Source: Neobacillus thermocopriae
Lineage (GTDB): Bacteria > Bacillota > Bacilli > Bacillales > Cytobacillaceae
Assembly: GCF_010975035.1 (NCBI RefSeq)
Contig: NZ_JAAIUV010000002.1
Span: 1 to 64,000 of the forward strand
Direction of reading: 5' to 3'
DNA length: 64,000 bases
Shown: positions 1 to 64,000 of the stretch, in pieces
How the letters are laid out: each line of letters starts with the position of its first letter
Numbering within the stretch: position 1 is the stretch's first letter
Position numbers and translations under genes: made by a program
The notes under the pieces: model-generated
Databases searched by the model: none
What the model saw: only the letters and a program-made list of their open reading frames with translations
What the model was told of the DNA's origin: nothing

Positions 1-73
1 GTTCTTTTTTCGTTAATAGTCTCTTCGTCATTCTAGTTCCGCTCCAACATCTTTTTTCTCATTATAAACAAAA

Positions 74-121
74 GTACCCTACAAGAAGGACTTTTTTCAA
101 AGTGTCCATCTTATAGGGTAC
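74..121. terminator. Long stem-loop, probable terminator (best on minus strand)
   Basis: GTACCCTA at 74-81 pairs with TAGGGTAC at 114-121, and the inner bases also pair (AAGA.GGAC with GTCC.TCTT), giving a stem of about 16-18 bp with two mismatches. On the minus strand the stem is followed by a T-rich run (TTTTGTTT); on the plus strand the tail is weak. It probably ends minus-strand transcription coming from the DUF1885 gene side, or lies after a gene left of the window. Confidence 0.55.
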
Positions 122-284
122 ATTTTAAAGATGGGAAAGGACTTTTTATTCATGAAGAGAATTTTTAATTAAGTAAAGATTGACTAACATCAAGATGAAA
201 ATAGCCCACTCTTATGATACTTAAAATCCACTATGATTAATATAATGAAATTAGTTAATTAAATAGGTTTGTGTGGTGACAAGT

Positions 285-527
285 ATGAGAACTTATATTG
301 TCATGCTTCTTCAATTTATTATTTGGAGCGGGTATACATTAATTGAATGGTTATCTAAGCATGATCTACTTATATATAAGGTGATTATGTTTTTTGTATT
401 TTTTTATTTGGCATTTATTATCGGTCATCAAATAATTAAATCATTATCTAAAACACTTTTTATAACAAGTGTAAGCCTCGTCCTTTATACTTCCATTCAT
501 TTTACCCTTGCTCGTTTAATATATTAA
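285..527 (+). CDS. Small hypothetical membrane protein (80 aa)
   Basis: I do not recognise this protein. It is 80 residues long and almost wholly hydrophobic, with three likely membrane segments (about residues 5-20, 28-48 and 55-75) separated by short basic stretches. The frame opens at a GTG at 273, but ATG 285 follows a GGTGA-like ribosome binding site at better spacing. A TATAAT at 241-246 lies about 40 bases upstream, which favours expression. It stands alone, convergent with the DUF1885 gene. No functional motif is visible; it could be a lineage-specific orphan or a fortuitous ORF, so confidence is moderate. Confidence 0.5.
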   Translation: MRTYIVMLLQFIIWSGYTLIEWLSKHDLLIYKVIMFFVFFYLAFIIGHQIIKSLSKTLFITSVSLVLYTSIHFTLARLIY

Positions 528-545
528 AAATCGAGTCCAGGGATT

Positions 546-983
546 TTATTTTCTTGGATAAAAGTACATGACTCTTTCGTTAAATAAATGTAGTTCTGCT
601 TTTAATTTTTTAGCAATAAATTTGCAAAATTCATTTGCCTTACCCTTATCTCCAAACGTAGATTGCTCTGGAAGGGTAAACTGGATATATACCTGTTCCC
701 TTTCCTCACCTTCTTCATTCTGAACGATTTCTTTATCTACACCTATTAAAATTGCATAGTAACGTTCATGGTCAGATTTTAAATAAAACCATTTATCTTT
801 TCCTTCTTCAGGATCTTTAACAACATATGGAAAGGCAGCGTTTTCATACGGCCAGTTAGTTTGATCTCCTGTTTTTTCAGTAATATTTTTATAATAATAA
901 ATTAAATCTTTTACTTCCTCGATTGTAATCGTCTGTTTTGCAGATGAGGGCACAAGCTTGATATACGCATTTTGAGCCATCAT
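546..983 (-). CDS. DUF1885 family protein
   Basis: This acidic soluble protein of about 145 residues resembles the Bacillus DUF1885 family, which has a known fold but no known function. The typical N-terminus (MAQNAYIKLVPSS) and a later NWPYENAAFPYVV stretch support the call. The longer frame starts at a TTG at 998, but that codon lies just before the G-rich ribosome binding site (about 987-995); ATG 983 or ATG 980 is the sensible start. There is no signal peptide or membrane segment. It is monocistronic and divergent from sr1. The family assignment is from memory of the sequence type; the biochemical role is unknown. Confidence 0.75.
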   Translation of the reverse strand: MMAQNAYIKLVPSSAKQTITIEEVKDLIYYYKNITEKTGDQTNWPYENAAFPYVVKDPEEGKDKWFYLKSDHERYYAILIGVDKEIVQNEEGEEREQVYIQFTLPEQSTFGDKGKANEFCKFIAKKLKAELHLFNERVMYFYPRK

Positions 984-1140
984 CCATCCCCCCCTCAAAG
1001 ACTATTTAATATTCCCATATTTATTCTAGCATTGACTAAAAAGTAATGACAACTTATATAAAATATTTATCAAAGCAAACAATCCTATTAAAAAGGCCAA
1101 AAATCTTTTCAATTATTTAAATGTGACATACAAATTAGGC

Positions 1141-1169
1141 TTGAAAAAATAAATGTGTTATATTATTAT
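1141..1169 (+). promoter_or_regulatory. Sigma-A promoter of the sr1 gene
   Basis: TTGAAA at 1141-1146 and TATTAT at 1164-1169 are separated by 17 bases. This lies about 65 bases before the SR1P start codon and fits a short RNA that also carries an ORF. Confidence 0.55.
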
Positions 1170-1181
1170 TAAATTAAGGAT

Positions 1182-1197
1182 TGATAAAACGTTTTCA
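1182..1197 (+). promoter_or_regulatory. Possible cre-like operator in the sr1 leader
   Basis: The palindrome AAAACGTTTT (1186-1195) is flanked by TGAT and CA, giving a partial match to catabolite-response elements. In B. subtilis sr1 is repressed by CcpN and, weakly, CcpA. The left half is imperfect and the site lies downstream of the promoter, so this is only a candidate. Confidence 0.3.
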
Positions 1198-1233
1198 TCC
1201 GGCTTATTATTTAATTGAAAAGGGGATAGTATG

Positions 1234-1356
1234 ATGGGTACACTTGTATGCCAAACTTGTAACTCCACCATTGGTCATTTTGAAGATGAAAAAGTAACAG
1301 TCCTTTATACTAAAGGAAACTGCTGTTGTGAACACAAAAAAGAAGAAAAACAATAA
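1234..1356 (+). CDS. sr1P: SR1P-type small protein encoded by dual-function RNA SR1
   Basis: This 40-residue ORF begins MGTLVCQTCN and has a central HFEDEKVTVLY block and cysteine clusters (CQTC; CCC near the end), as expected of SR1P. In B. subtilis the SR1 RNA base-pairs with ahrC mRNA and also encodes SR1P, which binds glyceraldehyde-3-phosphate dehydrogenase GapA. The locus beside speA is the same as in B. subtilis. AGGGG at 1221-1225 gives ideal spacing to ATG 1234 (an in-frame ATG lies at 1231). A sigma-A promoter lies upstream and a strong terminator downstream, so the whole unit is a transcript of roughly 230 bases. Binding to GapA here is inferred from the family. Confidence 0.85.
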   Translation: MGTLVCQTCNSTIGHFEDEKVTVLYTKGNCCCEHKKEEKQ

Positions 1357-1376
1357 TAGGTTTATATAATAAAGAA

Positions 1377-1410
1377 ACAGGATTCCAACTTCGGAATCCT
1401 GTATTTTTTA
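1377..1410. terminator. Bidirectional terminator of sr1 and speA
   Basis: A perfect 10-bp stem (1377-1386 with 1393-1402) with a 6-base loop is followed by ATTTTTTA on the plus strand and by TTTCTTTATT on the minus strand. It lies between the convergent sr1 and speA genes. Confidence 0.9.
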
Positions 1411-2880
1411 TTGGATCGCTTTATATTCTTTTATTACACGTATGGTCTTTAATTCATCGTCTTCAGGTCCTTGAACAGGGAGACCTGCTTCAAGGTTTTC
1501 TTTAATGTAGTGAAGGTTTTCTTTTGTAATTATTTCTCCAGGTATGAAAATCGGAATTCCTGGCGGGTATACCATAACAAATTCTGCAATGATTCTTCCT
1601 TCTGATTCTTCAAATGGAATGACTTCTGTTTCAGAATAAAAAGCATCCCTCGGTGTCAAAGCTAGCACAGGAATTTCTGGAAGTAGTACTTCAACCGGTT
1701 CGATTTTTTCGGCTCGGTGATCAAATTCATTGGATAGTTCTTTCAAAGCATTAACTAACAAATCCGCTTCATATTCTGTATCACCAAAAGTTATGATACA
1801 AAGAATATTGTAAAGGTCTGACAATTCAACCTCGATATTGTGCTTTTCTCGTAGCCATTTTTCAACTTCGTATCCTGTAAGTCCCAAGTCTTTTACAGAA
1901 ATAATCAACTTTGTCGGATCATAATCAAATATTGCTTTTGAATCTAAGATCTCTTCTCCTGCACAGTATAGATGATCAATTTCATTAATTCTTTTGCGGA
2001 TAGATTGAGCCAACTGAATGGTTCTGTCTATTAATGCTTCTCCCTTTTGAACTAACTGTTTACGTGCCACATCAAGAGATGCTAATAATAGATAGGATGT
2101 CGATGTTGTAGTTAGCATACTCAAGATAGATTGAACATGTTTTGGTGAGACGAGTCCTTCTTTGACATTAAGGATCGAACTTTGAGTCATGGAACCGCCA
2201 AGTTTGTGTACGCTTGTTGCAGCCATATCAGCACCCGCTTGCATGGCGGATAATGGTAGATCTTTATGAAAATGAATATGAACACCATGAGCTTCATCTA
2301 CAAGTACAGGAACATTATAAGAATGGGCAATTTTAACAATTTTTTTTAGATCGGCAGAGATGCCGAAATAGGTTGGGTTAATAACCAAAACGCCCTTTGC
2401 ATCAGGATGCTGTTCAAGAGCTTTTTCAACAGACTCTGGTGTGATACCATGTGAAATACCTAGTTTTCTGTCTATTTCAGGATGAATGAATACAGGTATA
2501 GCTCCGGAAAATACGATGGCTGACATAACAGATTTGTGGACATTTCTTGGAACAATAATTTTATCTCCAGGTCCGCAAACAGCCATTACCATCGTCATTA
2601 TGGCACCACTCGTACCTTGAACGGAGAAAAAGGTGTAATCTGCATTAAATGCTTCAGCCGCTAATTCCTGGGCTTGTTTGATCATACCTTTCGGATGATG
2701 TAAATCATCAAGCGGCCCAATATTGATTAGATCTATGGAGAGGGCATTATCACCAATGAATTCACGAAACTCAGGATCAATTCCAGCCCCTTTTTTATGG
2801 CCGGGAATATGGAATTGTATTGGGTTTCTTTCTGCGTGTTTTTTTAACCCACTAAATAATGGAGTTTGATTTTGAGACAA
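1408..2880 (-). CDS. speA: Arginine decarboxylase SpeA (PLP-dependent)
   Basis: This enzyme of 490 residues belongs to the Orn/Lys/Arg decarboxylase class I family. It converts arginine to agmatine, the first step of the Bacillus polyamine route, in the cytoplasm. The PLP-binding lysine is K226 in the SVHK motif and the cofactor-associated DEAH is at about 195-198. The N-terminal QFHIPGHKKG stretch is typical. The length equals that of B. subtilis SpeA. The start is TTG 2880, preceded by AGAGGTG; no ATG with a better site is present. It is monocistronic, convergent with sr1, and shares its terminator. Confidence 0.95.
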   Translation of the reverse strand: MSQNQTPLFSGLKKHAERNPIQFHIPGHKKGAGIDPEFREFIGDNALSIDLINIGPLDDLHHPKGMIKQAQELAAEAFNADYTFFSVQGTSGAIMTMVMAVCGPGDKIIVPRNVHKSVMSAIVFSGAIPVFIHPEIDRKLGISHGITPESVEKALEQHPDAKGVLVINPTYFGISADLKKIVKIAHSYNVPVLVDEAHGVHIHFHKDLPLSAMQAGADMAATSVHKLGGSMTQSSILNVKEGLVSPKHVQSILSMLTTTSTSYLLLASLDVARKQLVQKGEALIDRTIQLAQSIRKRINEIDHLYCAGEEILDSKAIFDYDPTKLIISVKDLGLTGYEVEKWLREKHNIEVELSDLYNILCIITFGDTEYEADLLVNALKELSNEFDHRAEKIEPVEVLLPEIPVLALTPRDAFYSETEVIPFEESEGRIIAEFVMVYPPGIPIFIPGEIITKENLHYIKENLEAGLPVQGPEDDELKTIRVIKEYKAIQ

Positions 2881-3082
2881 TTTGTATCCACACCTCTTAT
2901 ATTCAAAATAATCTTATAAACATACATAAAAATTCATAAAACAAATGAATTATAGCACTATTCGCTTTGATTGCCTAGAATAATTTTTAATTTATTTTAG
3001 TTAAAATTAGTTTTTCAAAATAACAGGAAATTTACCCTTTAAAAAAGAAATAACAATTTATATATTTAAGGAGGGATCGAAA

Positions 3083-4042
3083 ATGAATTGGCAGACAAGA
3101 GTTACTGAAATTCTTAACATTGAATATCCGATTATCCAAGGAGGATTGGCTTATTTAGCTTATTCTGAGCTGGCTGCTGCAGTTTCTAATGCTGGTGGCC
3201 TTGGTCAAATTACAGCTATGTCTTTATCAAGCCCTGAGCTTCTACGGGATGAAATTAAGAAAGTGAAAAAGTTAACAAACAAACCGTTTGGAGTAAATTT
3301 TGCGATTGGCCAGCATGGAAGGCCATTTGCAGATTTTTTACAAGTAGCCATCGAGGAAGAAGTACCAGTTATTTCTATGACAGGTGGTAATCCAGCTCCA
3401 ATTTTTGAACAGTTAAAAGGAGTTGACGTAAAAAAGCTTGTTTTAGTAGCTGCACGGAGACAAGCAGTAAAAGCAGAACAACTGGGAGCAGATGCTGTGA
3501 TGGTGGTCGGCCAAGAAGGAGGAGGGCATCTAGGACGCGATGATATTGGAACAATGGTTTTAATTCCTCAAGTTGTCGATGCAGTTTCAATTCCAGTTAT
3601 TGCTTCAGGCGGCATTGGAGATGGTAGAGGTTTAATGGCAGCGCTTAGTTTAGGAGCGGAAGGGATTGAAATGGGTACAAGATTTATTGCAACGAAGGAA
3701 TGTGTTCACGCAAATGATGTTTATAAAAATGCCTTAGTCTCCGGTTCTGAGTCGGATACGGTTGTTATTAAACGTTCTCTTGGTGCACCAGCTAGAGCAA
3801 TTGCAAATAACTGGACTAAGAAAATACTCGAAATTGAAAAGTCTGGTGGAGACTATGAAAAGCTCAAGGATTATATTAGCGGAACTGCAAATAGAAGATA
3901 CATATATGATGGTGCAATTGACGAAGGCTTTGCTTGGGCAGGTCAGGTAATGGGGCTTATTAAGGATATCCCTTCTGTTTCAGAACTGTTTCAACGTATG
4001 ATTTCAGAAGCGGAACAAATTCGCTCAAAATGGGCAAAGTAA
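3083..4042 (+). CDS. Nitronate monooxygenase / FabK-like FMN enzyme
   Basis: The 319-residue product is a TIM-barrel flavoenzyme of the nitronate monooxygenase (2-nitropropane dioxygenase) / enoyl-ACP reductase II superfamily. Visible elements are IIQGGLA near residues 17-23, GQEGGGHLG at 143-151 with the conserved histidine, the phosphate-binding ASGGIGDG at 174-181 and MGTRF at 197-201. It probably oxidises alkyl nitronates such as propionate 3-nitronate, but sequence alone does not separate this from a FabK-like reductase role. The start ATG 3083 follows AAGGAGGGA. It lies directly before yktA, possibly cotranscribed. This gene is not in the B. subtilis locus. Confidence 0.85.
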   Translation: MNWQTRVTEILNIEYPIIQGGLAYLAYSELAAAVSNAGGLGQITAMSLSSPELLRDEIKKVKKLTNKPFGVNFAIGQHGRPFADFLQVAIEEEVPVISMTGGNPAPIFEQLKGVDVKKLVLVAARRQAVKAEQLGADAVMVVGQEGGGHLGRDDIGTMVLIPQVVDAVSIPVIASGGIGDGRGLMAALSLGAEGIEMGTRFIATKECVHANDVYKNALVSGSESDTVVIKRSLGAPARAIANNWTKKILEIEKSGGDYEKLKDYISGTANRRYIYDGAIDEGFAWAGQVMGLIKDIPSVSELFQRMISEAEQIRSKWAK

Positions 4043-4070
4043 TGATGTTTAGTTCAAGAGAGAGGATGAT

Positions 4071-4346
4071 ATGATGGATTATCAATATCCAATCGATTAT
4101 AGCTGGAGTACGAAAGAAATTATTGATGTTATTTCATTCTTTGAAAAGATTGAAAAGGCCTATGAATCAGGAATTGAACGTGATGAATTAATAAATGCAT
4201 ATCGAAGATTTAAGGAAATCGTCCCGAGTAAAGCAGAAGAAAATACGGTATATAGGGAATTTGAGGAAGTTAGTGGTTATTCTTCATACCTGGTAGTGAA
4301 AAAAGCAAAAGAGGCCAACCCAGGCGATAAAATTGTGATGAAATAA
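4071..4346 (+). CDS. yktA: UPF0223 family protein YktA
   Basis: This small acidic soluble protein of 91 residues (90 if ATG 4074 is used) matches the UPF0223 family. Typical blocks are [13 protein letters not shown] at the start, [13 protein letters not shown] in the middle and [10 protein letters not shown] near the end. Function is unknown. The ribosome binding site GAGAGGAT lies just upstream, and the gene follows the flavoenzyme by 28 bases, so they may share a transcript that ends at the strong terminator at 4345-4372. Position next to speA and yktB agrees with B. subtilis. Confidence 0.85.
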
Positions 4347-4372
4347 AAAAGCTCCTAATAAGGAGCTTTTTT
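4345..4372. terminator. Intrinsic terminator after yktA
   Basis: A 12-bp perfect stem (AAAAAAGCTCCT with AGGAGCTTTTTT) with a 4-base AATA loop. It is symmetric and could work in both directions. Confidence 0.92.
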
Positions 4373-4534
4373 AATGAATATTTCGTGGGAATTTATAAAG
4401 AGATACTGTTTTTTGTATCGTACCGCATTTTTTAAAACCAGCAATTTAAAAATTCAATAAATGGATAAACAAAAAGCATAAGATAATGAAGTGACTTAGC
4501 CCGTTTCAAGTATAACGGGGTAAGGCGTTTTTCT

Positions 4535-5152
4535 TTATTTATAGGCAAGTTCATACAATGGAATAAGAGTTTCAAAAGTTTCCATTGCCATATTCATGAA
4601 TGCGTTGCCGTCTGACAAAATCGGGTTATTTGCTTCAATATGACGTCCAATCAAGAATTCAGCTTTTTTGACGTCACGAAAACGTTCTAATGCGGCTTTC
4701 AAATCGATTTCTTCGAATGATATAGCTTCTTTTTTTGTATGATCAAGGGATACGACGAAATCATTTGGAACAGTCCTTTTTATTATCGGCAAATTCTTCA
4801 AAAATGTCTTTGCAATTTCGGTCTTGTTAGGCAATTCATAAATAAATGCCAACCATATAAAAACATGGTCATCAAACAAACCGATTTGAAAATGTGGGTG
4901 TTGTTTATACCCTCTTTTATTTGATACAATCGCCAACCAAGTATCTTTCGGGGGATTGACAGTTCGACGGGCGTGTTTCGCTATATGTAAAAACATTTCT
5001 CGACCAAGACTAGCGGAAAGATCATCCGTCAATGATTGCCCAATGATTCGGAACTTTGGTCGAATACGCTCTTCTATTGCCTGCATTCGTGCTTCAAGAC
5101 CATCTACATTAAACGTATCAAAATCGTGCTTCGTGAATCCTTCAAATTGCAT
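4535..5152 (-). CDS. yktB: DUF1054 (UPF0637) family protein YktB
   Basis: The 205-residue soluble protein matches YktB of B. subtilis by its start (MQFEGFTKHDFDTF), the central HFQIGLFDDHVFIWLAF region and its length. Function is unknown; no catalytic motif is obvious. The start ATG 5152 is preceded by AGAGGGAT. The gene is monocistronic on the minus strand and divergent from ykzI. No clear terminator follows; the short CCCGTT/AACGGG stem at about 4501-4520 lacks a T-run. Confidence 0.88.
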   Translation of the reverse strand: MQFEGFTKHDFDTFNVDGLEARMQAIEERIRPKFRIIGQSLTDDLSASLGREMFLHIAKHARRTVNPPKDTWLAIVSNKRGYKQHPHFQIGLFDDHVFIWLAFIYELPNKTEIAKTFLKNLPIIKRTVPNDFVVSLDHTKKEAISFEEIDLKAALERFRDVKKAEFLIGRHIEANNPILSDGNAFMNMAMETFETLIPLYELAYK

Positions 5153-5588
5153 TGGTTATCCCTCTTTTCCGGTGTATTTTGTAAACAAGCATGTATCTTT
5201 GATTGTGATTGATATACGGTTCTCCTCGCATTTGTTGCGAAATGATCATGCATTTCATCACCAGTTAATCTATTAAAATAGGGGCAAAATAGTCGCCCAA
5301 GTTATACAGTTTAAGACGTTTAGTACTTTTAATTACTTCTACTCTTTCTTTTTATCCATTGATGAGAAAGTCAAGGAAATCTTGTGAATGTATTCTTGAA
5401 ACTCCTTTATGAACCTCCATTGTACCAATTTTTAAACACATTTTAGCATAATGCGATTGATTAAAGAAATTAGTTGCACAACTAGGTTAATACACATATT
5501 TGTTCCAACATAGAAAAATTTCACATATTATACAGTAAAAAATGAATGAGTGAATGAGATGAATTCTTACGGGGGAGGGGGAGTTAAT
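5153..5588. other. Intergenic region between yktB and ykzI
   Basis: About 435 bases without a convincing gene. Short frames here lack ribosome binding sites. The only ordered element is the hyphenated palindrome at 5471-5484. The two flanking promoters are presumably inside, but I cannot point to consensus boxes. Confidence 0.6.
5471..5484. promoter_or_regulatory. Palindromic operator-like site (MarR-type look)
   Basis: TAGTTGCACAACTA consists of two 6-base perfect inverted arms around a CA centre. Such 5'-AGTTG-N2-CAACT arrangements resemble operators of MarR-type repressors. No MarR gene is nearby, so a function is speculative. Confidence 0.3.
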
Positions 5589-5783
5589 ATGAAACAATTA
5601 GTAAATACTTCACTTAAAAAAGTTTCTGAAAAACAAAGAACTGCTGTATTAAGATTGGAAATGGATTATGAATTAGCTGTTTTATTTGAAGCAATTGAAG
5701 AAAAGAATGAGAAAAAAATCCAAGATAGCAAACAAAAATTGGAGAAAATTCGTCAAGAATTATTACGATTAAAAGCATTCTGA
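5589..5783 (+). CDS. ykzI: Small coiled-coil protein, YkzI-like
   Basis: This 64-residue, highly charged helical protein sits between yktB and suhB, the position of ykzI in B. subtilis. The second half (about residues 35-62) is rich in K, E and L in a heptad-like pattern, suggesting a coiled coil. The frame is open from GTG 5550, but a very strong GGGGGAGGGGG ribosome binding site lies just before ATG 5589, which is therefore the start. Function is unknown. The name rests on size and synteny, not on a remembered alignment. A terminator follows at 5854-5885. Confidence 0.7.
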   Translation: MKQLVNTSLKKVSEKQRTAVLRLEMDYELAVLFEAIEEKNEKKIQDSKQKLEKIRQELLRLKAF

Positions 5784-5853
5784 TCAGTACTGTAGTTAAT
5801 CGATCTAAGGAGTTTTATGGGGGAATGAAACGAAAAAGAAAGGTAAGGATATA

Positions 5854-5890
5854 AAACGAACTCCAAAAAACGGGGGAGTTCGTTTATTAT
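5854..5890. terminator. Terminator between ykzI and suhB
   Basis: An 11-bp perfect stem, AAACGAACTCC with GGAGTTCGTTT (5854-5864 and 5875-5885), is followed by TTTATTATTG-type sequence. Confidence 0.88.
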
Positions 5891-6048
5891 TGTGAGTAAA
5901 AGACAACTTTATGAAGAGTAATAAGTTGATGTGTAATATATATTTGATTAAGCTATAGGTAAGTACATTCATATATTTTCTAAATTTTAACTACATAAGA
6001 GTTTATAGTCTAAATTGGAATATTACGGACATATTTGGAGGAATTTTT

Positions 6049-6846
6049 ATGATTTGGGAAACAATATATTCCCATGCTATGGAATGGGTAAAAGAAGCAG
6101 GAAAAAATATTCGTCAATCTTTTGATAAAACATTGGATATTCAAACGAAGTCTAATCAAAATGATCTCGTTACCAACATTGATAAAGAGACAGAACAATT
6201 TATTATTCGCAAAATTAAAGAACATTACCCGAATCATAAAATCATGGGGGAAGAAGGATTTGGAGATGAATTGGTCAGTCTGGAAGGGATCGTTTGGATC
6301 ATTGACCCTATTGATGGAACCATGAATTTTGTTCATCAGCAACGAAACTTTGCCATTTCTATCGGAGTATATGAGAATGGTGTAGGTATGATTGGAATTG
6401 TTTATGATGTGGTTCATGATGAAATGTATCATGCCTTTAAAGGAAGAGGAGCTTATCTTAATGACAAGAAAATGCCAAAACTCGAAACTGCTTCGATCAG
6501 CGAAGCTATTATTGCATTAAATGCTACATGGGTTATGCCAAACCACCGCATTGATCATCATTTGATGATTCCTTTAGTAAGAGATGCCAGAGGGACAAGA
6601 TCATATGGAACCGCAGCACTGGAAATGGTATATGTTGCAGCTGGAAGAGTGGATGCTTACATATCTTTACGATTATCTCCATGGGATTTTGCTGGTGGAG
6701 CGGTTATCGTTGAGGAACTCGGAGGTATCGTAACAAATTTAAGAGGTGAAAAATTAAATTATTTAAACAAAGACTCTTTGCTTGTCGCCAAACCAGGTTT
6801 GCATAAGACAATTATTGAAGAATATTTAAAAAATGGAGAATGGTAA
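6049..6846 (+). CDS. suhB: Inositol-1-monophosphatase family protein SuhB (YktC)
   Basis: The 265-residue enzyme belongs to the Mg2+-dependent inositol monophosphatase family. The metal-binding motifs are clear: GEEG at 67-70, DPIDGT at 86-91 and WDFAGG at 212-217. It hydrolyses inositol phosphates and related sugar phosphates; the exact physiological substrate in Bacillus is not settled. The start ATG 6049 follows TTTGGAGGA at good spacing. It is monocistronic: terminators flank it at 5854-5890 and 6884-6946. Confidence 0.93.
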   Translation: MIWETIYSHAMEWVKEAGKNIRQSFDKTLDIQTKSNQNDLVTNIDKETEQFIIRKIKEHYPNHKIMGEEGFGDELVSLEGIVWIIDPIDGTMNFVHQQRNFAISIGVYENGVGMIGIVYDVVHDEMYHAFKGRGAYLNDKKMPKLETASISEAIIALNATWVMPNHRIDHHLMIPLVRDARGTRSYGTAALEMVYVAAGRVDAYISLRLSPWDFAGGAVIVEELGGIVTNLRGEKLNYLNKDSLLVAKPGLHKTIIEEYLKNGEW

Positions 6847-6883
6847 TAGTTAATCACTGTATTTAGTTTAATTTCTTGCTCAT

Positions 6884-6946
6884 AAAAACTTAAGCCATCC
6901 CTTTTCAAGTATTCGTTGGTACTTTAGGGGGTGGCTTAAGTTTTTT
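6884..6946. terminator. Terminator after suhB
   Basis: A long stem (AAAACTTAAGCCATCC paired with GGGTGGCTTAAGTTTT, one G-U pair) around a loop of about 25 bases is followed by TTTTTTCTG. Confidence 0.88.
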
Positions 6947-6960
6947 CTGAACTATAGGGG

Positions 6961-7186
6961 AGGAGGTTATATGCCGCTAACCAGGTCGCTTCCGCTTTTT
7001 AGAATAGATCAGGAAATATTTTTTTGACTTCGAGAATTGTCTAGCAACAGCGCCCTAGCGGCTAATGTCTTTCAGCCTCCGCCCTACGATAAGTCAACAC
7101 CGAATCGCTTCGCTCATCGTGTTTCCTTTATCTCAGTTGGAGAGCTTCCAAGCCATACGCCGCTAACCAGGTCGCTTCCGCTTTTC
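6961..7186. repeat. Dispersed noncoding repeat, copy A, with 27-bp direct repeats at its ends
   Basis: The region between suhB and ylaF is more GC-rich than its neighbours and noncoding. An exact 27-base direct repeat (beginning GCCGCTAACCAGG) lies at 6973-6999 and 7159-7185. Between them are blocks such as TTGTCTAGC, AGCGCCCTAGCGGCT, GATAAGTCAACA and CGAATCGCTTCGCTC. Diverged versions of these blocks occur at 48196-48396 and 60430-60627, with a fragment at 59172-59188. It ends one base before the ylaF stop codon. Confidence 0.75.
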
Positions 7187-7372
7187 TTATAGCTTTCCTT
7201 CTTCGCGCAAGCGCTTTTTGGTTTTAAAACCTAACCCCATAACGATGATTCCAACAACTATAGAAATAATTACTCCAATAAGGCTTTTTTCGGCTATTGC
7301 AACCCCAATCCCCATGATGCAAACCGTAACTAAAATTGCATAAACGAGTAATGGCCATTTTACTTTGCTCAT
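7187..7372 (-). CDS. ylaF: DUF5325 family membrane protein YlaF
   Basis: The 61-residue protein has two membrane helices (about residues 6-26 and 30-49) and a basic C-terminal tail (KTKKRLREEGK). Size, sequence type and position just before typA match YlaF of B. subtilis. The start ATG 7372 is preceded by AAGGGG. Function is unknown. Its stop codon abuts the dispersed repeat at 6961-7186. Confidence 0.82.
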   Translation of the reverse strand: MSKVKWPLLVYAILVTVCIMGIGVAIAEKSLIGVIISIVVGIIVMGLGFKTKKRLREEGKL

Positions 7373-7440
7373 TTTTTTACCCCTTACAATAAATATAACT
7401 TTATTCTACATAAAATACTTCTAGGTTTCCACTCGTATTA

Positions 7441-7449
7441 TGGTATAAT
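7441..7449 (+). promoter_or_regulatory. Extended -10 promoter of typA
   Basis: TGGTATAAT is an extended -10 box about 70 bases before the typA start. The -35 region (around 7421-7426) is weak, as is common for extended -10 promoters. Confidence 0.5.
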
Positions 7450-7517
7450 GTTTTAGTTGTAATTGAGAAACTATAATGTCATTCATTATTTGTATAGAAG
7501 TATAGGAGTTGGAGTTT

Positions 7518-9359
7518 TTGAAATCAAGAACTGATATTAGAAATATTGCGATTATTGCACACGTCGATCATGGGAAAACAACATTAGTGGATCAGTTATT
7601 AAAGCAAGCAGGGACGTTCCGTTCAAATGAATATGTTGAGGAACGTGCTATGGATTCAAACGACTTGGAAAGGGAACGAGGAATCACCATCCTTGCTAAA
7701 AATACCGCCATTCAATATAAGGACACAAAGATTAATATATTGGATACTCCTGGGCATGCTGACTTCGGAGGAGAAGTTGAGCGAATAATGAGAATGGTGG
7801 ATGGAGTCCTACTTGTAGTTGATGCTTATGAAGGATGTATGCCACAAACCCGTTTTGTACTCAAAAAAGCATTAGAACAAAATCTTACACCAATTGTGGT
7901 AGTAAATAAAATTGACCGAGATTTTGCACGCCCTAAAGAAGTCGTTGATGAAGTAATTGACTTATTTATTGAACTCGATGCATCAGAAGAACAGCTAGAG
8001 TTTCCGGTTATATATGCTTCAGCTATAAACGGTACGGCAAGTCTCAACCCTGAAAAACAAGAAGAAAATATGCAACCGTTATACGATGCTATTATAGAAC
8101 ATATACCGGCTCCAGTTGATAATAGAGAAGAACCTCTTCAATTCCAGGTAGCTCTTTTGGATTATAATGATTATGTCGGTAGAATTGGAATTGGTAGGGT
8201 GTTCCGCGGTACAATGAAAGTCGGTCAGCAGGTTGCATTAATGAAATTAGACGGATCCATTAAACAGTTCCGAGTTACAAAAATCTTTGGATTCTTTGGC
8301 TTAAAACGTCAAGAAATTCAAGAAGCAATGGCTGGTGATTTAGTAGCCGTTTCTGGTATGGAGGATATTAACGTTGGGGAAACTGTATGCCCTGTTGATC
8401 ATCAAGAGGCACTTCCAGTTCTTAGGATTGACGAACCTACCCTTCAAATGACATTCGCTGTTAATAACAGTCCGTTTGCAGGTCGTGAAGGGAAGTATGT
8501 AACAGCTAGAAAAATTGAGGAAAGACTACGTGCTCAATTACAAACGGATGTCAGCCTTCGCGTTGAAAATACTGATTCACCTGATGCATGGATTGTTTCT
8601 GGACGCGGTGAATTACATCTTTCCATCTTAATTGAGAATATGCGCCGTGAGGGGTATGAACTGCAAGTTTCAAAACCGGAAGTAATTGTTAAAGAAATTG
8701 ATGGTGTACGCTGTGAACCGATTGAAAGAGTTCAAATAGATGTACCTGAAGAATATACAGGCGCGGTGATGGAATCATTGGGTGCACGTAAGGGCGAACT
8801 TCTTGATATGATTAATAATGGAACTGGACAAGTTCGATTAATATTTAATGTACCTGCTAGAGGTTTGATTGGTTATACAACGGAATTTTTAACTCTTACT
8901 CGTGGGTATGGGATTATCAATCATTCATTTGACAGCTATCAGCCTATTGCTCCTGGCCAAGTTGGTGGAAGACGTCAGGGTGTTCTTGTTTCCATGGAAA
9001 CCGGAAAAGCTACTACTTATGGTATAATGCAGGTTGAGGACCGTGGTACTATTTTCGTGGAACCTGGAACAGAAATTTACGAAGGAATGATCGTTGGAGA
9101 ACATACGCGTGAAAATGATTTAACAGTCAATATTACTAAGGTAAAGCATGCCACAAATGTTCGTTCTGCCACGAAGGATCAAACTACGGTGATTAAAAAG
9201 CCACGTATCATGACGCTTGAAGAGTCATTGGAATATCTAAATGACGATGAATATTGTGAAGTCACGCCTCAATCTATTCGTCTAAGAAAGAAAATCTTAG
9301 ATAAGAATGAACGCGAACGTTTGGCCAAAAAGAAAAAATATGCAGAAATGAACAAGTAA
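7518..9359 (+). CDS. typA: Translational GTPase TypA/BipA
   Basis: The 613-residue ribosome-associated GTPase carries all G motifs: HVDHGKTT at 15-22, ERERGITI near 51-58, DTPGH at 76-80 and NKID at 130-133, followed by EF-G-like domains and the TypA-specific C-terminus. It acts in ribosome assembly and stress or cold adaptation. The start is taken as TTG 7518, which gives the N-terminus [12 protein letters not shown] as in other Bacillus TypA and is spaced 9 bases from AGGAG. An upstream in-frame TTG at 7509 overlaps that ribosome binding site and is rejected. It corresponds to YlaG of B. subtilis. Confidence 0.96.
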
Positions 9360-9397
9360 TAATCTTATTAGGGTATGAGGTAAAGGAGGGGTTACAC

Positions 9398-9712
9398 GTG
9401 GATATTACAGAAAGACTTTCATTTTTTGCTGCGCTTTATAAAGTACATGAACAGCCTGAAGTTGGGATGTGGCTGCTTTATCTGACAATAACAGCTTTAT
9501 CTGTCCTTGTTTATAAACTCGGTTTTGCCAAAAAACTCCCGCTTGGAAAATCAATTATTATTTATATATTTTTAATTCTCGGTAGCACGATGCTTACCTT
9601 CCTTGGAATCTTTTTGCCTGTTGCGGAAGGCCTTGTAGTCGCAGCGTTGATTTTAATCATTTATAAAATCCGATTATGGCAATCGAAAAAAACGCGGACT
9701 GAAGCAAATTAA
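9398..9712 (+). CDS. ylaH: YlaH-like membrane protein
   Basis: The 104-residue protein has three hydrophobic segments (about 24-40, 50-66 and 68-88) and a basic tail. It matches the YlaH family in size and position after typA. The start is GTG 9398 behind AAAGGAGGGG. It probably shares the typA transcript and continues into the next small gene 14 bases on. Function is unknown. Confidence 0.85.
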
Positions 9713-9726
9713 CGGGGGTAATGAGA

Positions 9727-10023
9727 ATGAGATCCTTGCAGGATGTTCTTTATAATTGGCTAACCATTAAAGTCGTCCACGATGCTCGTCCGAATGATAC
9801 GGCTGCAAAAGAAACATGTACCCATTTTGAAGAGGTGCTGGCATCACAATTTCATGTTTCTAATATTGAAATTTCAAAAGATGAAGTGATGTATTACCTT
9901 TCATTTCAGCATAATGGGGAGCAGAAAAATACTCGCTTTCCAAGAGATCTTATAGAAGTTATGTTAACGCAAATTAATCTAGAACCAGAAAAATACGAGA
10001 ACTATCCGTTAGTTGAAGAATAA
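9727..10023 (+). CDS. Conserved-looking hypothetical protein (98 aa)
   Basis: I do not recognise a named family. The protein is soluble, 98 residues, mixed charge, with an N-terminal helix (LQDVLYNWLTIKVV) and a C-terminal acidic end. Of two in-frame ATGs (9721 and 9727), the second is spaced 8 bases from GGGGG and is preferred. It follows ylaH closely and is ended by the bidirectional terminator at 10026-10073, so it is the last gene of the typA-ylaH unit. It has no counterpart at this place in B. subtilis that I recall. Confidence 0.7.
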   Translation: MRSLQDVLYNWLTIKVVHDARPNDTAAKETCTHFEEVLASQFHVSNIEISKDEVMYYLSFQHNGEQKNTRFPRDLIEVMLTQINLEPEKYENYPLVEE

Positions 10024-10025
10024 AA

Positions 10026-10073
10026 AAACCCGCTTATGTATGACATTTGATTACATAAGCGGGTTTCCTTTTT
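10026..10073. terminator. Bidirectional terminator between convergent genes
   Basis: A 15-bp perfect stem, AAACCCGCTTATGTA with TACATAAGCGGGTTT, is flanked by A-rich and T-rich tails. It serves both the 98-aa gene and ylaI. Confidence 0.93.
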
Positions 10074-10272
10074 ACCATTCTTGATCCTCAGTTTTGGGCC
10101 GGTTAAAGCGAAAATTTCCAGTTGCTATTCGCAAGTTTGTTTTTTCTGCTATACGATCATTGCATTGTTTACACATATATGTATGGATGGGACGGTTACG
10201 TAAACGTTTAGCCATAATTGATTCATCATCAATCGATTCAATTTTATCGCATAATACACATTTAACTTTCAT
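10072..10272 (-). CDS. ylaI: YlaI family zinc-ribbon-like protein
   Basis: The 66-residue protein has two CxxC pairs (CVLC near residue 5 and CKQC near 34), consistent with a zinc ribbon, and matches the DUF2197/YlaI family. Position between ylaH and ylaJ agrees with B. subtilis. The start ATG 10272 is preceded by GAGGTG. Function is unknown; the zinc site is inferred from the cysteine spacing. Confidence 0.85.
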   Translation of the reverse strand: MKVKCVLCDKIESIDDESIMAKRLRNRPIHTYMCKQCNDRIAEKTNLRIATGNFRFNRPKTEDQEW

Positions 10273-10423
10273 ACTTCACCTCTTCAACCTTGCCATTATA
10301 AAATTATTATACCATGAAAATTAACGAAACATCTGTTTAAGTTGAGGAATAATTGGGATAGTAGTAATATGAGAATATCTGTTCAATCATTGTGTATATA
10401 TATGTGAAAGGGGCTGTGAATAC

Positions 10424-10879
10424 ATGGCAAATCAAGTGGAACAAGGTCTAATAAAGCCATTGTATGATGCAATGCAAAAAGAAAGATTTGTGACATTAGC
10501 CACTATAGATCACCAAACAGGTGGCCCTAATGTTAGTGCAATTTCTTGGGTATTGGCAAAAGACGAAAATACAATTTATTTTGCAGTAGATAATCGTTCT
10601 CGAATTATTGAAAATATTAATAAAAATAACTTAGTGGTTATTAATATTATTGCTAATGAGTCTACGTATTCCATTCAAGGTGAAGCAAGAGTAAAAGAAG
10701 AAAGAATGAATGAAGTTCCGCTAAAGCTTGCATTAGTGGAAGTTACCATTAAAGAGGTAAGAGATGTTATGTTTTATGGTTCAAAAATAGTGCAGGAAGT
10801 TCAGTATGAAAAGACATATGATAAAAATGCAGCTGAAAAACTTGATAGACAAGTGATGGATGCCATGAAAAAAGCTTAG
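10424..10879 (+). CDS. Pyridoxamine 5'-phosphate oxidase family protein
   Basis: The 151-residue protein looks like a small split-barrel flavin-binding protein. It contains VTLATIDHQTGGPNVSAISWVL near residues 23-44 and IYFAVDNRSRIIENI near 52-66, a pattern typical of the PNPOx-like family that binds FMN, F420 or heme. The true substrate cannot be told. The start ATG 10424 follows AAAGGGG. The stop codon is embedded in the left arm of its terminator (10868-10897). It stands alone and is not at this place in B. subtilis. Confidence 0.8.
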   Translation: MANQVEQGLIKPLYDAMQKERFVTLATIDHQTGGPNVSAISWVLAKDENTIYFAVDNRSRIIENINKNNLVVINIIANESTYSIQGEARVKEERMNEVPLKLALVEVTIKEVRDVMFYGSKIVQEVQYEKTYDKNAAEKLDRQVMDAMKKA

Positions 10880-10897
10880 TTTCGACTAAGCTTTTTT
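10868..10897 (+). terminator. Terminator overlapping the end of the PNPOx-like gene
   Basis: A 13-bp perfect stem (AAAAAAGCTTAGT with ACTAAGCTTTTTT) closes on a TTCG tetraloop. The stop TAG at 10877-10879 is part of the left arm. Confidence 0.93.
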
Positions 10898-10944
10898 CAT
10901 AATTCCTCTTCATGGGTAATTTTGTATTGTGAAAGGGAAAACAT

Positions 10945-11100
10945 ATTATCATACTTGAGGAAGAACAGGTTAAAACGCCAAGGACCTTTTGGATGATGAA
11001 GTGACAGTCGCCAAGAAAGAATCGTTATTCACGGAAGGATGGATATGGAGTCTTACGTTAATTATATTGATGGAACGTTCGTAGAAAAAAGTACGAATAG
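10945..11100 (+). pseudogene. Possible relic of an aldehyde dehydrogenase N-terminus
   Basis: Frame-broken sequence between two transcription units. One frame from about 11031 reads MDMESYVNYIDGTFVEKST, which resembles the start of aldehyde dehydrogenases (NYI.G..VE). It runs straight into the stem at 11103-11130, with no homologous continuation. Upstream frames are interrupted by stops. The similarity is short and may be chance. Confidence 0.25.
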
Positions 11101-11102
11101 AT

Positions 11103-11130
11103 GTAGGAGGGGTTATTTAACCCCTCCTAC
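11103..11130. terminator. Stem-loop, weak terminator for ylaJ or a relic
   Basis: A perfect 10-bp GC-rich stem (GTAGGAGGGG with CCCCTCCTAC) has a short loop but no good T-run on either strand. It may reduce read-through after ylaJ on the minus strand. Confidence 0.45.
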
Positions 11131-11166
11131 TTAGCTTAGGTCCAATGATTCTAAATAATCCCAATT

Positions 11167-11757
11167 CTATTTATAATGATTGGACTGGTCTTCTTGTTCT
11201 TTTTCAAGTTTCTTTTCTTGATTAGAATTTAGTTTTTTGTCTGGTTCTTCTGTAGCTTTTTTAGGAGTTGGAGTAATGATATCCTGTGGAATTTCCGGCA
11301 TTAAACGTCCGGCGATATCTGCTAGTTCTTCCATAATTCCTTGTACGGGTTTTCCGTTTTGTATATCCTGTTGAATTTCTCTTAAGCGTTCGTTCGTATC
11401 AGCGTCAGCTACTACGATGGCATTGGCACCATACGGGTCTTTTTTTAGGCTTTCTGCAACTGTATATTTGATTGTACCCACTTCAGAGCGATCAATTTTT
11501 GAATTTACATCAATCCCCACAATCGCATATCGTCCTAATACAACCGCGGTTGCATCGTTTACATCTGGCACGCTAGTTGCCAAATCTACTAATCGTTTTG
11601 ATATTTCCTGTCCTGTTTTACGATCCACACTTTCGATATAGCTGTTTTTAACATTAATTAATGATTGTTCATTGTTTTTGGCAGTATCTTTTTTGTTATT
11701 CATATTACAACCTGCTAAAAGCAAAATAAGTACAATGGCTAATAAGACTTTTTTCAC
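11167..11757 (-). CDS. ylaJ: YhcN/YlaJ family sporulation lipoprotein
   Basis: The 196-residue protein has a lipoprotein signal peptide (MKKVLLAIVLILLLAGC; lipid-modified cysteine 17) and a YhcN/YlaJ domain (about 35-140) containing DVNDATAVVLGRYAIVGIDV. The C-terminal 50 residues are rich in K, E, P and T and probably unstructured. In B. subtilis YlaJ and YhcN are made in sporulation and associate with spore membranes; this role is inferred. The start ATG 11757 is preceded by an AGGAGGGG site. It is divergent from ylaK. Confidence 0.88.
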   Translation of the reverse strand: MKKVLLAIVLILLLAGCNMNNKKDTAKNNEQSLINVKNSYIESVDRKTGQEISKRLVDLATSVPDVNDATAVVLGRYAIVGIDVNSKIDRSEVGTIKYTVAESLKKDPYGANAIVVADADTNERLREIQQDIQNGKPVQGIMEELADIAGRLMPEIPQDIITPTPKKATEEPDKKLNSNQEKKLEKEQEDQSNHYK

Positions 11758-11950
11758 GTAAACCCCTCCTAAAAGCTTAATTTCAAGATAAAACGAATAA
11801 ATTTGTTAATTTCTCTATTTGCTAACAATTATTGTGCGGAAAATCTTCTATCTTTATTCCGATAAACATATATTTTACCAAAGTCCAATCTAGCAAAGGT
11901 TTGATTACTAAGTTTAATAAGTCCTACACCGTGAAGCAGGAGGTTTCGCT

Positions 11951-13279
11951 TTGAGTAAAATATACGTGTTAGATACAAATGTCTTACTACAAGACCCGTA
12001 TTCCATTTTTTCCTTTGAAGATAATGAAGTAGTCATTCCTGCAGTGGTTCTCGAAGAAGTGGACTCAAAGAAAAGATATATGGACGAAATTGGCCGAAAT
12101 GCCAGACATGTATCTCGTTTAATTGATGGTTTAAGAGCTTCAGGTAAGTTACATGAAAAAATACCGCTTGACAATGGCGGAACAATAAGAATTGAATTAA
12201 ATCATCGTTCGTTTCATGAGCTTCAAGATATTTTTGTTGAAAAGACTAACGATAACCGTATTCTTGCTGTAGCAAAAAATTTGCATTTGGAGGAAGAAAC
12301 AAAAGAAAAAGGGAAACGAGTAATCCTTGTAAGTAAAGATGCTTTAGTTAGGGTAAAAGCAGATGCAATAGGGCTTGAAGCAGAGGATTTTTTAAATGAC
12401 CGAGTGGTAGAAATGGACTCACTGTATACAGGGTTTTTGGAAGTTTATATCCCGCTTGATATGTTAAGTCGTTTTTATGAGAAGGGCGAACTATTTCTTT
12501 CCGATATTTCGAAACTCCCATTTTATCCGAACCAATTCTTGATAATGAAGGATGTGATGGGAAGTTCAGCGTCAGCTATAGGAATAGTAGATAAAACAAA
12601 GGTAAAAGTGAAAAAAATGACTTTTAATCAAGAACATGTATGGGGTATTCACCCTCGAAATGTGCAGCAAACGATGGCTATTGAATTATTGTTACGTAAA
12701 GATATTCCTCTCGTTACTTTAATCGGAAAAGCTGGTACAGGTAAAACTTTACTTGCCTTAGCTGCTGGGTTAATGCAGACAGAGGATTTCCATGAATATA
12801 AAAAGCTTTTAGTTGCAAGGCCGATTGTTCCGGTTGGAAAGGATCTAGGTTTTCTTCCTGGCGAAAAACAAGAAAAACTAAGACCATGGATGCAGCCTAT
12901 CTTCGATAATTTGGAATATTTATTTAATACAAAAAAACCTGGAGAATTAGATGCTATCCTAGCAGGGATGGGATCAATCGAGGTGGAAGCATTAACGTAT
13001 ATTCGCGGTCGGAGTTTGCCAAAACAATTTATTATTATAGATGAGGCACAGAACTTAACGAAGCACGAAGTAAAAACGATTATCACCCGGGTTGGTGAGG
13101 ATAGTAAAATTGTATTAATGGGGGATCCTGAACAAATTGATCATCCTTATCTTGATGCCTATAATAATGGACTGACATATGTGGTGGAAAAATTCAAAAA
13201 TGAAGTCGTCTCTGGCCATGTTAAACTTATGAAAGGAGAACGTTCAGGATTGGCACGTTTAGCAGCTGATCTATTATAA
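11951..13279 (+). CDS. ylaK: PhoH family protein YlaK (PIN plus PhoH ATPase)
   Basis: The 442-residue protein joins an N-terminal PIN domain (DTNVLLQDP at 8-16, with further acidic residues to about 150) to a PhoH-type ATPase, with P-loop GKAGTGKT at 259-266 and Walker B IIIDEAQN at 361-368. Such PhoH2 proteins have RNA helicase and RNase activity in other bacteria; the role here is inferred from that. The start is TTG 11951 behind GCAGGAGG. It ends at a terminator shared with the convergent ylaL. Confidence 0.93.
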   Translation: MSKIYVLDTNVLLQDPYSIFSFEDNEVVIPAVVLEEVDSKKRYMDEIGRNARHVSRLIDGLRASGKLHEKIPLDNGGTIRIELNHRSFHELQDIFVEKTNDNRILAVAKNLHLEEETKEKGKRVILVSKDALVRVKADAIGLEAEDFLNDRVVEMDSLYTGFLEVYIPLDMLSRFYEKGELFLSDISKLPFYPNQFLIMKDVMGSSASAIGIVDKTKVKVKKMTFNQEHVWGIHPRNVQQTMAIELLLRKDIPLVTLIGKAGTGKTLLALAAGLMQTEDFHEYKKLLVARPIVPVGKDLGFLPGEKQEKLRPWMQPIFDNLEYLFNTKKPGELDAILAGMGSIEVEALTYIRGRSLPKQFIIIDEAQNLTKHEVKTIITRVGEDSKIVLMGDPEQIDHPYLDAYNNGLTYVVEKFKNEVVSGHVKLMKGERSGLARLAADLL

Positions 13280-13310
13280 AATAAAACGGGCAAATTGCCC
13301 GTTTTATTTT
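13278..13310. terminator. Bidirectional terminator of ylaK and ylaL
   Basis: AAATAAAACGGGCA pairs with TGCCCGTTTTATTT around a short loop, with T-runs on both sides. Confidence 0.9.
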
Positions 13311-13801
13311 ACTGTAAATCCTTTAACATGTTTAATTGGATTCTTTTGATTAGAGCCGTCTCCAAAGTATACATGGACAGGACCGTCGGTAAGCAATGGT
13401 TTACCATTATCGGAAAAACCTAATATTAACTCATAAGCGTCATTAATAGGAACCTCGATTTCACCTTCCTTAGTATGGATGATGACTATTTCTGCACTTT
13501 CATGTGGTTCCGCATTTTTTAAAAAAGGTTTGAATGGAATTCCAAATGTGCCAGTTAACACTTTTTCTTTTTCATATTTTTTCTCTGTCTTAAGTGTTGG
13601 AGGAAAAATGGCTCCCTCCATTATCTCGCGGTCCCAATGCTTTGAAACGGCTTTAGTATAATCTTCAGTTGTTTCGGATATTTCTTTTTCAGATGTAAAA
13701 TAGGTAGTTAAATCAATTCGTCGATCATCAAAAATCCATACCCCAGGATCGAGTGTAATTGGAAATTTGACATTTCCATTAATGAGAATAATATTATCCA
13801 T
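13304..13801 (-). CDS. ylaL: Conserved Bacillaceae protein of unknown function, YlaL position
   Basis: The soluble protein of 165 residues begins MDNIILINGNVKFPITLDP and ends in a KNPIKHVKGFTVK stretch. It lies between ylaK and ylaN, where ylaL lies in B. subtilis; the symbol rests on this synteny. Relatives are sometimes labelled peptidyl-prolyl isomerase in databases, but I see no cyclophilin or FKBP motif. The frame extends to 13855, but ATG 13801 is preceded by an AGGGGGAA ribosome binding site and removes an unlikely N-terminal extension. Confidence 0.75.
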   Translation of the reverse strand: MDNIILINGNVKFPITLDPGVWIFDDRRIDLTTYFTSEKEISETTEDYTKAVSKHWDREIMEGAIFPPTLKTEKKYEKEKVLTGTFGIPFKPFLKNAEPHESAEIVIIHTKEGEIEVPINDAYELILGFSDNGKPLLTDGPVHVYFGDGSNQKNPIKHVKGFTVK

Positions 13802-13961
13802 TTGTTCATTCCCCCTTAACTTTATTAGTATATCGTTTTTTAGTTGAAATTTCATGGCTAAAACTAATACTGGTAATAAACCTTATAGTTCTTGCAATTT
13901 TCGGGCTTTGACGGTAAAATTTATAGATAAGTTGAATAATCGCTCTGAAATGGGGGGATCA

Positions 13962-14246
13962 ATGTTGGCGTCTGAAATGATCGTGAATCACCATGAAAAA
14001 GCCTATGCTTTATTGCAGGCTGACGCTGAAAAAATCTTAAAGCTTATCAAAGTGCAAATGGACAATCTCACGATGCCTCAATGCCCTCTTTATGAGGAGG
14101 TATTGGATACCCAAATGTTTGGCTTATCTAGAGAAATAGACTTTGCTGTTCGATTAGGCTTAATTGATAGTAAAGACGGAAAAGCGATTTTAGATAAATT
14201 GGAAAGAGAATTATCTGCTCTGCATGATGCTTCTCTAAGAAAATAA
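13962..14246 (+). CDS. ylaN: UPF0358 protein YlaN, iron-homeostasis regulator of Fur
   Basis: The 94-residue helical protein is nearly identical in its core ([19 protein letters not shown] and [15 protein letters not shown]) to B. subtilis YlaN, which is essential in low iron. More recent work links YlaN to control of Fur; this is family knowledge. The frame is open from 13854, but the family start is ATG 13962, directly behind GGGGGGA. It is monocistronic with a terminator at 14252-14289. Confidence 0.94.
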
Positions 14247-14251
14247 TGAAG

Positions 14252-14289
14252 AAAACTCAAACAATGCTTGATATTGTTTGAGTTTTTTG
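14252..14289 (+). terminator. Terminator after ylaN
   Basis: A 14-bp perfect stem (AAAACTCAAACAAT with ATTGTTTGAGTTTT) with a 7-base loop runs into TTTTTTG. Confidence 0.93.
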
Positions 14290-14393
14290 TTATAAATTGA
14301 ATTAATATTTTTTTAACATACTTTTCGGAATATTCGTTATTAAAATATTGTAACATATGAACTTTTCCTCAGGTCATAGCAAACATTTTTTAT

Positions 14394-14399
14394 TATAAT
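14394..14399 (+). promoter_or_regulatory. -10 box of the ftsW promoter
   Basis: TATAAT lies about 40 bases before the ftsW start. The -35 region at the proper distance (AGGTCA, 14371-14376) is a poor match, so the promoter is tentative. Confidence 0.4.
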
Positions 14400-14439
14400 A
14401 GTGTGGTATAAATCCTATTTGAAAATGAGGAAAGCTTAT

Positions 14440-15648
14440 ATGGTTAAAAAAATATTAAAATCGTATGATTACTCATTAATCATCACTATTCTACTTTTAT
14501 GCTCCTTTGGCTTAGTTATGATTTACAGCGCGAGTATGGCTTCGGCAGTCCAAAGGTACGGTGTGGAAAGTGACTTCTTTTATCAAAAACAAAAAATCTG
14601 GCTCCTTTTATTCTTGATCATCTTTGTATTTATGGCATTCATCCCTTATAAGATTATGCATTTTAAAAAAATAACGGTCGCGATCGTACTCGTGTCCCTA
14701 CTTGCTTTGGCTGGATTATTCTTATTTGGTAAGGTAGCCGGAGGGGCACGAAGCTGGTACGTATTAGGTTCCTTTAAATTTCAACCTGCAGAATTTGTGA
14801 AGCTCGCGGTCATTATTTATCTATCATCGGTATATGCCAAAAAACAATCATATATCAATCATTTTAATAAAGGAGTATTACCCCCATTAGTTTATTTATT
14901 TATTGTTTTTGTACTCATAACTTTGCAGCCAGACTTTGGGACAGCAAGTATTATTGTTATGATTGCAGGTACTGTAATTATATGTTCAGGGATGAGCTTA
15001 AAAAATATCGTAAAATTACTATTATTGGTCCTTGTCATGTTGCTCCCAATCGTCATTGCTTCATGGGGGAAAATTTTTTCAGAAGAACAAATTAGCCGTT
15101 TTACAGCAATGGAAAATCCATTTGCCGACGAGCAGGATACGGGTTTTCATTTGGCCAACTCATACATAGCTATTGGTTCAGGTGGTGTAAATGGATTAGG
15201 CCTAGGAAAAAGTATTCAAAAACTAGGTTATTTGCCTGAATCTCACACAGATTTTATCATGGCGATTATCGCTGAAGAGTTAGGAATCTGGGGAGTTGGC
15301 TTTGTTATTCTTCTACTGTCATATATTGTTTTAAGGGGGATTTATATTGGCCTCCAATGCAAGGACCCATTTGGTAGTCTGCTAGCCATAGGTATTTCTA
15401 GTATGATAGGAATTCAATCCTTTATTAATCTAGCAGGTGTGTCGGGGGTAATCCCATTAACAGGAGTACCGTTGCCGTTTATTAGTTATGGGGGATCTTC
15501 ATTACTTATGCTTGCAGCGGCATCCGGTATCCTTGTCAATGTATCCATGTTTGTCCGATATGAAAAAAAATATAAGACAAAGCAGGGGAATTCAGAGAAG
15601 AAAACGATTAAGAGGGATGGGAAAATATTTTATATTAATAACACGTAA
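14440..15648 (+). CDS. ftsW: Cell-division SEDS glycosyltransferase FtsW
   Basis: The 402-residue polytopic protein has about ten membrane helices and the SEDS signatures MIYSAS near the first helix, GGARSWYVLGSFKFQPAEFVK in the periplasm-facing loop and the C-terminal PLPFISYGGSS. It polymerises lipid II into septal peptidoglycan with its partner class B PBP. It lies outside the dcw cluster, next to pycA, as in B. subtilis; the paralogue SpoVE is at 59264. ATG 14440 is chosen over the frame-opening GTG 14401 because AGGAAAG precedes it and the length then matches B. subtilis FtsW. Confidence 0.95.
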   Translation: MVKKILKSYDYSLIITILLLCSFGLVMIYSASMASAVQRYGVESDFFYQKQKIWLLLFLIIFVFMAFIPYKIMHFKKITVAIVLVSLLALAGLFLFGKVAGGARSWYVLGSFKFQPAEFVKLAVIIYLSSVYAKKQSYINHFNKGVLPPLVYLFIVFVLITLQPDFGTASIIVMIAGTVIICSGMSLKNIVKLLLLVLVMLLPIVIASWGKIFSEEQISRFTAMENPFADEQDTGFHLANSYIAIGSGGVNGLGLGKSIQKLGYLPESHTDFIMAIIAEELGIWGVGFVILLLSYIVLRGIYIGLQCKDPFGSLLAIGISSMIGIQSFINLAGVSGVIPLTGVPLPFISYGGSSLLMLAAASGILVNVSMFVRYEKKYKTKQGNSEKKTIKRDGKIFYINNT

Positions 15649-15683
15649 AGGGGCTTCCCTAGAAGGGCCCCTTTACGTTTAAT
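15643..15683 (+). terminator. Terminator between ftsW and pycA
   Basis: A 12-bp perfect stem, ACGTAAAGGGGC with GCCCCTTTACGT, begins inside the last codons of ftsW and is followed by TTAAT. Confidence 0.85.
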
Positions 15684-15711
15684 ACTACATAGAAATTGAG
15701 GTGTATTTTAG

Positions 15712-18700
15712 GTGGCAAGACAGATAAATAAAGTGTTGGTTGCAAACAGGGGAGAAATTGCGATTAGAGTTTTTCGGGCTTGTACTGAACTAAATATTCG
15801 GACTGTTGCGATTTATTCAAAAGAAGATTCCGGATCTTATCATCGTTATAAAGCGGATGAAGCCTATTTGGTTGGAGAAGGAAAGAAGCCAATAGATGCC
15901 TATTTGGATATAGACGGTATCATAGCTATTGCAAAGAGAAGTGGGGCAGATGCCATACATCCTGGTTATGGTTTTCTATCGGAGAATATTCATTTTGCTA
16001 AACGATGTGAAGAAGAAGGAATTATATTCATTGGGCCAACTGCTGATCATTTGGATATGTTTGGTGATAAAGTAAAGGCTAGATATCAGGCAGAACTTGC
16101 TGGGATCCCAGTTATCCCTGGAAGTGATGGACCAGTCCAAAGTTTGGATGAAGTATTGGAATTTGCTGAAAACCATGGATTTCCAATAATTATTAAAGCT
16201 GCACTTGGAGGCGGCGGTAGGGGAATGAGAATTGTCAAGGACCGACAGGAAGTCCAAGAGGCCTTTGAGCGAGCCAAATCAGAGGCAAAAGCAGCCTTTG
16301 GTAGTGATGAAGTTTACCTAGAAAAATTAATTGAAAATCCTAAACATATTGAGGTACAGATCATTGGTGATGCAAAAGGAAATATCGTCCATCTATATGA
16401 GCGGGACTGTTCTGTACAACGTCGCCATCAAAAAGTAGTAGAAGTGGCTCCAAGTGTGTCTCTTTCCGATGAATTACGCAATCGGATTTGTCATGCCGCG
16501 GTAAAACTCATGAAAAATGTGGCTTATTTAAATGCTGGAACAGTGGAATTCCTTGTTTCCGGAAATGACTTTTATTTTATTGAAGTTAATCCGAGGATAC
16601 AGGTAGAACATACGATTACAGAAATGGTAACTGGAATTGATATTGTACAAACGCAAATTCTCGTTTCGGAAGGCCATGCATTACACGATCCAATTATTGG
16701 GATTCCAAAACAAGAAGACATTATGCTTAATGGATATGCAATTCAATCAAGGGTCACAACTGAAGATCCGCTTAATAATTTTATGCCTGACACTGGTAAA
16801 ATAATGGCCTATCGTTCTGGTGGGGGATTTGGAGTGCGTCTTGATGCTGGTAACGGGTTTCAAGGTGCTGTGATTACACCATACTATGATTCGCTTTTAG
16901 TAAAGCTGTCTACATGGGCTTTAACGTTTGAACAAGCTGCGGCCAAAATGGTCCGAAATTTACAGGAATTTAGAATTAGAGGAATAAAAACAAATATCCC
17001 ATTTTTAGAAAATGTAGTAAAGCATGAAAAGTTTCTTAATGGCCAATATGACACGTCCTTCATAGATTCAACACCGGAACTGTTTATTTTTCCTGTTCGT
17101 AAGGACAGAGGAACTAAGATGTTAAATTATATTGGGACTATTACTGTTAACGGGTTTCCTGGCATCGAAAAAAAGAAGCGTCCAGTATTTTCTAAGCCAA
17201 GAATTCCAAATTTGCCATTTGATCTTCAAGCAAAGCCTGGTACAAAACAACTCTTAGAACAACAAGGGGCCGATGGACTTGTTAAATGGGTTAAAGATCA
17301 AAGACAGGTATTATTAACAGATACTACTTTCAGGGATGCGCATCAATCATTGCTCGCTACACGATTAAGGACTACGGATATTGCCCGTATTGCTGAGCCA
17401 ACTTCTAAATTATTACCGAATTTATTTTCCTTCGAGATGTGGGGGGGAGCCACATTTGATGTCGCTTATCGCTTTTTAAAAGAAGATCCATGGGAGCGTC
17501 TGTTGACACTTCGTGCAAAGATTCCAAATGTTTTATTCCAAATGCTCATTCGTGGTGCTAATGCAGTAGGGTATAAAAATTATCCAGATAACCTTATTCG
17601 GGAATTTGTACATCAATCTGCATCCGCAGGTATCGATGTTTTCCGGATTTTTGATAGCTTAAACTGGGTCAAAGGGATGGAAACGGCGATTGATGCTGTT
17701 AGACAAACAGGAAAAATCGCTGAAGCGGCTATTTGCTATACAGGTGATATTTTAGACCCAACAAGAGTAAAGTATAACATTGACTATTATAAAAACCTTG
17801 CAAAAGAGTTGGAGCAGCAAGGAGCTCATATCCTTGGGATTAAAGATATGGCAGGTTTATTAAAGCCGGAAGCAGCATATCGACTTATTTCTGAGTTAAA
17901 GGAAACAGTCGATATTCCAATCCATTTGCATACACATGATACAAGTGGAAACGGAATTTTTGCATATGCACGTGCCATCGACGCAGGAGTTGATATTGTA
18001 GATACTGCTTTAGGGACGATGGCAGGTTTAACATCACAGCCTAGTGCGAATTCGCTTTACTATGCACTTGAAGGAACAAAAAGGCAGCCAGAAATTAATA
18101 TTGAATCTTTAGAGAAACTGTCACATTATTGGGAGGATGTTCGAAAATATTATCAAGACTTCGAAAGTGGTATGATATCTCCACACTCTGAAGTTTATCA
18201 GCATGAAATGCCAGGGGGCCAATATAGTAATCTTCAGCAGCAAGCAAAGGCTGTTGGTTTAGGGGACAGATGGGATGAAGTAAAAGAAATGTATTCCCGA
18301 GTAAATCACATGTTTGGTGATATTGTTAAAGTAACACCTTCTTCAAAAGTGGTCGGTGATATGGCCCTATTCATGGTGCAAAATGACCTTTCAGAAGAGG
18401 ACGTTATTCAAAAAGGACAATTTCTTGATTTTCCTGATTCCGTTGTTGAGTTTTTTGAAGGGTATTTAGGACAACCACATGGAGGATTTCCTGAAGAACT
18501 TCAAAAGGTAATATTAAAAGGGAGAAAACCATTAGAAGTTCGGCCAGGAGAGTTACTTGAACCAATCGATTTTGAAAAGCTCCAACAAGAGCTGTACAAG
18601 GAGCTTGGTAGACAAGTAACTACTTTTGAAGTTCTATCTTATGCCTTATATCCAAAAGTATTTTTAGATTATTTAAAAGCAACGGAACAATATGGAAATA

Positions 18701-19155
18701 TTTCAGTTTTAGATACACCTACCTTCCTCTATGGATTAAGATTAGGTGAAGAAATAGAAGTTGAGATCGAAACAGGGAAAACACTAATTGTTAAGCTGGT
18801 GTCAATTGGACAGCCACAACCAGATGGAACAAGAATCGTTTACTTTGAACTAAATGGCCAGCCACGTGAAATTGTTGTTAAAGATGAAAGCATTAAATCT
18901 ACGGTTCAATCCAGACTAAAAGCCGATCCAAAAAATGAAAATCATATTTCAGCTACGATGCCTGGGACGGTTATCAAGGTCATTGTTGAAAAAGGTGAAC
19001 AGGTGGAGCGTGGGGATCATTTAATGATTACAGAAGCGATGAAAATGGAAACTACAGTTCAAGCACCATTTTCCGGTGTTGTAAAGGATATTTATGTAAG
19101 AAGTGGTGAAGCAATTCAAACAGGTGATTTATTAATTGAGCTTGTAAAAGCATAA
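15712..19155 (+). CDS. pycA: Pyruvate carboxylase PycA
   Basis: The 1147-residue biotin enzyme makes oxaloacetate from pyruvate, bicarbonate and ATP. Domains in order: biotin carboxylase (1 to about 455; ANRGEIAIRVFRA, GGGGRGM loop), carboxyltransferase (about 530-800; LLTDTTFRDAHQSLLATR with the metal and pyruvate residues), and the C-terminal biotin carrier with the biotinylated lysine K1111 in EAMKME. The start is GTG 15712 after TTGAGGTG. It is complete and collinear with B. subtilis PycA. A homologous but separate biotin carboxylase is at 41869. Confidence 0.97.
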   Translation: MARQINKVLVANRGEIAIRVFRACTELNIRTVAIYSKEDSGSYHRYKADEAYLVGEGKKPIDAYLDIDGIIAIAKRSGADAIHPGYGFLSENIHFAKRCEEEGIIFIGPTADHLDMFGDKVKARYQAELAGIPVIPGSDGPVQSLDEVLEFAENHGFPIIIKAALGGGGRGMRIVKDRQEVQEAFERAKSEAKAAFGSDEVYLEKLIENPKHIEVQIIGDAKGNIVHLYERDCSVQRRHQKVVEVAPSVSLSDELRNRICHAAVKLMKNVAYLNAGTVEFLVSGNDFYFIEVNPRIQVEHTITEMVTGIDIVQTQILVSEGHALHDPIIGIPKQEDIMLNGYAIQSRVTTEDPLNNFMPDTGKIMAYRSGGGFGVRLDAGNGFQGAVITPYYDSLLVKLSTWALTFEQAAAKMVRNLQEFRIRGIKTNIPFLENVVKHEKFLNGQYDTSFIDSTPELFIFPVRKDRGTKMLNYIGTITVNGFPGIEKKKRPVFSKPRIPNLPFDLQAKPGTKQLLEQQGADGLVKWVKDQRQVLLTDTTFRDAHQSLLATRLRTTDIARIAEPTSKLLPNLFSFEMWGGATFDVAYRFLKEDPWERLLTLRAKIPNVLFQMLIRGANAVGYKNYPDNLIREFVHQSASAGIDVFRIFDSLNWVKGMETAIDAVRQTGKIAEAAICYTGDILDPTRVKYNIDYYKNLAKELEQQGAHILGIKDMAGLLKPEAAYRLISELKETVDIPIHLHTHDTSGNGIFAYARAIDAGVDIVDTALGTMAGLTSQPSANSLYYALEGTKRQPEINIESLEKLSHYWEDVRKYYQDFESGMISPHSEVYQHEMPGGQYSNLQQQAKAVGLGDRWDEVKEMYSRVNHMFGDIVKVTPSSKVVGDMALFMVQNDLSEEDVIQKGQFLDFPDSVVEFFEGYLGQPHGGFPEELQKVILKGRKPLEVRPGELLEPIDFEKLQQELYKELGRQVTTFEVLSYALYPKVFLDYLKATEQYGNISVLDTPTFLYGLRLGEEIEVEIETGKTLIVKLVSIGQPQPDGTRIVYFELNGQPREIVVKDESIKSTVQSRLKADPKNENHISATMPGTVIKVIVEKGEQVERGDHLMITEAMKMETTVQAPFSGVVKDIYVRSGEAIQTGDLLIELVKA

Positions 19156-19188
19156 AAAAAGCTGCCGGAATTTTTCCGGCAGCTTTTT
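19154..19188. terminator. Bidirectional terminator of pycA and ctaA
   Basis: AAAAAAGCTGCCGG pairs with CCGGCAGCTTTTT around an AATTTTT loop. It lies between the convergent pycA and ctaA. Confidence 0.93.
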
Positions 19189-20095
19189 ACATATGTTTTC
19201 TTCTTGAACGTGAATATAGGAGGATTAAATAACTTAAGACCCCAAACAAGCATGTAATAAAAAAGGCGTGTGCTAGGGCAATATATAGATTTAACCGACT
19301 AATGATGATAAATGCTCCAGCAATTACTTGTAGTGTAACTAAGATAAAAGAAACAATCCAAGACCAATATAACACCTTTTGGTCTTTATAGTTACGGATC
19401 GTTATATAGGTGATATACCCTATCCAAAGGAAAATCAAACCAGCTGCAACACGGTGTCCCATTTGAACCCATTCATATAGATTGGTTGGAATGGCAGGTG
19501 TATCATTAAGACATAATGGCCAGTCTCGGCAAATAAGACTTGCATTCGTATGGCGAACGAGAGCCCCTGTGTAAATGACAAAATAACTATAGATTGTTAC
19601 ACCAATAATATGGAACCCCATTCTCTTATCTACGATTACTTTATCGGCTTCAAATTTTTTATCAATTTCAAAGATCAGTAGTGTTAATAAAAAGACAGCC
19701 GCAAAAGAAATAAGAGAAATACCAAAATGCAAGGCCAAAACAAAATCTGATTGTCCCCAAACGACAGCGGCTGCACCTATCAATCCTTGGAGCACTAAAA
19801 AGAAAAATGATAGGAAAGAGAGGAATTTGGTTTCTCTAATGTGACCTATTACTTTCCATGACCAAATAGATAGAATGAGCACCATGATACCGACAATACC
19901 AGAGACAACTCGATGGGCCAGTTCAATTATTAATTCCGGTGTAATATTAGATGGGAGCAGTTCACCGTGACATAGGGGCCAAGATTTGCCACATCCCATT
20001 CCAGATTCCGTTTTTGTTACCAATGCCCCTCCAAGGAGAATAAATATCATTCCTATGGTAGTAGCAACTGCCAACCACTTCAAAGATCGACGCAA
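19187..20095 (-). CDS. ctaA: Heme A synthase CtaA
   Basis: The 302-residue, eight-helix membrane protein oxidises heme O to heme A for the aa3-type oxidases. The two extracellular cysteine pairs typical of Bacillus CtaA are present: C35/C42 in GCGKSWPLC and a second pair in CRDWPLC. The heme-ligand histidines lie in the AHRVVSG, LHFGISL, GHRVAAG and AHAFF contexts. The frame opens at GTG 20104, but that GTG is part of the AAGAGGTGA ribosome binding site; TTG 20095, six bases beyond it, is the better start. It is divergent from ctaB. Confidence 0.95.
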
Positions 20096-20126
20096 AAAAT
20101 TCACCTCTTACATAAAGTACAAAAAT

Positions 20127-20155
20127 TTGTCAAAAAATTTCCTTGACAGTATAAT
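20127..20155 (+). promoter_or_regulatory. Strong sigma-A promoter toward ctaB, long leader
   Basis: TTGTCA at 20127-20132 and a perfect TATAAT at 20150-20155 are spaced by 17 bases. A transcript from here would have a leader of about 370 bases before ctaB. Confidence 0.55.
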
Positions 20156-20175
20156 GAATAAAAAATAGATTGTAT
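20147..20175 (-). promoter_or_regulatory. Promoter of ctaA overlapping the ctaB-side promoter
   Basis: Read on the minus strand, TATACA and TATACT are separated by 17 bases, and the -10 box overlaps the plus-strand TATAAT. The two divergent promoters could therefore compete or be co-regulated. Confidence 0.45.
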
Positions 20176-20428
20176 AAAGTACCGTATTCATCATAACCAA
20201 TTCTTTCAAAAAAGAACAGAATTTCAGACTGATTTTTTTAAAAGAAATAAGGGCTTGAATAATTTTTAATTTCCAATATTATTATAGTGAAAAACATAGA
20301 AAGATAGTTGGAATATTGTAAATATTATTCATTTTAAGGGCTGAAAAAGATAAAAGGTAATTTACATAAACAAAATTATGGAAATTCAACATCATGGTCA
20401 CAAATTAGTCATAAATTATTCAAAAAAG

Positions 20429-20461
20429 TTCACAAAAAATCCGCAAAGTGTGATTTAATAT
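20429..20461 (+). promoter_or_regulatory. ctaB-proximal promoter with possible ResD-type site
   Basis: TAATAT at 20456-20461 is a -10 candidate about 75 bases before ctaB, with no good -35. A TTCACAAAAAAT tract at 20429-20440 resembles the degenerate ResD boxes known upstream of Bacillus ctaA and ctaB. This is an inference from the sequence and known respiratory control. Confidence 0.35.
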
Positions 20462-20534
20462 ACAAAGAAAGTGTTATATAAATCATTGACTGAATAAATT
20501 TTTTAGACCTAAAAAATTAGGAGGAATAAAAAAG

Positions 20535-21461
20535 ATGTCTAATTCTAAGGCTGCCATTGAAAATGGGTCGACAAGCCTGGATTCTGTTGCTGGAAAAACA
20601 TCTTTATGGAAAGATTTTTCGGCCCTTATAAAAATCGGGATTGTAAATTCTAACCTGATTACAACTTTCACGGGACTATGGCTAGCTCTTCAATTTACAG
20701 GGCAAAGCTTTTTGAGTAATTTACATATTATATTTTTTACAGTAGTAGGTTCCTCCCTTATCATAGCTGGGTCTTGTGCAATAAATAATTATGTTGATCG
20801 TGATATAGATCACTTAATGGAGAGGACAAAAACAAGACCAACAGTTACGGGAAAAATATTACCTGCAAAAGTTTTGAGAGCAGGTATTTTACTTATTGTA
20901 CTGGGAACACTGTTTTTATTCTTTACGACAATAACTGCAACAGTAATTGGTTTGCTTGGAGTTTTCAGTTATGTTTTTCTTTATACATTGTGGTCCAAGC
21001 GGCAATTAGTTTCTAATACAATAATCGGCAGCATTTCTGGTGCAGTTCCTCCATTAATTGGCTGGGCAGCGGTTGATGCAAACCTTGATATTATTGCGTG
21101 GGCATTATTCGTTTTAATGTTCGTTTGGCAGCCACCGCATTTTTATGCCCTCGCCATGAGAAGAGTGCATGAATATAAAGCAGCAGGCATACCAATGTTG
21201 CCCGTTGTTAAGGGATTTAAAGCAACAAAAAGGAGTATCCTGCTTTGGGTAGCTGCTCTTTTGCCGATTCCAATTTTTCTATATCAGTTAGGAATCCCAT
21301 TTCTAATTCTCGCCACCATACTTAACATTGGATGGTTAGGATTAGGGATTTATGGTTATAAGATCAAAGATGATATAAAGTGGGCAAAGCTAATGTTTGT
21401 TTATTCATTGCAATATTTAACTATTATTTTTACCGCGATGGTAATCGTTACGATAATTTAG
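20535..21461 (+). CDS. ctaB: Protoheme IX farnesyltransferase CtaB (heme O synthase)
   Basis: The 308-residue UbiA-family prenyltransferase adds a farnesyl chain to heme B, giving heme O, the substrate of CtaA. The first Asp-rich motif [19 protein letters not shown] (about residues 84-102) is clear, a second polar loop ([11 protein letters not shown]) lies near 200, and eight to nine membrane helices are predicted. ATG 20535 follows TTAGGAGGAA. It is the first gene of the cytochrome caa3 locus. Confidence 0.96.
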
Positions 21462-21540
21462 TTTTGCCTAAGCTTCTTTCTCAAGTAAGTAAAAGGAAAG
21501 AGGTAAATATCTATCCGTCTTTGATCACCAGCAAAACTAA
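21458..21540 (+). other. Inverted repeat spanning the ctaB-ctaC gap
   Basis: TTAGTTTTGC at 21458-21467, overlapping the ctaB stop, is exactly complementary to GCAAAACTAA at 21531-21540 just before the ctaC ribosome binding site. In RNA this would close a loop of about 63 bases. It could be a processing or stability element between the prenyltransferase and oxidase cistrons. Confidence 0.4.
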
Positions 21541-21572
21541 GAAATATAAATGAAAGAGGGGTTTGGTTAAGC

Positions 21573-22634
21573 ATGAAAAGGCTTGCAAATTGGCGTTTAA
21601 TTTCGCTATTAGCGATGTTAGCGCTCGTACTCACCGGTTGTAGTGGTGAACCATTTGTTTCCGCATTAAAGCCTGCCGGTGAAGTTGCAGACATGCAATA
21701 TGATCTGATGAAATTAAGTACTTACATTATGGTTGGAGTTATCCTTGTGGTAACGATTATTTTCGTTATCGTCTTTTTCCGTTTTAGAAGAAAGGATGAC
21801 AAAATTCCAAAACAAGTTGAAGGAAGTCACAAATTAGAAATTATTTGGACAGTTATCCCAATTCTATTATTGTTGATTTTAGCTGTACCGACAGTTGCGG
21901 CTACTTTCAAACTTGCTGATATTAAAGAGATGGATAAGAAAGACAGTGATGCTCTAGTTATTAATGTCCGTTCTCATTTATATTGGTGGGATTTTGAATA
22001 TCCAAAACAAAAAATTGTTACAAGCCAAGATTTAGTGGTTCCAACTAATGAGAAAGTTTATTTTAATTTAAAATCATTAGACGTGAAGCACTCTTTCTGG
22101 ATTCCAGCAGTTGGTGGAAAGCTGGATACTAACACAGATAACGTTAATAAATTCTGGCTTGTATTTGATGAAGATAGAGCAAATGAAGCAGGAAATCTTT
22201 TCTATGGGAAATGTGCTGAGCTTTGCGGACCTTCCCATGCATTGATGGACTTTAAAGTAAAAGCAATTAGCAGAGCTGAGTTTGATAAATGGGTAAAAGA
22301 TATGCAGGCAGTGAAAGAGCCTAAGAAAGCGAAAACTGAGTTAGCGGCCCAAGGTCAAGAATTATTTAATGAGAGTTGTATTGGTTGTCATGCTGTAACA
22401 CCTTCTAATCAAATGCCTGATACAGCACGTATTGCACCGAATTTAACAAATTTTGGTGAGCGTTCACGTGTAGCGGGTATTCTAGATCATAATAAAGAAG
22501 AATTAATGAATTGGATTAAAGATCCGGAAAGTTATAAACCAGGTAACTTAATGACTGGAAAATATAAGGATTTTACGGATCAAGAACTGGAAGCTCTTGC
22601 AGAATATTTGATGGGCTTAAAAGTTCAAGAATAA
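21573..22634 (+). CDS. ctaC: Cytochrome caa3 oxidase subunit II with fused cytochrome c (CtaC)
   Basis: The 353-residue lipoprotein has its lipobox cysteine at 23 (LTGC), two membrane helices (about 48-68 and 90-110), a CuA domain with H173 and the C214-x3-C218-x3-H222-x2-M225 set, and a C-terminal cytochrome c domain with CIGCH at 269-273. It accepts electrons directly, so the enzyme is a caa3-type cytochrome c oxidase. ATG 21573 follows AAAGAGGGG. Confidence 0.97.
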   Translation: MKRLANWRLISLLAMLALVLTGCSGEPFVSALKPAGEVADMQYDLMKLSTYIMVGVILVVTIIFVIVFFRFRRKDDKIPKQVEGSHKLEIIWTVIPILLLLILAVPTVAATFKLADIKEMDKKDSDALVINVRSHLYWWDFEYPKQKIVTSQDLVVPTNEKVYFNLKSLDVKHSFWIPAVGGKLDTNTDNVNKFWLVFDEDRANEAGNLFYGKCAELCGPSHALMDFKVKAISRAEFDKWVKDMQAVKEPKKAKTELAAQGQELFNESCIGCHAVTPSNQMPDTARIAPNLTNFGERSRVAGILDHNKEELMNWIKDPESYKPGNLMTGKYKDFTDQELEALAEYLMGLKVQE

Positions 22635-22666
22635 AAGTGGAATAGATTTAAAAGGGAGGTAAAACT

Positions 22667-24535
22667 GTGAGTACCTACGCTCAAAAAAAAGGATTTGGCT
22701 CGGTCATTTGGGATTACTTAACTACCGTTGACCATAAAAAAATTGCCATCCTATATCTCATTGCAGGTGGATTTTTCTTCCTTGTAGGAGGAATCGAAGC
22801 TGTATTTATCCGGATCCAGCTTGCAGTGCCTAATAATGATTTTGTAAGTGCCGGGGCATTTAATGAAATTATTACGATGCACGGAACAACGATGATTTTC
22901 CTTGCTGCCATGCCGTTATTGTTTGCATTCATGAATGCGGTAATGCCATTGCAAATTGGAGCTCGGGATGTTGCATTCCCATTTGTTAATGCACTTGGTT
23001 TCTGGTTATTCTTTTTTGGTGGAGTATTCCTAAACCTTTCTTGGTTTTTAGGCGGTGCTCCTGATGCTGGTTGGACATCTTATGCATCATTAGCTATCCA
23101 CTCAAAAGGTCACGGTATCGATTTCTATGTATTAGGTTTACAGATTTCAGGTATCGGAACCCTAATTGGTGGTATTAACTTCTTAGTTACGATTATTAAT
23201 ATGCGTGCACCAGGGATGACTTATATGAGGATGCCTCTATTCACCTGGGCAACATTCGTTTCATCTGCATTAATTTTATTTGCATTCCCGCCATTAACTG
23301 TTGGTCTTACATTAATGATGTTTGACCGTATGTTTGGTTCAAACTTCTTTATCACAGAAAATGGTGGTAACACAATTATTTGGGAGCATTTATTCTGGAT
23401 TTTCGGACACCCTGAAGTTTATATTCTAGTACTTCCTGCATTTGGTATTTTCTCTGATGTTTTCTCCACATTTTCGAGAAAACGTTTATTTGGATATTCA
23501 TCGATGGTATTTGCAACGGTATTAATCGGATTCTTAGGATTCATGGTTTGGGCACACCATATGTTTACTACTGGTTTAGGTCCTGTTGCAAACGCAATTT
23601 TCTCTGTTGCAACAATGGCAATTGGTGTTCCTACAGGTATTAAGATTTTTAACTGGCTGTTAACAATGTGGGGAGGAAGCGTTAAATTTACTACGCCAAT
23701 GTACTGGGCATTCGCTTTCATTCCATCATTTGTAATCGGTGGAGTAACTGGGGTAATGCTAGCTTCTGCTGCAGCAGACTACCAATATCATGATAGTTAT
23801 TTCGTTGTTGCACACTTCCACTACGTTATTGTTGGTGGGGTAGTATTTGCGGTATTTGCTGCTACTCACTTCTATTGGCCAAAAATATTTGGAACAATGT
23901 TAAACGAAAAGCTAGGTAAAATTACATTCTGGTTATTCTTTATCGGTTTCCATATGACATTCTTTGTTCAGCACTTCCTTGGACTTTGGGGAATGCCGCG
24001 TCGTGTCTTTACTTTCCTTCCAGGTCAAGGATTTGAAATGTCAAACTTAATCAGTTCTATTGGTGCAGCATTCATGTCTGCGGGTGTCATTGTGCTTTTA
24101 ATTAATGTCATTGTGACATCTGTTAAGAATGAGAAAGTTGGAAATGACCCATGGGGTGACGGTAGAACACTTGAATGGTCTATTCCTTCACCACCGCCAT
24201 TCTATAATTTTAAACAGCTTCCACTTGTCCGTGGATTGGATCCATATTGGTTGGAGAAAATGGAAGGTAAAAAAGGTATGACACCAGCAGAACCGCTTGG
24301 TGATATTCATATGCCGAATGCCTCCTTCATTCCATTTGTAATAGCTTTTGGACTGTTTGTGGCTGCTTTTGGTGCATTATATAATGGAGAAAAGTCATGG
24401 GCTGTTCCTGTAATTATTATCGGATTGCTAATCACTTTTGGTTCTATGCTAGTACGTTCACTAAAAGACGACCATGGATTCCATATTCATAAAGAGGAAT
24501 TAATGGATGACAATGATAAGGGGGTTAAGGCATAA
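22667..24535 (+). CDS. ctaD: Cytochrome caa3 oxidase subunit I (CtaD)
   Basis: The 622-residue heme-copper oxidase subunit I has at least 12, probably 14, membrane helices. It shows the low-spin heme ligand in MHGTTMIF, the CuB/tyrosine segment HPEVYILVLP, the CuB histidine pair in WAHHMFTTG and the heme ligands in HFHYVIVGG. It reduces oxygen and pumps protons. The start is GTG 22667 behind AAAGGGAGG. The stop overlaps the ctaE start (TAATG), indicating translational coupling. Confidence 0.98.
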   Translation: MSTYAQKKGFGSVIWDYLTTVDHKKIAILYLIAGGFFFLVGGIEAVFIRIQLAVPNNDFVSAGAFNEIITMHGTTMIFLAAMPLLFAFMNAVMPLQIGARDVAFPFVNALGFWLFFFGGVFLNLSWFLGGAPDAGWTSYASLAIHSKGHGIDFYVLGLQISGIGTLIGGINFLVTIINMRAPGMTYMRMPLFTWATFVSSALILFAFPPLTVGLTLMMFDRMFGSNFFITENGGNTIIWEHLFWIFGHPEVYILVLPAFGIFSDVFSTFSRKRLFGYSSMVFATVLIGFLGFMVWAHHMFTTGLGPVANAIFSVATMAIGVPTGIKIFNWLLTMWGGSVKFTTPMYWAFAFIPSFVIGGVTGVMLASAAADYQYHDSYFVVAHFHYVIVGGVVFAVFAATHFYWPKIFGTMLNEKLGKITFWLFFIGFHMTFFVQHFLGLWGMPRRVFTFLPGQGFEMSNLISSIGAAFMSAGVIVLLINVIVTSVKNEKVGNDPWGDGRTLEWSIPSPPPFYNFKQLPLVRGLDPYWLEKMEGKKGMTPAEPLGDIHMPNASFIPFVIAFGLFVAAFGALYNGEKSWAVPVIIIGLLITFGSMLVRSLKDDHGFHIHKEELMDDNDKGVKA

Positions 24536-25164
24536 TGCACGCTGAAGAAAAATTAACTTATGAAACATGGCCTGCAGAGCCGGAGAAATCAACCCTTGAA
24601 GCAAAAAATAAATTTCTTGGTTTCTGGTTATTCTTAGGAGGAGAGACAGTATTATTCGCTTCTCTCTTCGCTACTTACCTTGCCTTAAAGGATAAGGTTC
24701 CGAGCGCTGACCATGCGTTAGCGAAAGATTTATTTGATCTTCCGCTTACTTTCGTTGCTACTATGTTGCTTTTAACAAGTTCATTAACTAGTGTTTACGC
24801 CATGTATCATATGAAAAACTTTAATTCACAAAAAATGATGCTATGGCTTGGAATTACAGTCCTTCTTGGATTAGGGTTCTTAGGATTAGAGGTTTATGAA
24901 TTCAACCATTATGTTCATGAGTATCACCATAAATTTACAAGTAGTGCCTTTGGTTCTGCCTTTTATACACTTGTAGGCTTCCACGGTGCTCACGTAACTT
25001 TTGGTCTTGGATGGATTTTAGCATTAATGATTCGAAACTATAAACGTGGATTGAATCTTTATAATGCTCCAAAATTTTATGTAGCTAGTCTTTATTGGCA
25101 CTTTATTGACGTAGTTTGGGTATTTATCTTTACTGTAGTCTACTTAATGGGAATGGTGGGATAA
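24535..25164 (+). CDS. ctaE: Cytochrome caa3 oxidase subunit III (CtaE)
   Basis: The 209-residue protein has five membrane helices and the subunit III motifs GGETVLFASLFATYLALK near the start and GFHGAHVTFGLGW near 148-160, ending in YWHFIDVVWVFIFTVVYL. It stabilises the catalytic core. Its ATG overlaps the ctaD stop by one base. Confidence 0.96.
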   Translation: MHAEEKLTYETWPAEPEKSTLEAKNKFLGFWLFLGGETVLFASLFATYLALKDKVPSADHALAKDLFDLPLTFVATMLLLTSSLTSVYAMYHMKNFNSQKMMLWLGITVLLGLGFLGLEVYEFNHYVHEYHHKFTSSAFGSAFYTLVGFHGAHVTFGLGWILALMIRNYKRGLNLYNAPKFYVASLYWHFIDVVWVFIFTVVYLMGMVG

Positions 25165-25168
25165 ACCG

Positions 25169-25504
25169 ATGGCAAATCAACAAATTAATTCAGGTAACCC
25201 AAGAGTCGACCTTGAATATCGCCGCAAAAAAAATGCAGAAGAAATGAGATATCAAGTTGTTTCTTTCACTTTAATGATTTTCTTAACTTTGGTTGCATTT
25301 GCGGCAGTAGCAATTGAAGGTTTTACTGCATGGTTTACAGTACCTTTTATTATCCTGTTGGCATTTGTTCAAGTTGTGTTTCAGCTTTTCTATTTTATGC
25401 ATATGAGTCATAAAGGGCATGAAGCGCCATCACTGTTTCTTTTTTCAGGATTGGGCTTTGGTTTAGTAATGGTTTTGGCCTTCATGACAATTGTATGGTG
25501 GTAA
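25169..25504 (+). CDS. ctaF: Cytochrome caa3 oxidase subunit IV (CtaF)
   Basis: The 111-residue small subunit has three membrane helices (about 29-45, 50-72 and 87-109) and the family FYFMHMSHKGHE stretch. It follows ctaE by 4 bases and is the last gene before the terminator at 25517-25550. Its contribution to assembly is inferred from the caa3 family. Confidence 0.92.
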   Translation: MANQQINSGNPRVDLEYRRKKNAEEMRYQVVSFTLMIFLTLVAFAAVAIEGFTAWFTVPFIILLAFVQVVFQLFYFMHMSHKGHEAPSLFLFSGLGFGLVMVLAFMTIVWW

Positions 25505-25516
25505 TTTGAAAATCTA

Positions 25517-25550
25517 AGAAAATCGGCTTATTAGCCGATTTTCTTTTTTA
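25517..25550 (+). terminator. Terminator after ctaF
   Basis: AGAAAATCGGCT pairs perfectly with AGCCGATTTTCT (4-base loop), followed by TTTTTTA. Confidence 0.93.
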
Positions 25551-25648
25551 GTGTTGGAAATATTGGTATATATGTTATTTTGCTAATCCAATTAGTAATC
25601 GGTATAATATTATTAAAGACATTTTCGATGAAATGGTGGGGAGTTTCA

Positions 25649-26551
25649 GTGCTTGGAATAGAAATGTTTGGCTTTAAAGCACTATGGAGTCCTTATTTTT
25701 TACTCACTCTGACTATAATTACAGTGCTATTCTATCTTTTCACAATTAAATTTAGAAACATATTTTCTGACAGTGAGCCGTTAACAAAAAAACAAGGAAT
25801 CTTATTTTTTATTTCAATGGTTCTTATATATGTTATTAAAGGATCTCCATTAGATGTAATGGCTCATCTAATGTTTTATGTTCATATGATTCAAATGGCT
25901 ACTTTAGTGCTGGTTATACCACCTATATTTATCATTAGCGTTCCAGTGTGGGTTTGGAGAAGGTTGTTGTCTATCAACTTAATTAAATATTTATTTACTT
26001 TCTTCACGAAACCGCTCATCGCATTAATCGTTTTTAATGGATTATTTTCGTTTTATCATATTCCAATGATATTTGACCTTGTTATGCAAAATATCTGGTT
26101 GCATGCGGGATATTCAATTGTACTTTTTATTGTCGCTATATTCATGTGGTGGCCATTAATCAATCAATTACCTGAACATCAGACATTAAATGGACTAAAA
26201 AAAGTTGGGTACTTATTCGCAGATGGCATTCTTATTACCCCGGCTTGTGCTTTAATTATTTTTGCAGATACTTCACTTTATGCCACTTATTCCGATCCAG
26301 CTGTTTGGGGGAAAGTTATGGCTTTATGTGTGGGTCCTGCAACCTTTAATAATCTAAATTTAAGTGGTCCTGAATTATTTAGTTCAATGTCCTTAGTCCA
26401 TGATCAACAGTTGGGTGGGGTATTAATGAAAGTAATGCAGGAAATCATATATGGTGTAATCCTTGCCCATGTATTTTTTGAATGGTTTCGTAAAGATCAA
26501 GAGGAAACAAATCAGCAGAGTGAGGATTTGAATCCTTCCCTGATTAAATAA
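25649..26551 (+). CDS. ctaG: Cytochrome c oxidase assembly factor CtaG (Caa3-type)
   Basis: The 300-residue polytopic protein belongs to the Caa3_CtaG family, needed for a functional caa3 oxidase and unrelated to the mitochondrial Cox11-type CtaG. It begins near MFGFKALWSPYFLLTLT and has about seven membrane helices with conserved histidines (LMFYVHMIQM, YHIPM, VHDQQLGG). The frame is open upstream to 25580, but GTG 25649 has GGGGAG at 5-6 bases and gives the N-terminus expected by comparison with B. subtilis. Confidence 0.93.
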   Translation: MLGIEMFGFKALWSPYFLLTLTIITVLFYLFTIKFRNIFSDSEPLTKKQGILFFISMVLIYVIKGSPLDVMAHLMFYVHMIQMATLVLVIPPIFIISVPVWVWRRLLSINLIKYLFTFFTKPLIALIVFNGLFSFYHIPMIFDLVMQNIWLHAGYSIVLFIVAIFMWWPLINQLPEHQTLNGLKKVGYLFADGILITPACALIIFADTSLYATYSDPAVWGKVMALCVGPATFNNLNLSGPELFSSMSLVHDQQLGGVLMKVMQEIIYGVILAHVFFEWFRKDQEETNQQSEDLNPSLIK

Positions 26552-26580
26552 TCTCCCATTCCTTTGGGAGATTTTTTTAT
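26550..26580 (+). terminator. Terminator after ctaG
   Basis: ATCTCCCA pairs with TGGGAGAT around a TTCCT-type loop, followed by TTTTTTTA. Confidence 0.92.
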
Positions 26581-26643
26581 TGAAAATAGAGAGTGGTTTT
26601 ACTACTATAATTTGTAGAATACATAAAAAGAGAGGACTAATTT

Positions 26644-27108
26644 ATGGCGTCGTTACCGATTTTACCTACGATAAGTACCACTTTTATCGTTTTAAGTGGA
26701 ATTACCGTGGCAATAGGATGGTGGCAAATTAAACAAAGAAAAATAGAGGCACATAAAAAGTCTATGTTTATTGCTGCAATATTTGCTACAATATTCTTTT
26801 TCATTTATGCTTCAAGGACTGTTTTTATAGGAAATACAGCCTTTGGCGGACCAGATGAAATTAAAATTTATTATACTATTTTTCTAATTTTCCATATTTC
26901 CTTATCAACCATAGGGGCAATATTGGGTGGTTTGTCTTTATATACTGGTTATAAAGACAAACTTTCAGTTCATAGAAAGCTTGGTCCCATTGCAAGTATT
27001 GTTTGGTTTTTTACAGCAATAACAGGAGTAGTAGTTTATCTTTTGCTTTACGTTTTTTACCAGGGCGGAGAAACAACCTCTATGATCAAGGCTATTTTAG
27101 GATTTTAA
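26644..27108 (+). CDS. DUF420 membrane protein (YozB-like)
   Basis: The 154-residue protein has four membrane helices and the conserved histidines of the DUF420 family (EAHKKSMFIAA, FLIFHISLS, VHRKLG). Members are commonly beside heme-copper oxidase genes, and the position after ctaG suggests an accessory role in cytochrome assembly; that is inference. The start ATG 26644 follows AGAGAGG. Its relative in B. subtilis (YozB) is located elsewhere. Confidence 0.88.
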   Translation: MASLPILPTISTTFIVLSGITVAIGWWQIKQRKIEAHKKSMFIAAIFATIFFFIYASRTVFIGNTAFGGPDEIKIYYTIFLIFHISLSTIGAILGGLSLYTGYKDKLSVHRKLGPIASIVWFFTAITGVVVYLLLYVFYQGGETTSMIKAILGF

Positions 27109-27111
27109 ACG

Positions 27112-27143
27112 AAAAGACGCATGACTATCATGCGTCTTTTTTA
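27112..27143 (+). terminator. Terminator after the DUF420 gene
   Basis: AAAAGACGCATGA pairs with TCATGCGTCTTTT with a CTA-centred loop and a T-run. Confidence 0.93.
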
Positions 27144-27217
27144 GGATACAAAATAAGTTTTTTTCAACATCGAATAATACTTAGCTAATCTGCAACGAGT
27201 CTTCCAAAAGCACTCTT

Positions 27218-27580
27218 TTATTGCTCAGCAAACTTGCTTATTTCGTTTTTAACATCTTCTAGAATTTTTTTACATTGATTTACTAAGGAGTTAGGGAAAT
27301 TTTCTCCTTCACCATACTCTACTCCATGAGGATAATAATATTTACCTAAAAGCGGAGTCATTAGCTGTATGGTAGCCTTAAATGTATCTACATCTCCTTC
27401 AATTGCATACCCTTGGACACGCAGGTAAAATACTCCTTCTCTCATTTCAAATTTTTTGTCGTATGTAACTCGTTCATAGTCCCATTGTCCTGCACGAATT
27501 AAACCGTGATTATGCATAACCTCATCTAAACGGTTTAAATCTGCTTTAAATTTTTCAATTCCTGTATTTTCGAATTTCAT
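27218..27580 (-). CDS. ylbA: YugN-like family protein YlbA
   Basis: The 120-residue soluble protein matches the YugN-like family and YlbA of B. subtilis (MKFENTGIEKFKADLNRLDE, WDYERVTYDKKF, TPLLGKYYYPHGVEYG). Function is unknown. The frame opens at 27625, but TTAGGAGGGA precedes ATG 27580, which gives the family N-terminus. It is monocistronic and divergent from ylbB. Confidence 0.88.
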   Translation of the reverse strand: MKFENTGIEKFKADLNRLDEVMHNHGLIRAGQWDYERVTYDKKFEMREGVFYLRVQGYAIEGDVDTFKATIQLMTPLLGKYYYPHGVEYGEGENFPNSLVNQCKKILEDVKNEISKFAEQ

Positions 27581-27750
27581 AATATCCCTCCTAAAAACAG
27601 TGACATGCATTCTGTACTTAAGCAAGTTTTCCTCATTTCAATAATAGATGAAATTTTAATAACTTGCAATGAAATCATTGAACGAATAGTTGGCACAGGT
27701 AAAGGAGAAACTAGATGACAGTTAATCATTAATCATAAGGAGGCAACATA

Positions 27751-28185
27751 ATGGAGAAAATTCGTGAGATCATGACGAAAGATGTCGAAAGTTGTTCGTT
27801 ACTTGATAATGTATATGAAGTGGCAGTAAAGATGAAGGAATTAAATGTAGGTGCAATCCCAATAGTTGATCAAGATAGGCTTGTGGGGATGATTACAGAT
27901 CGTGATATTGTCATAAGATGTATCGCTGAAAAACACCCTGCCTCATCAAAGGTGCAAGACATCATGAGTGATCAACTTATTACTGTATCTCCTGATACTA
28001 CGACGAGAGAAGCAGCAAAATTAATGGCTAAGCACCAAATTCGCCGACTTCCGGTTGTTGAGAATGGGAAGTTGGTTGGGATTGTTTCATTGGGTGATTT
28101 TGCAGTGCGTGAGTTGACAGATGACCAAGCTAAACAAGCTTTATCCCAAATATCTGAACAAACTTATAATGAATTACAGCATTAA
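27751..28185 (+). CDS. ylbB: Tandem CBS-domain protein YlbB
   Basis: The 144-residue protein is essentially two CBS repeats (about 3-58 and 67-125), each ending in a GMITDRD or GIVSLGD motif. Such pairs bind adenine nucleotides as energy sensors. No attached catalytic domain is present, so it may act on a partner protein. The start ATG 27751 follows AAGGAGG. Position matches ylbB. Confidence 0.92.
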   Translation: MEKIREIMTKDVESCSLLDNVYEVAVKMKELNVGAIPIVDQDRLVGMITDRDIVIRCIAEKHPASSKVQDIMSDQLITVSPDTTTREAAKLMAKHQIRRLPVVENGKLVGIVSLGDFAVRELTDDQAKQALSQISEQTYNELQH

Positions 28186-28213
28186 TAGAAATGTATAGAC
28201 TAAGGATAAGCAT

Positions 28214-28250
28214 ATAAAACAGGTGCATTTGTACCTGTTTTTATATTTTT
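28214..28250 (+). terminator. Terminator after ylbB
   Basis: AAAACAGGT pairs with ACCTGTTTT around a GCATTTGT loop, followed by TATATTTTTA. Confidence 0.8.
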
Positions 28251-28363
28251 ATTTAATAATTTTACATTTTCAAATATCCATATTACTAAATATGTTACAA
28301 TTGAATTAAATAACTTCCTCTAACGAAGTAATGGTTTAATTGGATTAGAGAGGGTGAAAGCCT

Positions 28364-29428
28364 CTGCAAACACTTTTTAGAATATTAATACTTTCCGTAA
28401 TTATTTTAACGATTGCATTTTATTTAGGTATTAAAGGAGATAAGCAAGATAGGATCTTAATCAAAGAGGATCAAACTTTAAAAATGACGCAAAATGGAGC
28501 ACAAAATGTCTCACATCAACCAAAAAAAAATACAAAAAGACCAACGGAAGGATTGTCATTTTTTATTGGGAAGAATGTCTCAGAACTAGAAAAAGTGCTT
28601 GGTCAGCCACAGCGAATTGACAAAACTTTATATGGGTATCAATGGCATATTTATAATAAAGATTATCAACACTACGTGCAAGTGGGAGTTGAAAATGATC
28701 GTGTGGTGACAATATTTGCTTTAGGAGAAAGGTTAAATATTTTCCCATTTAAGATTGGACAACCTATAGAAGAGATTTTTAATAAACATTTTATAGATAC
28801 AAATATTAGTATTGAAAAGGATGGGAATTCCTATCGATTTGAATTGAATGATACTGATTTAAATCTTCGACCCGTTGTTCAATTAGGTGATATTTATTCT
28901 CAACTTTATATAGATAAGTTTACAGGAACTTTATCTAGTGTTCGTTTCATCAATGCGGATACATTAATTAAGCAGCGCCCATATGAGCTAATATATCGTG
29001 GGGAGTTAATCGAATCAGAGGTACCTAGTGATGAGGTGTGGAAAGAAATTGAACAGGGGACAGAACAACAAATATCAGAAATTACAAATGTAATCAGACA
29101 AAGATTTAAGCTAAAACCATTAATTTGGGATGAAAAGACCGCAGAAGTTGCCTATGGACATAGCAAAGATATGGCTGAAAGCAATGATTTCTCTCACCAG
29201 TCGCAAAAATACGGCAGCCTAACAGATCGTTTAAATAATGCTAATATTACCTATAAGAATGCTGGAGAAAATATCGCAGCCAACTATATTGATGCACCTG
29301 CAGCCATCGAAGGCTGGCTAAATAGTAAAGAACATCGTGCAGTATTATTAAACAAAGATTTTTCACATATTGGTGTTGGGGTTTATAAGAAGTATTATAC
29401 ACAAAATTTTATTCAGAAAACAGATTAA
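28364..29428 (+). CDS. ylbC: CAP-domain secreted/anchored protein YlbC, probable CTG start
   Basis: The 354-residue protein has an N-terminal hydrophobic anchor or signal (about residues 6-22, LFRILILSVIILTIAFYLG), a CAP-associated domain in the middle (FIGKNVSELEKVLGQP, repeated as FKIGQPIEEIF) and a C-terminal CAP/SCP domain (about 225-345) with HSKDMAESNDFSHQ and AGENIAANY. The first ATG in frame is 28484, which would remove the membrane segment. The frame is open back to a TGA at 28355, and the only near-standard start is CTG 28364, six bases after AGGGTGA. The translation from CTG matches the B. subtilis domain layout and length. Confidence 0.85.
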   Translation: MQTLFRILILSVIILTIAFYLGIKGDKQDRILIKEDQTLKMTQNGAQNVSHQPKKNTKRPTEGLSFFIGKNVSELEKVLGQPQRIDKTLYGYQWHIYNKDYQHYVQVGVENDRVVTIFALGERLNIFPFKIGQPIEEIFNKHFIDTNISIEKDGNSYRFELNDTDLNLRPVVQLGDIYSQLYIDKFTGTLSSVRFINADTLIKQRPYELIYRGELIESEVPSDEVWKEIEQGTEQQISEITNVIRQRFKLKPLIWDEKTAEVAYGHSKDMAESNDFSHQSQKYGSLTDRLNNANITYKNAGENIAANYIDAPAAIEGWLNSKEHRAVLLNKDFSHIGVGVYKKYYTQNFIQKTD

Positions 29429-29446
29429 TAGTGGGCAACCAATGGG

Positions 29447-29482
29447 AACAAAAAGGTGACTATATTAGGTCACCTTTTTGTT
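29447..29482. terminator. Bidirectional terminator of ylbC and the minus-strand pair
   Basis: A 14-bp perfect stem (AACAAAAAGGTGAC with GTCACCTTTTTGTT) with a TATATTAG loop. Confidence 0.92.
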
Positions 29483-29859
29483 GGGTTTAAAAAGGTTTCC
29501 TTCTGTTTCATTGTTTCATAGTGGTTAAATATAAATGTACTGCCTTCCCAGCACCCAAATAAGCGTACTTTATTTCCCACAATGTATTGATCCGTTTCCA
29601 TATCCTTTGTTATGGGTGTTATTTTTTTAGCAGTAATCGTTTTTGATTCTGATTGTACCTTTAAAGTTTGAATAAAGATATATCGGTGGTAGTAAAACCG
29701 TTGTTTTTCCTCTATGATATCTTTAATTTCTCCAGTTATTACTGCTTCATGGGGGATATTTTTTAGTGCTAACCATTTCTGGTCATGTTCTTTTATTTCT
29801 TTACGAGTTAACCACCAGAAATAAATGCATATAATTGGGATGACAATGGCAGTGACCAT
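29470..29859 (-). CDS. Hypothetical protein with an N-terminal membrane anchor
   Basis: I do not recognise this 129-residue protein. It has one membrane helix at about 3-20 followed by a basic, mixed beta-rich domain (HEAVITGEIKDIIEE, RYIFIQTLKV, KVRLFGCWEGSTFIFNHYE). The short VITGEIKD and KVRLFGCW segments hint at an OB-like or NfeD-like barrel, but this is only an impression. AAGGGG precedes ATG 29859. It lies 19 bases after the thioesterase gene and is likely cotranscribed. Both are inserted between ylbC and ylbD relative to B. subtilis. Confidence 0.7.
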   Translation of the reverse strand: MVTAIVIPIICIYFWWLTRKEIKEHDQKWLALKNIPHEAVITGEIKDIIEEKQRFYYHRYIFIQTLKVQSESKTITAKKITPITKDMETDQYIVGNKVRLFGCWEGSTFIFNHYETMKQKETFLNPTKR

Positions 29860-29878
29860 CTTTTTAACCCCTTACTGC

Positions 29879-30361
29879 TTACTTTTTTATAATAAAAAAT
29901 GTACCAGTTGCATAGGCAATTTTCTTTCCATCACTTCGATAGGCTTCACCTGAAATGACGATAGTTTTCGTACCTTGATGAATAATCTCAGCTTTGCAGC
30001 GAAGAAAATCCCCTATCCCGGGAGCAATATAATGAATATTTAATTGATTTGTTACTGCGCCATAATCCTCTGGAAGAATATAATTTGCAAGTGATCCCAT
30101 AGCAGTATCAAGAACAGTTGCTGTTATTCCACCGTGAACAATATTTAAATTATTATTAATGATAGGGTGAATAGGAACAGTAATTTCACAGGTCTTATCG
30201 TCAAATTTCCTATCCATATGTAAAAGTCCACCAATAAAAGCGTCATGATTATTTTCTATCTTGAGTTGAATCCCTTTTAAAAAATGAGCAATGGCATCTA
30301 GATCCTTCTCAGAGCCCCTATTTATACATTCTTCTAATAATTGTCTTAATTCCTCTTTCAT
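29879..30361 (-). CDS. PaaI-family hot-dog thioesterase
   Basis: The 160-residue protein has a single hot-dog fold domain of the PaaI/YdiI type. The signature NIVHGGITATVLDTAMG lies at about 73-89, with the catalytic acidic residue expected in VLDTAMG. It probably hydrolyses an acyl-CoA or phenylacetyl-type thioester; the substrate is unknown. The start ATG 30361 is preceded by AAAGAGG. It heads a two-gene minus-strand unit. Confidence 0.86.
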   Translation of the reverse strand: MKEELRQLLEECINRGSEKDLDAIAHFLKGIQLKIENNHDAFIGGLLHMDRKFDDKTCEITVPIHPIINNNLNIVHGGITATVLDTAMGSLANYILPEDYGAVTNQLNIHYIAPGIGDFLRCKAEIIHQGTKTIVISGEAYRSDGKKIAYATGTFFIIKK

Positions 30362-30511
30362 ATAGAAACCTCTTTCATTACTTATTCTTAAGTCATCTTA
30401 TCATTAAAAGTTTGAATAATAAATATTTTTATGACAATGCAGGCTTTTCACCATTTTATATATTAGTCATATTGTATTAATGGGATGAATTTGGATAGAG
30501 GTGAGTAAATC

Positions 30512-30916
30512 ATGAAAAAAAAATTGCACCCATCCGTTCTAGAATTTAAGGAATTTGTAAAAAATAACCCGAAAATTATTCAAGAGGTTAGAAAAGGAAA
30601 GGCAACTTGGCAAGAGTTATATGAGGATTGGTATTTATTAGGGGAAGATGATAAGCGTTGGGAAATGATTGGTGCTAATGACGAGGGAGAGTCAAAAGAG
30701 AATACCGATTCTAAAGGGGATTTCGTGTCTAATATTTTAGGCTTAATAAAAAAAATGGATCCTAATCAGCTTCAATATCATCTAAATAATGTGAGTCAGG
30801 CGCTTGAAGCTGTTCAAGGACTAATCTCTCAATTTCAGGCAGGGAATTCACCGCAAGGGAGTCAAGTAAAGCAGCAACAAGGACCTAAAAATCCATTTAC
30901 TTTTAGACAAGACTAA
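30512..30916 (+). CDS. ylbD: YlbD-like spore coat-associated protein
   Basis: The 134-residue protein matches the YlbD-like family (HPSVLEFKEFVKNNP, then WQELYEDWYLLGEDD). The C-terminal third is rich in Q, S and G. In B. subtilis YlbD is linked to the spore coat, which is inferred here. The start ATG 30512 follows GAGGTGAG. YlbE follows 15 bases later. Confidence 0.88.
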   Translation: MKKKLHPSVLEFKEFVKNNPKIIQEVRKGKATWQELYEDWYLLGEDDKRWEMIGANDEGESKENTDSKGDFVSNILGLIKKMDPNQLQYHLNNVSQALEAVQGLISQFQAGNSPQGSQVKQQQGPKNPFTFRQD

Positions 30917-30931
30917 TGAGGTGAAGTAACC

Positions 30932-31171
30932 ATGAGAAGAGAAGTAATGGAGTATTTAGAGAGCCGAAAGGATTTGAAACAATTTATTCGACAACAGCCT
31001 CAATGGTATCGCAAATTGTCTCGAAATCCATATGATTTGCAGGCACTTGAGGTAGCATCATTACATTATTATAAAAAAACAATACCCGATCAAGTAGAAA
31101 AGTTTTCGCAAGGGGTACAAATGGCAACAATGATGTATTCCATGTTTCAAGCAATGAAAAATCAAAATTAA
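30932..31171 (+). CDS. ylbE: YlbE-like protein
   Basis: The 79-residue helical protein matches YlbE-like (MRREVMEYLESRKDLK, QPQWYRKLSRNP). Function is unknown. ATG 30932 follows GAGGTGAAG. It shares a transcript with ylbD, ended by the terminator at 31174-31206. Confidence 0.87.
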   Translation: MRREVMEYLESRKDLKQFIRQQPQWYRKLSRNPYDLQALEVASLHYYKKTIPDQVEKFSQGVQMATMMYSMFQAMKNQN

Positions 31172-31173
31172 GT

Positions 31174-31206
31174 AGAGGCCGAATAATTAAGATACGGCCT
31201 TTTTGT
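31174..31206 (+). terminator. Terminator after ylbE
   Basis: GAGGCCG pairs with CGGCCTT (about 7 bp, 13-base loop), followed by TTTTTG. Confidence 0.75.
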
Positions 31207-31264
31207 TATTAAATAAAATATGATATGGAGGTGAACAATAAAACTTAAAGAAGGAGTGACAACG

Positions 31265-31642
31265 ATGATGAAGCGAATCCCAATTTTGATTGTACTTATT
31301 AATCTTTTAGTAATGACTTGTGCTATTGATGTAACTAATGCAGAAGAAAAGAAAAATGAATTCCCATCCCTATTTGTACACCATGAAACTAGAGGAAGTA
31401 CAATATTAGTTGAATGTTTGGTAACAGGAATTACTTTTCGTGAATCAGGCCCTTCTAAGAAAAATCATGGAAAAATAATTGTCTGGGTAGACGGATTAAA
31501 AAAGTTCGAAGCTACAAAGGCAGCATTTATGATTAAAGGACTATCTCCAGGTGGACATAAAATAAAATTAGAAGTCGTTGATTTACATAATGTTCCATAT
31601 GGGTTAACAAAAGAATTCTTGGTAAATATCCCAAGCAAATAG
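31265..31642 (+). CDS. Small secreted hypothetical protein between ylbE and ylbF
   Basis: The 125-residue protein begins with a signal peptide (basic MMKR, then a hydrophobic run to about residue 20; likely cleavage near NAEE). The mature 95 residues look like one beta-sandwich: ILVECLVTGITF, KIIVWVDGLKKFE and a closing SPGGHKIKLEVVD. That last motif is common in Ig-like or copper/ligand-binding secreted domains, but no metal ligands are obvious. The frame opens at GTG 31256; ATG 31265 is 9 bases after AAGGAG. It has no counterpart in the B. subtilis ylb order that I recall. Confidence 0.7.
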   Translation: MMKRIPILIVLINLLVMTCAIDVTNAEEKKNEFPSLFVHHETRGSTILVECLVTGITFRESGPSKKNHGKIIVWVDGLKKFEATKAAFMIKGLSPGGHKIKLEVVDLHNVPYGLTKEFLVNIPSK

Positions 31643-31700
31643 GAATTTTTCGCTTTTACTCACATATCATGTTAAAATGTTTTTGGAGGTGAGCAAATAA

Positions 31701-32132
31701 ATGCTTGCTACAACAGAAAGAGTAGAACTATTAGACTTTGCCGAAGAATTGGCAAAAATGGTGTTGGAATCAGATATCGCTGAACAATATAGAAATTGTT
31801 TATATAAAATGCAAAATAACAAAGAGACTCAGAAAAAAATACAACGATTTGTCAGCATGAAAGAGCGGTACGAGGAAGTACAGAGGTTTGGTAAATACCA
31901 TCCTGATTATTTTAAGGTCATGAAACAAATCCGAGAATATAAACGTGAGATGGACATGGATCCACATGTGGCAGAGTTTAAATTGGCTGAAAATGACCTC
32001 CAAAGTCTTTTGGATGAGATTAGTCTGTTGATTGGCGGAGCAGTATCTAAGCATATAAAAGTACCAACAGGCAACCCATTCTTTGATAACGGTCATGGCT
32101 GTGGTGCAGGCGGTAGCTGCGGCTGTGGATAA
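31701..32132 (+). CDS. ricF: RicF (YlbF), Fe-S-associated RNA-maturation/sporulation regulator
   Basis: The 143-residue helical protein matches YlbF/RicF. In B. subtilis it joins RicA and RicT in a complex that carries [4Fe-4S] clusters, assists RNase Y-dependent mRNA maturation and is needed for sporulation and competence. The C-terminal cysteine-rich tail (C134, C140, C142) is intact and fits cluster binding. The start ATG 31701 follows TTGGAGGTGAG. Confidence 0.93.
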   Translation: MLATTERVELLDFAEELAKMVLESDIAEQYRNCLYKMQNNKETQKKIQRFVSMKERYEEVQRFGKYHPDYFKVMKQIREYKREMDMDPHVAEFKLAENDLQSLLDEISLLIGGAVSKHIKVPTGNPFFDNGHGCGAGGSCGCG

Positions 32133-32160
32133 AAAACAGCTCTCATGCTGTTTTTTTCTT
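32131..32160 (+). terminator. Terminator after ricF
   Basis: AAAAAACAGC pairs with GCTGTTTTTT around TCTCAT. The A-tract overlaps the ricF stop codon. Confidence 0.9.
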
Positions 32161-32385
32161 ACATATATATTTTTGATGAGTAGATTAGCTTGCTGGAATA
32201 CTCCATTGTTTGAAGATTTACAGGGGAAGAACTCTAGATGGTTTATGTTATGTGGAATCCCCTAGGTTGTCAGAGAATATAAATTATCTTGGCATAAATA
32301 AAGTGGCAAGTTAAGAAATCATATTGAAAAAGATTCATTTTATATGCTAGACTTAATAAAAATGTTGGAAGGGTAAAAGGGGAAA

Positions 32386-32658
32386 ATGTTTGTTCAAAGA
32401 CAAGGATTGGTTGTTTGGCTATATTCTTTAAAACAAGCTAAAATGTTAAGACGATTTGGTAATGTTCATTATATATCGAAGAAACTAAAATATGTTGTTT
32501 TATACTGTAATCAAGATGAAGTAGAAGAGATTATGGAGAAGCTTAAAACATTCTCTTTTGTAAAACAGGTCGAGCCATCTTATAAACCATTTTTAAAATT
32601 GGAATATGAGTCAACTCCGGATAAAGCGAAAGAATATGATTATAAATTAGGTATTTAA
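32386..32658 (+). CDS. ylbG: DUF2129 (UPF0298) protein YlbG
   Basis: The 90-residue protein matches YlbG ([21 protein letters not shown], then [13 protein letters not shown]). It has a small alpha/beta fold with no recognised active site; function is unknown. The start ATG 32386 is preceded by AAAAGGGGAAA. The 253-base gap upstream holds the ricF terminator and nothing else I can support. Confidence 0.88.
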
Positions 32659-32687
32659 AAGTGAGGCAAATAGCCCTCACTTTTTTT
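32657..32687 (+). terminator. Terminator after ylbG
   Basis: AAAAGTGAGG pairs with CCTCACTTTT around CAAATAGC, followed by TTT. It separates ylbG from the RNA element that follows. Confidence 0.9.
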
Positions 32688-32689
32688 GA

Positions 32690-32872
32690 GACGAAAAAAA
32701 ACCCTGCAGAAACCTGCAGGGTCCTTCTAATTCCTTAAAAGGATAGAAGGCAAAGGGAGAGGAGAAACCGGAGGAAGAACTTATGGGGAAACGTAAGTCT
32801 TCTCCGCGGTTGGCAACAACATCCTCGAATTGATGTTGTTATCTTCAGTATTTCCACTCCCCAAAACCTTAT
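32690..32872 (-). ncRNA. Structured RNA (ylbH-leader region); evidence favours a minus-strand small RNA
   Basis: The ylbG-rsmD gap folds into a compact multi-hairpin RNA: GGGAG at 32755-32759 with CTCCC at 32857-32861; a long arm 32766-32785 with 32792-32811; AACAACATC 32815-32823 with GATGTTGTT 32832-32840; and CCTTCTA 32723-32729 with TAGAAGG 32744-32750. I recall an Rfam element called the ylbH leader at this place, assigned to the plus strand. Here a consensus promoter (32879-32907) and an intrinsic terminator (32694-32722) both point to the minus strand, which would give an independent RNA of about 180 bases with a C-rich, Shine-Dalgarno-complementary stretch (TTCCTCCGG). Confidence 0.6.
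32694..32722 (-). terminator. Intrinsic terminator on the minus strand
   Basis: ACCCTGCAG pairs perfectly with CTGCAGGGT (4-base loop). On the minus strand the stem is followed by eight T residues; on the plus strand no T-run follows. Confidence 0.85.
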
Positions 32873-32878
32873 ACCTGT

Positions 32879-32907
32879 TTTATAAAAATTCCTATCTCAT
32901 ATTTCAA
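32879..32907 (-). promoter_or_regulatory. Consensus sigma-A promoter on the minus strand
   Basis: Read on the minus strand: TTGAAA (32902-32907), a 17-base spacer, then TATAAA (32879-32884). The predicted transcript start is near 32872 and runs into the structured region. Confidence 0.65.
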
Positions 32908-32944
32908 ATTCGGATAATTTCGAAAATGAGATTAGGGATTTGTC

Positions 32945-32950
32945 TATAAT
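32945..32950 (+). promoter_or_regulatory. -10 box for the rsmD-coaD transcript
   Basis: A perfect TATAAT lies 65 bases before the rsmD start and downstream of the structured RNA region. If this is the main rsmD promoter, the RNA element is not part of the rsmD leader. The -35 is weak. Confidence 0.45.
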
Positions 32951-33014
32951 TTGTAGTTTATGTTAGGATGTATTAAGACAGTCGATTTCTGTAAAAAAAT
33001 GTGGTGATTAGTTC

Positions 33015-34073
<1,059 letters not shown>

Positions 34074-34075
<2 letters not shown>

Positions 34076-34104
34076 AGAGCTAAGCATTCATGCTTAGCTC
34101 TTTT
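34074..34104. terminator. Bidirectional terminator of coaD and ylbJ
   Basis: AAAGAGCTAAGCAT pairs with ATGCTTAGCTCTTT with a very short loop and a T-run on both strands. Confidence 0.9.
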
Positions 34105-35311
34105 TATCACTTATCAAACGGAAAAATAATACCAATACATACAATAAAAGTGAAAAGATGGTAATAATTGGTCCGATTTCAATCATTTGATGATAAAAAT
34201 CCTTTGCCCATATTCCGTCTCCAAATACTGGAATTGAATTGGAGGGTACTTCCTTTTGACTGAGGCGAACATAAATTGGATTCCATAAAACAAAGGTGAA
34301 AATGCTGGCAAAAAAACCTTGCAAAATTCGCCCAATAAAAAATGGTTGAAAACGAATATCGGTTTGTGCAAGGATACTCGCTACTTGGGCTTGTACGCTG
34401 AAACCGCTAAACCCTAAAATAAAACTAGTGATGGCTGCTTGATGAAGAAGGGAAGCATCTTCCACCCGGCTTGTTAATTCACTGCCTAAAGTAATCTCAA
34501 ATAACCCCGAAATAAAGGGAATGCTTAACATTTCAGGAAAGCTGAGTGAGGAAAGTAAAGTCTCTATTAACTTCGCCAATGTCTCGGTAATATGTAAGTG
34601 AAACAGCAATTTGTTCACTACGGAAAAAAGAATGATAAAACCGCCAACCATTAATAATGTTTGAATCGATGAATTTACAGCATCACCAAGAAGCTTACCA
34701 ATGGGTCTATTATCTTTGATTCTTGTTTGATGTAGTACAGCTAATGCTTCACGTATTTTATGTTTTTTTCGGTATTCTCGCATATCTTCCGGGGACTCTT
34801 TGCCATAAAAACGCATAATAATACCTACACAAATATTTCCTAAATAATGAGATGCTGCTAACAATATTCCTAGATGCGTATTATGAAAGAATCCTACGGC
34901 AACAGCTCCAAAGATAAATAAGGGATTAGATGAATTAGTGAAGGTAACAAGTCTTTCTGCTTCTATTCGTGTTAAATGTCCTTCCTGGCGCATTCTTGCG
35001 GTAAATTTTGCACCTGCTGGAAAGCCGGAGGCCATACCCATCGCCCAAACAAAACCTCCCACTCCGGGAACTTTGAATAATGGTCGCATAAACGGCTCTA
35101 ACAAAACGCCTATGAACTTCACTACCCCGAAACCTATTAACATTTCAGAAATAATAAAAAAAGGCAAGAGCGACGGAAATACAACCTTCCACCACATATT
35201 TAGACCACGGATAGAGGCTTCGAATGACTCCTGTGGATACATGATTAGTGAAATGGCTAAAATGGTGCCTGAAAATGCTAATAGAAGTGTTTTAAGTTTT
35301 GAACGAATCAA
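34094..35311 (-). CDS. ylbJ: Sporulation integral membrane protein YlbJ
   Basis: The 405-residue polytopic protein (about eight to nine helices) contains nucleoside-recognition (gate-like) segments, for example FLIFGAVAVGFF and FILGFSGFSVQAQVASIL. In B. subtilis YlbJ is a mother-cell sporulation gene needed for heat-resistant spores; that role is inferred. The start is TTG 35311, seven bases after AAGGAGG. It is monocistronic and divergent from ylbK. Confidence 0.92.
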   Translation of the reverse strand: MIRSKLKTLLLAFSGTILAISLIMYPQESFEASIRGLNMWWKVVFPSLLPFFIISEMLIGFGVVKFIGVLLEPFMRPLFKVPGVGGFVWAMGMASGFPAGAKFTARMRQEGHLTRIEAERLVTFTNSSNPLFIFGAVAVGFFHNTHLGILLAASHYLGNICVGIIMRFYGKESPEDMREYRKKHKIREALAVLHQTRIKDNRPIGKLLGDAVNSSIQTLLMVGGFIILFSVVNKLLFHLHITETLAKLIETLLSSLSFPEMLSIPFISGLFEITLGSELTSRVEDASLLHQAAITSFILGFSGFSVQAQVASILAQTDIRFQPFFIGRILQGFFASIFTFVLWNPIYVRLSQKEVPSNSIPVFGDGIWAKDFYHQMIEIGPIITIFSLLLYVLVLFFRLISDKKS

Positions 35312-35496
35312 TGAAGGGCCTCCTTCCCGGCATATAATAAATACATCTCATTCATTTCAGTGATATAATAGTTTCATTCCTTCAAAACCTTGTCCTCATA
35401 TTAATAAAATATACTCATGGAACCATAGTTTAGACCATGAGATTTTATTGAATGTGATTGACTTGAAGAGATATTGAAAATTAGGAGGTAAAGTCT

Positions 35497-36276
35497 ATGA
35501 AACGGCCAAGGATAGGCTTGGCACTTGGTTCAGGTGGAGCACGTGGGTTCGCTCATTTAGGTGTTATTAAGGTATTAACTGAAGCAGGGATCCCGATCGA
35601 TTTAATTGCTGGAAGCAGTATGGGAGCTTTAGTGGCTAGCTTTTATGGAGCAGGCATTGATCTTGATCGTTTGTATAAATTATCAATGGCATTTAAGCGG
35701 AAATATTTTTTAGACTTTACTGTACCTAAAATGGGCTTTATAGCTGGAAAGAAGATTAAAGAGTTTATTAGAGTTTTCACCCATGGAAAAAACATAGAGG
35801 ATCTGTCTATTCCAATTGGAATAGTAGCTACTGATTTATTATCCGGTGAAAAAGTGGTATTTAGAAAAGGACTTGTAGCTGATGCTGTCAGAGCAAGTAT
35901 TTCAATACCGGGTATTTTTGTTCCTGAAAAGTATGACGGAAGAATGCTTGTAGATGGAGGAGTCGTTGACCGTGTTCCTATTTCAGTAGTCAAAGAAATG
36001 GGGGCAGATATAGTCATTGCTGTCGATGTCTCCATGGTTAAGCGTAATGCCGAAATTTCCTCTATTTATGATGTCATCATGCAAAGCCTAGACATCATGC
36101 AAACCGAGATAAAAAATTATCGGGAAATGGCGGCTAATATAATGATTCGCCCTCCAGTCGAGAAATATAGTTCCAAAGCATTTACCAATATTGAAGAAAT
36201 CATTAAACTTGGTGAGGAGGAAGCAAGGAAAAATCTCGACAAAATTAAACAGGAAATAGAGCATTGGAAAGAGTGA
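35497..36276 (+). CDS. ylbK: Patatin-like phospholipase family protein YlbK
   Basis: The 259-residue protein shows the full patatin catalytic set: oxyanion loop GSGGARG at 11-17, nucleophile S41 in GSSMG and the dyad aspartate D153 in DGG. It has no signal peptide, so it is a cytoplasmic or membrane-associated serine hydrolase, probably a lipid acyl hydrolase of the RssA type. The start ATG 35497 follows TTAGGAGG. The stop lies one base before the ylbL GTG, so the two genes are coupled. Confidence 0.93.
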   Translation: MKRPRIGLALGSGGARGFAHLGVIKVLTEAGIPIDLIAGSSMGALVASFYGAGIDLDRLYKLSMAFKRKYFLDFTVPKMGFIAGKKIKEFIRVFTHGKNIEDLSIPIGIVATDLLSGEKVVFRKGLVADAVRASISIPGIFVPEKYDGRMLVDGGVVDRVPISVVKEMGADIVIAVDVSMVKRNAEISSIYDVIMQSLDIMQTEIKNYREMAANIMIRPPVEKYSSKAFTNIEEIIKLGEEEARKNLDKIKQEIEHWKE

Positions 36277-36277
36277 T

Positions 36278-37306
36278 GTGAATTTGCGGAAAAAGTTCTC
36301 AATTGGTTCCTTAATATTCCTTGTCGTATTATTTATTGGAGGCATGTATTATTCCTTACCATATTATGTTTCAAAGCCGGGGATGGCTAAGGAACTGGCT
36401 CCCATCATCGAGGTAGAAAATGGCCATGGGGAAAAAGGGAGTTTTATGCTTACAACCGTAAGAATGGGAAGGGCTAATATTTATTCCTATTTAGAAGCCA
36501 AGTTTAGAAAATATGAAGAAATCTACCCAATTGAAATGATTTTAAGTGAAGACGAATCAGAAGAGGAATATCAAGTAAGACAGCTTCAATTAATGGCTTC
36601 ATCTAAACTGAATGCCATTGAAGTAGCATATAGAAAAGCAGGGTTGCCAGTTCATTATGAATATAAAGGGATATATGTTATGCAGGTTATTCCCGGAATG
36701 CCTGCTGACGGAAAGCTTAAAGCAGGGGATCGAATTTATCAAATAGATGGACAGGAATTTGTTTCTTCTGAAGAATTTATTAATTATATTAGTCAAAAGG
36801 GTCCGGATGAAAAAGTGACTCTAACTTTTAAAAGATCCAATGAAGAAAAAAAGGTTACGCTATCACTTAAGCCTTTTAAAGATGAGCCAAATAAGGTAGG
36901 AATTGGTATTACTTTAGTTGATGATAAAGATATTGTCGTTGATCCGAAAGTGAAAGTCGATACGGAGCAGATTGGTGGTCCATCTGCTGGATTAATGTTT
37001 GCTTTGGAAATTTATAATCAATTAACGAAAGAAGATTTAACGAAAGGTTATCGCATAGCGGGAACAGGTACAATTGATGTGAAAGGAAAAGTAGGTCCCA
37101 TTGGAGGAATTGAGCAAAAAATAGTAGCAGCTGACAAGGCTGGAGCTGATATCTTTTTTGCTCCAAATGAAGAAGGCTCAAAAGATTCCAATTATCAGGA
37201 GGCCTTAAAAACTGCCCGTGAAATTCAAACAAAAATGAAAATTGTACCAGTTGATACTTTCGAGGAAGCTGTCGCTTATTTGGAAAAACTGGCAGAAAAG
37301 AAATAG
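36278..37306 (+). CDS. ylbL: Membrane-anchored PDZ-Lon protease YlbL
   Basis: The 342-residue protein has an N-terminal membrane anchor (about 8-26), a PDZ domain (about 118-200) and a C-terminal Lon-type protease domain with the Ser-Lys dyad S236 (GGPSAGLM) and K281 (GGIEQKIVAA). In B. subtilis YlbL degrades the division inhibitor YneA after DNA damage. The start is GTG 36278; TTG 36284 is an alternative with slightly better spacing from GAGTGATG. It ends against the convergent tmcAL. Confidence 0.93.
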   Translation: MNLRKKFSIGSLIFLVVLFIGGMYYSLPYYVSKPGMAKELAPIIEVENGHGEKGSFMLTTVRMGRANIYSYLEAKFRKYEEIYPIEMILSEDESEEEYQVRQLQLMASSKLNAIEVAYRKAGLPVHYEYKGIYVMQVIPGMPADGKLKAGDRIYQIDGQEFVSSEEFINYISQKGPDEKVTLTFKRSNEEKKVTLSLKPFKDEPNKVGIGITLVDDKDIVVDPKVKVDTEQIGGPSAGLMFALEIYNQLTKEDLTKGYRIAGTGTIDVKGKVGPIGGIEQKIVAADKAGADIFFAPNEEGSKDSNYQEALKTAREIQTKMKIVPVDTFEEAVAYLEKLAEKK

Positions 37307-37336
37307 GTTGGAATTAGTACCATCCTATTTCTTTAT
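37301..37336. terminator. Terminator shared by ylbL and tmcAL
   Basis: AAATAGGTTGG pairs with CCATCCTATTT with one mismatch. It includes the ylbL stop codon on the left and precedes the end of tmcAL. Confidence 0.75.
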
Positions 37337-38536
37337 GTATATGGGGGGTTCGATGAACTCCTGTTTTAACATTTCTTGCCTTTGTATTCCTCCAAGCCCC
37401 ATAGCATAAATCCTTGCTGCAGTTATATCAAGCGTAATCTCTTTTTCTTTAAAAGAAGATAATTTTGATACAAGAGGGAGTCTAAAGTGTTTTTTCATTT
37501 GATTTAAATAGTCTCTTCCCAAAGTTGTCATCCCTAAGAGCCTTAGATAAGAGGCTTTTTCTGTGAACTTGGTCATCTCTATTTTTTGTGCATTTGTTAA
37601 TATATGAACACATAATCTTTGTAATCTAGTCCAAGTATACCGCTTCGTTTTTACTTTTTGCATAAACTCTTGAAAGCTAGTAGACTGAATCGCTGCTGCT
37701 TTCAATCGATTTTCTAGACCTTCCTCTACCTCATAAATCTCTTGTAATTCTTCATTTGAGGCTTGGATTAGCCGAAATTGTAAATAGTCCCAATAATTTT
37801 CCCAGTTATGGTACATACCATAATGATTCATGTATTCATCAAGAAGTTTTTTTGTTGGTTCTGGTACGTATTGGCTTATTTTTATTTTTTTTTCATCTGA
37901 GAATATTGCCTTGCGAATGCTTGTAGCACTAGCAATTGTTTCAGAGGTGAAATTTTCATCATGGTAATTTGCATTTTTCCTCGCTACTGTCACTGGCTTA
38001 ATTGAACTGTTTTGCCCAATTATTGCTTTTATGTAATGAAAACCAAGTATATTGTTTGGTTTGGATAAATCGAGAAAATTTTCAGAGTTAGGTAGTTGTT
38101 GATAGGATAAAGCTAATGCTTTTGGATAGCTAACACCTTTGTTCATATATTGCTTTATATTATTTTCATAGTTCTCATGTTCGTCATTGAGATAATGAAT
38201 CGTACGATAAAAGGAATCAATATCACCGCTTTCACTACCAAAACATAAATAGTCACATCCAACAGCATCCAAAATAGAGACGGCTCCATTTGCAAAAGTT
38301 TCCGCTTTTTGGACTGCGAATCCGTAAGGTAGCTCAAATACAAGATCTACTCCATTAAGTAAGGCCATTTTTGTCCGGTACCACTTTGAAACTAAAGCAG
38401 GTTCTCCTCTTTGAAGAAAGTTCCCACTCATGACAGCTATTACAATATCTGCATTCGATACTTTGCGGGAAGCTTCCAAATGAAAAGCATGGCCATTATG
38501 GAATGGATTATATTCAACAATAATTCCAACTGCTTT
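37325..38536 (-). CDS. tmcAL: tRNA(Met) cytidine acetate ligase TmcAL (YlbM)
   Basis: The protein of 403 residues belongs to the nucleotidylyltransferase superfamily and carries the HxGH motif in NPFHNGH at about 11-17. In B. subtilis TmcAL activates acetate with ATP and forms N4-acetylcytidine at the wobble position of elongator tRNA-Met. GSESGD and RKNANYHD regions fit the family. The frame opens at 38599, but ATG 38536 follows AAGGAGAAAG and gives the standard start MKAVGIIVEYNPFH. Confidence 0.94.
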   Translation of the reverse strand, partial: KAVGIIVEYNPFHNGHAFHLEASRKVSNADIVIAVMSGNFLQRGEPALVSKWYRTKMALLNGVDLVFELPYGFAVQKAETFANGAVSILDAVGCDYLCFGSESGDIDSFYRTIHYLNDEHENYENNIKQYMNKGVSYPKALALSYQQLPNSENFLDLSKPNNILGFHYIKAIIGQNSSIKPVTVARKNANYHDENFTSETIASATSIRKAIFSDEKKIKISQYVPEPTKKLLDEYMNHYGMYHNWENYWDYLQFRLIQASNEELQEIYEVEEGLENRLKAAAIQSTSFQEFMQKVKTKRYTWTRLQRLCVHILTNAQKIEMTKFTEKASYLRLLGMTTLGRDYLNQMKKHFRLPLVSKLSSFKEKEITLDITAARIYAMGLGGIQRQEMLKQEFIEPPIYIKK

Positions 38537-38708
38537 CATTCGCTTTCTCCTTGCTACATTATAATTATTACCATTATAGCAAAATTTTAAGGAATTCAAT
38601 CGTTGGTTATGTTAAGATGTTATGGATGTTTGTAATTGTTAAGATTGGATACACTAGTATGGAAAAATTTTTAATTTTATTCACCATCATAGGTGTAAAG
38701 AAAAAATA

Positions 38709-38737
38709 TTGACAAAAATATTATCGAAGGCTATAAT
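38709..38737 (+). promoter_or_regulatory. Perfect consensus sigma-A promoter for ylbN-rpmF
   Basis: TTGACA at 38709-38714, a 17-base spacer and TATAAT at 38732-38737 match the consensus at every position. The start site would be near 38744, leaving a leader of only about 20 bases before ylbN. Confidence 0.85.
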
Positions 38738-38764
38738 TACCTTTGTTGCCTTGGGGTGATTCGC

Positions 38765-39295
38765 TTGAAATGGACATTATCACAATTACAAAAATATCGA
38801 AACAAGGAATTCCTAATTGATGACATTGTACGGTTTGATGAGTTAATGCAGGATGATTCCAACATAAGGGATGTATCTCCTATGCATATCACAGGCCGTG
38901 TTGATATCGATCCATCGAAAGTAACTTTTCATCTAAAAATTGATGGGTATCTGATTCTTCCTTGTTCTCGTACATTAGTAGATGTAAAATTTCCGATTAA
39001 TGTCGAAACAACAGAAACATTCCTGTTGCAAGATACTGTTTACGAAACTGATGAGGAAGCACACCAGGTAAAAGGCGATGTGATTGATTTAAAACCAGTC
39101 ATTCGCGAAATACTTTTACTTGAAGTACCTATGCAAGTATTTTGTGATGATGATGTTGTATCTGAAGATGCAGCACCTCAATCAGGCAAGGATTGGGAAG
39201 TCATTCATGAAGAATCGGAGTCTGGTAAAATTGATCCGAGACTTGCAGGACTTGCTAAGTTTTTTGACAAAAATCATTCTTCTTCCGAATCATAA
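38765..39295 (+). CDS. ylbN: DUF177 (YceD-like) protein YlbN
   Basis: The 176-residue acidic protein belongs to the DUF177/YceD family, which nearly always precedes rpmF and is thought to aid ribosome (23S rRNA/L32) assembly. It shows the conserved central DLKPVIREILLLEVPM segment. The start is TTG 38765, giving MKWTLSQLQKYRN; the GTG at 38756 is within the GGGGTGA ribosome binding site. A perfect sigma-A promoter drives it together with rpmF. Confidence 0.92.
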   Translation: MKWTLSQLQKYRNKEFLIDDIVRFDELMQDDSNIRDVSPMHITGRVDIDPSKVTFHLKIDGYLILPCSRTLVDVKFPINVETTETFLLQDTVYETDEEAHQVKGDVIDLKPVIREILLLEVPMQVFCDDDVVSEDAAPQSGKDWEVIHEESESGKIDPRLAGLAKFFDKNHSSSES

Positions 39296-39379
39296 TCGGA
39301 AAATAAAAGAAGCCAAAGTGAAGATCCAGCATACCTGGCCTTCATGACTTTATATTACTCTTTAAGGGAGGTGGGAAGA

Positions 39380-39553
39380 ATGGCTGTACCTTTTAGAAGA
39401 ACTTCTAAAACTGCAAAAAGAAAACGCCGTACTCATTTTAAATTAAACGTACCTGGTATGGTAGAATGCCCTAACTGTGGTGAAATGAAACTAGCTCACC
39501 GCGTATGTAAGGCTTGTGGAACATACAAAGGCAAAGATGTAGTAAACAACTAA
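39380..39553 (+). CDS. rpmF: 50S ribosomal protein L32
   Basis: The 57-residue protein has the standard start [17 protein letters not shown] and two CxxC pairs (CPNC, CKAC), so it is the zinc-binding form. The frame is open from 39344, but ATG 39380 follows AAGGGAGGTGGG. It is cotranscribed with ylbN; a terminator follows. Confidence 0.98.
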
Positions 39554-39566
39554 TAATGGCTAAAAT

Positions 39567-39603
39567 AAAGCGCAAGGAGCATAATGCCCTTGTGCTTTTG
39601 TCA
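39567..39603 (+). terminator. Terminator after rpmF
   Basis: AAGCGCAAGG pairs with CCTTGTGCTT (one G-U) around a 10-base loop, then TTTG. Confidence 0.85.
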
Positions 39604-39647
39604 TTTTGTTGGCATTTACTGATTATATAGACGGGTGGGTGAAAGGA

Positions 39648-40418
39648 TTGTCTTTTTCGATCGAAAAACGAGATAAAGGCTATATATTATTTACGATCAC
39701 AAGAAATGAAAAGCGAAATGCCATTAATTATGAGGTTATGGAAGGGTTATCTGAGGTAATTAAAATGGCAACGGAACCTGGTATAAAAGCCCTTGTTATT
39801 ACCGGTGAGGGGGAGAAAGCATTTTGTTCGGGTGGTGACCTTTCTGTATTTCATCTTCTCAAAACCCAACAAGATGCTTATACAATGTTATCTAAAATGT
39901 CAGAAATACTTTACTCTTTACTCACCTTGCCAATCCCTACTGTTGCACTTATGAATGGGATAGCAGTTGGTGGGGGATGTGAATTAGCTGCTGCATGTGA
40001 TTTTCGATTAGCCAAAAAAGGAATGAAAGCTGGATTTGTTCAAGGAAATCAGGCAATCACTACTGGATGGGGAGGCGGTTCGATTTTGACAGAAAAGTTG
40101 CCTCATTCAGTTGCTATGAAAATGTTAATGGAAGCTGACTTATACCCAGCAGAGTTTTTAAGTAGTGTTGGTTTTATCGATAGGATATATGAAGATGACC
40201 ATATAACAGAATGTGAAAAGTTTCTAGAACAAATCCTTAATAAGGATGTCAGTGTATTACAATCTTATAAAAAATTATGGATACAAAAATGGAAGGCAAG
40301 TGAGCTCCAAAGGAGGATAGAAGAAGAGGTAAGAAATTGCTCCATTCTTTGGAAAAGTGAAGCTCATTTAAACTATGTTAAATCATTTATCAATAAAAAA
40401 TTGGCTGAAAAACAGTAA
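39648..40418 (+). CDS. Enoyl-CoA hydratase/isomerase-family protein with an altered active site
   Basis: The 256-residue crotonase-fold protein shows NEKRNAINYEVME, the oxyanion segment AFCSGGDLSVF and GGGCELAAACDFRLA with the first catalytic-type glutamate. The second glutamate, expected in the FGQPE-type segment, is replaced by Asn (GFVQGNQAI), so simple hydratase activity is doubtful; a hydrolase, isomerase or other crotonase reaction is possible. TTG 39648 follows GGTGGGTGA; the upstream TTG 39606 lacks a site. It is inserted between rpmF and ylbO relative to B. subtilis. Confidence 0.85.
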   Translation: MSFSIEKRDKGYILFTITRNEKRNAINYEVMEGLSEVIKMATEPGIKALVITGEGEKAFCSGGDLSVFHLLKTQQDAYTMLSKMSEILYSLLTLPIPTVALMNGIAVGGGCELAAACDFRLAKKGMKAGFVQGNQAITTGWGGGSILTEKLPHSVAMKMLMEADLYPAEFLSSVGFIDRIYEDDHITECEKFLEQILNKDVSVLQSYKKLWIQKWKASELQRRIEEEVRNCSILWKSEAHLNYVKSFINKKLAEKQ

Positions 40419-40494
40419 TCTTGAAAGTTGATTAAGTCTATCTTTTCTAGTAGATGCATATGTTTTATAAAACACTACTAGGAGGGAGATTCCA

Positions 40495-41118
40495 ATGTCA
40501 CCAACCCGGCAAGATGCATGGACACAAGATGAGGATTTACTGCTTGCAGAAGTGGTGCTAAGACATATTCGAGAGGGTGGAACACAGCTGCAAGCATTCG
40601 AGGAAGTGGGAAAACAACTTTCCAGAACACCTGCAGCTTGTGGCTTTAGATGGAACTCTTTTGTCAGGAAACAATATAAATCAGGAATTGAGCTTGCTAA
40701 GAAACAAAGAAAGGAATTAAAAAAACAAACTGTTCCACAAAAAGATAGCCAAATGAAAGAAACTCAAAATATTGGTGCCGGATCCTCTTATGAAGCTGAG
40801 CAAAGTTCCATTACATTTTCTGCGGTAATTCATTATTTAGAGTATCTCTATAAGAAAGCAAAAGATATTGGAGTACTGGAAGAAGAGAGACAGCGTTTTT
40901 CGGAAAAAATAAAAGAATTAGAAAAGGAAACATACTATTTAGCAGCTGAAAATGAAAGACTTACTAAAAGCTTAAAAGCAATAGAAGAGGATTACCGTTC
41001 CTTACTGGAAATTATGGAACGAGCTCGAAAGATGGTAGTCTTTCAAGATGAGGATCGACAACAAAAAGTAAAATTCCAAATGGATAAAAACGGAAATTTA
41101 GAAAGAGTGGAAAAGTAA
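40495..41118 (+). CDS. gerR: RsfA-family sporulation transcription factor YlbO (GerR)
   Basis: The 207-residue protein has an N-terminal Myb/SANT-like DNA-binding domain (about 5-60, [19 protein letters not shown] then [13 protein letters not shown]) and a C-terminal coiled coil (about 120-180). It matches YlbO/GerR, which in B. subtilis is a mother-cell regulator acting with sigma-E. The start ATG 40495 follows TAGGAGGGAG. CATATGTT at 40456-40463 is a possible sigma-E -10, but the -35 is poor. Confidence 0.9.
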
Positions 41119-41124
41119 TAAGTA

Positions 41125-41155
41125 AAGCGGACATATTTGTCCGCTTAAGTATTTT
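41125..41155 (+). terminator. Terminator after gerR
   Basis: AAGCGGACA pairs with TGTCCGCTT around TATT, followed by AAGTATTTTG. Confidence 0.8.
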
Positions 41156-41172
41156 GATTTTAATCATTGGTA

Positions 41173-41640
41173 TTATTGTGCTTTAACCCCTTCTGGATAC
41201 CATACAAGCGGGTTTTCCCCTCTATCACGTTCCATATCATAATCTACACTCGTAAAGCCCATTTTTTCCCAAAAATCTCGAGATTGGACTCTAGGATTTG
41301 TTTTAATTGGTAAACCAAAACTTTTTGCAAATTCAACTAACATTCTTCCATATCCTCGACCTTGGTAATCAGGAAGTACCTCTAGTTTCCATAATTCTAA
41401 ATAATTTTGTGGTGGATAAAAATAACGGTCATATTTGGCATCGATTTGATATAAACTCATCCTGGCTACCAGCTTATCCCCGAAATAGATTCCATAAAAT
41501 GGTGATTCAATATCATTATCTACCATATTTGCCTCGAGATCTTCCAACATAGAAAGTTCTTGAAGTCCGTATTCTTTAAATTTTTTAAATTCTTCTAGTG
41601 TTTTAAAGTTTATTTTTAGTTTCTCTACTTTTGTCCCCAT
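41173..41640 (-). CDS. ylbP: GNAT-family N-acetyltransferase YlbP
   Basis: The 155-residue protein has the acetyl-CoA-binding motif A pattern VLPDYQGRGYGRMLVEFAKS at about 88-107 and ends RDFWEKMGF.SVDY, typical of GNAT enzymes. Sequence and position match YlbP. The substrate is unknown. ATG 41640 is preceded by GGGAGGA. It is monocistronic on the minus strand, convergent with gerR. Confidence 0.91.
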   Translation of the reverse strand: MGTKVEKLKINFKTLEEFKKFKEYGLQELSMLEDLEANMVDNDIESPFYGIYFGDKLVARMSLYQIDAKYDRYFYPPQNYLELWKLEVLPDYQGRGYGRMLVEFAKSFGLPIKTNPRVQSRDFWEKMGFTSVDYDMERDRGENPLVWYPEGVKAQ

Positions 41641-41868
41641 AATCTTCCTCCCAAATCAAACAATTGTATATCTTGTTGTACTTCTGAATAAAATGAAATA
41701 AATCATTTTTTAAATTTTTCAAATGAATCAATTTAATTATATAACAAAAGTGCAAAAAATTCTTCTATGAAAAAACAGGAAGCGTTTTCATATTTTGCAG
41801 GAAATTTAGACATCGATGTAGAAATATCTAAAATGGAGTAAACATTGGGGTATGAAAGGGGAAATTTG

Positions 41869-43206
41869 GTGCAAAAAATTTTAATTGCTAATCGTGGAGA
41901 AATTGCATTAAGGATTATTCGGACCTGCCGGGAAATGGGAATTGAAACAATTGCTGTTTACTCTGAAGCAGATAAAGATATGCCGTATGTCAAGGAAGCG
42001 ACAAAGGCTGTTTGTATAGGGGAACCACCGGTTAATAAATCTTATTTACAGGCCGAAAAAATTTTAGCCATTGCGAAATCTGAAAAAGTAGATGCGATCC
42101 ACCCGGGCTATGGTTTCTTATCTGAAAATGCAGCATTTGCCAGACAAACAAAAAATGAAGGAATCCTTTTTATTGGACCCGATCCTAATACCATTGAATT
42201 AATGGGAGATAAAATTGCCTCCCGACAAACAATGGAAAAAGCTGGAGTACCGGTAGTGCCAGGAAGTAGTTCAGGAATTAGAACCGTCGAGGAAGCATTA
42301 AACTTAGCAGAGAAAATTGGTTACCCCGTTATGCTAAAAGCAAGTGGAGGCGGCGGTGGTATAGGAATGATTCGTTGCGAAAATGAGCAAGCGCTCGTTA
42401 AGTCATTTGAATCAACCAAATCTCGGGCAAAGGCATATTTTGGTTCAGATGAGGTTTTTATTGAAAAATATATTGCTGATGCTCGACATATTGAGGTTCA
42501 AATATTTGGAGATAGTTATGGAAACATTGTCCATCTATTTGAACGGGACTGTTCCATTCAAAGACGACATCAAAAGGTAATAGAGGAATCTCCTTCACCA
42601 TTTCTTTCTGCTTCTGTGAGGGAGAAAATGTATAACACCGCAATTAAAGCAGCGAAAGCTGTGAACTATTCCAATGCTGGTACCATTGAATTTATTGTGG
42701 ATGAAGATGAAAATTTTTATTTCTTGGAAATGAACACTAGACTGCAGGTAGAACATCCTGTTACAGAGATGGTTACTGGTTTGGATTTAGTAAAATGGCA
42801 AATTCTTGTTGCCAGAGGAGAATCTCTTCCACTGTTACAGGATGAAATTCAATCAACTGGACATTCAATTGAATTTCGCCTATACGCAGAAGACTCTGTC
42901 CGCTTTTTACCGTCACCGGGTAAAATCACAACATTAAATTGGAATCAATTTGATGGGGTTCGAATTGATTCAGGATATGAAGAAGGGGGAACAGTAACTC
43001 CTTTTTATGATCCAATGATTGCTAAATGTATTTTTTACGGAAGCACGAGAAAAGATGCCATTCGTTCAGCAGAAATGTTTTTCAAGAATATTCAAATCGA
43101 AGGAATTAAAACAAATGCACCTCTTTTCTCAACTATTCTTGAAAATGAAGATTTTAGAAATGGTATATACACAACCAACTTTTTAACGAAACAATTAGTG
43201 AAATAA
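41869..43206 (+). CDS. Biotin carboxylase subunit of an acyl-CoA carboxylase
   Basis: The 445-residue ATP-grasp enzyme carboxylates biotin. It shows ANRGEIALRIIRTC at the start, the glycine-rich SGGGGGIGM loop near 160-168, ERDCSIQRRHQKVIEESPSP and FLEMNTRLQVEHPVTEM. Unlike AccC of fatty-acid synthesis it is in an operon with a 70-residue biotin carrier and an acyl-CoA carboxyltransferase, so it serves a catabolic carboxylase. GTG 41869 (seven bases after AGGGG) is preferred over TTG 41866 or the frame-opening TTG 41845. Confidence 0.93.
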   Translation: MQKILIANRGEIALRIIRTCREMGIETIAVYSEADKDMPYVKEATKAVCIGEPPVNKSYLQAEKILAIAKSEKVDAIHPGYGFLSENAAFARQTKNEGILFIGPDPNTIELMGDKIASRQTMEKAGVPVVPGSSSGIRTVEEALNLAEKIGYPVMLKASGGGGGIGMIRCENEQALVKSFESTKSRAKAYFGSDEVFIEKYIADARHIEVQIFGDSYGNIVHLFERDCSIQRRHQKVIEESPSPFLSASVREKMYNTAIKAAKAVNYSNAGTIEFIVDEDENFYFLEMNTRLQVEHPVTEMVTGLDLVKWQILVARGESLPLLQDEIQSTGHSIEFRLYAEDSVRFLPSPGKITTLNWNQFDGVRIDSGYEEGGTVTPFYDPMIAKCIFYGSTRKDAIRSAEMFFKNIQIEGIKTNAPLFSTILENEDFRNGIYTTNFLTKQLVK

Positions 43207-43220
43207 GGAGTGTTACAAAA

Positions 43221-43433
43221 ATGAAAGAAATTACAGCAAGTATGGCAGGAACAGTATTAAATATTTTCGCAAAAGAAGGCGATCAAATAAATCTGGGACA
43301 GGAAGTACTAATGCTTGAATCGATGAAAATGGAAATTCCAATTGAAAGCGGTATCGAAGGGGTAGTAAAAGAAGTAAAAGTCAACATCGGTGATTTTGTT
43401 AACGAAGGCGATGTTTTAATGGTTTTAGGATAA
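43221..43433 (+). CDS. Stand-alone biotin carboxyl carrier protein (70 aa)
   Basis: The 70-residue protein is a bare biotinyl domain with the biotin lysine K36 in ESMKME. It resembles YngHB-type carriers that serve acyl-CoA carboxylases, and lacks the N-terminal extension of AccB. It carries carboxybiotin from the preceding enzyme to the following carboxyltransferase. The start ATG 43221 lies 14 bases after the upstream stop, behind AAGGAGTG. Confidence 0.93.
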   Translation: MKEITASMAGTVLNIFAKEGDQINLGQEVLMLESMKMEIPIESGIEGVVKEVKVNIGDFVNEGDVLMVLG

Positions 43434-43449
43434 GCAAGGAGGAGCTATT

Positions 43450-44991
43450 ATGGTAGCGTCATATACATTAAATAATCAATTAGATGAATACAGAAGAAAA
43501 ATTGAAGCTGGAGGGCACCCAAAATATCACGAAAAGGCAAAGGACCAAAAGAAACTATTTGTCCGTGAAAGACTGGCATTATTATTTGATGAAGGAAAAT
43601 TCGAAGAGGACGGTAAATTTGCCAACTTTTCTGCTGGTGATCTTCCAGCAGATGGAGTTGTTACAGGTATTGGTAAGATCAACGGTCAAACAGTTTGTGT
43701 AATGGCGAATGATTCAACGGTCAAAGCTGGTTCATGGGGAGCGCGGACTGTAGAAAAAATAATTCGAATTCAAGAAACCGCAGAGAAGTTAAAGGTACCA
43801 TTACTCTATCTTGTCGATTCTGCTGGTGCCAGAATAACAGATCAGTTGGAAATGTTTCCAAACCGACGTGGAGCCGGTCGAATTTTTTACAACCAAGTAA
43901 AGCTTTCAGGAATGATTCCTCAAGTTTGTATTTTATTTGGTCCTTCAGCAGCAGGTGGTGCGTATATTCCAGCTTTTTGTGATATTGTCATTATGGTTGA
44001 TCAAAATGCTTCCATGTATTTAGGATCACCACGTATGGCAGAAAAGGTTATTGGTGAAAAAGTAACACTGGAAGAAATGGGCGGTGCCCGAATGCATTGT
44101 ACTGTGAGTGGGTGTGGCGATGTTCTTGTGTATAGTGAGGAGGAAGCCATTGAATCAGCTAAGAAGTATCTCAGTTATTTCCCATCCAGCTTTAAAGAAC
44201 AGCCAAAAAAAATTCAAGGTGTGCCAGCTAAAGAAGGGCGTGATCTGGAATCGATCATACCGGAAAATCAAAATGCACCATTCGATATGTACGAATGCAT
44301 TGATCGTCTCGTTGACCAGAATAGCTTTTATGAAATTAAGAAACTTTTTGCTCCTGAAATCATTACAGGGTTAGCAAGAATTGACGGCAGAGCTGTAGGA
44401 ATTATTGCTAATCAGCCAAAGATTAAGGGAGGAGTCCTTTTTGTTGATTCTGCCGATAAAGCAGCAAAGTTCATTCAATTATGCGATGCGTTTCATATCC
44501 CATTACTATTTCTTGCGGATGTTCCAGGTTTTATGATTGGAACGAAAGTGGAACGTGCAGGAATTATTCGTCACGGGGCTAAACTTATTGCGGCAATGAG
44601 CTCTGCAACTGTTCCGAAAATCTCTGTTATCGTGAGAAAAGCATATGGTGCAGGTCTTTATGCCATGGCAGGTCCTGCTTTTGAACCGGATTGTTGTATC
44701 GCTCTACCAACAGCTCAAATTGCCGTTATGGGTCCTGAAGCAGCCGTAAATGCTGTCTATTCAAATAAGATTAATGAGATAGAAGATCCGAAGGAAAAGA
44801 TGGCATTTGTTCAGGCTAAGCATAAAGAATACAAGGAGCATATTGATATTTACAAGCTAGCTTCAGAGCTTATTGTAGATGAAATTGTTGCTCCATCAGA
44901 ACTGAGAGATGTTTTGATTCAACGATTTAGTTTCTATGAAACAAAAGAACTGCACTTTAGTGTAAGAAAACATCCTGTTTACCCTGTGTAA
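43450..44991 (+). CDS. Acyl-CoA carboxylase carboxyltransferase subunit
   Basis: The 513-residue protein belongs to the propionyl-/methylcrotonyl-CoA carboxyltransferase (beta) family, with both crotonase-like halves: the N-half oxyanion region GPSAAGGAYIPAFCD and the C-half LADVPGFMIGTKVERAG with KAYGAGLYAMAG. It transfers CO2 from carboxybiotin to an acyl-CoA; propionyl-CoA or 3-methylcrotonyl-CoA are the likely choices and I cannot decide. ATG 43450 follows AAGGAGGAG. It is the last gene of the operon, ended at 44998-45027. Confidence 0.92.
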   Translation: MVASYTLNNQLDEYRRKIEAGGHPKYHEKAKDQKKLFVRERLALLFDEGKFEEDGKFANFSAGDLPADGVVTGIGKINGQTVCVMANDSTVKAGSWGARTVEKIIRIQETAEKLKVPLLYLVDSAGARITDQLEMFPNRRGAGRIFYNQVKLSGMIPQVCILFGPSAAGGAYIPAFCDIVIMVDQNASMYLGSPRMAEKVIGEKVTLEEMGGARMHCTVSGCGDVLVYSEEEAIESAKKYLSYFPSSFKEQPKKIQGVPAKEGRDLESIIPENQNAPFDMYECIDRLVDQNSFYEIKKLFAPEIITGLARIDGRAVGIIANQPKIKGGVLFVDSADKAAKFIQLCDAFHIPLLFLADVPGFMIGTKVERAGIIRHGAKLIAAMSSATVPKISVIVRKAYGAGLYAMAGPAFEPDCCIALPTAQIAVMGPEAAVNAVYSNKINEIEDPKEKMAFVQAKHKEYKEHIDIYKLASELIVDEIVAPSELRDVLIQRFSFYETKELHFSVRKHPVYPV

Positions 44992-44997
44992 AATGTT

Positions 44998-45027
44998 AAT
45001 CCCTTGTCATTTGACTTGGGATTTTTT
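44998..45027 (+). terminator. Terminator after the acyl-CoA carboxylase operon
   Basis: AATCCC pairs with GGGATT; the inner GTCA/TGAC pairs continue the stem past a 2x2 internal loop. TTTTTTA follows. Confidence 0.8.
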
Positions 45028-45099
45028 ATATTTTCATATAAAAGTGTTAATAATCTGATAAAATACGGATAGAAATTCGTTTGTAAAGTAGGGTTTATA

Positions 45100-46005
45100 A
45101 TGAAAATTGGAATAATTGGTGCTGGTTCAATAGGATTGTTATTTGCATCTTACCTCAGTAAAACTTTTGAGGTGAATCTATATACTAGAACTGTCGAACA
45201 AGCAGCAGATATTAATCAATACGGAATTTTAATTAAAAAAGGATCAGAACAATCAATAGCCATTGTAAATGCTTGTCCGGTTAGAGAATGGGCGGGTTTA
45301 GATGATTTTACAATTATTGCTGTAAAACAGTATCAATTACAATCCATTATTGAAACTATAAGATTCCAAAGTATGGTTTGTGAAAATTTCTTGTTCCTAC
45401 AAAATGGGATGGGGCATTTAAAATGGTTAGAAAATATTCCAGCAAAAAATTTATTTGTAGGAACGGTCGAACATGGTGCCTTAAAAGAAGGTTCTAATGT
45501 CGTTTATCATAATGGTGTAGGAATTACCAATGCAGCTGTTTTAAAGGGTAAAATAGAGCCTCTCCGTCATTTTTCAGATCTTACCCCTAAAGAATTTCCA
45601 ATCTTGGTTAAAAAGGATTATCGTGAAATGATGGTGAATAAATTAATTGTCAATGCAGTTATTAATCCGTTAACCGCCATTCTTGGAGTGAAAAACGGTG
45701 CATTGATACAAAATCAGTATTATTATAAAGTGTTAGTTAATCTATTTCTTGAAATATGTAATATATTAGGCTTAGAAAATCAGGAGATATATTTGGAACA
45801 AGTTCTTAAAATTTGCCAAAATACTGCTAATAATCGCTCATCTATGCTCAAAGATATAGAAGCTGGTCGATTAACAGAAATCGAGGCTATTTTAGGGTAT
45901 TTATTAGATGAGGCAGCTAAACAGAAAAAGCATACTCCCCAAATTGAAATTATATATTATTTGATTAAAGGGAAAGAACAGGATGAAAGGGGAGATCATT
46001 TGTGA
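45100..46005 (+). CDS. panE: 2-dehydropantoate 2-reductase PanE (YlbQ)
   Basis: The 301-residue NADPH-dependent reductase makes pantoate for coenzyme A synthesis. The Rossmann motif GAGSIG is at 7-12, and the substrate-side helix with the catalytic-type lysine (MVNKLIVNAVINPLTAILG) begins near 182. The start ATG 45100 has a modest ribosome binding site. The stop overlaps the start of the DUF3397 gene by four bases. Position matches ylbQ. Confidence 0.92.
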   Translation: MKIGIIGAGSIGLLFASYLSKTFEVNLYTRTVEQAADINQYGILIKKGSEQSIAIVNACPVREWAGLDDFTIIAVKQYQLQSIIETIRFQSMVCENFLFLQNGMGHLKWLENIPAKNLFVGTVEHGALKEGSNVVYHNGVGITNAAVLKGKIEPLRHFSDLTPKEFPILVKKDYREMMVNKLIVNAVINPLTAILGVKNGALIQNQYYYKVLVNLFLEICNILGLENQEIYLEQVLKICQNTANNRSSMLKDIEAGRLTEIEAILGYLLDEAAKQKKHTPQIEIIYYLIKGKEQDERGDHL

Positions 46006-46394
46006 GTACAATCCTAAATTTTTTATTAACGATTTTATTTATTATGCCATTTGTCGGTTTTTTTCTGGTTTTCTTTATGAGTAAAATTTGGACTAAAAAT
46101 CACAAAAAGTCCTTTCATATTGCCATTGATTATACAACTATATTATTTATCATTTCAGTTTATTTTTTAATGAATACGATATGGGGAAAATCATTTATCT
46201 GGTTAATATTATTGGTTATCATTATGATTGCTATTGTTTTTGTCATTGTCCACTGGAGGATTAAAGAAGAAATCATATTAACAAAGGTAACAAAAGGAAT
46301 TTGGCGTTTTAACTTTCTACTTTTTACAATTGCTTATATTACATTAACGCTCTATGGTCTAATTCTTCGTGCGTTAACATTTACGTTTTCATAG
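46002..46394 (+). CDS. DUF3397 family membrane protein
   Basis: The 130-residue protein has four hydrophobic helices (about 6-28, 44-60, 66-86 and 104-124) and matches the Bacillus DUF3397 family often located before bshC. Function is unknown. The start GTG 46002 lies within the panE stop region (GTGA overlap) and is served by AAAGGGGAGA, showing translational coupling with panE. Confidence 0.82.
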   Translation: MSTILNFLLTILFIMPFVGFFLVFFMSKIWTKNHKKSFHIAIDYTTILFIISVYFLMNTIWGKSFIWLILLVIIMIAIVFVIVHWRIKEEIILTKVTKGIWRFNFLLFTIAYITLTLYGLILRALTFTFS

Positions 46395-46474
46395 GCAGAT
46401 ATTTTTTTATATAGGCTAAGGAGTGGTATACTCTTATAAGAATGAAATCGGGTATTCAGAAAGGAAGTACGTGG

Positions 46475-48109
46475 ATGGAGATTCTCAATCTCTCTTTGCC
46501 GGCTGTAAATCGGTTTGCTTCTCATTATTTGGAACAATCTGAAGTGGTCCGGCCTTTTTTTCACTATCTTTATAATGATTTAAATGAGGATAATAATCGA
46601 TTGAAAGAGCTAAAAAATCGGAAGTTTCCTCGTAAAGATCTTGCAGATTACATTGAAAACTTTATGTCAGATCTTCCAATCTCAACAGCCGTTAAACGGT
46701 CAATAAATAAATTAAAGCAAGAGGATAGTGTTGTGGTGATTGGAGGACAGCAGGCTGGAATTTTGACGGGACCGCTTTATTCCATACATAAAATCATATC
46801 AATCATTAAGTTGGCTGAACAAAAGGAGAAGCTACTTGGGGTACCCGTCGTTCCTGTTTTTTGGATTGCTGGAGAGGATCATGACTTTCAAGAAGTAAAT
46901 CATGTTTTTGTCCAAAGTGAAGTAAATGCTGTTAAATGGACCTATCCAGAAAAAGTTCTTCAAAAAAAAATGGTTTCTAAAATCCAATTAAACAAAGATG
47001 TTTGTTTGGAGTGGGTGAAAAAATTAATTGAGAATTTTGGAGAAACGGAACATACTAATAAATTAATTGCATTTGCGGAAGAGCAAATTAACCGTTCCAA
47101 TACTTTTGTTGATTTTTTTGCAAAAATTATAATGGAACTCTTTAAAGATTTTGGTTTGTTAGTTGTGGATTCTGGTGATAGCCATTTCCGAAAATTGCAA
47201 ACCGAATTTTTGAAAAAACAAATTAATCAGCACGAAGCTATAACGTTTTCTCTATTGGAGCAGCAAAAACAAATAATAGATAAAGGGTTTCCGGTTACAA
47301 TTGAATCCAATGAAAATGCTGCAAATTTATTTTATTATGATACGATACGAAATGAACGTATCTTATTAGAGTACAATCGAGATACTCATCAATTTGTGGG
47401 GAAAAGTGGAAGAGTTTCTTTTTCAAAAGAGGAATTGTTGGAGATTGCCGTAAACAACCCGGAGATATTAAGTAATAATGTGGTAACTCGACCCTTAATG
47501 CAAGAATGGTTGTTTCCTACCTTAGCCTTTATTGCTGGTCCGGGAGAAATTTCTTATTGGGCAGAATTAAAGCTTGTTTTTGAACATTTTGGAATCAAAA
47601 TGCCTCCCATTGTCCCACGTTTAAATATCACAATTTTGGAACGTGGTATTGAGTCGGATATCAGGGAGCTTAATTTAAATCTTTCTGACGTTCTTCAAAG
47701 TGGAACTGAAAAAGAAATAGAACAGTTTTTAGATACTATTAAAGACAAGGAAATAGATGATTTATTTACAGTTACGATCAATCAGGTGATTAAACAATAC
47801 CGTTTACTTGAGACAAAAACGTTTGAATTGGATCGGGGACTCATTCCACTTTTAAAGAAAAATGAATCAAATGTATTGAAAGAATTACATTTTCTACAAA
47901 TGAAAATGAACGAATCTGTTAAACGTAAACATGATGATCAATTAAAAAAATATGCCCGTGTTAATCTCGCACTTCGTCCGGATGGATATCCACAGGAACG
48001 AATATGGAATATATTTTATTACCTAAATCAATATGGAATGGATTTTGTAAAGGATTTAATGCTCCTTTCCTTTAATTTTGACGGAAGTCACAAAGTAGTA
48101 AAAATATAA
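46475..48109 (+). CDS. bshC: Bacillithiol biosynthesis protein BshC (YllA)
   Basis: The protein of 544 residues matches BshC, which adds cysteine to glucosaminyl-malate in the last step of bacillithiol synthesis. Family blocks include VVIGGQQAGILTGPLYSIHKIISII, VFWIAGEDHDFQEVNH, NNVVTRPLMQEW.FPTLAFIAGPGE and the C-terminal coiled-coil. The frame opens at 46442, but ATG 46475 after AAAGGAAG gives the family start MEILNLSLP. Terminator at 48127-48177. Confidence 0.94.
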   Translation: MEILNLSLPAVNRFASHYLEQSEVVRPFFHYLYNDLNEDNNRLKELKNRKFPRKDLADYIENFMSDLPISTAVKRSINKLKQEDSVVVIGGQQAGILTGPLYSIHKIISIIKLAEQKEKLLGVPVVPVFWIAGEDHDFQEVNHVFVQSEVNAVKWTYPEKVLQKKMVSKIQLNKDVCLEWVKKLIENFGETEHTNKLIAFAEEQINRSNTFVDFFAKIIMELFKDFGLLVVDSGDSHFRKLQTEFLKKQINQHEAITFSLLEQQKQIIDKGFPVTIESNENAANLFYYDTIRNERILLEYNRDTHQFVGKSGRVSFSKEELLEIAVNNPEILSNNVVTRPLMQEWLFPTLAFIAGPGEISYWAELKLVFEHFGIKMPPIVPRLNITILERGIESDIRELNLNLSDVLQSGTEKEIEQFLDTIKDKEIDDLFTVTINQVIKQYRLLETKTFELDRGLIPLLKKNESNVLKELHFLQMKMNESVKRKHDDQLKKYARVNLALRPDGYPQERIWNIFYYLNQYGMDFVKDLMLLSFNFDGSHKVVKI

Positions 48110-48126
48110 ATTTTTAATAGTTAAGC

Positions 48127-48177
48127 AATGCCCTTCGGAAGTTTGAGTAAAAATTAAACTTTCGGAGGGCATTTTTT
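48127..48177 (+). terminator. Terminator after bshC
   Basis: An 18-bp stem (two G-U pairs), AATGCCCTTCGGAAGTTT with AAACTTTCGGAGGGCATT, and an 11-base loop run into TTTTTTAATT. Confidence 0.93.
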
Positions 48178-48195
48178 AATTCCTATTTTCGTAAT

Positions 48196-48396
48196 AGAAA
48201 GTTGTCTAGCGTAATTATGAGCGGTGATGAGACTTATGACCAGTCTAAATCAAATTTCTTTTGTCTCATCATGTTTCCTGTAATTAGGGTGAAAAGCGAC
48301 ATAATGTAATGCTTCACAACGATACATGTCACAATCAAAAGAATTAGCTTTTGGGAATAGGTTATACTCCGCTGACCAGGAAGCTTTCTATTATCG
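48196..48396. repeat. Dispersed repeat, copy B (strongly decayed)
   Basis: The bshC-mraZ gap contains blocks recognisably related to copy A in the same order: GTTGTCTAGC at 48201, a GTTTCCTGTAATTAGGGTG segment near 48275 and CGCTGACCAGGAAGCTTT at about 48370-48387. The intervening sequence has drifted and no ORF is present. Confidence 0.5.
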
Positions 48397-48548
48397 TGAG
48401 CGGATAAGGGATTTAAGTCGACTTACATAGGTTTTGATAGTAATTTGTTTTAACTATTATTCTAATTATCATTTGGACAACTGTTTAATAGTTCTGTTCA
48501 TACTTTTTTAATAGGGGGAGAAATTTTTTAAGAAAAAAGGAGGATTTT

Positions 48549-48576
48549 TTGCTGTTATGACCGAATAGTTTATTAA
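48549..48576 (+). promoter_or_regulatory. Candidate promoter of the mraZ-led dcw operon
   Basis: TTGCTG at 48549-48554 and TATTAA at 48571-48576 with a 16-base spacer place the transcript start at the first MraZ box. The match is moderate. Confidence 0.4.
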
Positions 48577-48580
48577 AATG

Positions 48581-48626
48581 GTGGTGGAAAGTGGGGGAAT
48601 GTGGTACAGTTTTTATAGAAAGTGGG
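48581..48626 (+). promoter_or_regulatory. MraZ operator: GTGG direct repeats at 10-bp phase
   Basis: GTGG occurs at 48581, 48591 and 48601, exactly one helical turn apart, and again at 48622. MraZ proteins bind short G-rich direct repeats spaced at 10 bp upstream of their own gene, so this is the expected autoregulatory site. Confidence 0.7.
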
Positions 48627-48636
48627 GGTAGAGGGT

Positions 48637-49068
48637 ATGTTCATGGGGGAATACCATCATAACATTGATTCAAAAGGCCGTTTGATTGTGCCCTCTAAAT
48701 TTCGTGATGAACTTGGTGAGATGTTCATTCTTACTAGGGGATTGGATCAATGTTTATTTGGTTACCCGTTGTCAGAGTGGAAGCTGATTGAAGAAAAGCT
48801 TAAAGGTTTACCTCTGACAAAGAAAGATGCCCGTGCCTTTACAAGATTCTTCTTTTCTGGAGCAACAGAAAGTGAGCTGGATAAGCAAGGAAGAATTAAT
48901 ATCCCGACACCACTTTTGCAATATGCGAAATTAGAAAAAGAGTGTGTGATTTTAGGTGTTTCCAATCGAATTGAAATTTGGAGCAAACAGATTTGGGAAG
49001 ATTATTTTGCAGAATCAGAAGAATCTTTTGCGGAAATTGCAGAAAATATGATTGGCTTTGATATATAA
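48637..49068 (+). CDS. mraZ: Transcriptional regulator MraZ
   Basis: The 143-residue protein has two AbrB-like MraZ domains, each with the DxKGRxxxP-type motif: [16 protein letters not shown] at about 11-26 and [16 protein letters not shown] near 89-104. MraZ forms ring-shaped oligomers and represses the dcw operon in other bacteria. The start ATG 48637 follows GGGGGTAGAGGG; the frame-opening GTG 48622 is inside the operator. Confidence 0.96.
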
Positions 49069-49139
49069 TGGATAAGTTATATTAATATATTTTCTGTATG
49101 GTGAATAAATTTCGATTGATTGGAAAAGGTGGTACTTAC

Positions 49140-50072
49140 ATGTTTAAACATACAACTGTGTTATTAGAAGAAGCTGTAGAAGGTCTTAATATTAAGCCAA
49201 ATGGTATTTATGTAGATTGTACCCTTGGTGGAGCAGGACATAGCTCTAGAATATTATCAAAGCTTGGGGACAAGGGAAAATTATTTGCATTTGACCAGGA
49301 TGAGACAGCAATAGCGCATGCAAGAGAAAAGCTATCAGAATATGGTGAGCAATTAGTCATTATTAAAAGTAATTTTTTGTTTTTGAAGGAAGAGCTAGAA
49401 AAACGCGGCATTGAAAAGGTAGATGGTGTTTTATATGATCTTGGAGTTTCATCTCCACAACTAGATACGCCTGAAAGAGGTTTCAGCTATCATCATGATG
49501 CCCCATTAGATATGAGAATGGATAAAGATGCGCAAATTTCTGCATATGACGTTATTAACCATTGGAAATATGAAGAACTAGTTCGTATCTTTTTTCAATA
49601 TGGGGAAGAAAAATTTTCCAAACAGATTGCTCGGAAAATTGAATCGGCAAGAACTGTTAAGCCTATTCAAACAACTGGAGAATTAGTTGATTTAATTAAA
49701 GAAGCGATCCCTGCGCCTGCAAGAAGAAAGGGAGGACATCCAGCGAAGAGAATTTTTCAAGCTGTTAGAATTGCAGTAAATGATGAATTAGCTGTTTTTG
49801 AAAAATCATTAAATCAAGCCATTGATATGTTGAACCCCGGCGGCAGAATAAGTGTTATTACCTTTCATTCATTAGAGGATAGGATTTGTAAATCAACTTT
49901 CAAAAAATCAGCTGAAACACCAAACTTGCCTCCTGGGCTACCAATTCTACCAGATGAGTACAAGCCCACTTTAAAAATAATAACTCGTAAACCGATTCTT
50001 CCATCGGAAGAAGAAGTGGAACATAACAATCGTGCAAGGTCGGCAAAACTGCGAATTGCCGAAAAAATATAA
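49140..50072 (+). CDS. rsmH: 16S rRNA (cytosine1402-N4)-methyltransferase RsmH (MraW)
   Basis: The 310-residue SAM methyltransferase shows [16 protein letters not shown] at about 21-36, [11 protein letters not shown] near 100-110 and [13 protein letters not shown] near 237-249, typical of RsmH. It methylates C1402 in the ribosomal P site. ATG 49140 after AAAAGGTGG is chosen over the GTG/ATG-rich frame opening at 49098, giving the family start [12 protein letters not shown]. Confidence 0.96.
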
Positions 50073-50095
50073 AATAAAAGGCCGGAGGGGAGAAG

Positions 50096-50458
50096 ATGAG
50101 TAATCTTGCCAGGAACTACACACAGCAACAGCTTCATGCTGAAAAAAAAGGTCAAGCGAGGAAACAAATAAAAATAAAAAAATCCTGGCTTACTCCAGGG
50201 GAGAAAATAATTGGAATTGCATTTGCTGGATTAGTTTGTTTTGGGTCTGTACATCTCATTTCAAATCAAACAAAAATTTATGAAATGAATAAACAAATTC
50301 AAAAAATTGAAGCAACTGTAAAGGAACAACAAAAGGTTAATGGAGACTTAAAAGTTCAAGTAAGTGAATTAAGTACGTACGAACGGATTTATCAAAAGGC
50401 TAAAGAACTTGGTCTCGTTATCCATGAAAATAACGTCAAGGTAGTGCAGGAACAATGA
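50096..50458 (+). CDS. ftsL: Cell-division protein FtsL
   Basis: The 120-residue bitopic protein has a basic cytoplasmic N-terminus, one membrane helix (about 41-58) and an extracellular coiled-coil (about 62-105, leucine-zipper-like), as in FtsL. It forms a complex with DivIB and DivIC at the septum. ATG 50096 follows GGAGGGGAG. The stop overlaps the pbpB start (ATGA). Confidence 0.93.
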   Translation: MSNLARNYTQQQLHAEKKGQARKQIKIKKSWLTPGEKIIGIAFAGLVCFGSVHLISNQTKIYEMNKQIQKIEATVKEQQKVNGDLKVQVSELSTYERIYQKAKELGLVIHENNVKVVQEQ

Positions 50459-52689
50459 ACAAAAAACAACCAAATATGAATGTAGGAGCAGCGATATTGT
50501 TTGTAATATTCGGCCTGCTCTTTTTTGTCTTAGTAGTCCGGTATTTTTCGATTCAAATAACTGGTGAAGTAGCAGGACAGCAACTTGCAGCAAAAGCCCA
50601 GCAAAAATATAGCCGGGTAGGGGTTCTTCCTTCTACTAGAGGAATTATTTTTGATCGAAATGGGGAGGTAGTTGCAGAGGATACTACATCCTATACATTG
50701 GTCGCAATATTGGACAAGAAAATGACTACAGACCCAAAGAAACCGAAACATGTGGTAAATCCTGAAAAAACAGCACAGGAACTTGCCAAAATAATAAAAA
50801 TGGATGAATCGGCAATTTATGAAATATTGACTAAAGGGATAAAAAAAGGAAGATTTCAAGTTGAGTTCGGAAAAGCAGGAAAAGATATCTCCCATGAAAC
50901 CAAGAATAAAATTGAGGCTTTAAAACTTCCTGGCATTACTTTTATTCGAGATTCAAAGCGGTTTTATCCAAATGGAATTTTTGCATCACACGTGGTTGGC
51001 TATGTAGATCGAAATCAGGAAACGAATAAAGAAGTTGGAAAAATGGGGATTGAAAAATCCCTGAATAAAGAATTAACTGGTGAAAATGGAAAAATTACTT
51101 ACGAGAGTGATCTATGGGGATATATTCTTCCAAATGGAAAAGAAAAAGTAATACCTGCAAAAAATGGTCATGATGTATATTTAACAATAGACAAAAAGAT
51201 TCAAACGTTCCTTGAAGATGCAATGGAAAAAGTGGCAAAGGATTATAAACCAAAAAAAATTATTGGGGTTGTAGCTGACGCAAAAACAGGGGAAATATTA
51301 GCAATGGGTCAAAGGCCTTCTTTTCATCCGAAAACTAGAGAGGGAATTGCGAAAGGTTGGCATAATGAAGCAATTGAAACCTCATTTGAACCTGGTTCGA
51401 CAATGAAAATTTTTACGCTTGCTGCAGCTGTCGAGGAAAAAGTGTTTAATCCTGATGAATACTACGAATCTGGTTCTTATCGGGTAACGGAAAAAGATAA
51501 GGCTATCCATGACCATAATGGTTCAGGCTGGGGAAGCATTACCTATCTTGAGGGGGTTCAACGATCCTCTAATGTTGCGTTTGCTAAAATCGCTAATGAA
51601 AAATTAGGATTTGACAAATTACGAGAATATTTAACGAAATTTGGGTTTGATAAACCTACAGGTATTGACTTACCTAATGAGGCTACGGGGAAAATCCAGT
51701 ATCATTATCCAATTGAAAAAATCACAACAGCTTATGGCCAAGGGACTGCCATTACGCCTATCCAACAGATTCAAGCAGCAACTGCTATTGCCAATAATGG
51801 AAAGATGATGAAGCCACAAATCGTGAAAAGAATCGTTAATCATGATACGGGAGAAACGATTAAAGAAATGGAACCAGAAGTAGTTTCAACTCCCATTTCT
51901 GCTGATACTGCCAAGAAAGTTCGTGATTATCTTGAAACAGTGGTGACCTCACCAAAAGGAACAGGTACTCGTTACCAAATTGAAGGCTATAGTGTAGCTG
52001 GAAAAACAGGCACAGCCAATATCCCTGGTCCGGATGGGAAGTATTTGAGAGGGGCCAACAACTATATTTTTTCTTTTTTGGGTATGGCTCCAAAAGAGAA
52101 TCCAAGATTAATAGTTTATGTAGCCGTTCAGCAACCTCAATTGGAGGGAGCTGACACTGGAATTGGTGCTATTCCTGTTTCGGCAGTATTTAAACCGGTG
52201 ATGCAAAATAGTCTACATTATTTAAATATAAAACCGTCAACGGTTGATAAAGCCGATGTTTATGAATTACCAAATATAGTTGGAAAACAGGTAGAGAAAA
52301 CAGTAAAGAACTTAAAAGATAAGGATATCGAAGTAGTTGTTCTTGGGGAGGGAGAGAAAGTAATTGGTCAACAGCCAGAGCCTGGAACAGCCATTCTTGA
52401 AGGTGAAAAGGTAGTAATCCAAACAAATGGTGAATTGACTGCACCTGACATGACTGGCTGGTCACTAAGAGACGTTATGAAGGTTGCGAATTTAACAGGC
52501 ATGAAACTCCATTCAAAGGGAAAAGGGTACGTGGTTCAGCAAAATGTGAAACCACAAAGCCAAATTCGTAAGGGTGATTATCTGATCGTTGAATTAAAAA
52601 CTCCTGAAGAACAATGGCAAGAAGAATTAAATTCTAATGACGAACAAGAAAGTGAAGAGGAAAATAAAAAAGAAAAAGTACAAGATTAA
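50455..52689 (+). CDS. pbpB: Penicillin-binding protein 2B (division transpeptidase)
   Basis: The 744-residue class B PBP crosslinks septal peptidoglycan. It has an N-terminal membrane anchor (about 14-35), a dimerisation domain, and a transpeptidase with nucleophile S315 in STMK, SSN at 371-373 and KTG at 517-519. Two C-terminal PASTA domains (about 600-725) and an acidic tail follow. The length and PASTA repeats fit Bacillus PBP2B. It is translationally coupled to ftsL. Confidence 0.96.
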   Translation: MNKKQPNMNVGAAILFVIFGLLFFVLVVRYFSIQITGEVAGQQLAAKAQQKYSRVGVLPSTRGIIFDRNGEVVAEDTTSYTLVAILDKKMTTDPKKPKHVVNPEKTAQELAKIIKMDESAIYEILTKGIKKGRFQVEFGKAGKDISHETKNKIEALKLPGITFIRDSKRFYPNGIFASHVVGYVDRNQETNKEVGKMGIEKSLNKELTGENGKITYESDLWGYILPNGKEKVIPAKNGHDVYLTIDKKIQTFLEDAMEKVAKDYKPKKIIGVVADAKTGEILAMGQRPSFHPKTREGIAKGWHNEAIETSFEPGSTMKIFTLAAAVEEKVFNPDEYYESGSYRVTEKDKAIHDHNGSGWGSITYLEGVQRSSNVAFAKIANEKLGFDKLREYLTKFGFDKPTGIDLPNEATGKIQYHYPIEKITTAYGQGTAITPIQQIQAATAIANNGKMMKPQIVKRIVNHDTGETIKEMEPEVVSTPISADTAKKVRDYLETVVTSPKGTGTRYQIEGYSVAGKTGTANIPGPDGKYLRGANNYIFSFLGMAPKENPRLIVYVAVQQPQLEGADTGIGAIPVSAVFKPVMQNSLHYLNIKPSTVDKADVYELPNIVGKQVEKTVKNLKDKDIEVVVLGEGEKVIGQQPEPGTAILEGEKVVIQTNGELTAPDMTGWSLRDVMKVANLTGMKLHSKGKGYVVQQNVKPQSQIRKGDYLIVELKTPEEQWQEELNSNDEQESEEENKKEKVQD

Positions 52690-52696
52690 CCTAACT

Positions 52697-52723
52697 GAGG
52701 CTGACTTTATGCGGCCTCTTTTT
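52697..52723 (+). terminator. Short terminator between pbpB and spoVD
   Basis: GAGGC pairs with GCCTC around a 12-base loop, followed by TTTTTC. The short stem probably gives only partial termination. Confidence 0.5.
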
Positions 52724-52750
52724 CACGACCAAAAACCGGACGGCCTTCCG

Positions 52751-52780
52751 TTCTATTCAGTATTGTACATGCATATAAAT
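52751..52780 (+). promoter_or_regulatory. Candidate sigma-E promoter of spoVD
   Basis: TTCTATT at 52751-52757, a 14-base spacer and CATATAAAT at 52772-52780 resemble the sigma-E pattern (ATATT, 14-15 bases, CATA.A.T). B. subtilis spoVD is under mother-cell sigma-E control, which supports the reading. Confidence 0.5.
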
Positions 52781-52812
52781 GAACGATACTGTAAAGGAGG
52801 CTCAATGTTATT

Positions 52813-54732
52813 ATGCGCGTTTCAAATGTAACAGTCCGAAAAAGATTATTAATCGCACTTTTCGTTGGAATGGCTATTTTCTTCATTATTGATGTTCGGC
52901 TCGGGTATGTACAGTTTTATCTAGGAGATATGTTGACCGCGCGTGCAAAGGATTCGTGGAGCCGAAATATTCCCTTTGAACCCGAACGGGGAGAAATTGT
53001 TGATCGAAATGGAGTTCCGCTGGCAACAAATATTAGTGCCCCCACTGTTTATGTGATACCTAGGCAAATAAAAGATCCTGCTGCAACAGCAGAAAAGCTT
53101 GCTAGTGTTCTCAATTATTCTAAGGAAAAAGCTTATCGAGATATTACAAAGAAAGAAAATATAGTGCGAATAAAAGAAGGAAGAAAAATTTCCCATGAAA
53201 AAGCAAAGGAAATCAGGTCACTCGGACTTGATGGTGTATACATTGGTGAAGATTCTAAGAGACATTACCCTTATGGCAGTTATTTGTCTCACGTGCTTGG
53301 TTTTGTCGGAGTGGACAACCAAGGACTAATGGGATTAGAAAAATATTATGATAAAGAGTTAAATGGTGAACGAGGTTCAGTCAAATTTTATGCCAATGCC
53401 AAAGGGGAAAGAATGAATGATATGGCGGACGATTATGAGAAGCCGGTGAAGGGTTTAGATTTAAAGCTTACAATTGATTCGAAAATCCAGACCATTGTTG
53501 AAAGAGAATTAGATATCGCTGAAGCACAATATAACCCTGACGGTATCATTGCCATTGCAATGAACCCTAATAATGGCGAAATATTAGCGATGTCAAGCCG
53601 GCCATCATTTGATCCTGCTAATTTCAGAAATGTTCCTCAAGAGGTATATAATCGGAATTTGCCTGTATGGATGACTTATGAACCTGGTTCTACGTTTAAA
53701 ATTATTACTTTGGCGGCTGCATTAGAGGAAGGGAAGGTTAATCTTGAAAAGGAGCATTTTCATGATCATGGTTCTGTGGAAGTAGCCGGAGCAAGATTGA
53801 AATGTTGGAAAAGGGGAGGACACGGTAGCCAGACATTTTTAGAAGTAGTTCAAAACTCTTGTAACCCGGGTTTCGTAGAACTTGGTCAAAGATTAGGAAA
53901 GGAAAAGCTTTTTAAATATATAAAGGATTTCGGATTTGGGGAAAAAACAGGTATTGATTTACAAGGAGAAGGTACCGGGATATTATTTAATTTAAATCGT
54001 GTAGGTCCTGTGGAATTGGCCACTACGGCATTCGGACAAGGTGTTTCGGTTACACCGATTCAACAAGTTGCTGCAGTTTCAGCAGCTATTAATGGTGGTA
54101 TTTTATACAAGCCTTTTATCGCAAAAGAATTAATTGATCCAGTTACGAAAGAGGTTGTAATGAGAAATACCCCGGTTGAAAAAAGAAGGGTCATTTCCGA
54201 GGAAACATCTAAAAAAATTCGACATGCACTTGAAAGCGTAGTTGCCCAAGGTACAGGAACTAAAGCTTTCGTTGATTCATACCGTGTCGGAGGAAAAACT
54301 GGAACAGCTCAAAAAGCTAAAGGTGGAAAATATTTAGAAAATAACTTCATCGTTTCATTTATTGGTTTTGCCCCAGCTGATGATCCGCAAATTGTCGTTT
54401 ATGTTGCGGTTGACAATCCAAAGGGAGTTAGGGCATTTGGGGGTACCATTAGTGCACCGATTGTTGGTAACATCATGAAGGATGGTTTGAGTGCATTAGG
54501 AGTTGAGCCAAGAAAGGAACAAATTGAGAAAGAAATAAAATGGCCAGACACTCCGCCAATTGTCCTTCCTAATTTTGTAGGGATGACAAAACAAGAACTT
54601 CAAGAACAGTTAATTAACCTTCAAATTGATGCAAGTGGTGATGGTGATGTCGTTGTAAGTCAATCACCTGAACCAGGTACAAAAGTTAAGGAGGGCTCAA
54701 AAATACGACTTTATTTTGATAAGGGAGAATAA
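52813..54732 (+). CDS. spoVD: Stage V sporulation PBP SpoVD
   Basis: The 639-residue class B PBP is paralogous to PbpB but has one C-terminal PASTA domain (about 583-639). It has an N-terminal anchor (about 12-30) and a transpeptidase with S293 in STFK, an SCN motif and a KTG triad. It works with SpoVE in spore cortex synthesis. The start ATG 52813 is 12 bases after AAAGGAGG, rather long spacing, but no better in-frame start exists. Confidence 0.95.
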   Translation: MRVSNVTVRKRLLIALFVGMAIFFIIDVRLGYVQFYLGDMLTARAKDSWSRNIPFEPERGEIVDRNGVPLATNISAPTVYVIPRQIKDPAATAEKLASVLNYSKEKAYRDITKKENIVRIKEGRKISHEKAKEIRSLGLDGVYIGEDSKRHYPYGSYLSHVLGFVGVDNQGLMGLEKYYDKELNGERGSVKFYANAKGERMNDMADDYEKPVKGLDLKLTIDSKIQTIVERELDIAEAQYNPDGIIAIAMNPNNGEILAMSSRPSFDPANFRNVPQEVYNRNLPVWMTYEPGSTFKIITLAAALEEGKVNLEKEHFHDHGSVEVAGARLKCWKRGGHGSQTFLEVVQNSCNPGFVELGQRLGKEKLFKYIKDFGFGEKTGIDLQGEGTGILFNLNRVGPVELATTAFGQGVSVTPIQQVAAVSAAINGGILYKPFIAKELIDPVTKEVVMRNTPVEKRRVISEETSKKIRHALESVVAQGTGTKAFVDSYRVGGKTGTAQKAKGGKYLENNFIVSFIGFAPADDPQIVVYVAVDNPKGVRAFGGTISAPIVGNIMKDGLSALGVEPRKEQIEKEIKWPDTPPIVLPNFVGMTKQELQEQLINLQIDASGDGDVVVSQSPEPGTKVKEGSKIRLYFDKGE

Positions 54733-54915
54733 AGTAGGGGAAGCTTATCATTTCCTATTGCTACAAGTTATTATTCTCCTCACTTTTACCTATTATTTAA
54801 TAACAAAATAGAAAAAATAATAAATTTCATGTAAAATAAGGTGAAACTGTCATTGGTAGCCCAAGGTAATGCTTATGAGAGTAGATGCAAGGTTATGAGA
54901 GGAATTGAGATTAAC

Positions 54916-56379
54916 ATGAGGTTGAAAAAACTACTAGAGAATTTACATCTACTAACACCATATCAAGGTGAAGATCTTGAAATTACATCAATTGAAAATG
55001 ATAATCGGAAAGTACAAAAAGGAAGCTTATTTATCTGTATTAAAGGATATACGGTGGACGGACATGATTTTGCAGCTTTAGCTGTGAAAAATGGAGCAGC
55101 GGCTGTTTTGGCAGAACGGCCGCTTCCTCTTGAAGTGCCGGTTATTATCGTAAAAGATACGAAAAGAGCGATGGCGGTCCTGGCTGATGCATTTTATGGA
55201 CAACCGACAAAGAAATTAAAATTAATAGGGATTACGGGTACAAATGGGAAAACCACAACCAGTCACATGATCGAAAAAATTTTTGCAGATCGCGGTTGTA
55301 AAACAGGATTAATTGGAACGATGTATACAAAGATTGGAGATAAGACATTTGAATCGAAAAATACAACACCTGAAAGTCTTACACTGCAGAAAACCTTTCA
55401 TCAGATGGTAGGAGAAGGTGTGGAGACTGCGGTAATGGAGGTATCTTCCCATGCATTAGATTTAGGGAGAGTACATGGTTGTGATTTTGATGTTGCCGTG
55501 TTCACCAATCTCACACAAGATCATTTAGATTATCATAAAACGATGGAAGAATATAAACGAGCGAAGAGTTTATTATTTGCACAACTAGGCAACACTTTCC
55601 ATCACCAAAATCCAAAATTTGCTGTATTAAATGCGGATGATCCGGCATCAGAAATGTTTCGAAGTGCTACTGCTGCACATGTTGTAACATATGGGATTGA
55701 TACAGAGGCTGATATTCAAGCACAAAATATCCAAATGACATCAACCGGAACAAAATTTGAAATTGTAATTGGGGAGAACCGATACCCAATACATATTCAA
55801 TTAATTGGAAAATTTAGTGTTTATAATGTGCTGGCAAGCTTCACAGCTGCACTTGTTTTCGGAATACCAATCAGACAAATTATTCATTCGCTTGAAAGTC
55901 TTAAAGGAGTGGCAGGAAGGTTTGAACTTGTTCAAGCAGGGCAGGATTTTACAGTTATCGTTGACTATGCCCATACTCCAGACAGCCTTGAAAATGTATT
56001 GAAAACGATCCGGCAATTTGCCCAGAAAAAGATTTTTGTAGTCGTTGGTTGTGGTGGAGACAGAGATCGAACCAAGCGTCCGCTTATGGCAGAAATAGCC
56101 TGTCGATATGCAACACATCCAATTTTCACATCAGATAATCCTAGAAGTGAGGATCCAATTGCCATATTAAAAGATATGGAAGCGGGGGTAGCTGGATATT
56201 CTTCTTACAAGATTATTCCTGACCGAAAGGAAGCTATTGTGTATGCTGTGAACCAGGCATCTTCCGGTGATGTAATATTAATAGCCGGTAAAGGGCATGA
56301 GACTTATCAACAGATCGGAAATGAAGTCTATGAATTTGATGACCGGATTGTTGCACGCGAAGCCATTAAGGAGAGATAA
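54916..56379 (+). CDS. murE: UDP-MurNAc-tripeptide synthetase MurE (meso-DAP type)
   Basis: The 487-residue Mur ligase adds the third stem-peptide residue. The ATP loop GTNGKT is at 108-113 and DNPR at 407-410 marks meso-diaminopimelate specificity. The frame opens at 54841, but ATG 54916 gives the family N-terminus ([10 protein letters not shown]). Its ribosome binding site (AGAGGA or TTGAG) is imperfect. The gene is followed 2 bases later by the MurF-like domain gene. Confidence 0.96.
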
Positions 56380-56381
56380 GA

Positions 56382-56831
56382 ATGCTGTTGGCATACAATG
56401 ATTTGGCTAATATCGTTTCAAAGAAACAAGGGGTACAGGGTGATTTTTTCTTTCAAACAGTAACAGACATGGCAAATGTGAACCAGCCAAAAGGATTATT
56501 TATTCCAATTAATGAGGACTCAGGAGAATTGGCTGAAGCTATTACACATGGGGCAATTGCTACCATATGGGACTCGGAAAAAAAGTTGCCTTCCTATACC
56601 CCGAACCATTTTCCAGTATTCTTTACAAATAACCTAACAGATACAATAGCTAGACTTTTGCAATGTTATATCGAAAAATTAAATGGAGAAACAAATAAGC
56701 AGATGGAAATAACAAACTTTAACTTTTTAAATAAAAAACTTCTTAATAAAAATAATGAAACATATGATATTGCTGTAATGTTAAATAAGATAAAAGAATT
56801 ACAACAAAACAATACTAAGAGGAGGGGATAA
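56382..56831 (+). CDS. Orphan MurF N-terminal (Mur ligase substrate-binding) domain protein
   Basis: The 149-residue protein resembles only the first domain of MurF: a start like IANIV..., then [27 protein letters not shown], matching the UDP-MurNAc-binding domain. The ATPase loop (GTNGKT) and C-terminal domain are absent, and the gene ends in a polar tail ([11 protein letters not shown]) with its own stop before mraY. Coding is intact, with AAGGAGAG before ATG 56382, so it is a reduced gene, not an obvious recent frameshift. Full MurF must be elsewhere, as in B. subtilis. It may be a regulatory or vestigial substrate-binding protein. Confidence 0.8.
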
Positions 56832-56832
56832 A

Positions 56833-57807
56833 ATGTTGGAGCAGGTTATCTTTTTCACAATCATTATGGCATTTCTAATATCTGTATTGCTTTCTCCCAT
56901 TTTTATTCCCTTCTTAAGAAGGTTGAAATTTGGACAAAGCATTCGTGAAGAGGGACCGAAATCCCATCAAAAAAAATCGGGAACACCGACAATGGGCGGA
57001 ATTATGATTTTATTCTCTATTATTATTACAACTGTAGTAATGACAGGGAAATTTTCCGAGCCTACGGTTAAAACGTATTTGCTACTTCTAGTAACGGTTG
57101 GATTTGGACTACTAGGATTTTTAGATGATTTTATCAAAGTAGTCATGAAACGAAATCTTGGGTTAACTTCGAAACAAAAGCTTTTGGGACAGATTATCAT
57201 ATCGGTAATCTTTTATTTAGTTTATAAACAAAATGGATTTACTACAGAAATAAGCATTCCAATTACGGATACTACTATTGATTTAGGCTGGCTATTTGTC
57301 TTTTTCATTATCTTCTGGCTTGTCGGATTTTCTAATGCAGTAAATCTTACAGATGGACTGGACGGTTTGGTATCAGGCACCGCAGCCATTGCATTCGGTG
57401 CATTTGCCGTCTTAGCTTGGAACCAATCGCAAATGGAAATTGCGATTTTTTCCGTTGCAATTGTTGGTGCAGTTCTTGGATTCTTAGTGTTTAATGCTCA
57501 CCCAGCTAAAGTTTTTATGGGAGATACCGGTTCATTGGCGTTGGGAGGTGCCATTGCAGCTATATCCATTCTAACTAAATTGGAAATTTTATTGCTGATC
57601 ATTGGTGGAGTGTTTGTTATTGAAACATTATCAGTTATCCTTCAGGTTGCATCATTTAAAACGACAGGAAAAAGGATTTTTAAAATGAGTCCATTACATC
57701 ACCATTATGAATTGAGTGGCTGGTCTGAATGGAGAGTGGTCGTTACCTTCTGGAGTGTAGGTTTATTATTTGCGATTCTTGGAATCTATATTGAGGTGTG
57801 GATGTAA
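56833..57807 (+). CDS. mraY: Phospho-MurNAc-pentapeptide translocase MraY
   Basis: The 324-residue polytopic enzyme makes lipid I. It shows the conserved aspartates in FLDDFIKV (near 97-104) and [12 protein letters not shown] (near 172-183), [19 protein letters not shown], and the HHHYE histidine motif. About ten membrane helices. The start ATG 56833 follows AGGAGGGG. The next gene begins directly after its stop. Confidence 0.97.
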
Positions 57808-59160
57808 TTGAAACAGATTAATTCGTATGTTCATAAAAAGATTCTTGTGCTGGGGTTAGCGAAAAGCGGGGTTACGGCAGCCTCTTTATTACATAAGTTA
57901 GGAGCATTCGTTACCGTCAATGATAAAAAGCCATTTTCTGAGAATCCGGAAGCTCAGGGACTGCTTGAGCAAGGGATAAAAGTAATTTGTGGAGAGCATC
58001 CAGTCGAACTTCTTGATGAAGGTTTTGAACTCATTGTAAAAAATCCAGGTATTCCTTATAGCAATCCAATGATTCAAGGTGCTATTGAAAGGGGAATTCC
58101 TGTTATAACTGAGGTGGAGTTGGCTTACGAAATTTCAGAAGCTCCATTTATCGGCATTACAGGAACAAATGGCAAAACTACGACAACGACACTAGTTTTT
58201 GAAATGTTAAAGCGAGGAAATAAAAATCCATTAATAGCTGGAAATATCGGGACAGTTGCCTCTGGTGTAGCACAGGAAGCAACAAATGATAATTGGATTG
58301 TTATTGAATTATCCTCCTTTCAATTAATGGGGATTAACACATTTAATCCAAAGATTGCCATTATCACAAATATTTATGATGCCCATCTAGATTATCATGG
58401 TACTAAAAAAGAATATATAGAAGCCAAGGCAAACATCACTAAAAATCAAACGGATTGTGAATATTTGATTTATAATGCAGATCAGCATGAAACAAGAGAA
58501 ATTGCCCGAAGATCCAAAGCTATTACGATCCCTTTTTCTACAACAAATGAATTAGAAAAAGGTGCCTACATAAAAAATGGATGGATTTACTTTAATGAAG
58601 AACAGATAATAGAGATTGAGAAAATAGCATTACCTGGCCGCCACAACCTAGAAAATATCCTTTCAGCCATGGCTGCAGCAAAACTTTCTGGTGTAGAAAA
58701 TGAGGCGATACAGGAAGTACTTCAAACATTTAGTGGTGTAAGACACCGTTTACAATATGTAGCCGAAGTAAACGGAAGGAAATTTTATAATGACTCGAAA
58801 GCCACTAATACTTTAGCAACGATAAATGCACTTCAAGCTTTTAACAGACCTGTTATTTTACTAGCAGGTGGTTTAGATCGTGGAAATGATTTTGATGAGC
58901 TTATACCATATTTAAAGAATGTAAAGGCGTTAGTTACTTTTGGCCAAACCGCTAATAAATTAAAATCTGTAGGGGAACAAGCAGGAATAAAAATGATTAG
59001 GCATGTCGATAATGTTGACATGGCTGTACCTGTTGCATATAGTTTCTCTGAACCAGGAGATGTTATTTTGTTATCTCCTGCATGCGCAAGCTGGGATCAA
59101 TACAAATCTTTTGAAGTCAGAGGAGACATTTTTATCGATGCGGTGCATAAGCTTAATTAG
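57808..59160 (+). CDS. murD: UDP-MurNAc-Ala:D-Glu ligase MurD
   Basis: The 450-residue cytoplasmic ligase adds D-glutamate to UDP-MurNAc-Ala. GTNGKT is at 119-124, with [16 protein letters not shown] and YNDSKATN motifs following. The start is TTG 57808 immediately after the mraY stop, served by GAGGTG inside mraY, so translation is coupled. Confidence 0.96.
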
Positions 59161-59171
59161 GGGCTTGTACA

Positions 59172-59188
59172 TGAAAAGCGGAAGCACC
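59172..59188. repeat. Fragment of the dispersed repeat (inverted orientation)
   Basis: GAAAAGCGGAAGCACCC in the murD-spoVE gap matches the inverse complement of the end of copy A over 12 identical bases (AAAAGCGGAAGC). It probably marks a decayed partial copy. Confidence 0.35.
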
Positions 59189-59263
59189 CAAACAAGGGAG
59201 CAGAAGCCGGCGATTAAACTAATTTCACCTTAGCCCCAAAACTCGTAGTTGAGGTGTATAGTG

Positions 59264-60364
59264 GTGCCGACAAAGAGAACGACTCCTGATTTTATTCTAA
59301 TGATTGTAACATTCACACTGCTGGCTGTAGGATTAATCATGGTGTATAGTGCAAGTGCAATATGGGCTGAATATAAATTTTCGGATTCATTTTTCTTCGC
59401 CAAAAGACAGACTCTGTTTGCAGGAGTCGGTATAGTAGCTATGTTTTTTATTATGAATATTAACTATTGGACCTGGCGTAGATGGTCAAAAGTCCTTTTA
59501 ATTGTTTGTTTTGTGTTGTTAATTTTGGTATTAATACCTGGTATTGGAAATGTCAGAAACGGTTCTCGGAGCTGGATTGGAGTGGGAGCCTTTTCTATTC
59601 AGCCTTCTGAATTTATGAAACTTGCAATGATTGCTTTCTTGGCTAAGTTTCTCTCAGAACGACAAAAACTGATTACATCCTTTACAAAGGGACTTGTTCC
59701 ATCTTTAGGTCTTGCCTTTTTGGCATTTGCAATGATTATGTTGCAGCCTGACCTCGGTACGGGTACGGTAATGATGGGAACTTGTGTTGTGATGATTTTC
59801 ATTGCTGGTGCACGAGTAAGTCATTTTGTGTTTTTAGGATTATTGGGTGTAGCCGGGTTTATCGGGCTAATTGCTTCTGCTCCATATCGAATCAAACGTA
59901 TCACATCGTTTTTGGATCCTTGGTCAGATCCGCTAGGAAGTGGATTTCAAATTATTCAATCATTATATGCCATTGGACCTGGTGGTTTATTTGGACTAGG
60001 ACTCGGTGAAAGCAGACAAAAGTTTTTCTATTTACCTGAACCACAAACTGATTTTATTTTTGCAATTCTCTCTGAAGAGCTTGGATTTATTGGTGGCTCA
60101 TTTATCATTCTATTGTTTGCATTGTTGCTATGGCGGGGAATTCGCATTGCCTTAGGGGCACCTGATTTATTTGGCAGTTTTCTAGCAGTAGGAATCATCG
60201 CCATGGTAGCGATCCAGGTAATGATTAATATCGGAGTAGTAACAGGGCTAATGCCTGTTACGGGAATTACCCTTCCATTCCTAAGTTATGGTGGATCCTC
60301 TTTAACATTAATGTTAATGGCGATTGGCGTTCTCCTCAACATTAGTCGTTATTCAAGATATTGA
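59264..60364 (+). CDS. spoVE: Sporulation SEDS glycosyltransferase SpoVE
   Basis: The 366-residue paralogue of FtsW has about ten membrane helices and the SEDS elements VYSASAIW, RNGSRSWIGVGAFSIQPSEFMK and PFLSYGGSSL. It polymerises cortex peptidoglycan with SpoVD. The start is GTG 59264, seven bases after GAGGTG, giving MPTKRTTPD as in B. subtilis; the frame-opening TTG at 59249 and GTG 59261 are less likely. It is followed by a terminator. Confidence 0.95.
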   Translation: MPTKRTTPDFILMIVTFTLLAVGLIMVYSASAIWAEYKFSDSFFFAKRQTLFAGVGIVAMFFIMNINYWTWRRWSKVLLIVCFVLLILVLIPGIGNVRNGSRSWIGVGAFSIQPSEFMKLAMIAFLAKFLSERQKLITSFTKGLVPSLGLAFLAFAMIMLQPDLGTGTVMMGTCVVMIFIAGARVSHFVFLGLLGVAGFIGLIASAPYRIKRITSFLDPWSDPLGSGFQIIQSLYAIGPGGLFGLGLGESRQKFFYLPEPQTDFIFAILSEELGFIGGSFIILLFALLLWRGIRIALGAPDLFGSFLAVGIIAMVAIQVMINIGVVTGLMPVTGITLPFLSYGGSSLTLMLMAIGVLLNISRYSRY

Positions 60365-60370
60365 TGTAAG

Positions 60371-60396
60371 CCCTGTTTTCTAACAGGGTCTTTTTG
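60371..60396 (+). terminator. Terminator after spoVE
   Basis: CCCTGTT pairs with AACAGGG around TTCT, then TCTTTTTG. Confidence 0.85.
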
Positions 60397-60429
60397 TAAG
60401 ATAAGAAAGTATAAATGACTTTAAAAAGA

Positions 60430-60627
60430 GTCTATCGTAAGCGCCCTAACGGCGAGATGCCTTAAGATAAGTCAACATTGAATTGCCTTCTACTCTTCAT
60501 ATTATTCCATTTTCTGATATGAAGAGTTACTTAAGGAAGGTTGAGGCAGCAATTGTATTCACACCAAAAGTGATCGCTTTTGGGAGAAGGCCTTAAGCCG
60601 CTGAGTATGGTGCTTGCGATTTTTTGA
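60430..60627. repeat. Dispersed repeat, copy C
   Basis: The spoVE-murG gap carries blocks of the same family: AGCGCCCTAACGGCGAGATG at 60439, AAGATAAGTCAACATTGAATTGC near 60463 (seen as GATAAGTCAACA) and GCCGCTGAG...GGTGCTTGCG at the end (about 60597-60618). It also has an 11-bp perfect hairpin, ACTCTTCATAT with ATATGAAGAGT (60492-60502 and 60517-60527). It is noncoding. Confidence 0.6.
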
Positions 60628-60755
60628 TAGAGGAGAAGTAAAACACTCGTCATCAACTATAATGATTACAAATACATAACATTCTTTTATCATTAGCTTA
60701 CTTCATAACATTTTTGTAGTAGAATGTGTGTAGCAACTTTAATGAGGTGAAAAGA

Positions 60756-61859
60756 ATGAGGATCGTTGTTAGCGGCGGAGGGACAGGCGGGCATATATAT
60801 CCGGCACTTGCACTGATACGAGAAATATATAAAAAAAATAAAAATGCCTCTTTTTTATACATAGGAACAAAAAATGGTTTAGAAAGTAATATTGTCCCAC
60901 GTGAAAATATTTCGTTTCAATCCATTCATATTACAGGATTTAAAAGAAAATTTACTTTAGATAATTTTAAAACGATCTTTCGCTTCATCAAAGGTGTAAG
61001 GGATAGCAAAAGAATTCTAAAAGACTTCAAACCTGATATTGTCATCGGAACTGGAGGTTATGTTTGCGGTCCTGTTGTTTATGCTGCTTCAAAACTAGGA
61101 ATTCCCACCATTATTCATGAACAAAACAGTATACCAGGACTTACCAATAAATTTTTAAGCCGTTATGTGAATAAGATTGCGATTTGTTTTCCAGAGGCGA
61201 AAGAGTTTTTTCCGAAAGAAAAAGTAGTTTTTACAGGGAATCCAAGAGCCTCAGAGGTAGCAGAAAAAGATGGTATAAAAGGAAGGCTTTCGGTGGGACT
61301 GAGTACAGTTATGCCCGCCGTTTTAATCTTTGGTGGCAGCCGTGGTGCAAGACCAATCAATGAAGCAGTTGTTAAATCACTTTCCGAGTTGGCAGGGAAA
61401 CCATACCAAGTCCTGTACGTTACAGGTGATATACATTATGAAGATGTCAAGAAAGAAGCAGAACTAATCGGCAGTCCTAAAAATGTAATTATAAAGCCAT
61501 TTATTCATAATATGCCCGAGGTTCTTGCTGGGGTTGATTTAGTTGTTTCCAGAGCGGGAGCGACGACACTAGCGGAGATTACTTCCTTAGGGATACCAAG
61601 TATATTAATTCCTAGTCCTTATGTAACTAATAATCATCAAGAAAAAAATGCAAAATCACTTAGTGAACATGGAGCTGCTCATGTTTTATTAGAAAAAGAT
61701 TTGACTAGTATAAGTTTAATCTCCAATATTGACCGAATTCTATTAAACAAAGAAACATTAAAAGACATGAAAGAAAAATCGTTAAAAATTGGTGTTCCTG
61801 ACGCAGCTGAACGTTTTTATAAATTGGTTTGCGAACTAATTCGGGAAAATCAAAGGTAG
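60756..61859 (+). CDS. murG: UDP-GlcNAc:lipid I N-acetylglucosaminyltransferase MurG
   Basis: The 367-residue GT-B enzyme makes lipid II on the inner face of the membrane. [14 protein letters not shown] lies at 7-20, [10 protein letters not shown] near 95-104 and the UDP-GlcNAc-binding segment [11 protein letters not shown] near 262-272. The start ATG 60756 follows GAGGTGAAA; the upstream frame opening at 60726 has no site. A TATAAT at 60658-60663 could give it its own promoter after the spoVE terminator. Confidence 0.96.
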
Positions 61860-61917
61860 CCCAAATAAATATTTTGCATAAACTAAATTATGTATGTTTG
61901 AAAGTTAGGTGGAGTAT

Positions 61918-62826
61918 ATGAAAGAATTATTGACAAATCTTCAAGAATTAAACATTGGAAAAATAAAAGAAAATGAATTGCTTGCCCATCATACCACAAT
62001 CAAAATTGGTGGGCCGGCAGATATATTTATCGAGCCATCATCCATTGAAAATTTAATAAAACTAATGGATTTTATAAATAAACATAAGCTCAAATGGCGG
62101 GCAATCGGTAGAGGCTCCAATTTATTAGTATCCGATAAAGGGATTGAAGGAATTGTTATTAAGCTAGGAAAAGGACTTGATCATCTTGAGATAAACGGAT
62201 CAGAAATTAGAGTAGGTGGCGGGCATTCGCTTGTGAGCTTATCTACATTAATAAGTAAAAAGGGTCTCTCTGGTCTTGAATTTGCTAGCGGAATACCAGG
62301 ATCAGTGGGTGGCGCTGTTTATATGAATGCTGGAGCACATGGTTCTGACATCAGTAAAATTTTGAAAAAAGCTCATATTCTTTTTGAGGATGGGACAATG
62401 GAGTGGTTATCAAATGAAGAAATGGAATTTTCTTATCGAACATCCATCCTTCAAAACAAACGTCCGGGTATTGTTGTTGAAGCCATCTTCCAATTAACTG
62501 AGGGAGATAGAACAACAATTGTAAATCAAATGCAAAAAAATAAGGACTATCGTAAAGAAACGCAGCCTTGGAATTATCCATGTGCCGGAAGTATTTTTAG
62601 AAACCCATTGCCAAATTATGCAGGTAAATTAATTGAAAATGCTGGACTAAAGGGTTTTAGTATTGGAGGAGCAAAAATTTCAGAAATGCACGGGAATTTT
62701 ATTGTTAACGCAGGTAATGCTACTGCAGAAGATGTATTAGCTTTAATCCAGCATGTGAAAGACACCATCTACAATTTGTACCAGATTAAAATGGAAACCG
62801 AGGTCGAAATAATCGGGAGAAAATAA
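61918..62826 (+). CDS. murB: UDP-N-acetylenolpyruvoylglucosamine reductase MurB
   Basis: The 302-residue FAD enzyme makes UDP-MurNAc. It has [12 protein letters not shown], the FAD-binding [12 protein letters not shown] near 62-73 and [21 protein letters not shown] near 121-141. The catalytic serine lies in CAGSIFRNP, which marks the type IIa form. ATG 61918 is preceded by TAGGTGGAG; the GTG at 61909 is within that site. It follows murG by 58 bases. Confidence 0.96.
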
Positions 62827-62925
62827 AATAAACGGCTCACTGTGCATGGAACGAGAGAAAGTATAATTCTGTAATACTTTACCTTGAATTTCTATTAATA
62901 AATGTCTTACGAATGTCAAATATTG

Positions 62926-62934
62926 TGTTATAAT
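62926..62934 (+). promoter_or_regulatory. Extended -10 promoter before divIB
   Basis: TGTTATAAT (TG-n-TATAAT) lies about 155 bases before divIB. It would start a transcript near 62941 that contains the hairpin and micro-ORF below. Confidence 0.55.
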
Positions 62935-62974
62935 TTTTTTAACTTAAACTTGGAAAGTCTCAAGAAGGAGAATG

Positions 62975-63012
62975 ACGGCATGATTTTTCGTGCCGTTGTT
63001 TCTCTTTTCATG
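62975..63012 (+). terminator. Attenuator-like hairpin in the divIB leader
   Basis: ACGGCATGA (62975-62983) pairs with TCGTGCCGT (62988-62996; one G-U pair) with a TTTT loop, followed by TGTTTCTCTTTT. It lies between the extended -10 promoter and divIB. Confidence 0.6.
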
Positions 63013-63045
63013 GTCGAGAGAATAATTATTTTGGACAAATTATAG
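62980..63045 (+). CDS. Micro-ORF (21 aa), possible leader peptide before divIB
   Basis: ATG 62980 follows AAGAAGGAG at about 9 bases, a strong translation signal. It encodes MIFRAVVSLFMVERIIILDK plus leucine, a short hydrophobic peptide with no runs of one amino acid. Its start codon is inside the hairpin at 62975-62996, so ribosome entry and hairpin formation are mutually exclusive. It could be a leader peptide, or a by-product. Confidence 0.4.
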   Translation: MIFRAVVSLFMVERIIILDKL

Positions 63046-63089
63046 ATTGGTATATTTTGCACCACTTTACTTAGGTGGAGGAATTTGTA

Positions 63090-63881
63090 ATGGATAAAGG
63101 GAAAATTGTAGCATTAGAGGACCGTATTCCTAAGTTAAAGGAGCAAAGAAGGAAGAAAGCAAATAAACGGCTTATCATCCTATTATCCTTATTTTTTACT
63201 ATGATTGCTGCAGTAGCATATACTCAATCTCCGTTAAGCCATATTAAAACTATTTCAATAAAAGGGAATGTTGTCTATACGACTGATGAAATTATTAAAG
63301 CAAGTGGGCTTTCAATTGGGTCGAATATATGGGATGTGAGAAAAAAGAAAGTTTCATCCAAGCTTAAGAAATTATCTGAGATTAAAGATGCAAATGTAAA
63401 GATCAAATGGCCAAACACAGTGGCCATCGAAGTAAAAGAGCATCGAAGAATTGCTTATTTAAAGAGGGAAAATAAATATATTCCTGTGATGGAGAATGGA
63501 AAAATTTTATCGAATAAAAAAACGGAAATAATTCCTAATACTTCCCCGATTTTAATTCAATTTAAAGAGGGAAAGGTTCTCGATGAAATGATAAAAGGAT
63601 TAGATACCCTCCCTACTGAAATCCTTAACTCCATCTCTGAAATTCATTATACTCCGAAAAAAACCGATAAATATCATATATCCCTATACATGAATGATGG
63701 TTTTGAGGTGAGTGCTACGTTAAGATCTTTTTCTGAAAAAATGATTCACTATCCTTCTATTGTCAGCCAATTAGATCCAAATAAAAAAGGCATTATTGAT
63801 TTGGAAGTAGGCTCATTTTTTAAGGCTTTTGAAAAGGAAGTGGAGGATCAAGAAGTTGAAAATAATAAAGGTGAAGGGTAG
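63090..63881 (+). CDS. divIB: Cell-division protein DivIB (FtsQ)
   Basis: The 263-residue bitopic protein has a basic cytoplasmic N-terminus (KLKEQRRKKANKR), one membrane helix (about 26-44), an extracellular POTRA domain (about 48-118; ISIKGNVVYTTDEIIKASGL) and a beta domain, then an acidic tail. It belongs to the FtsL-DivIC-DivIB complex. ATG 63090 follows TAGGTGGAGG. The frame-opening GTG at 63075 lies inside this site. Confidence 0.94.
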   Translation: MDKGKIVALEDRIPKLKEQRRKKANKRLIILLSLFFTMIAAVAYTQSPLSHIKTISIKGNVVYTTDEIIKASGLSIGSNIWDVRKKKVSSKLKKLSEIKDANVKIKWPNTVAIEVKEHRRIAYLKRENKYIPVMENGKILSNKKTEIIPNTSPILIQFKEGKVLDEMIKGLDTLPTEILNSISEIHYTPKKTDKYHISLYMNDGFEVSATLRSFSEKMIHYPSIVSQLDPNKKGIIDLEVGSFFKAFEKEVEDQEVENNKGEG

Positions 63882-64000
63882 CCACGTTATTTTATCACTT
63901 GTTTGCCTAGTTCTTGGGTTTATTATTTCTTTTTCCTTTCATATAACTCAGTTGAAAATGAATAATGAAAAACCAAACCTTTCTGATACTCAATATGAAA
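63856..64000 (+). CDS. DUF881 family protein (YlxW/YlxX-like), 3' part outside the window
   Basis: The frame is open to the window edge (48 codons seen). It begins with a short basic stretch and a membrane helix (about residues 10-30, HVILSLVCLVLGFIISFSF), then a polar region, as in the DUF881 proteins YlxW/YlxX that follow divIB in B. subtilis. TTG 63856 is spaced 9 bases from GGAGG and overlaps the end of divIB by 26 bases; an in-frame GTG at 63871 is the alternative. Confidence 0.75.
   Translation, partial: MKIIKVKGSHVILSLVCLVLGFIISFSFHITQLKMNNEKPNLSDTQYE

Follow-up and report, generated by a model that had tools for sequence, protein, structure and literature searches.

Organisation of the ylbG-rsmD intergenic region

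The window analysed here, the whole 64,000-nucleotide (64-kb) stretch of Neobacillus thermocopriae DNA, holds a structured element between ylbG and rsmD (ylbH). Read directly on the plus strand, the order is ylbG, its terminator, the element and rsmD, and a TATAAT lies at 32945-32950 ahead of the rsmD start (33015), in line with how the first-pass annotation had described the plus-strand surroundings of the element. An Rfam scan of the window detected a single Rfam 15 family at gathering score, RF00516 (ylbH leader), to which the element belongs by sequence and fold (Table 1). On the minus strand the element ends in the 9-bp stem ACCCTGCAG/CTGCAGGGT (32721-32700) followed by a T run, both read directly, and the earlier claim that this strand has a terminator of its own is thereby borne out. 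The automated terminator scan had no entry for this minus-strand terminator; what it did report at this stem was a weak terminator-like site on the plus strand. We think that G.U pairing may extend the stem into the T tract, which is our proposed explanation for the miss.

Table 1. Features of the ylbG-rsmD region, with positions in the window
Feature	Positions	Strand	Basis and remarks
ylbG	32386-32658	+	ORF; converges on the element; same side in 75/114 loci
rsmD (ylbH)	33015-33575	+	ORF; divergent from the element; same side in 113/114 loci
Rfam RF00516 (ylbH leader) match	32692-32809	+	113.1 bits, E 1.8e-23, cut-off 50
csfG, predicted 146-base forespore small RNA	32694-32839	-	Promoter and terminator positions; place orthologous to that of CsfG in B. 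subtilis (ylbG-ylbH); ends predicted
sigF/sigG-type promoter: GTATA (32874-32870), 14 bases, GGAAATACTG (32855-32846)	32846-32874	-	Motif in 75/75 loci
5' hairpin H1 (AACAACATC/GATGTTGTT)	32815-32840	-	Fold; outside the Rfam model; 44 G.U vs 6 A.C enclosed pairs, 75 loci
Hairpin H2, carries the first half of the core	32766-32811	-	Fold; alignment and consensus fold
Pyrimidine core UCCCCAUAAGUUCUUCCUCCGGUUUCUCCUCUCCC	32755-32789	-	CGGTTTCTCCTCTCCC in 75/75 distinct loci; last part UCUCCUCUCCC (32765-32755) predicted unpaired
Hairpin H3, sequence-variable	32722-32750	-	Fold; 47 G.U vs 18 A.C enclosed pairs, 72 loci
Intrinsic terminator, 9-bp stem and T run	32693-32721	-	Sequence; T run throughout the 75-row alignment
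sigA-like TTGAAA-17-TATAAA	32879-32907	-	Present; 10/12 here; scores in 75 relatives barely exceed those of shuffles; unlikely to be the main promoter

The element corresponds to the small RNA CsfG

The element shares its characteristic features with CsfG (S547) of B. subtilis, a small RNA whose name reportedly goes back to a 2011 paper (Marchais et al.), according to papers that cite it. It lies between ylbG and rsmD on the strand opposite to both, has its own intrinsic terminator on that strand, contains unpaired C-rich regions in the predicted fold, and carries a motif match to a sigF/sigG-type promoter at its 5' end. The B. subtilis locus likewise matches RF00516. We conclude that the element is, almost beyond doubt, the CsfG already described. 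The reading that we favour is that csfG is very probably a free-standing small-RNA gene of ~146 bases on the minus strand, made in the forespore through sigF and then sigG and ended by its own terminator, and that its RNA would act in trans through its core. Sequence comparison supports the first part of this reading through the place of the gene, the promoter type, the terminator, the strand, the conservation and the tie to sporulation.

In B. subtilis, Dambach et al. (2013; PMC3574147) reported a Northern that was silent for the 'ylbH leader' strand and strong for its reverse complement. CsfG was also associated with Hfq in that study, and its Hfq-bound peak measured 136 bases, compared to the 146 bases predicted, from predicted ends, in the species examined here. 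Control of CsfG by sigF and sigG during sporulation is described in PMC8216469, RNA-seq of B. licheniformis places CsfG at ylbG-ylbH (PMC3871023), and PMC4409812 distinguishes three C-rich regions in CsfG and groups it with RoxS and FsrA. On targets the accounts differ. PMC8216469 states that no target had been identified as of 2021, and PMC9147052 likewise gives none as known and adds that the sporulation small RNAs under discussion there, including CsfG, could be disrupted with no obvious sporulation defect. At odds with both, PMC12456014 says that CsfG regulates mRNAs and cites the 2011 paper.

The first-pass annotation had read the element as a free-standing small RNA instead of a leader, and had argued that the catalogued strand was misassigned. 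The description of CsfG in print, the terminator and the promoter motif uphold the first claim, and the position of RF00516 on the plus strand and of the CsfG RNA on the minus strand upholds the second. The strand finding itself is not new, having been in print since 2013. RF00516 covers the same DNA element as csfG but models the opposite strand, is classed as a cis-leader and lacks H1. Although the strand was corrected in print in 2013, the element remains a plus-strand cis-leader in Rfam 15, and the label persists in papers: one 2015 transcriptome paper treats the ylbH leader as a cis-element of unknown function, and a second treats it as a leader that went undetected there.

Promoter and transcript ends

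The motif GTATA-14-GGAAATACTG, which resembles the sigF/sigG consensus sequences, was scored in relatives. From 121 loci (L001-L121) derived from Rfam matches, seven weak ones were removed, and a similarity filter reduced the remaining 114 to 75 distinct loci; this set is part of all matches, as 142 of the 150 genomes of the order match above the cut-off. Six weak matches (L100-L105), considered as possible second copies but without ylbG or rsmD as neighbours, look like chance and were excluded from the counts. L106 has both neighbours and is probably a diverged true copy, yet it was excluded too.

A sigF/sigG-type site scoring at least 10/13 was present in a fixed 25-base range in all 75 distinct loci compared to 1.8% of shuffles, with scores of 13 in 19 loci, 12 in 36, 11 in 14 and 10 in 6; the string was refined on the locus data, so that the score is partly fitted. 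This motif points to a sigF/sigG-type promoter that in all probability drives csfG. The first-pass annotation had instead started the RNA behind a sigA-type promoter. Its sequence is indeed present (TTGAAA at 32907-32902, 17 bases, TATAAA at 32884-32879), with 10/12 positions of the consensus (row L021), but its role as the transcription start was not sustained. Scores of at least 9/12 occurred in 15 of the 75 loci compared to 10.8% of shuffles, and a score of 10 in 3 loci compared to 1.3%, contrary to the expected conservation; the T run, for which conservation had also been expected, does extend through the whole alignment. Similarly, the 5' end near 32872 and the length of ~180 bases gave way to ~146 bases, as the conserved sigF/sigG-type site lies 33 bases further in. 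The predicted 5' end of csfG is near 32839-32843 and the predicted 3' end is at ~32694. Across the 75 loci the predicted RNA has a median length of 151 bases (range 132-183). The sigA-type site may serve as a secondary growth-phase promoter.

The RF00516 family tracks sporulation in Bacilli

Among 299 Bacilli genomes, 183 matched RF00516 at E <= 0.001 and 152 scored above the cut-off. The same genomes were split by their best SigG-family match: 209 carry a SigG-type gene (E below 1e-90), and the matches of the other 90 are all weaker (~1e-36 to 1e-43); the curated cut-off is passed by 186 of the 299. RF00516 was matched in 182 of the 209 SigG-type genomes and in one of the 90 others, and that one match was below the cut-off. 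The family thus tracks sporulation. The genome studied here has a SigG of 515.7 bits, encoded on the same contig as the window. A single family (f49), in which none of 27 genomes matched RF00516, accounts for 18 of the 27 SigG-type genomes that lack a match. Since all 18 of its SigG-type genomes lack a match, the RNA would be either dispensable or very diverged there; SigG itself is rather diverged in these genomes (E ~1e-97 to 1e-120). Of 60 relatives, a single genome, from the genus of the studied strain (G006), lacked an RF00516 match, which may reflect an assembly gap or a loss.

Base-pair changes in three hairpins favour the minus strand

Both strands of the element fold far better than shuffles (z -6.05 for minus and -6.47 for plus), as the earlier reading had anticipated. 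Folding energy therefore cannot choose between the strands, and the good fold of both explains how the strand could be mistaken. Changes within pairs were counted instead, with G.U and A.C scored alike in the hairpins so that neither strand was favoured. In the stricter count the T tract was removed and only pairs enclosed by Watson-Crick pairs were used, in 75 loci whose cells are not independent, so that the nominal P value carries no weight. This count covers H1, H3 and H4; H2, being almost invariant in sequence, was left out. For the minus strand the count was 110 G.U, which suit that strand alone, to 29 A.C, which suit the plus strand alone (19:5 in H4; H1 and H3 in Table 1), so that the plus-strand fold is not the better fit to the pair changes in these hairpins. 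A first, looser count had given 437 G.U compared to 187 A.C, a figure inflated by the terminator T tract. In that count H2 alone leaned to the plus strand (90 G.U compared to 126 A.C), largely the same few pairs recounted in many loci because H2 is nearly fixed. Its most variable pair in the alignment, A-U, is replaced by G.U in 14 loci, by G-C in 3 and by A.C in 2. Sixteen pairs make up the consensus fold, and nine of them show both-sided changes in some sequence. Covariation including G-U pairs, proposed earlier as a test of each strand, accordingly fits the minus strand in H1, H3 and H4 but not in H2. Together, the published Northern (PMC3574147) and the G.U excess support the minus strand as the functional one.

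The orientation of the element towards rsmD is not invariant. In the sole exception among the 114 loci (L040), the element lies the other way round between its two neighbours ylbG and rsmD but retains its promoter match, and Bacillus sp. PAMC26568 (L122) has the same inversion, again with the promoter kept. The element is thus not always upstream of and co-directional with rsmD. In two other loci (L191 and L234) rsmD is also on the other side, 1.1-1.7 kb away.

These observations bear on two other accounts of the element. Rfam treats it as a plus-strand cis-acting leader (an orphan riboswitch) of rsmD, which we find scarcely credible. The Rfam type 'Cis-reg; leader' is accompanied by an equally good plus-strand fold, by a position ahead of rsmD in 113 of 114 loci and by the plus-strand lean of H2, but the other three hairpins favour the minus strand by 110:29, the ylbG terminator stands before the element, and the element is inverted in L040 and L122. 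Moreover, RF00516 is missing from genomes without SigG (match in 1/90) although rsmD is a general gene. The B. subtilis Northern (PMC3574147) also speaks against a leader. It is improbable, too, that csfG is a small RNA of ~180 bases driven mainly by the sigA-type TTGAAA-17-TATAAA in growing cells: the score of 10/12 would suit such an RNA, but the site is hardly conserved at that place, and the published sporulation control is by sigF and sigG (PMC8216469).

The pyrimidine core and its possible function

The most constant part of csfG is its pyrimidine core. CGGTTTCTCCTCTCCC is present in all 75 Rfam-derived loci, where its identity was not built into the search, and the bases ahead of it vary in 14. 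Fold probabilities were computed for the loci with a standard-length core (69 of the 75 long, all 17 other and 13 of the 18 short loci, the latter two groups from the searches beyond Bacilli below). In the long form UUCCCC lies in a loop and the last part of the core, UCUCCUCUCCC, is unpaired, in agreement with the earlier proposal of an exposed CU-rich stretch; the core of the short forms is mostly open.

CsfG would act in trans, with the core UCCCCAUAAG..CUUCCUCCGG-UUUCUCCUCUCCC held out by the flanking hairpins. The core would pair with the Shine-Dalgarno regions of several forespore mRNAs and lower their translation, a mode like that proposed for RoxS/RsaE and FsrA. These RNAs share with CsfG the unpaired C-rich stretches, and a common mode of action is suggested in print (PMC8216469, PMC4409812). 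In contrast to CsfG, they are controlled by ResDE and Fur (PMC8216469) and have known targets. That the hairpins vary while the core hardly does would follow if the hairpins only hold and protect the core. The mechanism draws further on the unpaired last core part, the published C-rich grouping, the Hfq association and a preference for start regions, with the core pairing at -16.2 kcal/mol with 59 start regions of the window compared to -9.4 kcal/mol with 295 internal stretches. This preference was matched by 23 of 100 shuffled cores, and the start sites were pre-chosen by their fit to the 16S tail. Pairing of the core with Shine-Dalgarno regions is therefore plausible, not demonstrated, and we put it forward tentatively as a mechanism that could well apply.

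Searches for matching sites were run in relatives. A long dedicated target, sought as GGAGGAAGANCTTATGGGG with up to three mismatches in 61 genomes, gave 221 matches (at most one per genome being csfG itself) compared to 173 for a backward control, with no recurrent target gene among the matches listed and no single long target standing out. GGGAGAGGAG shortly ahead of ATG gave 155 matches in 101 genomes (at least two being csfG itself) compared to 64 for the backward control, an excess that may come from Shine-Dalgarno likeness alone.

The core might instead bind a protein, Hfq or another RNA-binding protein, and not pair with mRNAs. Its ~34 bases exceed, in length and in strictness of conservation, what a pairing seed requires, the Hfq association is published (PMC3574147) and no target had been identified as of 2021 (PMC8216469). 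Against this, the core resembles an anti-Shine-Dalgarno sequence, a likeness that would be needless in a protein site, and we rate protein binding as unlikely, though deserving of serious attention. Pairing with 16S rRNA (Bacillus AAACCGGAGGAAGGUGGGGA), by which CsfG would act on forespore ribosomes or their assembly, looked striking at first. The core pairs with E. coli 16S at -37.8 kcal/mol compared to -29.7 kcal/mol for shuffles, none of 30 being as good, while 23S is not favoured (28/30 shuffles as good), and 13 contiguous pairs join the first core part (window 32766-32789) to a highly conserved stretch of Bacillus-type 16S. Under stricter shuffles the pairing was reached by 2/60 that kept CUUCCUCC and by 14/60 that kept CUUCCUCCGG. 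In two lineages (G502 and G761) the 16S stretch is changed and the core unchanged, and the most constant core part, UUUCUCCUCUCCC, is mostly uninvolved. These tests left the 16S pairing, which is mostly a by-product of Shine-Dalgarno likeness, unsupported and very unlikely; no 16S match turned up in the assembly to which the window belongs. Pairing of the core with Shine-Dalgarno regions remains the mechanism we propose.

No conserved small open frame, as a dual-function RNA would have, was found on either strand. The 40-codon GTG frame on the minus strand (32735-32857) appears incidental, as the first-pass annotation had assumed: a frame of at least 35 codons occurs in 27 of the 75 loci, 46 of them have no start in phase, and the GTG precedes the predicted RNA start. 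The plus-strand frame MGKRKSSPRLATT.. from ATGGGG has a good ribosome-binding site and looks coding in one genome, and was rejected. It ranges from 3 to at least 60 codons across the 75 loci and is shifted by indels in some; its likeness between species is due to the RNA core. The reverse complement of the core (32765-32820 on the plus strand) mimics a strong start, with GGAGG, 8 bases and ATG GGG AAA opening a 16-codon frame that is not conserved.

The core occurs in Bacillota outside class Bacilli

The genome collection was searched with the exact core pattern CCCCATAWG, 5-15 bases, CGGTTTCTCCTCTCCC, and contained at least 117 such stretches. In the loci outside Bacilli, core identity holds by construction of the search. 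In 12 of the 117 stretches listed, a crude string test indicated that the H2-closing arm is not directly ahead of the core. These 12 are all from metagenome-assembled genomes, labelled Dethiobacter (class Dethiobacteria), Syntrophomonadaceae (class Clostridia), Thermoanaerobacterales, Bacillota/Firmicutes and, in one case, Desulfovibrio. rsmD is divergent from the core in ten and was not found in the other two, and in five a gene like those of alpha/beta-type small acid-soluble spore proteins stands tail-to-tail within 270 bases. The genome labelled Desulfovibrio sp. (L195) combines a csfG core, rsmD and a spore-protein-like gene, and is probably mislabelled or mixed. Eight core loci, including two of the intermediate type described below, were compared with Rfam and scored 26.1-36.3 bits, all short of the 50 bits required.

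A sample of 299 genomes from the phylum Bacillota was searched with the pattern minus its last C. The core was present in 55 genomes, and a backward-control pattern gave none among the matches listed. SigG-type genes (E 1e-78 or lower) are present in all 55, and the core occurs in none of the 47 genomes without one; 197 of the 252 SigG-type genomes lack the exact core. From this sample 34 loci were read, of which 6 were of the Bacilli type and 28 were not. Adding the latter to the 12 above gave 40 rows, and removal of five repeats left 35 distinct loci. Sorted by hand, 18 of these are short, their core lying 3-20 bases from the predicted start, and the other 17 are mostly intermediate (L321 is possibly short). 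Some intermediate loci have an H2-like stem farther out, such as GAAGAGCTTA..TAAGCTCTTC in L305, identified by eye. A sigF/sigG-type site scoring at least 11/14 precedes the core in 31 of the 40 rows, or 28 of the 35 loci, compared to 4% of shuffles; L124 has no such site.

The short core-bearing loci (L133, L145, L176, L179, L192, L195 and others) resemble csfG in the core, in the sigF/sigG-type site ahead of it and in being mostly divergent from rsmD. They differ from the csfG of this window in lacking H1 and H2, in having the core near the predicted start, and in scoring below the Rfam cut-off in the eight tested. We regard these loci as likely relatives of CsfG in spore-formers well beyond Bacillus. 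The ~34-base core in Bacillota outside class Bacilli is possibly new: a literature search on CsfG in Paenibacillus and on sigma G forespore small RNAs in Clostridia, which did not cover the 2011 CsfG paper, returned no report of this extension.

A wider, more speculative proposal is that CsfG might not be an RNA of Bacilli in particular but an ancient forespore RNA of Bacillota as a whole. Its sole fixed part would be the ~34-base core, preceded by a sigF/sigG promoter and located beside rsmD. It would shrink to ~80 bases, core and terminator, in some anaerobic lineages, often tail-to-tail with a small acid-soluble spore protein gene. If this is true, the strict conservation of the core would imply that its set of partners is either very broad or very old, as in a general brake on forespore translation, and a phylum-wide forespore RNA with a near-invariant core would be a suitable starting point for studying post-transcriptional control in spores. 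It is the broader spread of the core that merits further attention. If upheld, it would provide a comparative handle on CsfG, the short forms showing the minimum kept by selection.

Two further observations were made on these loci. In the short-type loci L192 (5042-5454), L176 (5130-5549), L179, L145, L195, L319, L320 and L322-L328, the core is often tail-to-tail with a spore-protein-like gene at 119-268 bases, and both would be forespore genes. One genome (G514) carries two exact copies of the core (C4:227405-227437 and C18:244191-244223), which represent either a second copy or an assembly artefact.
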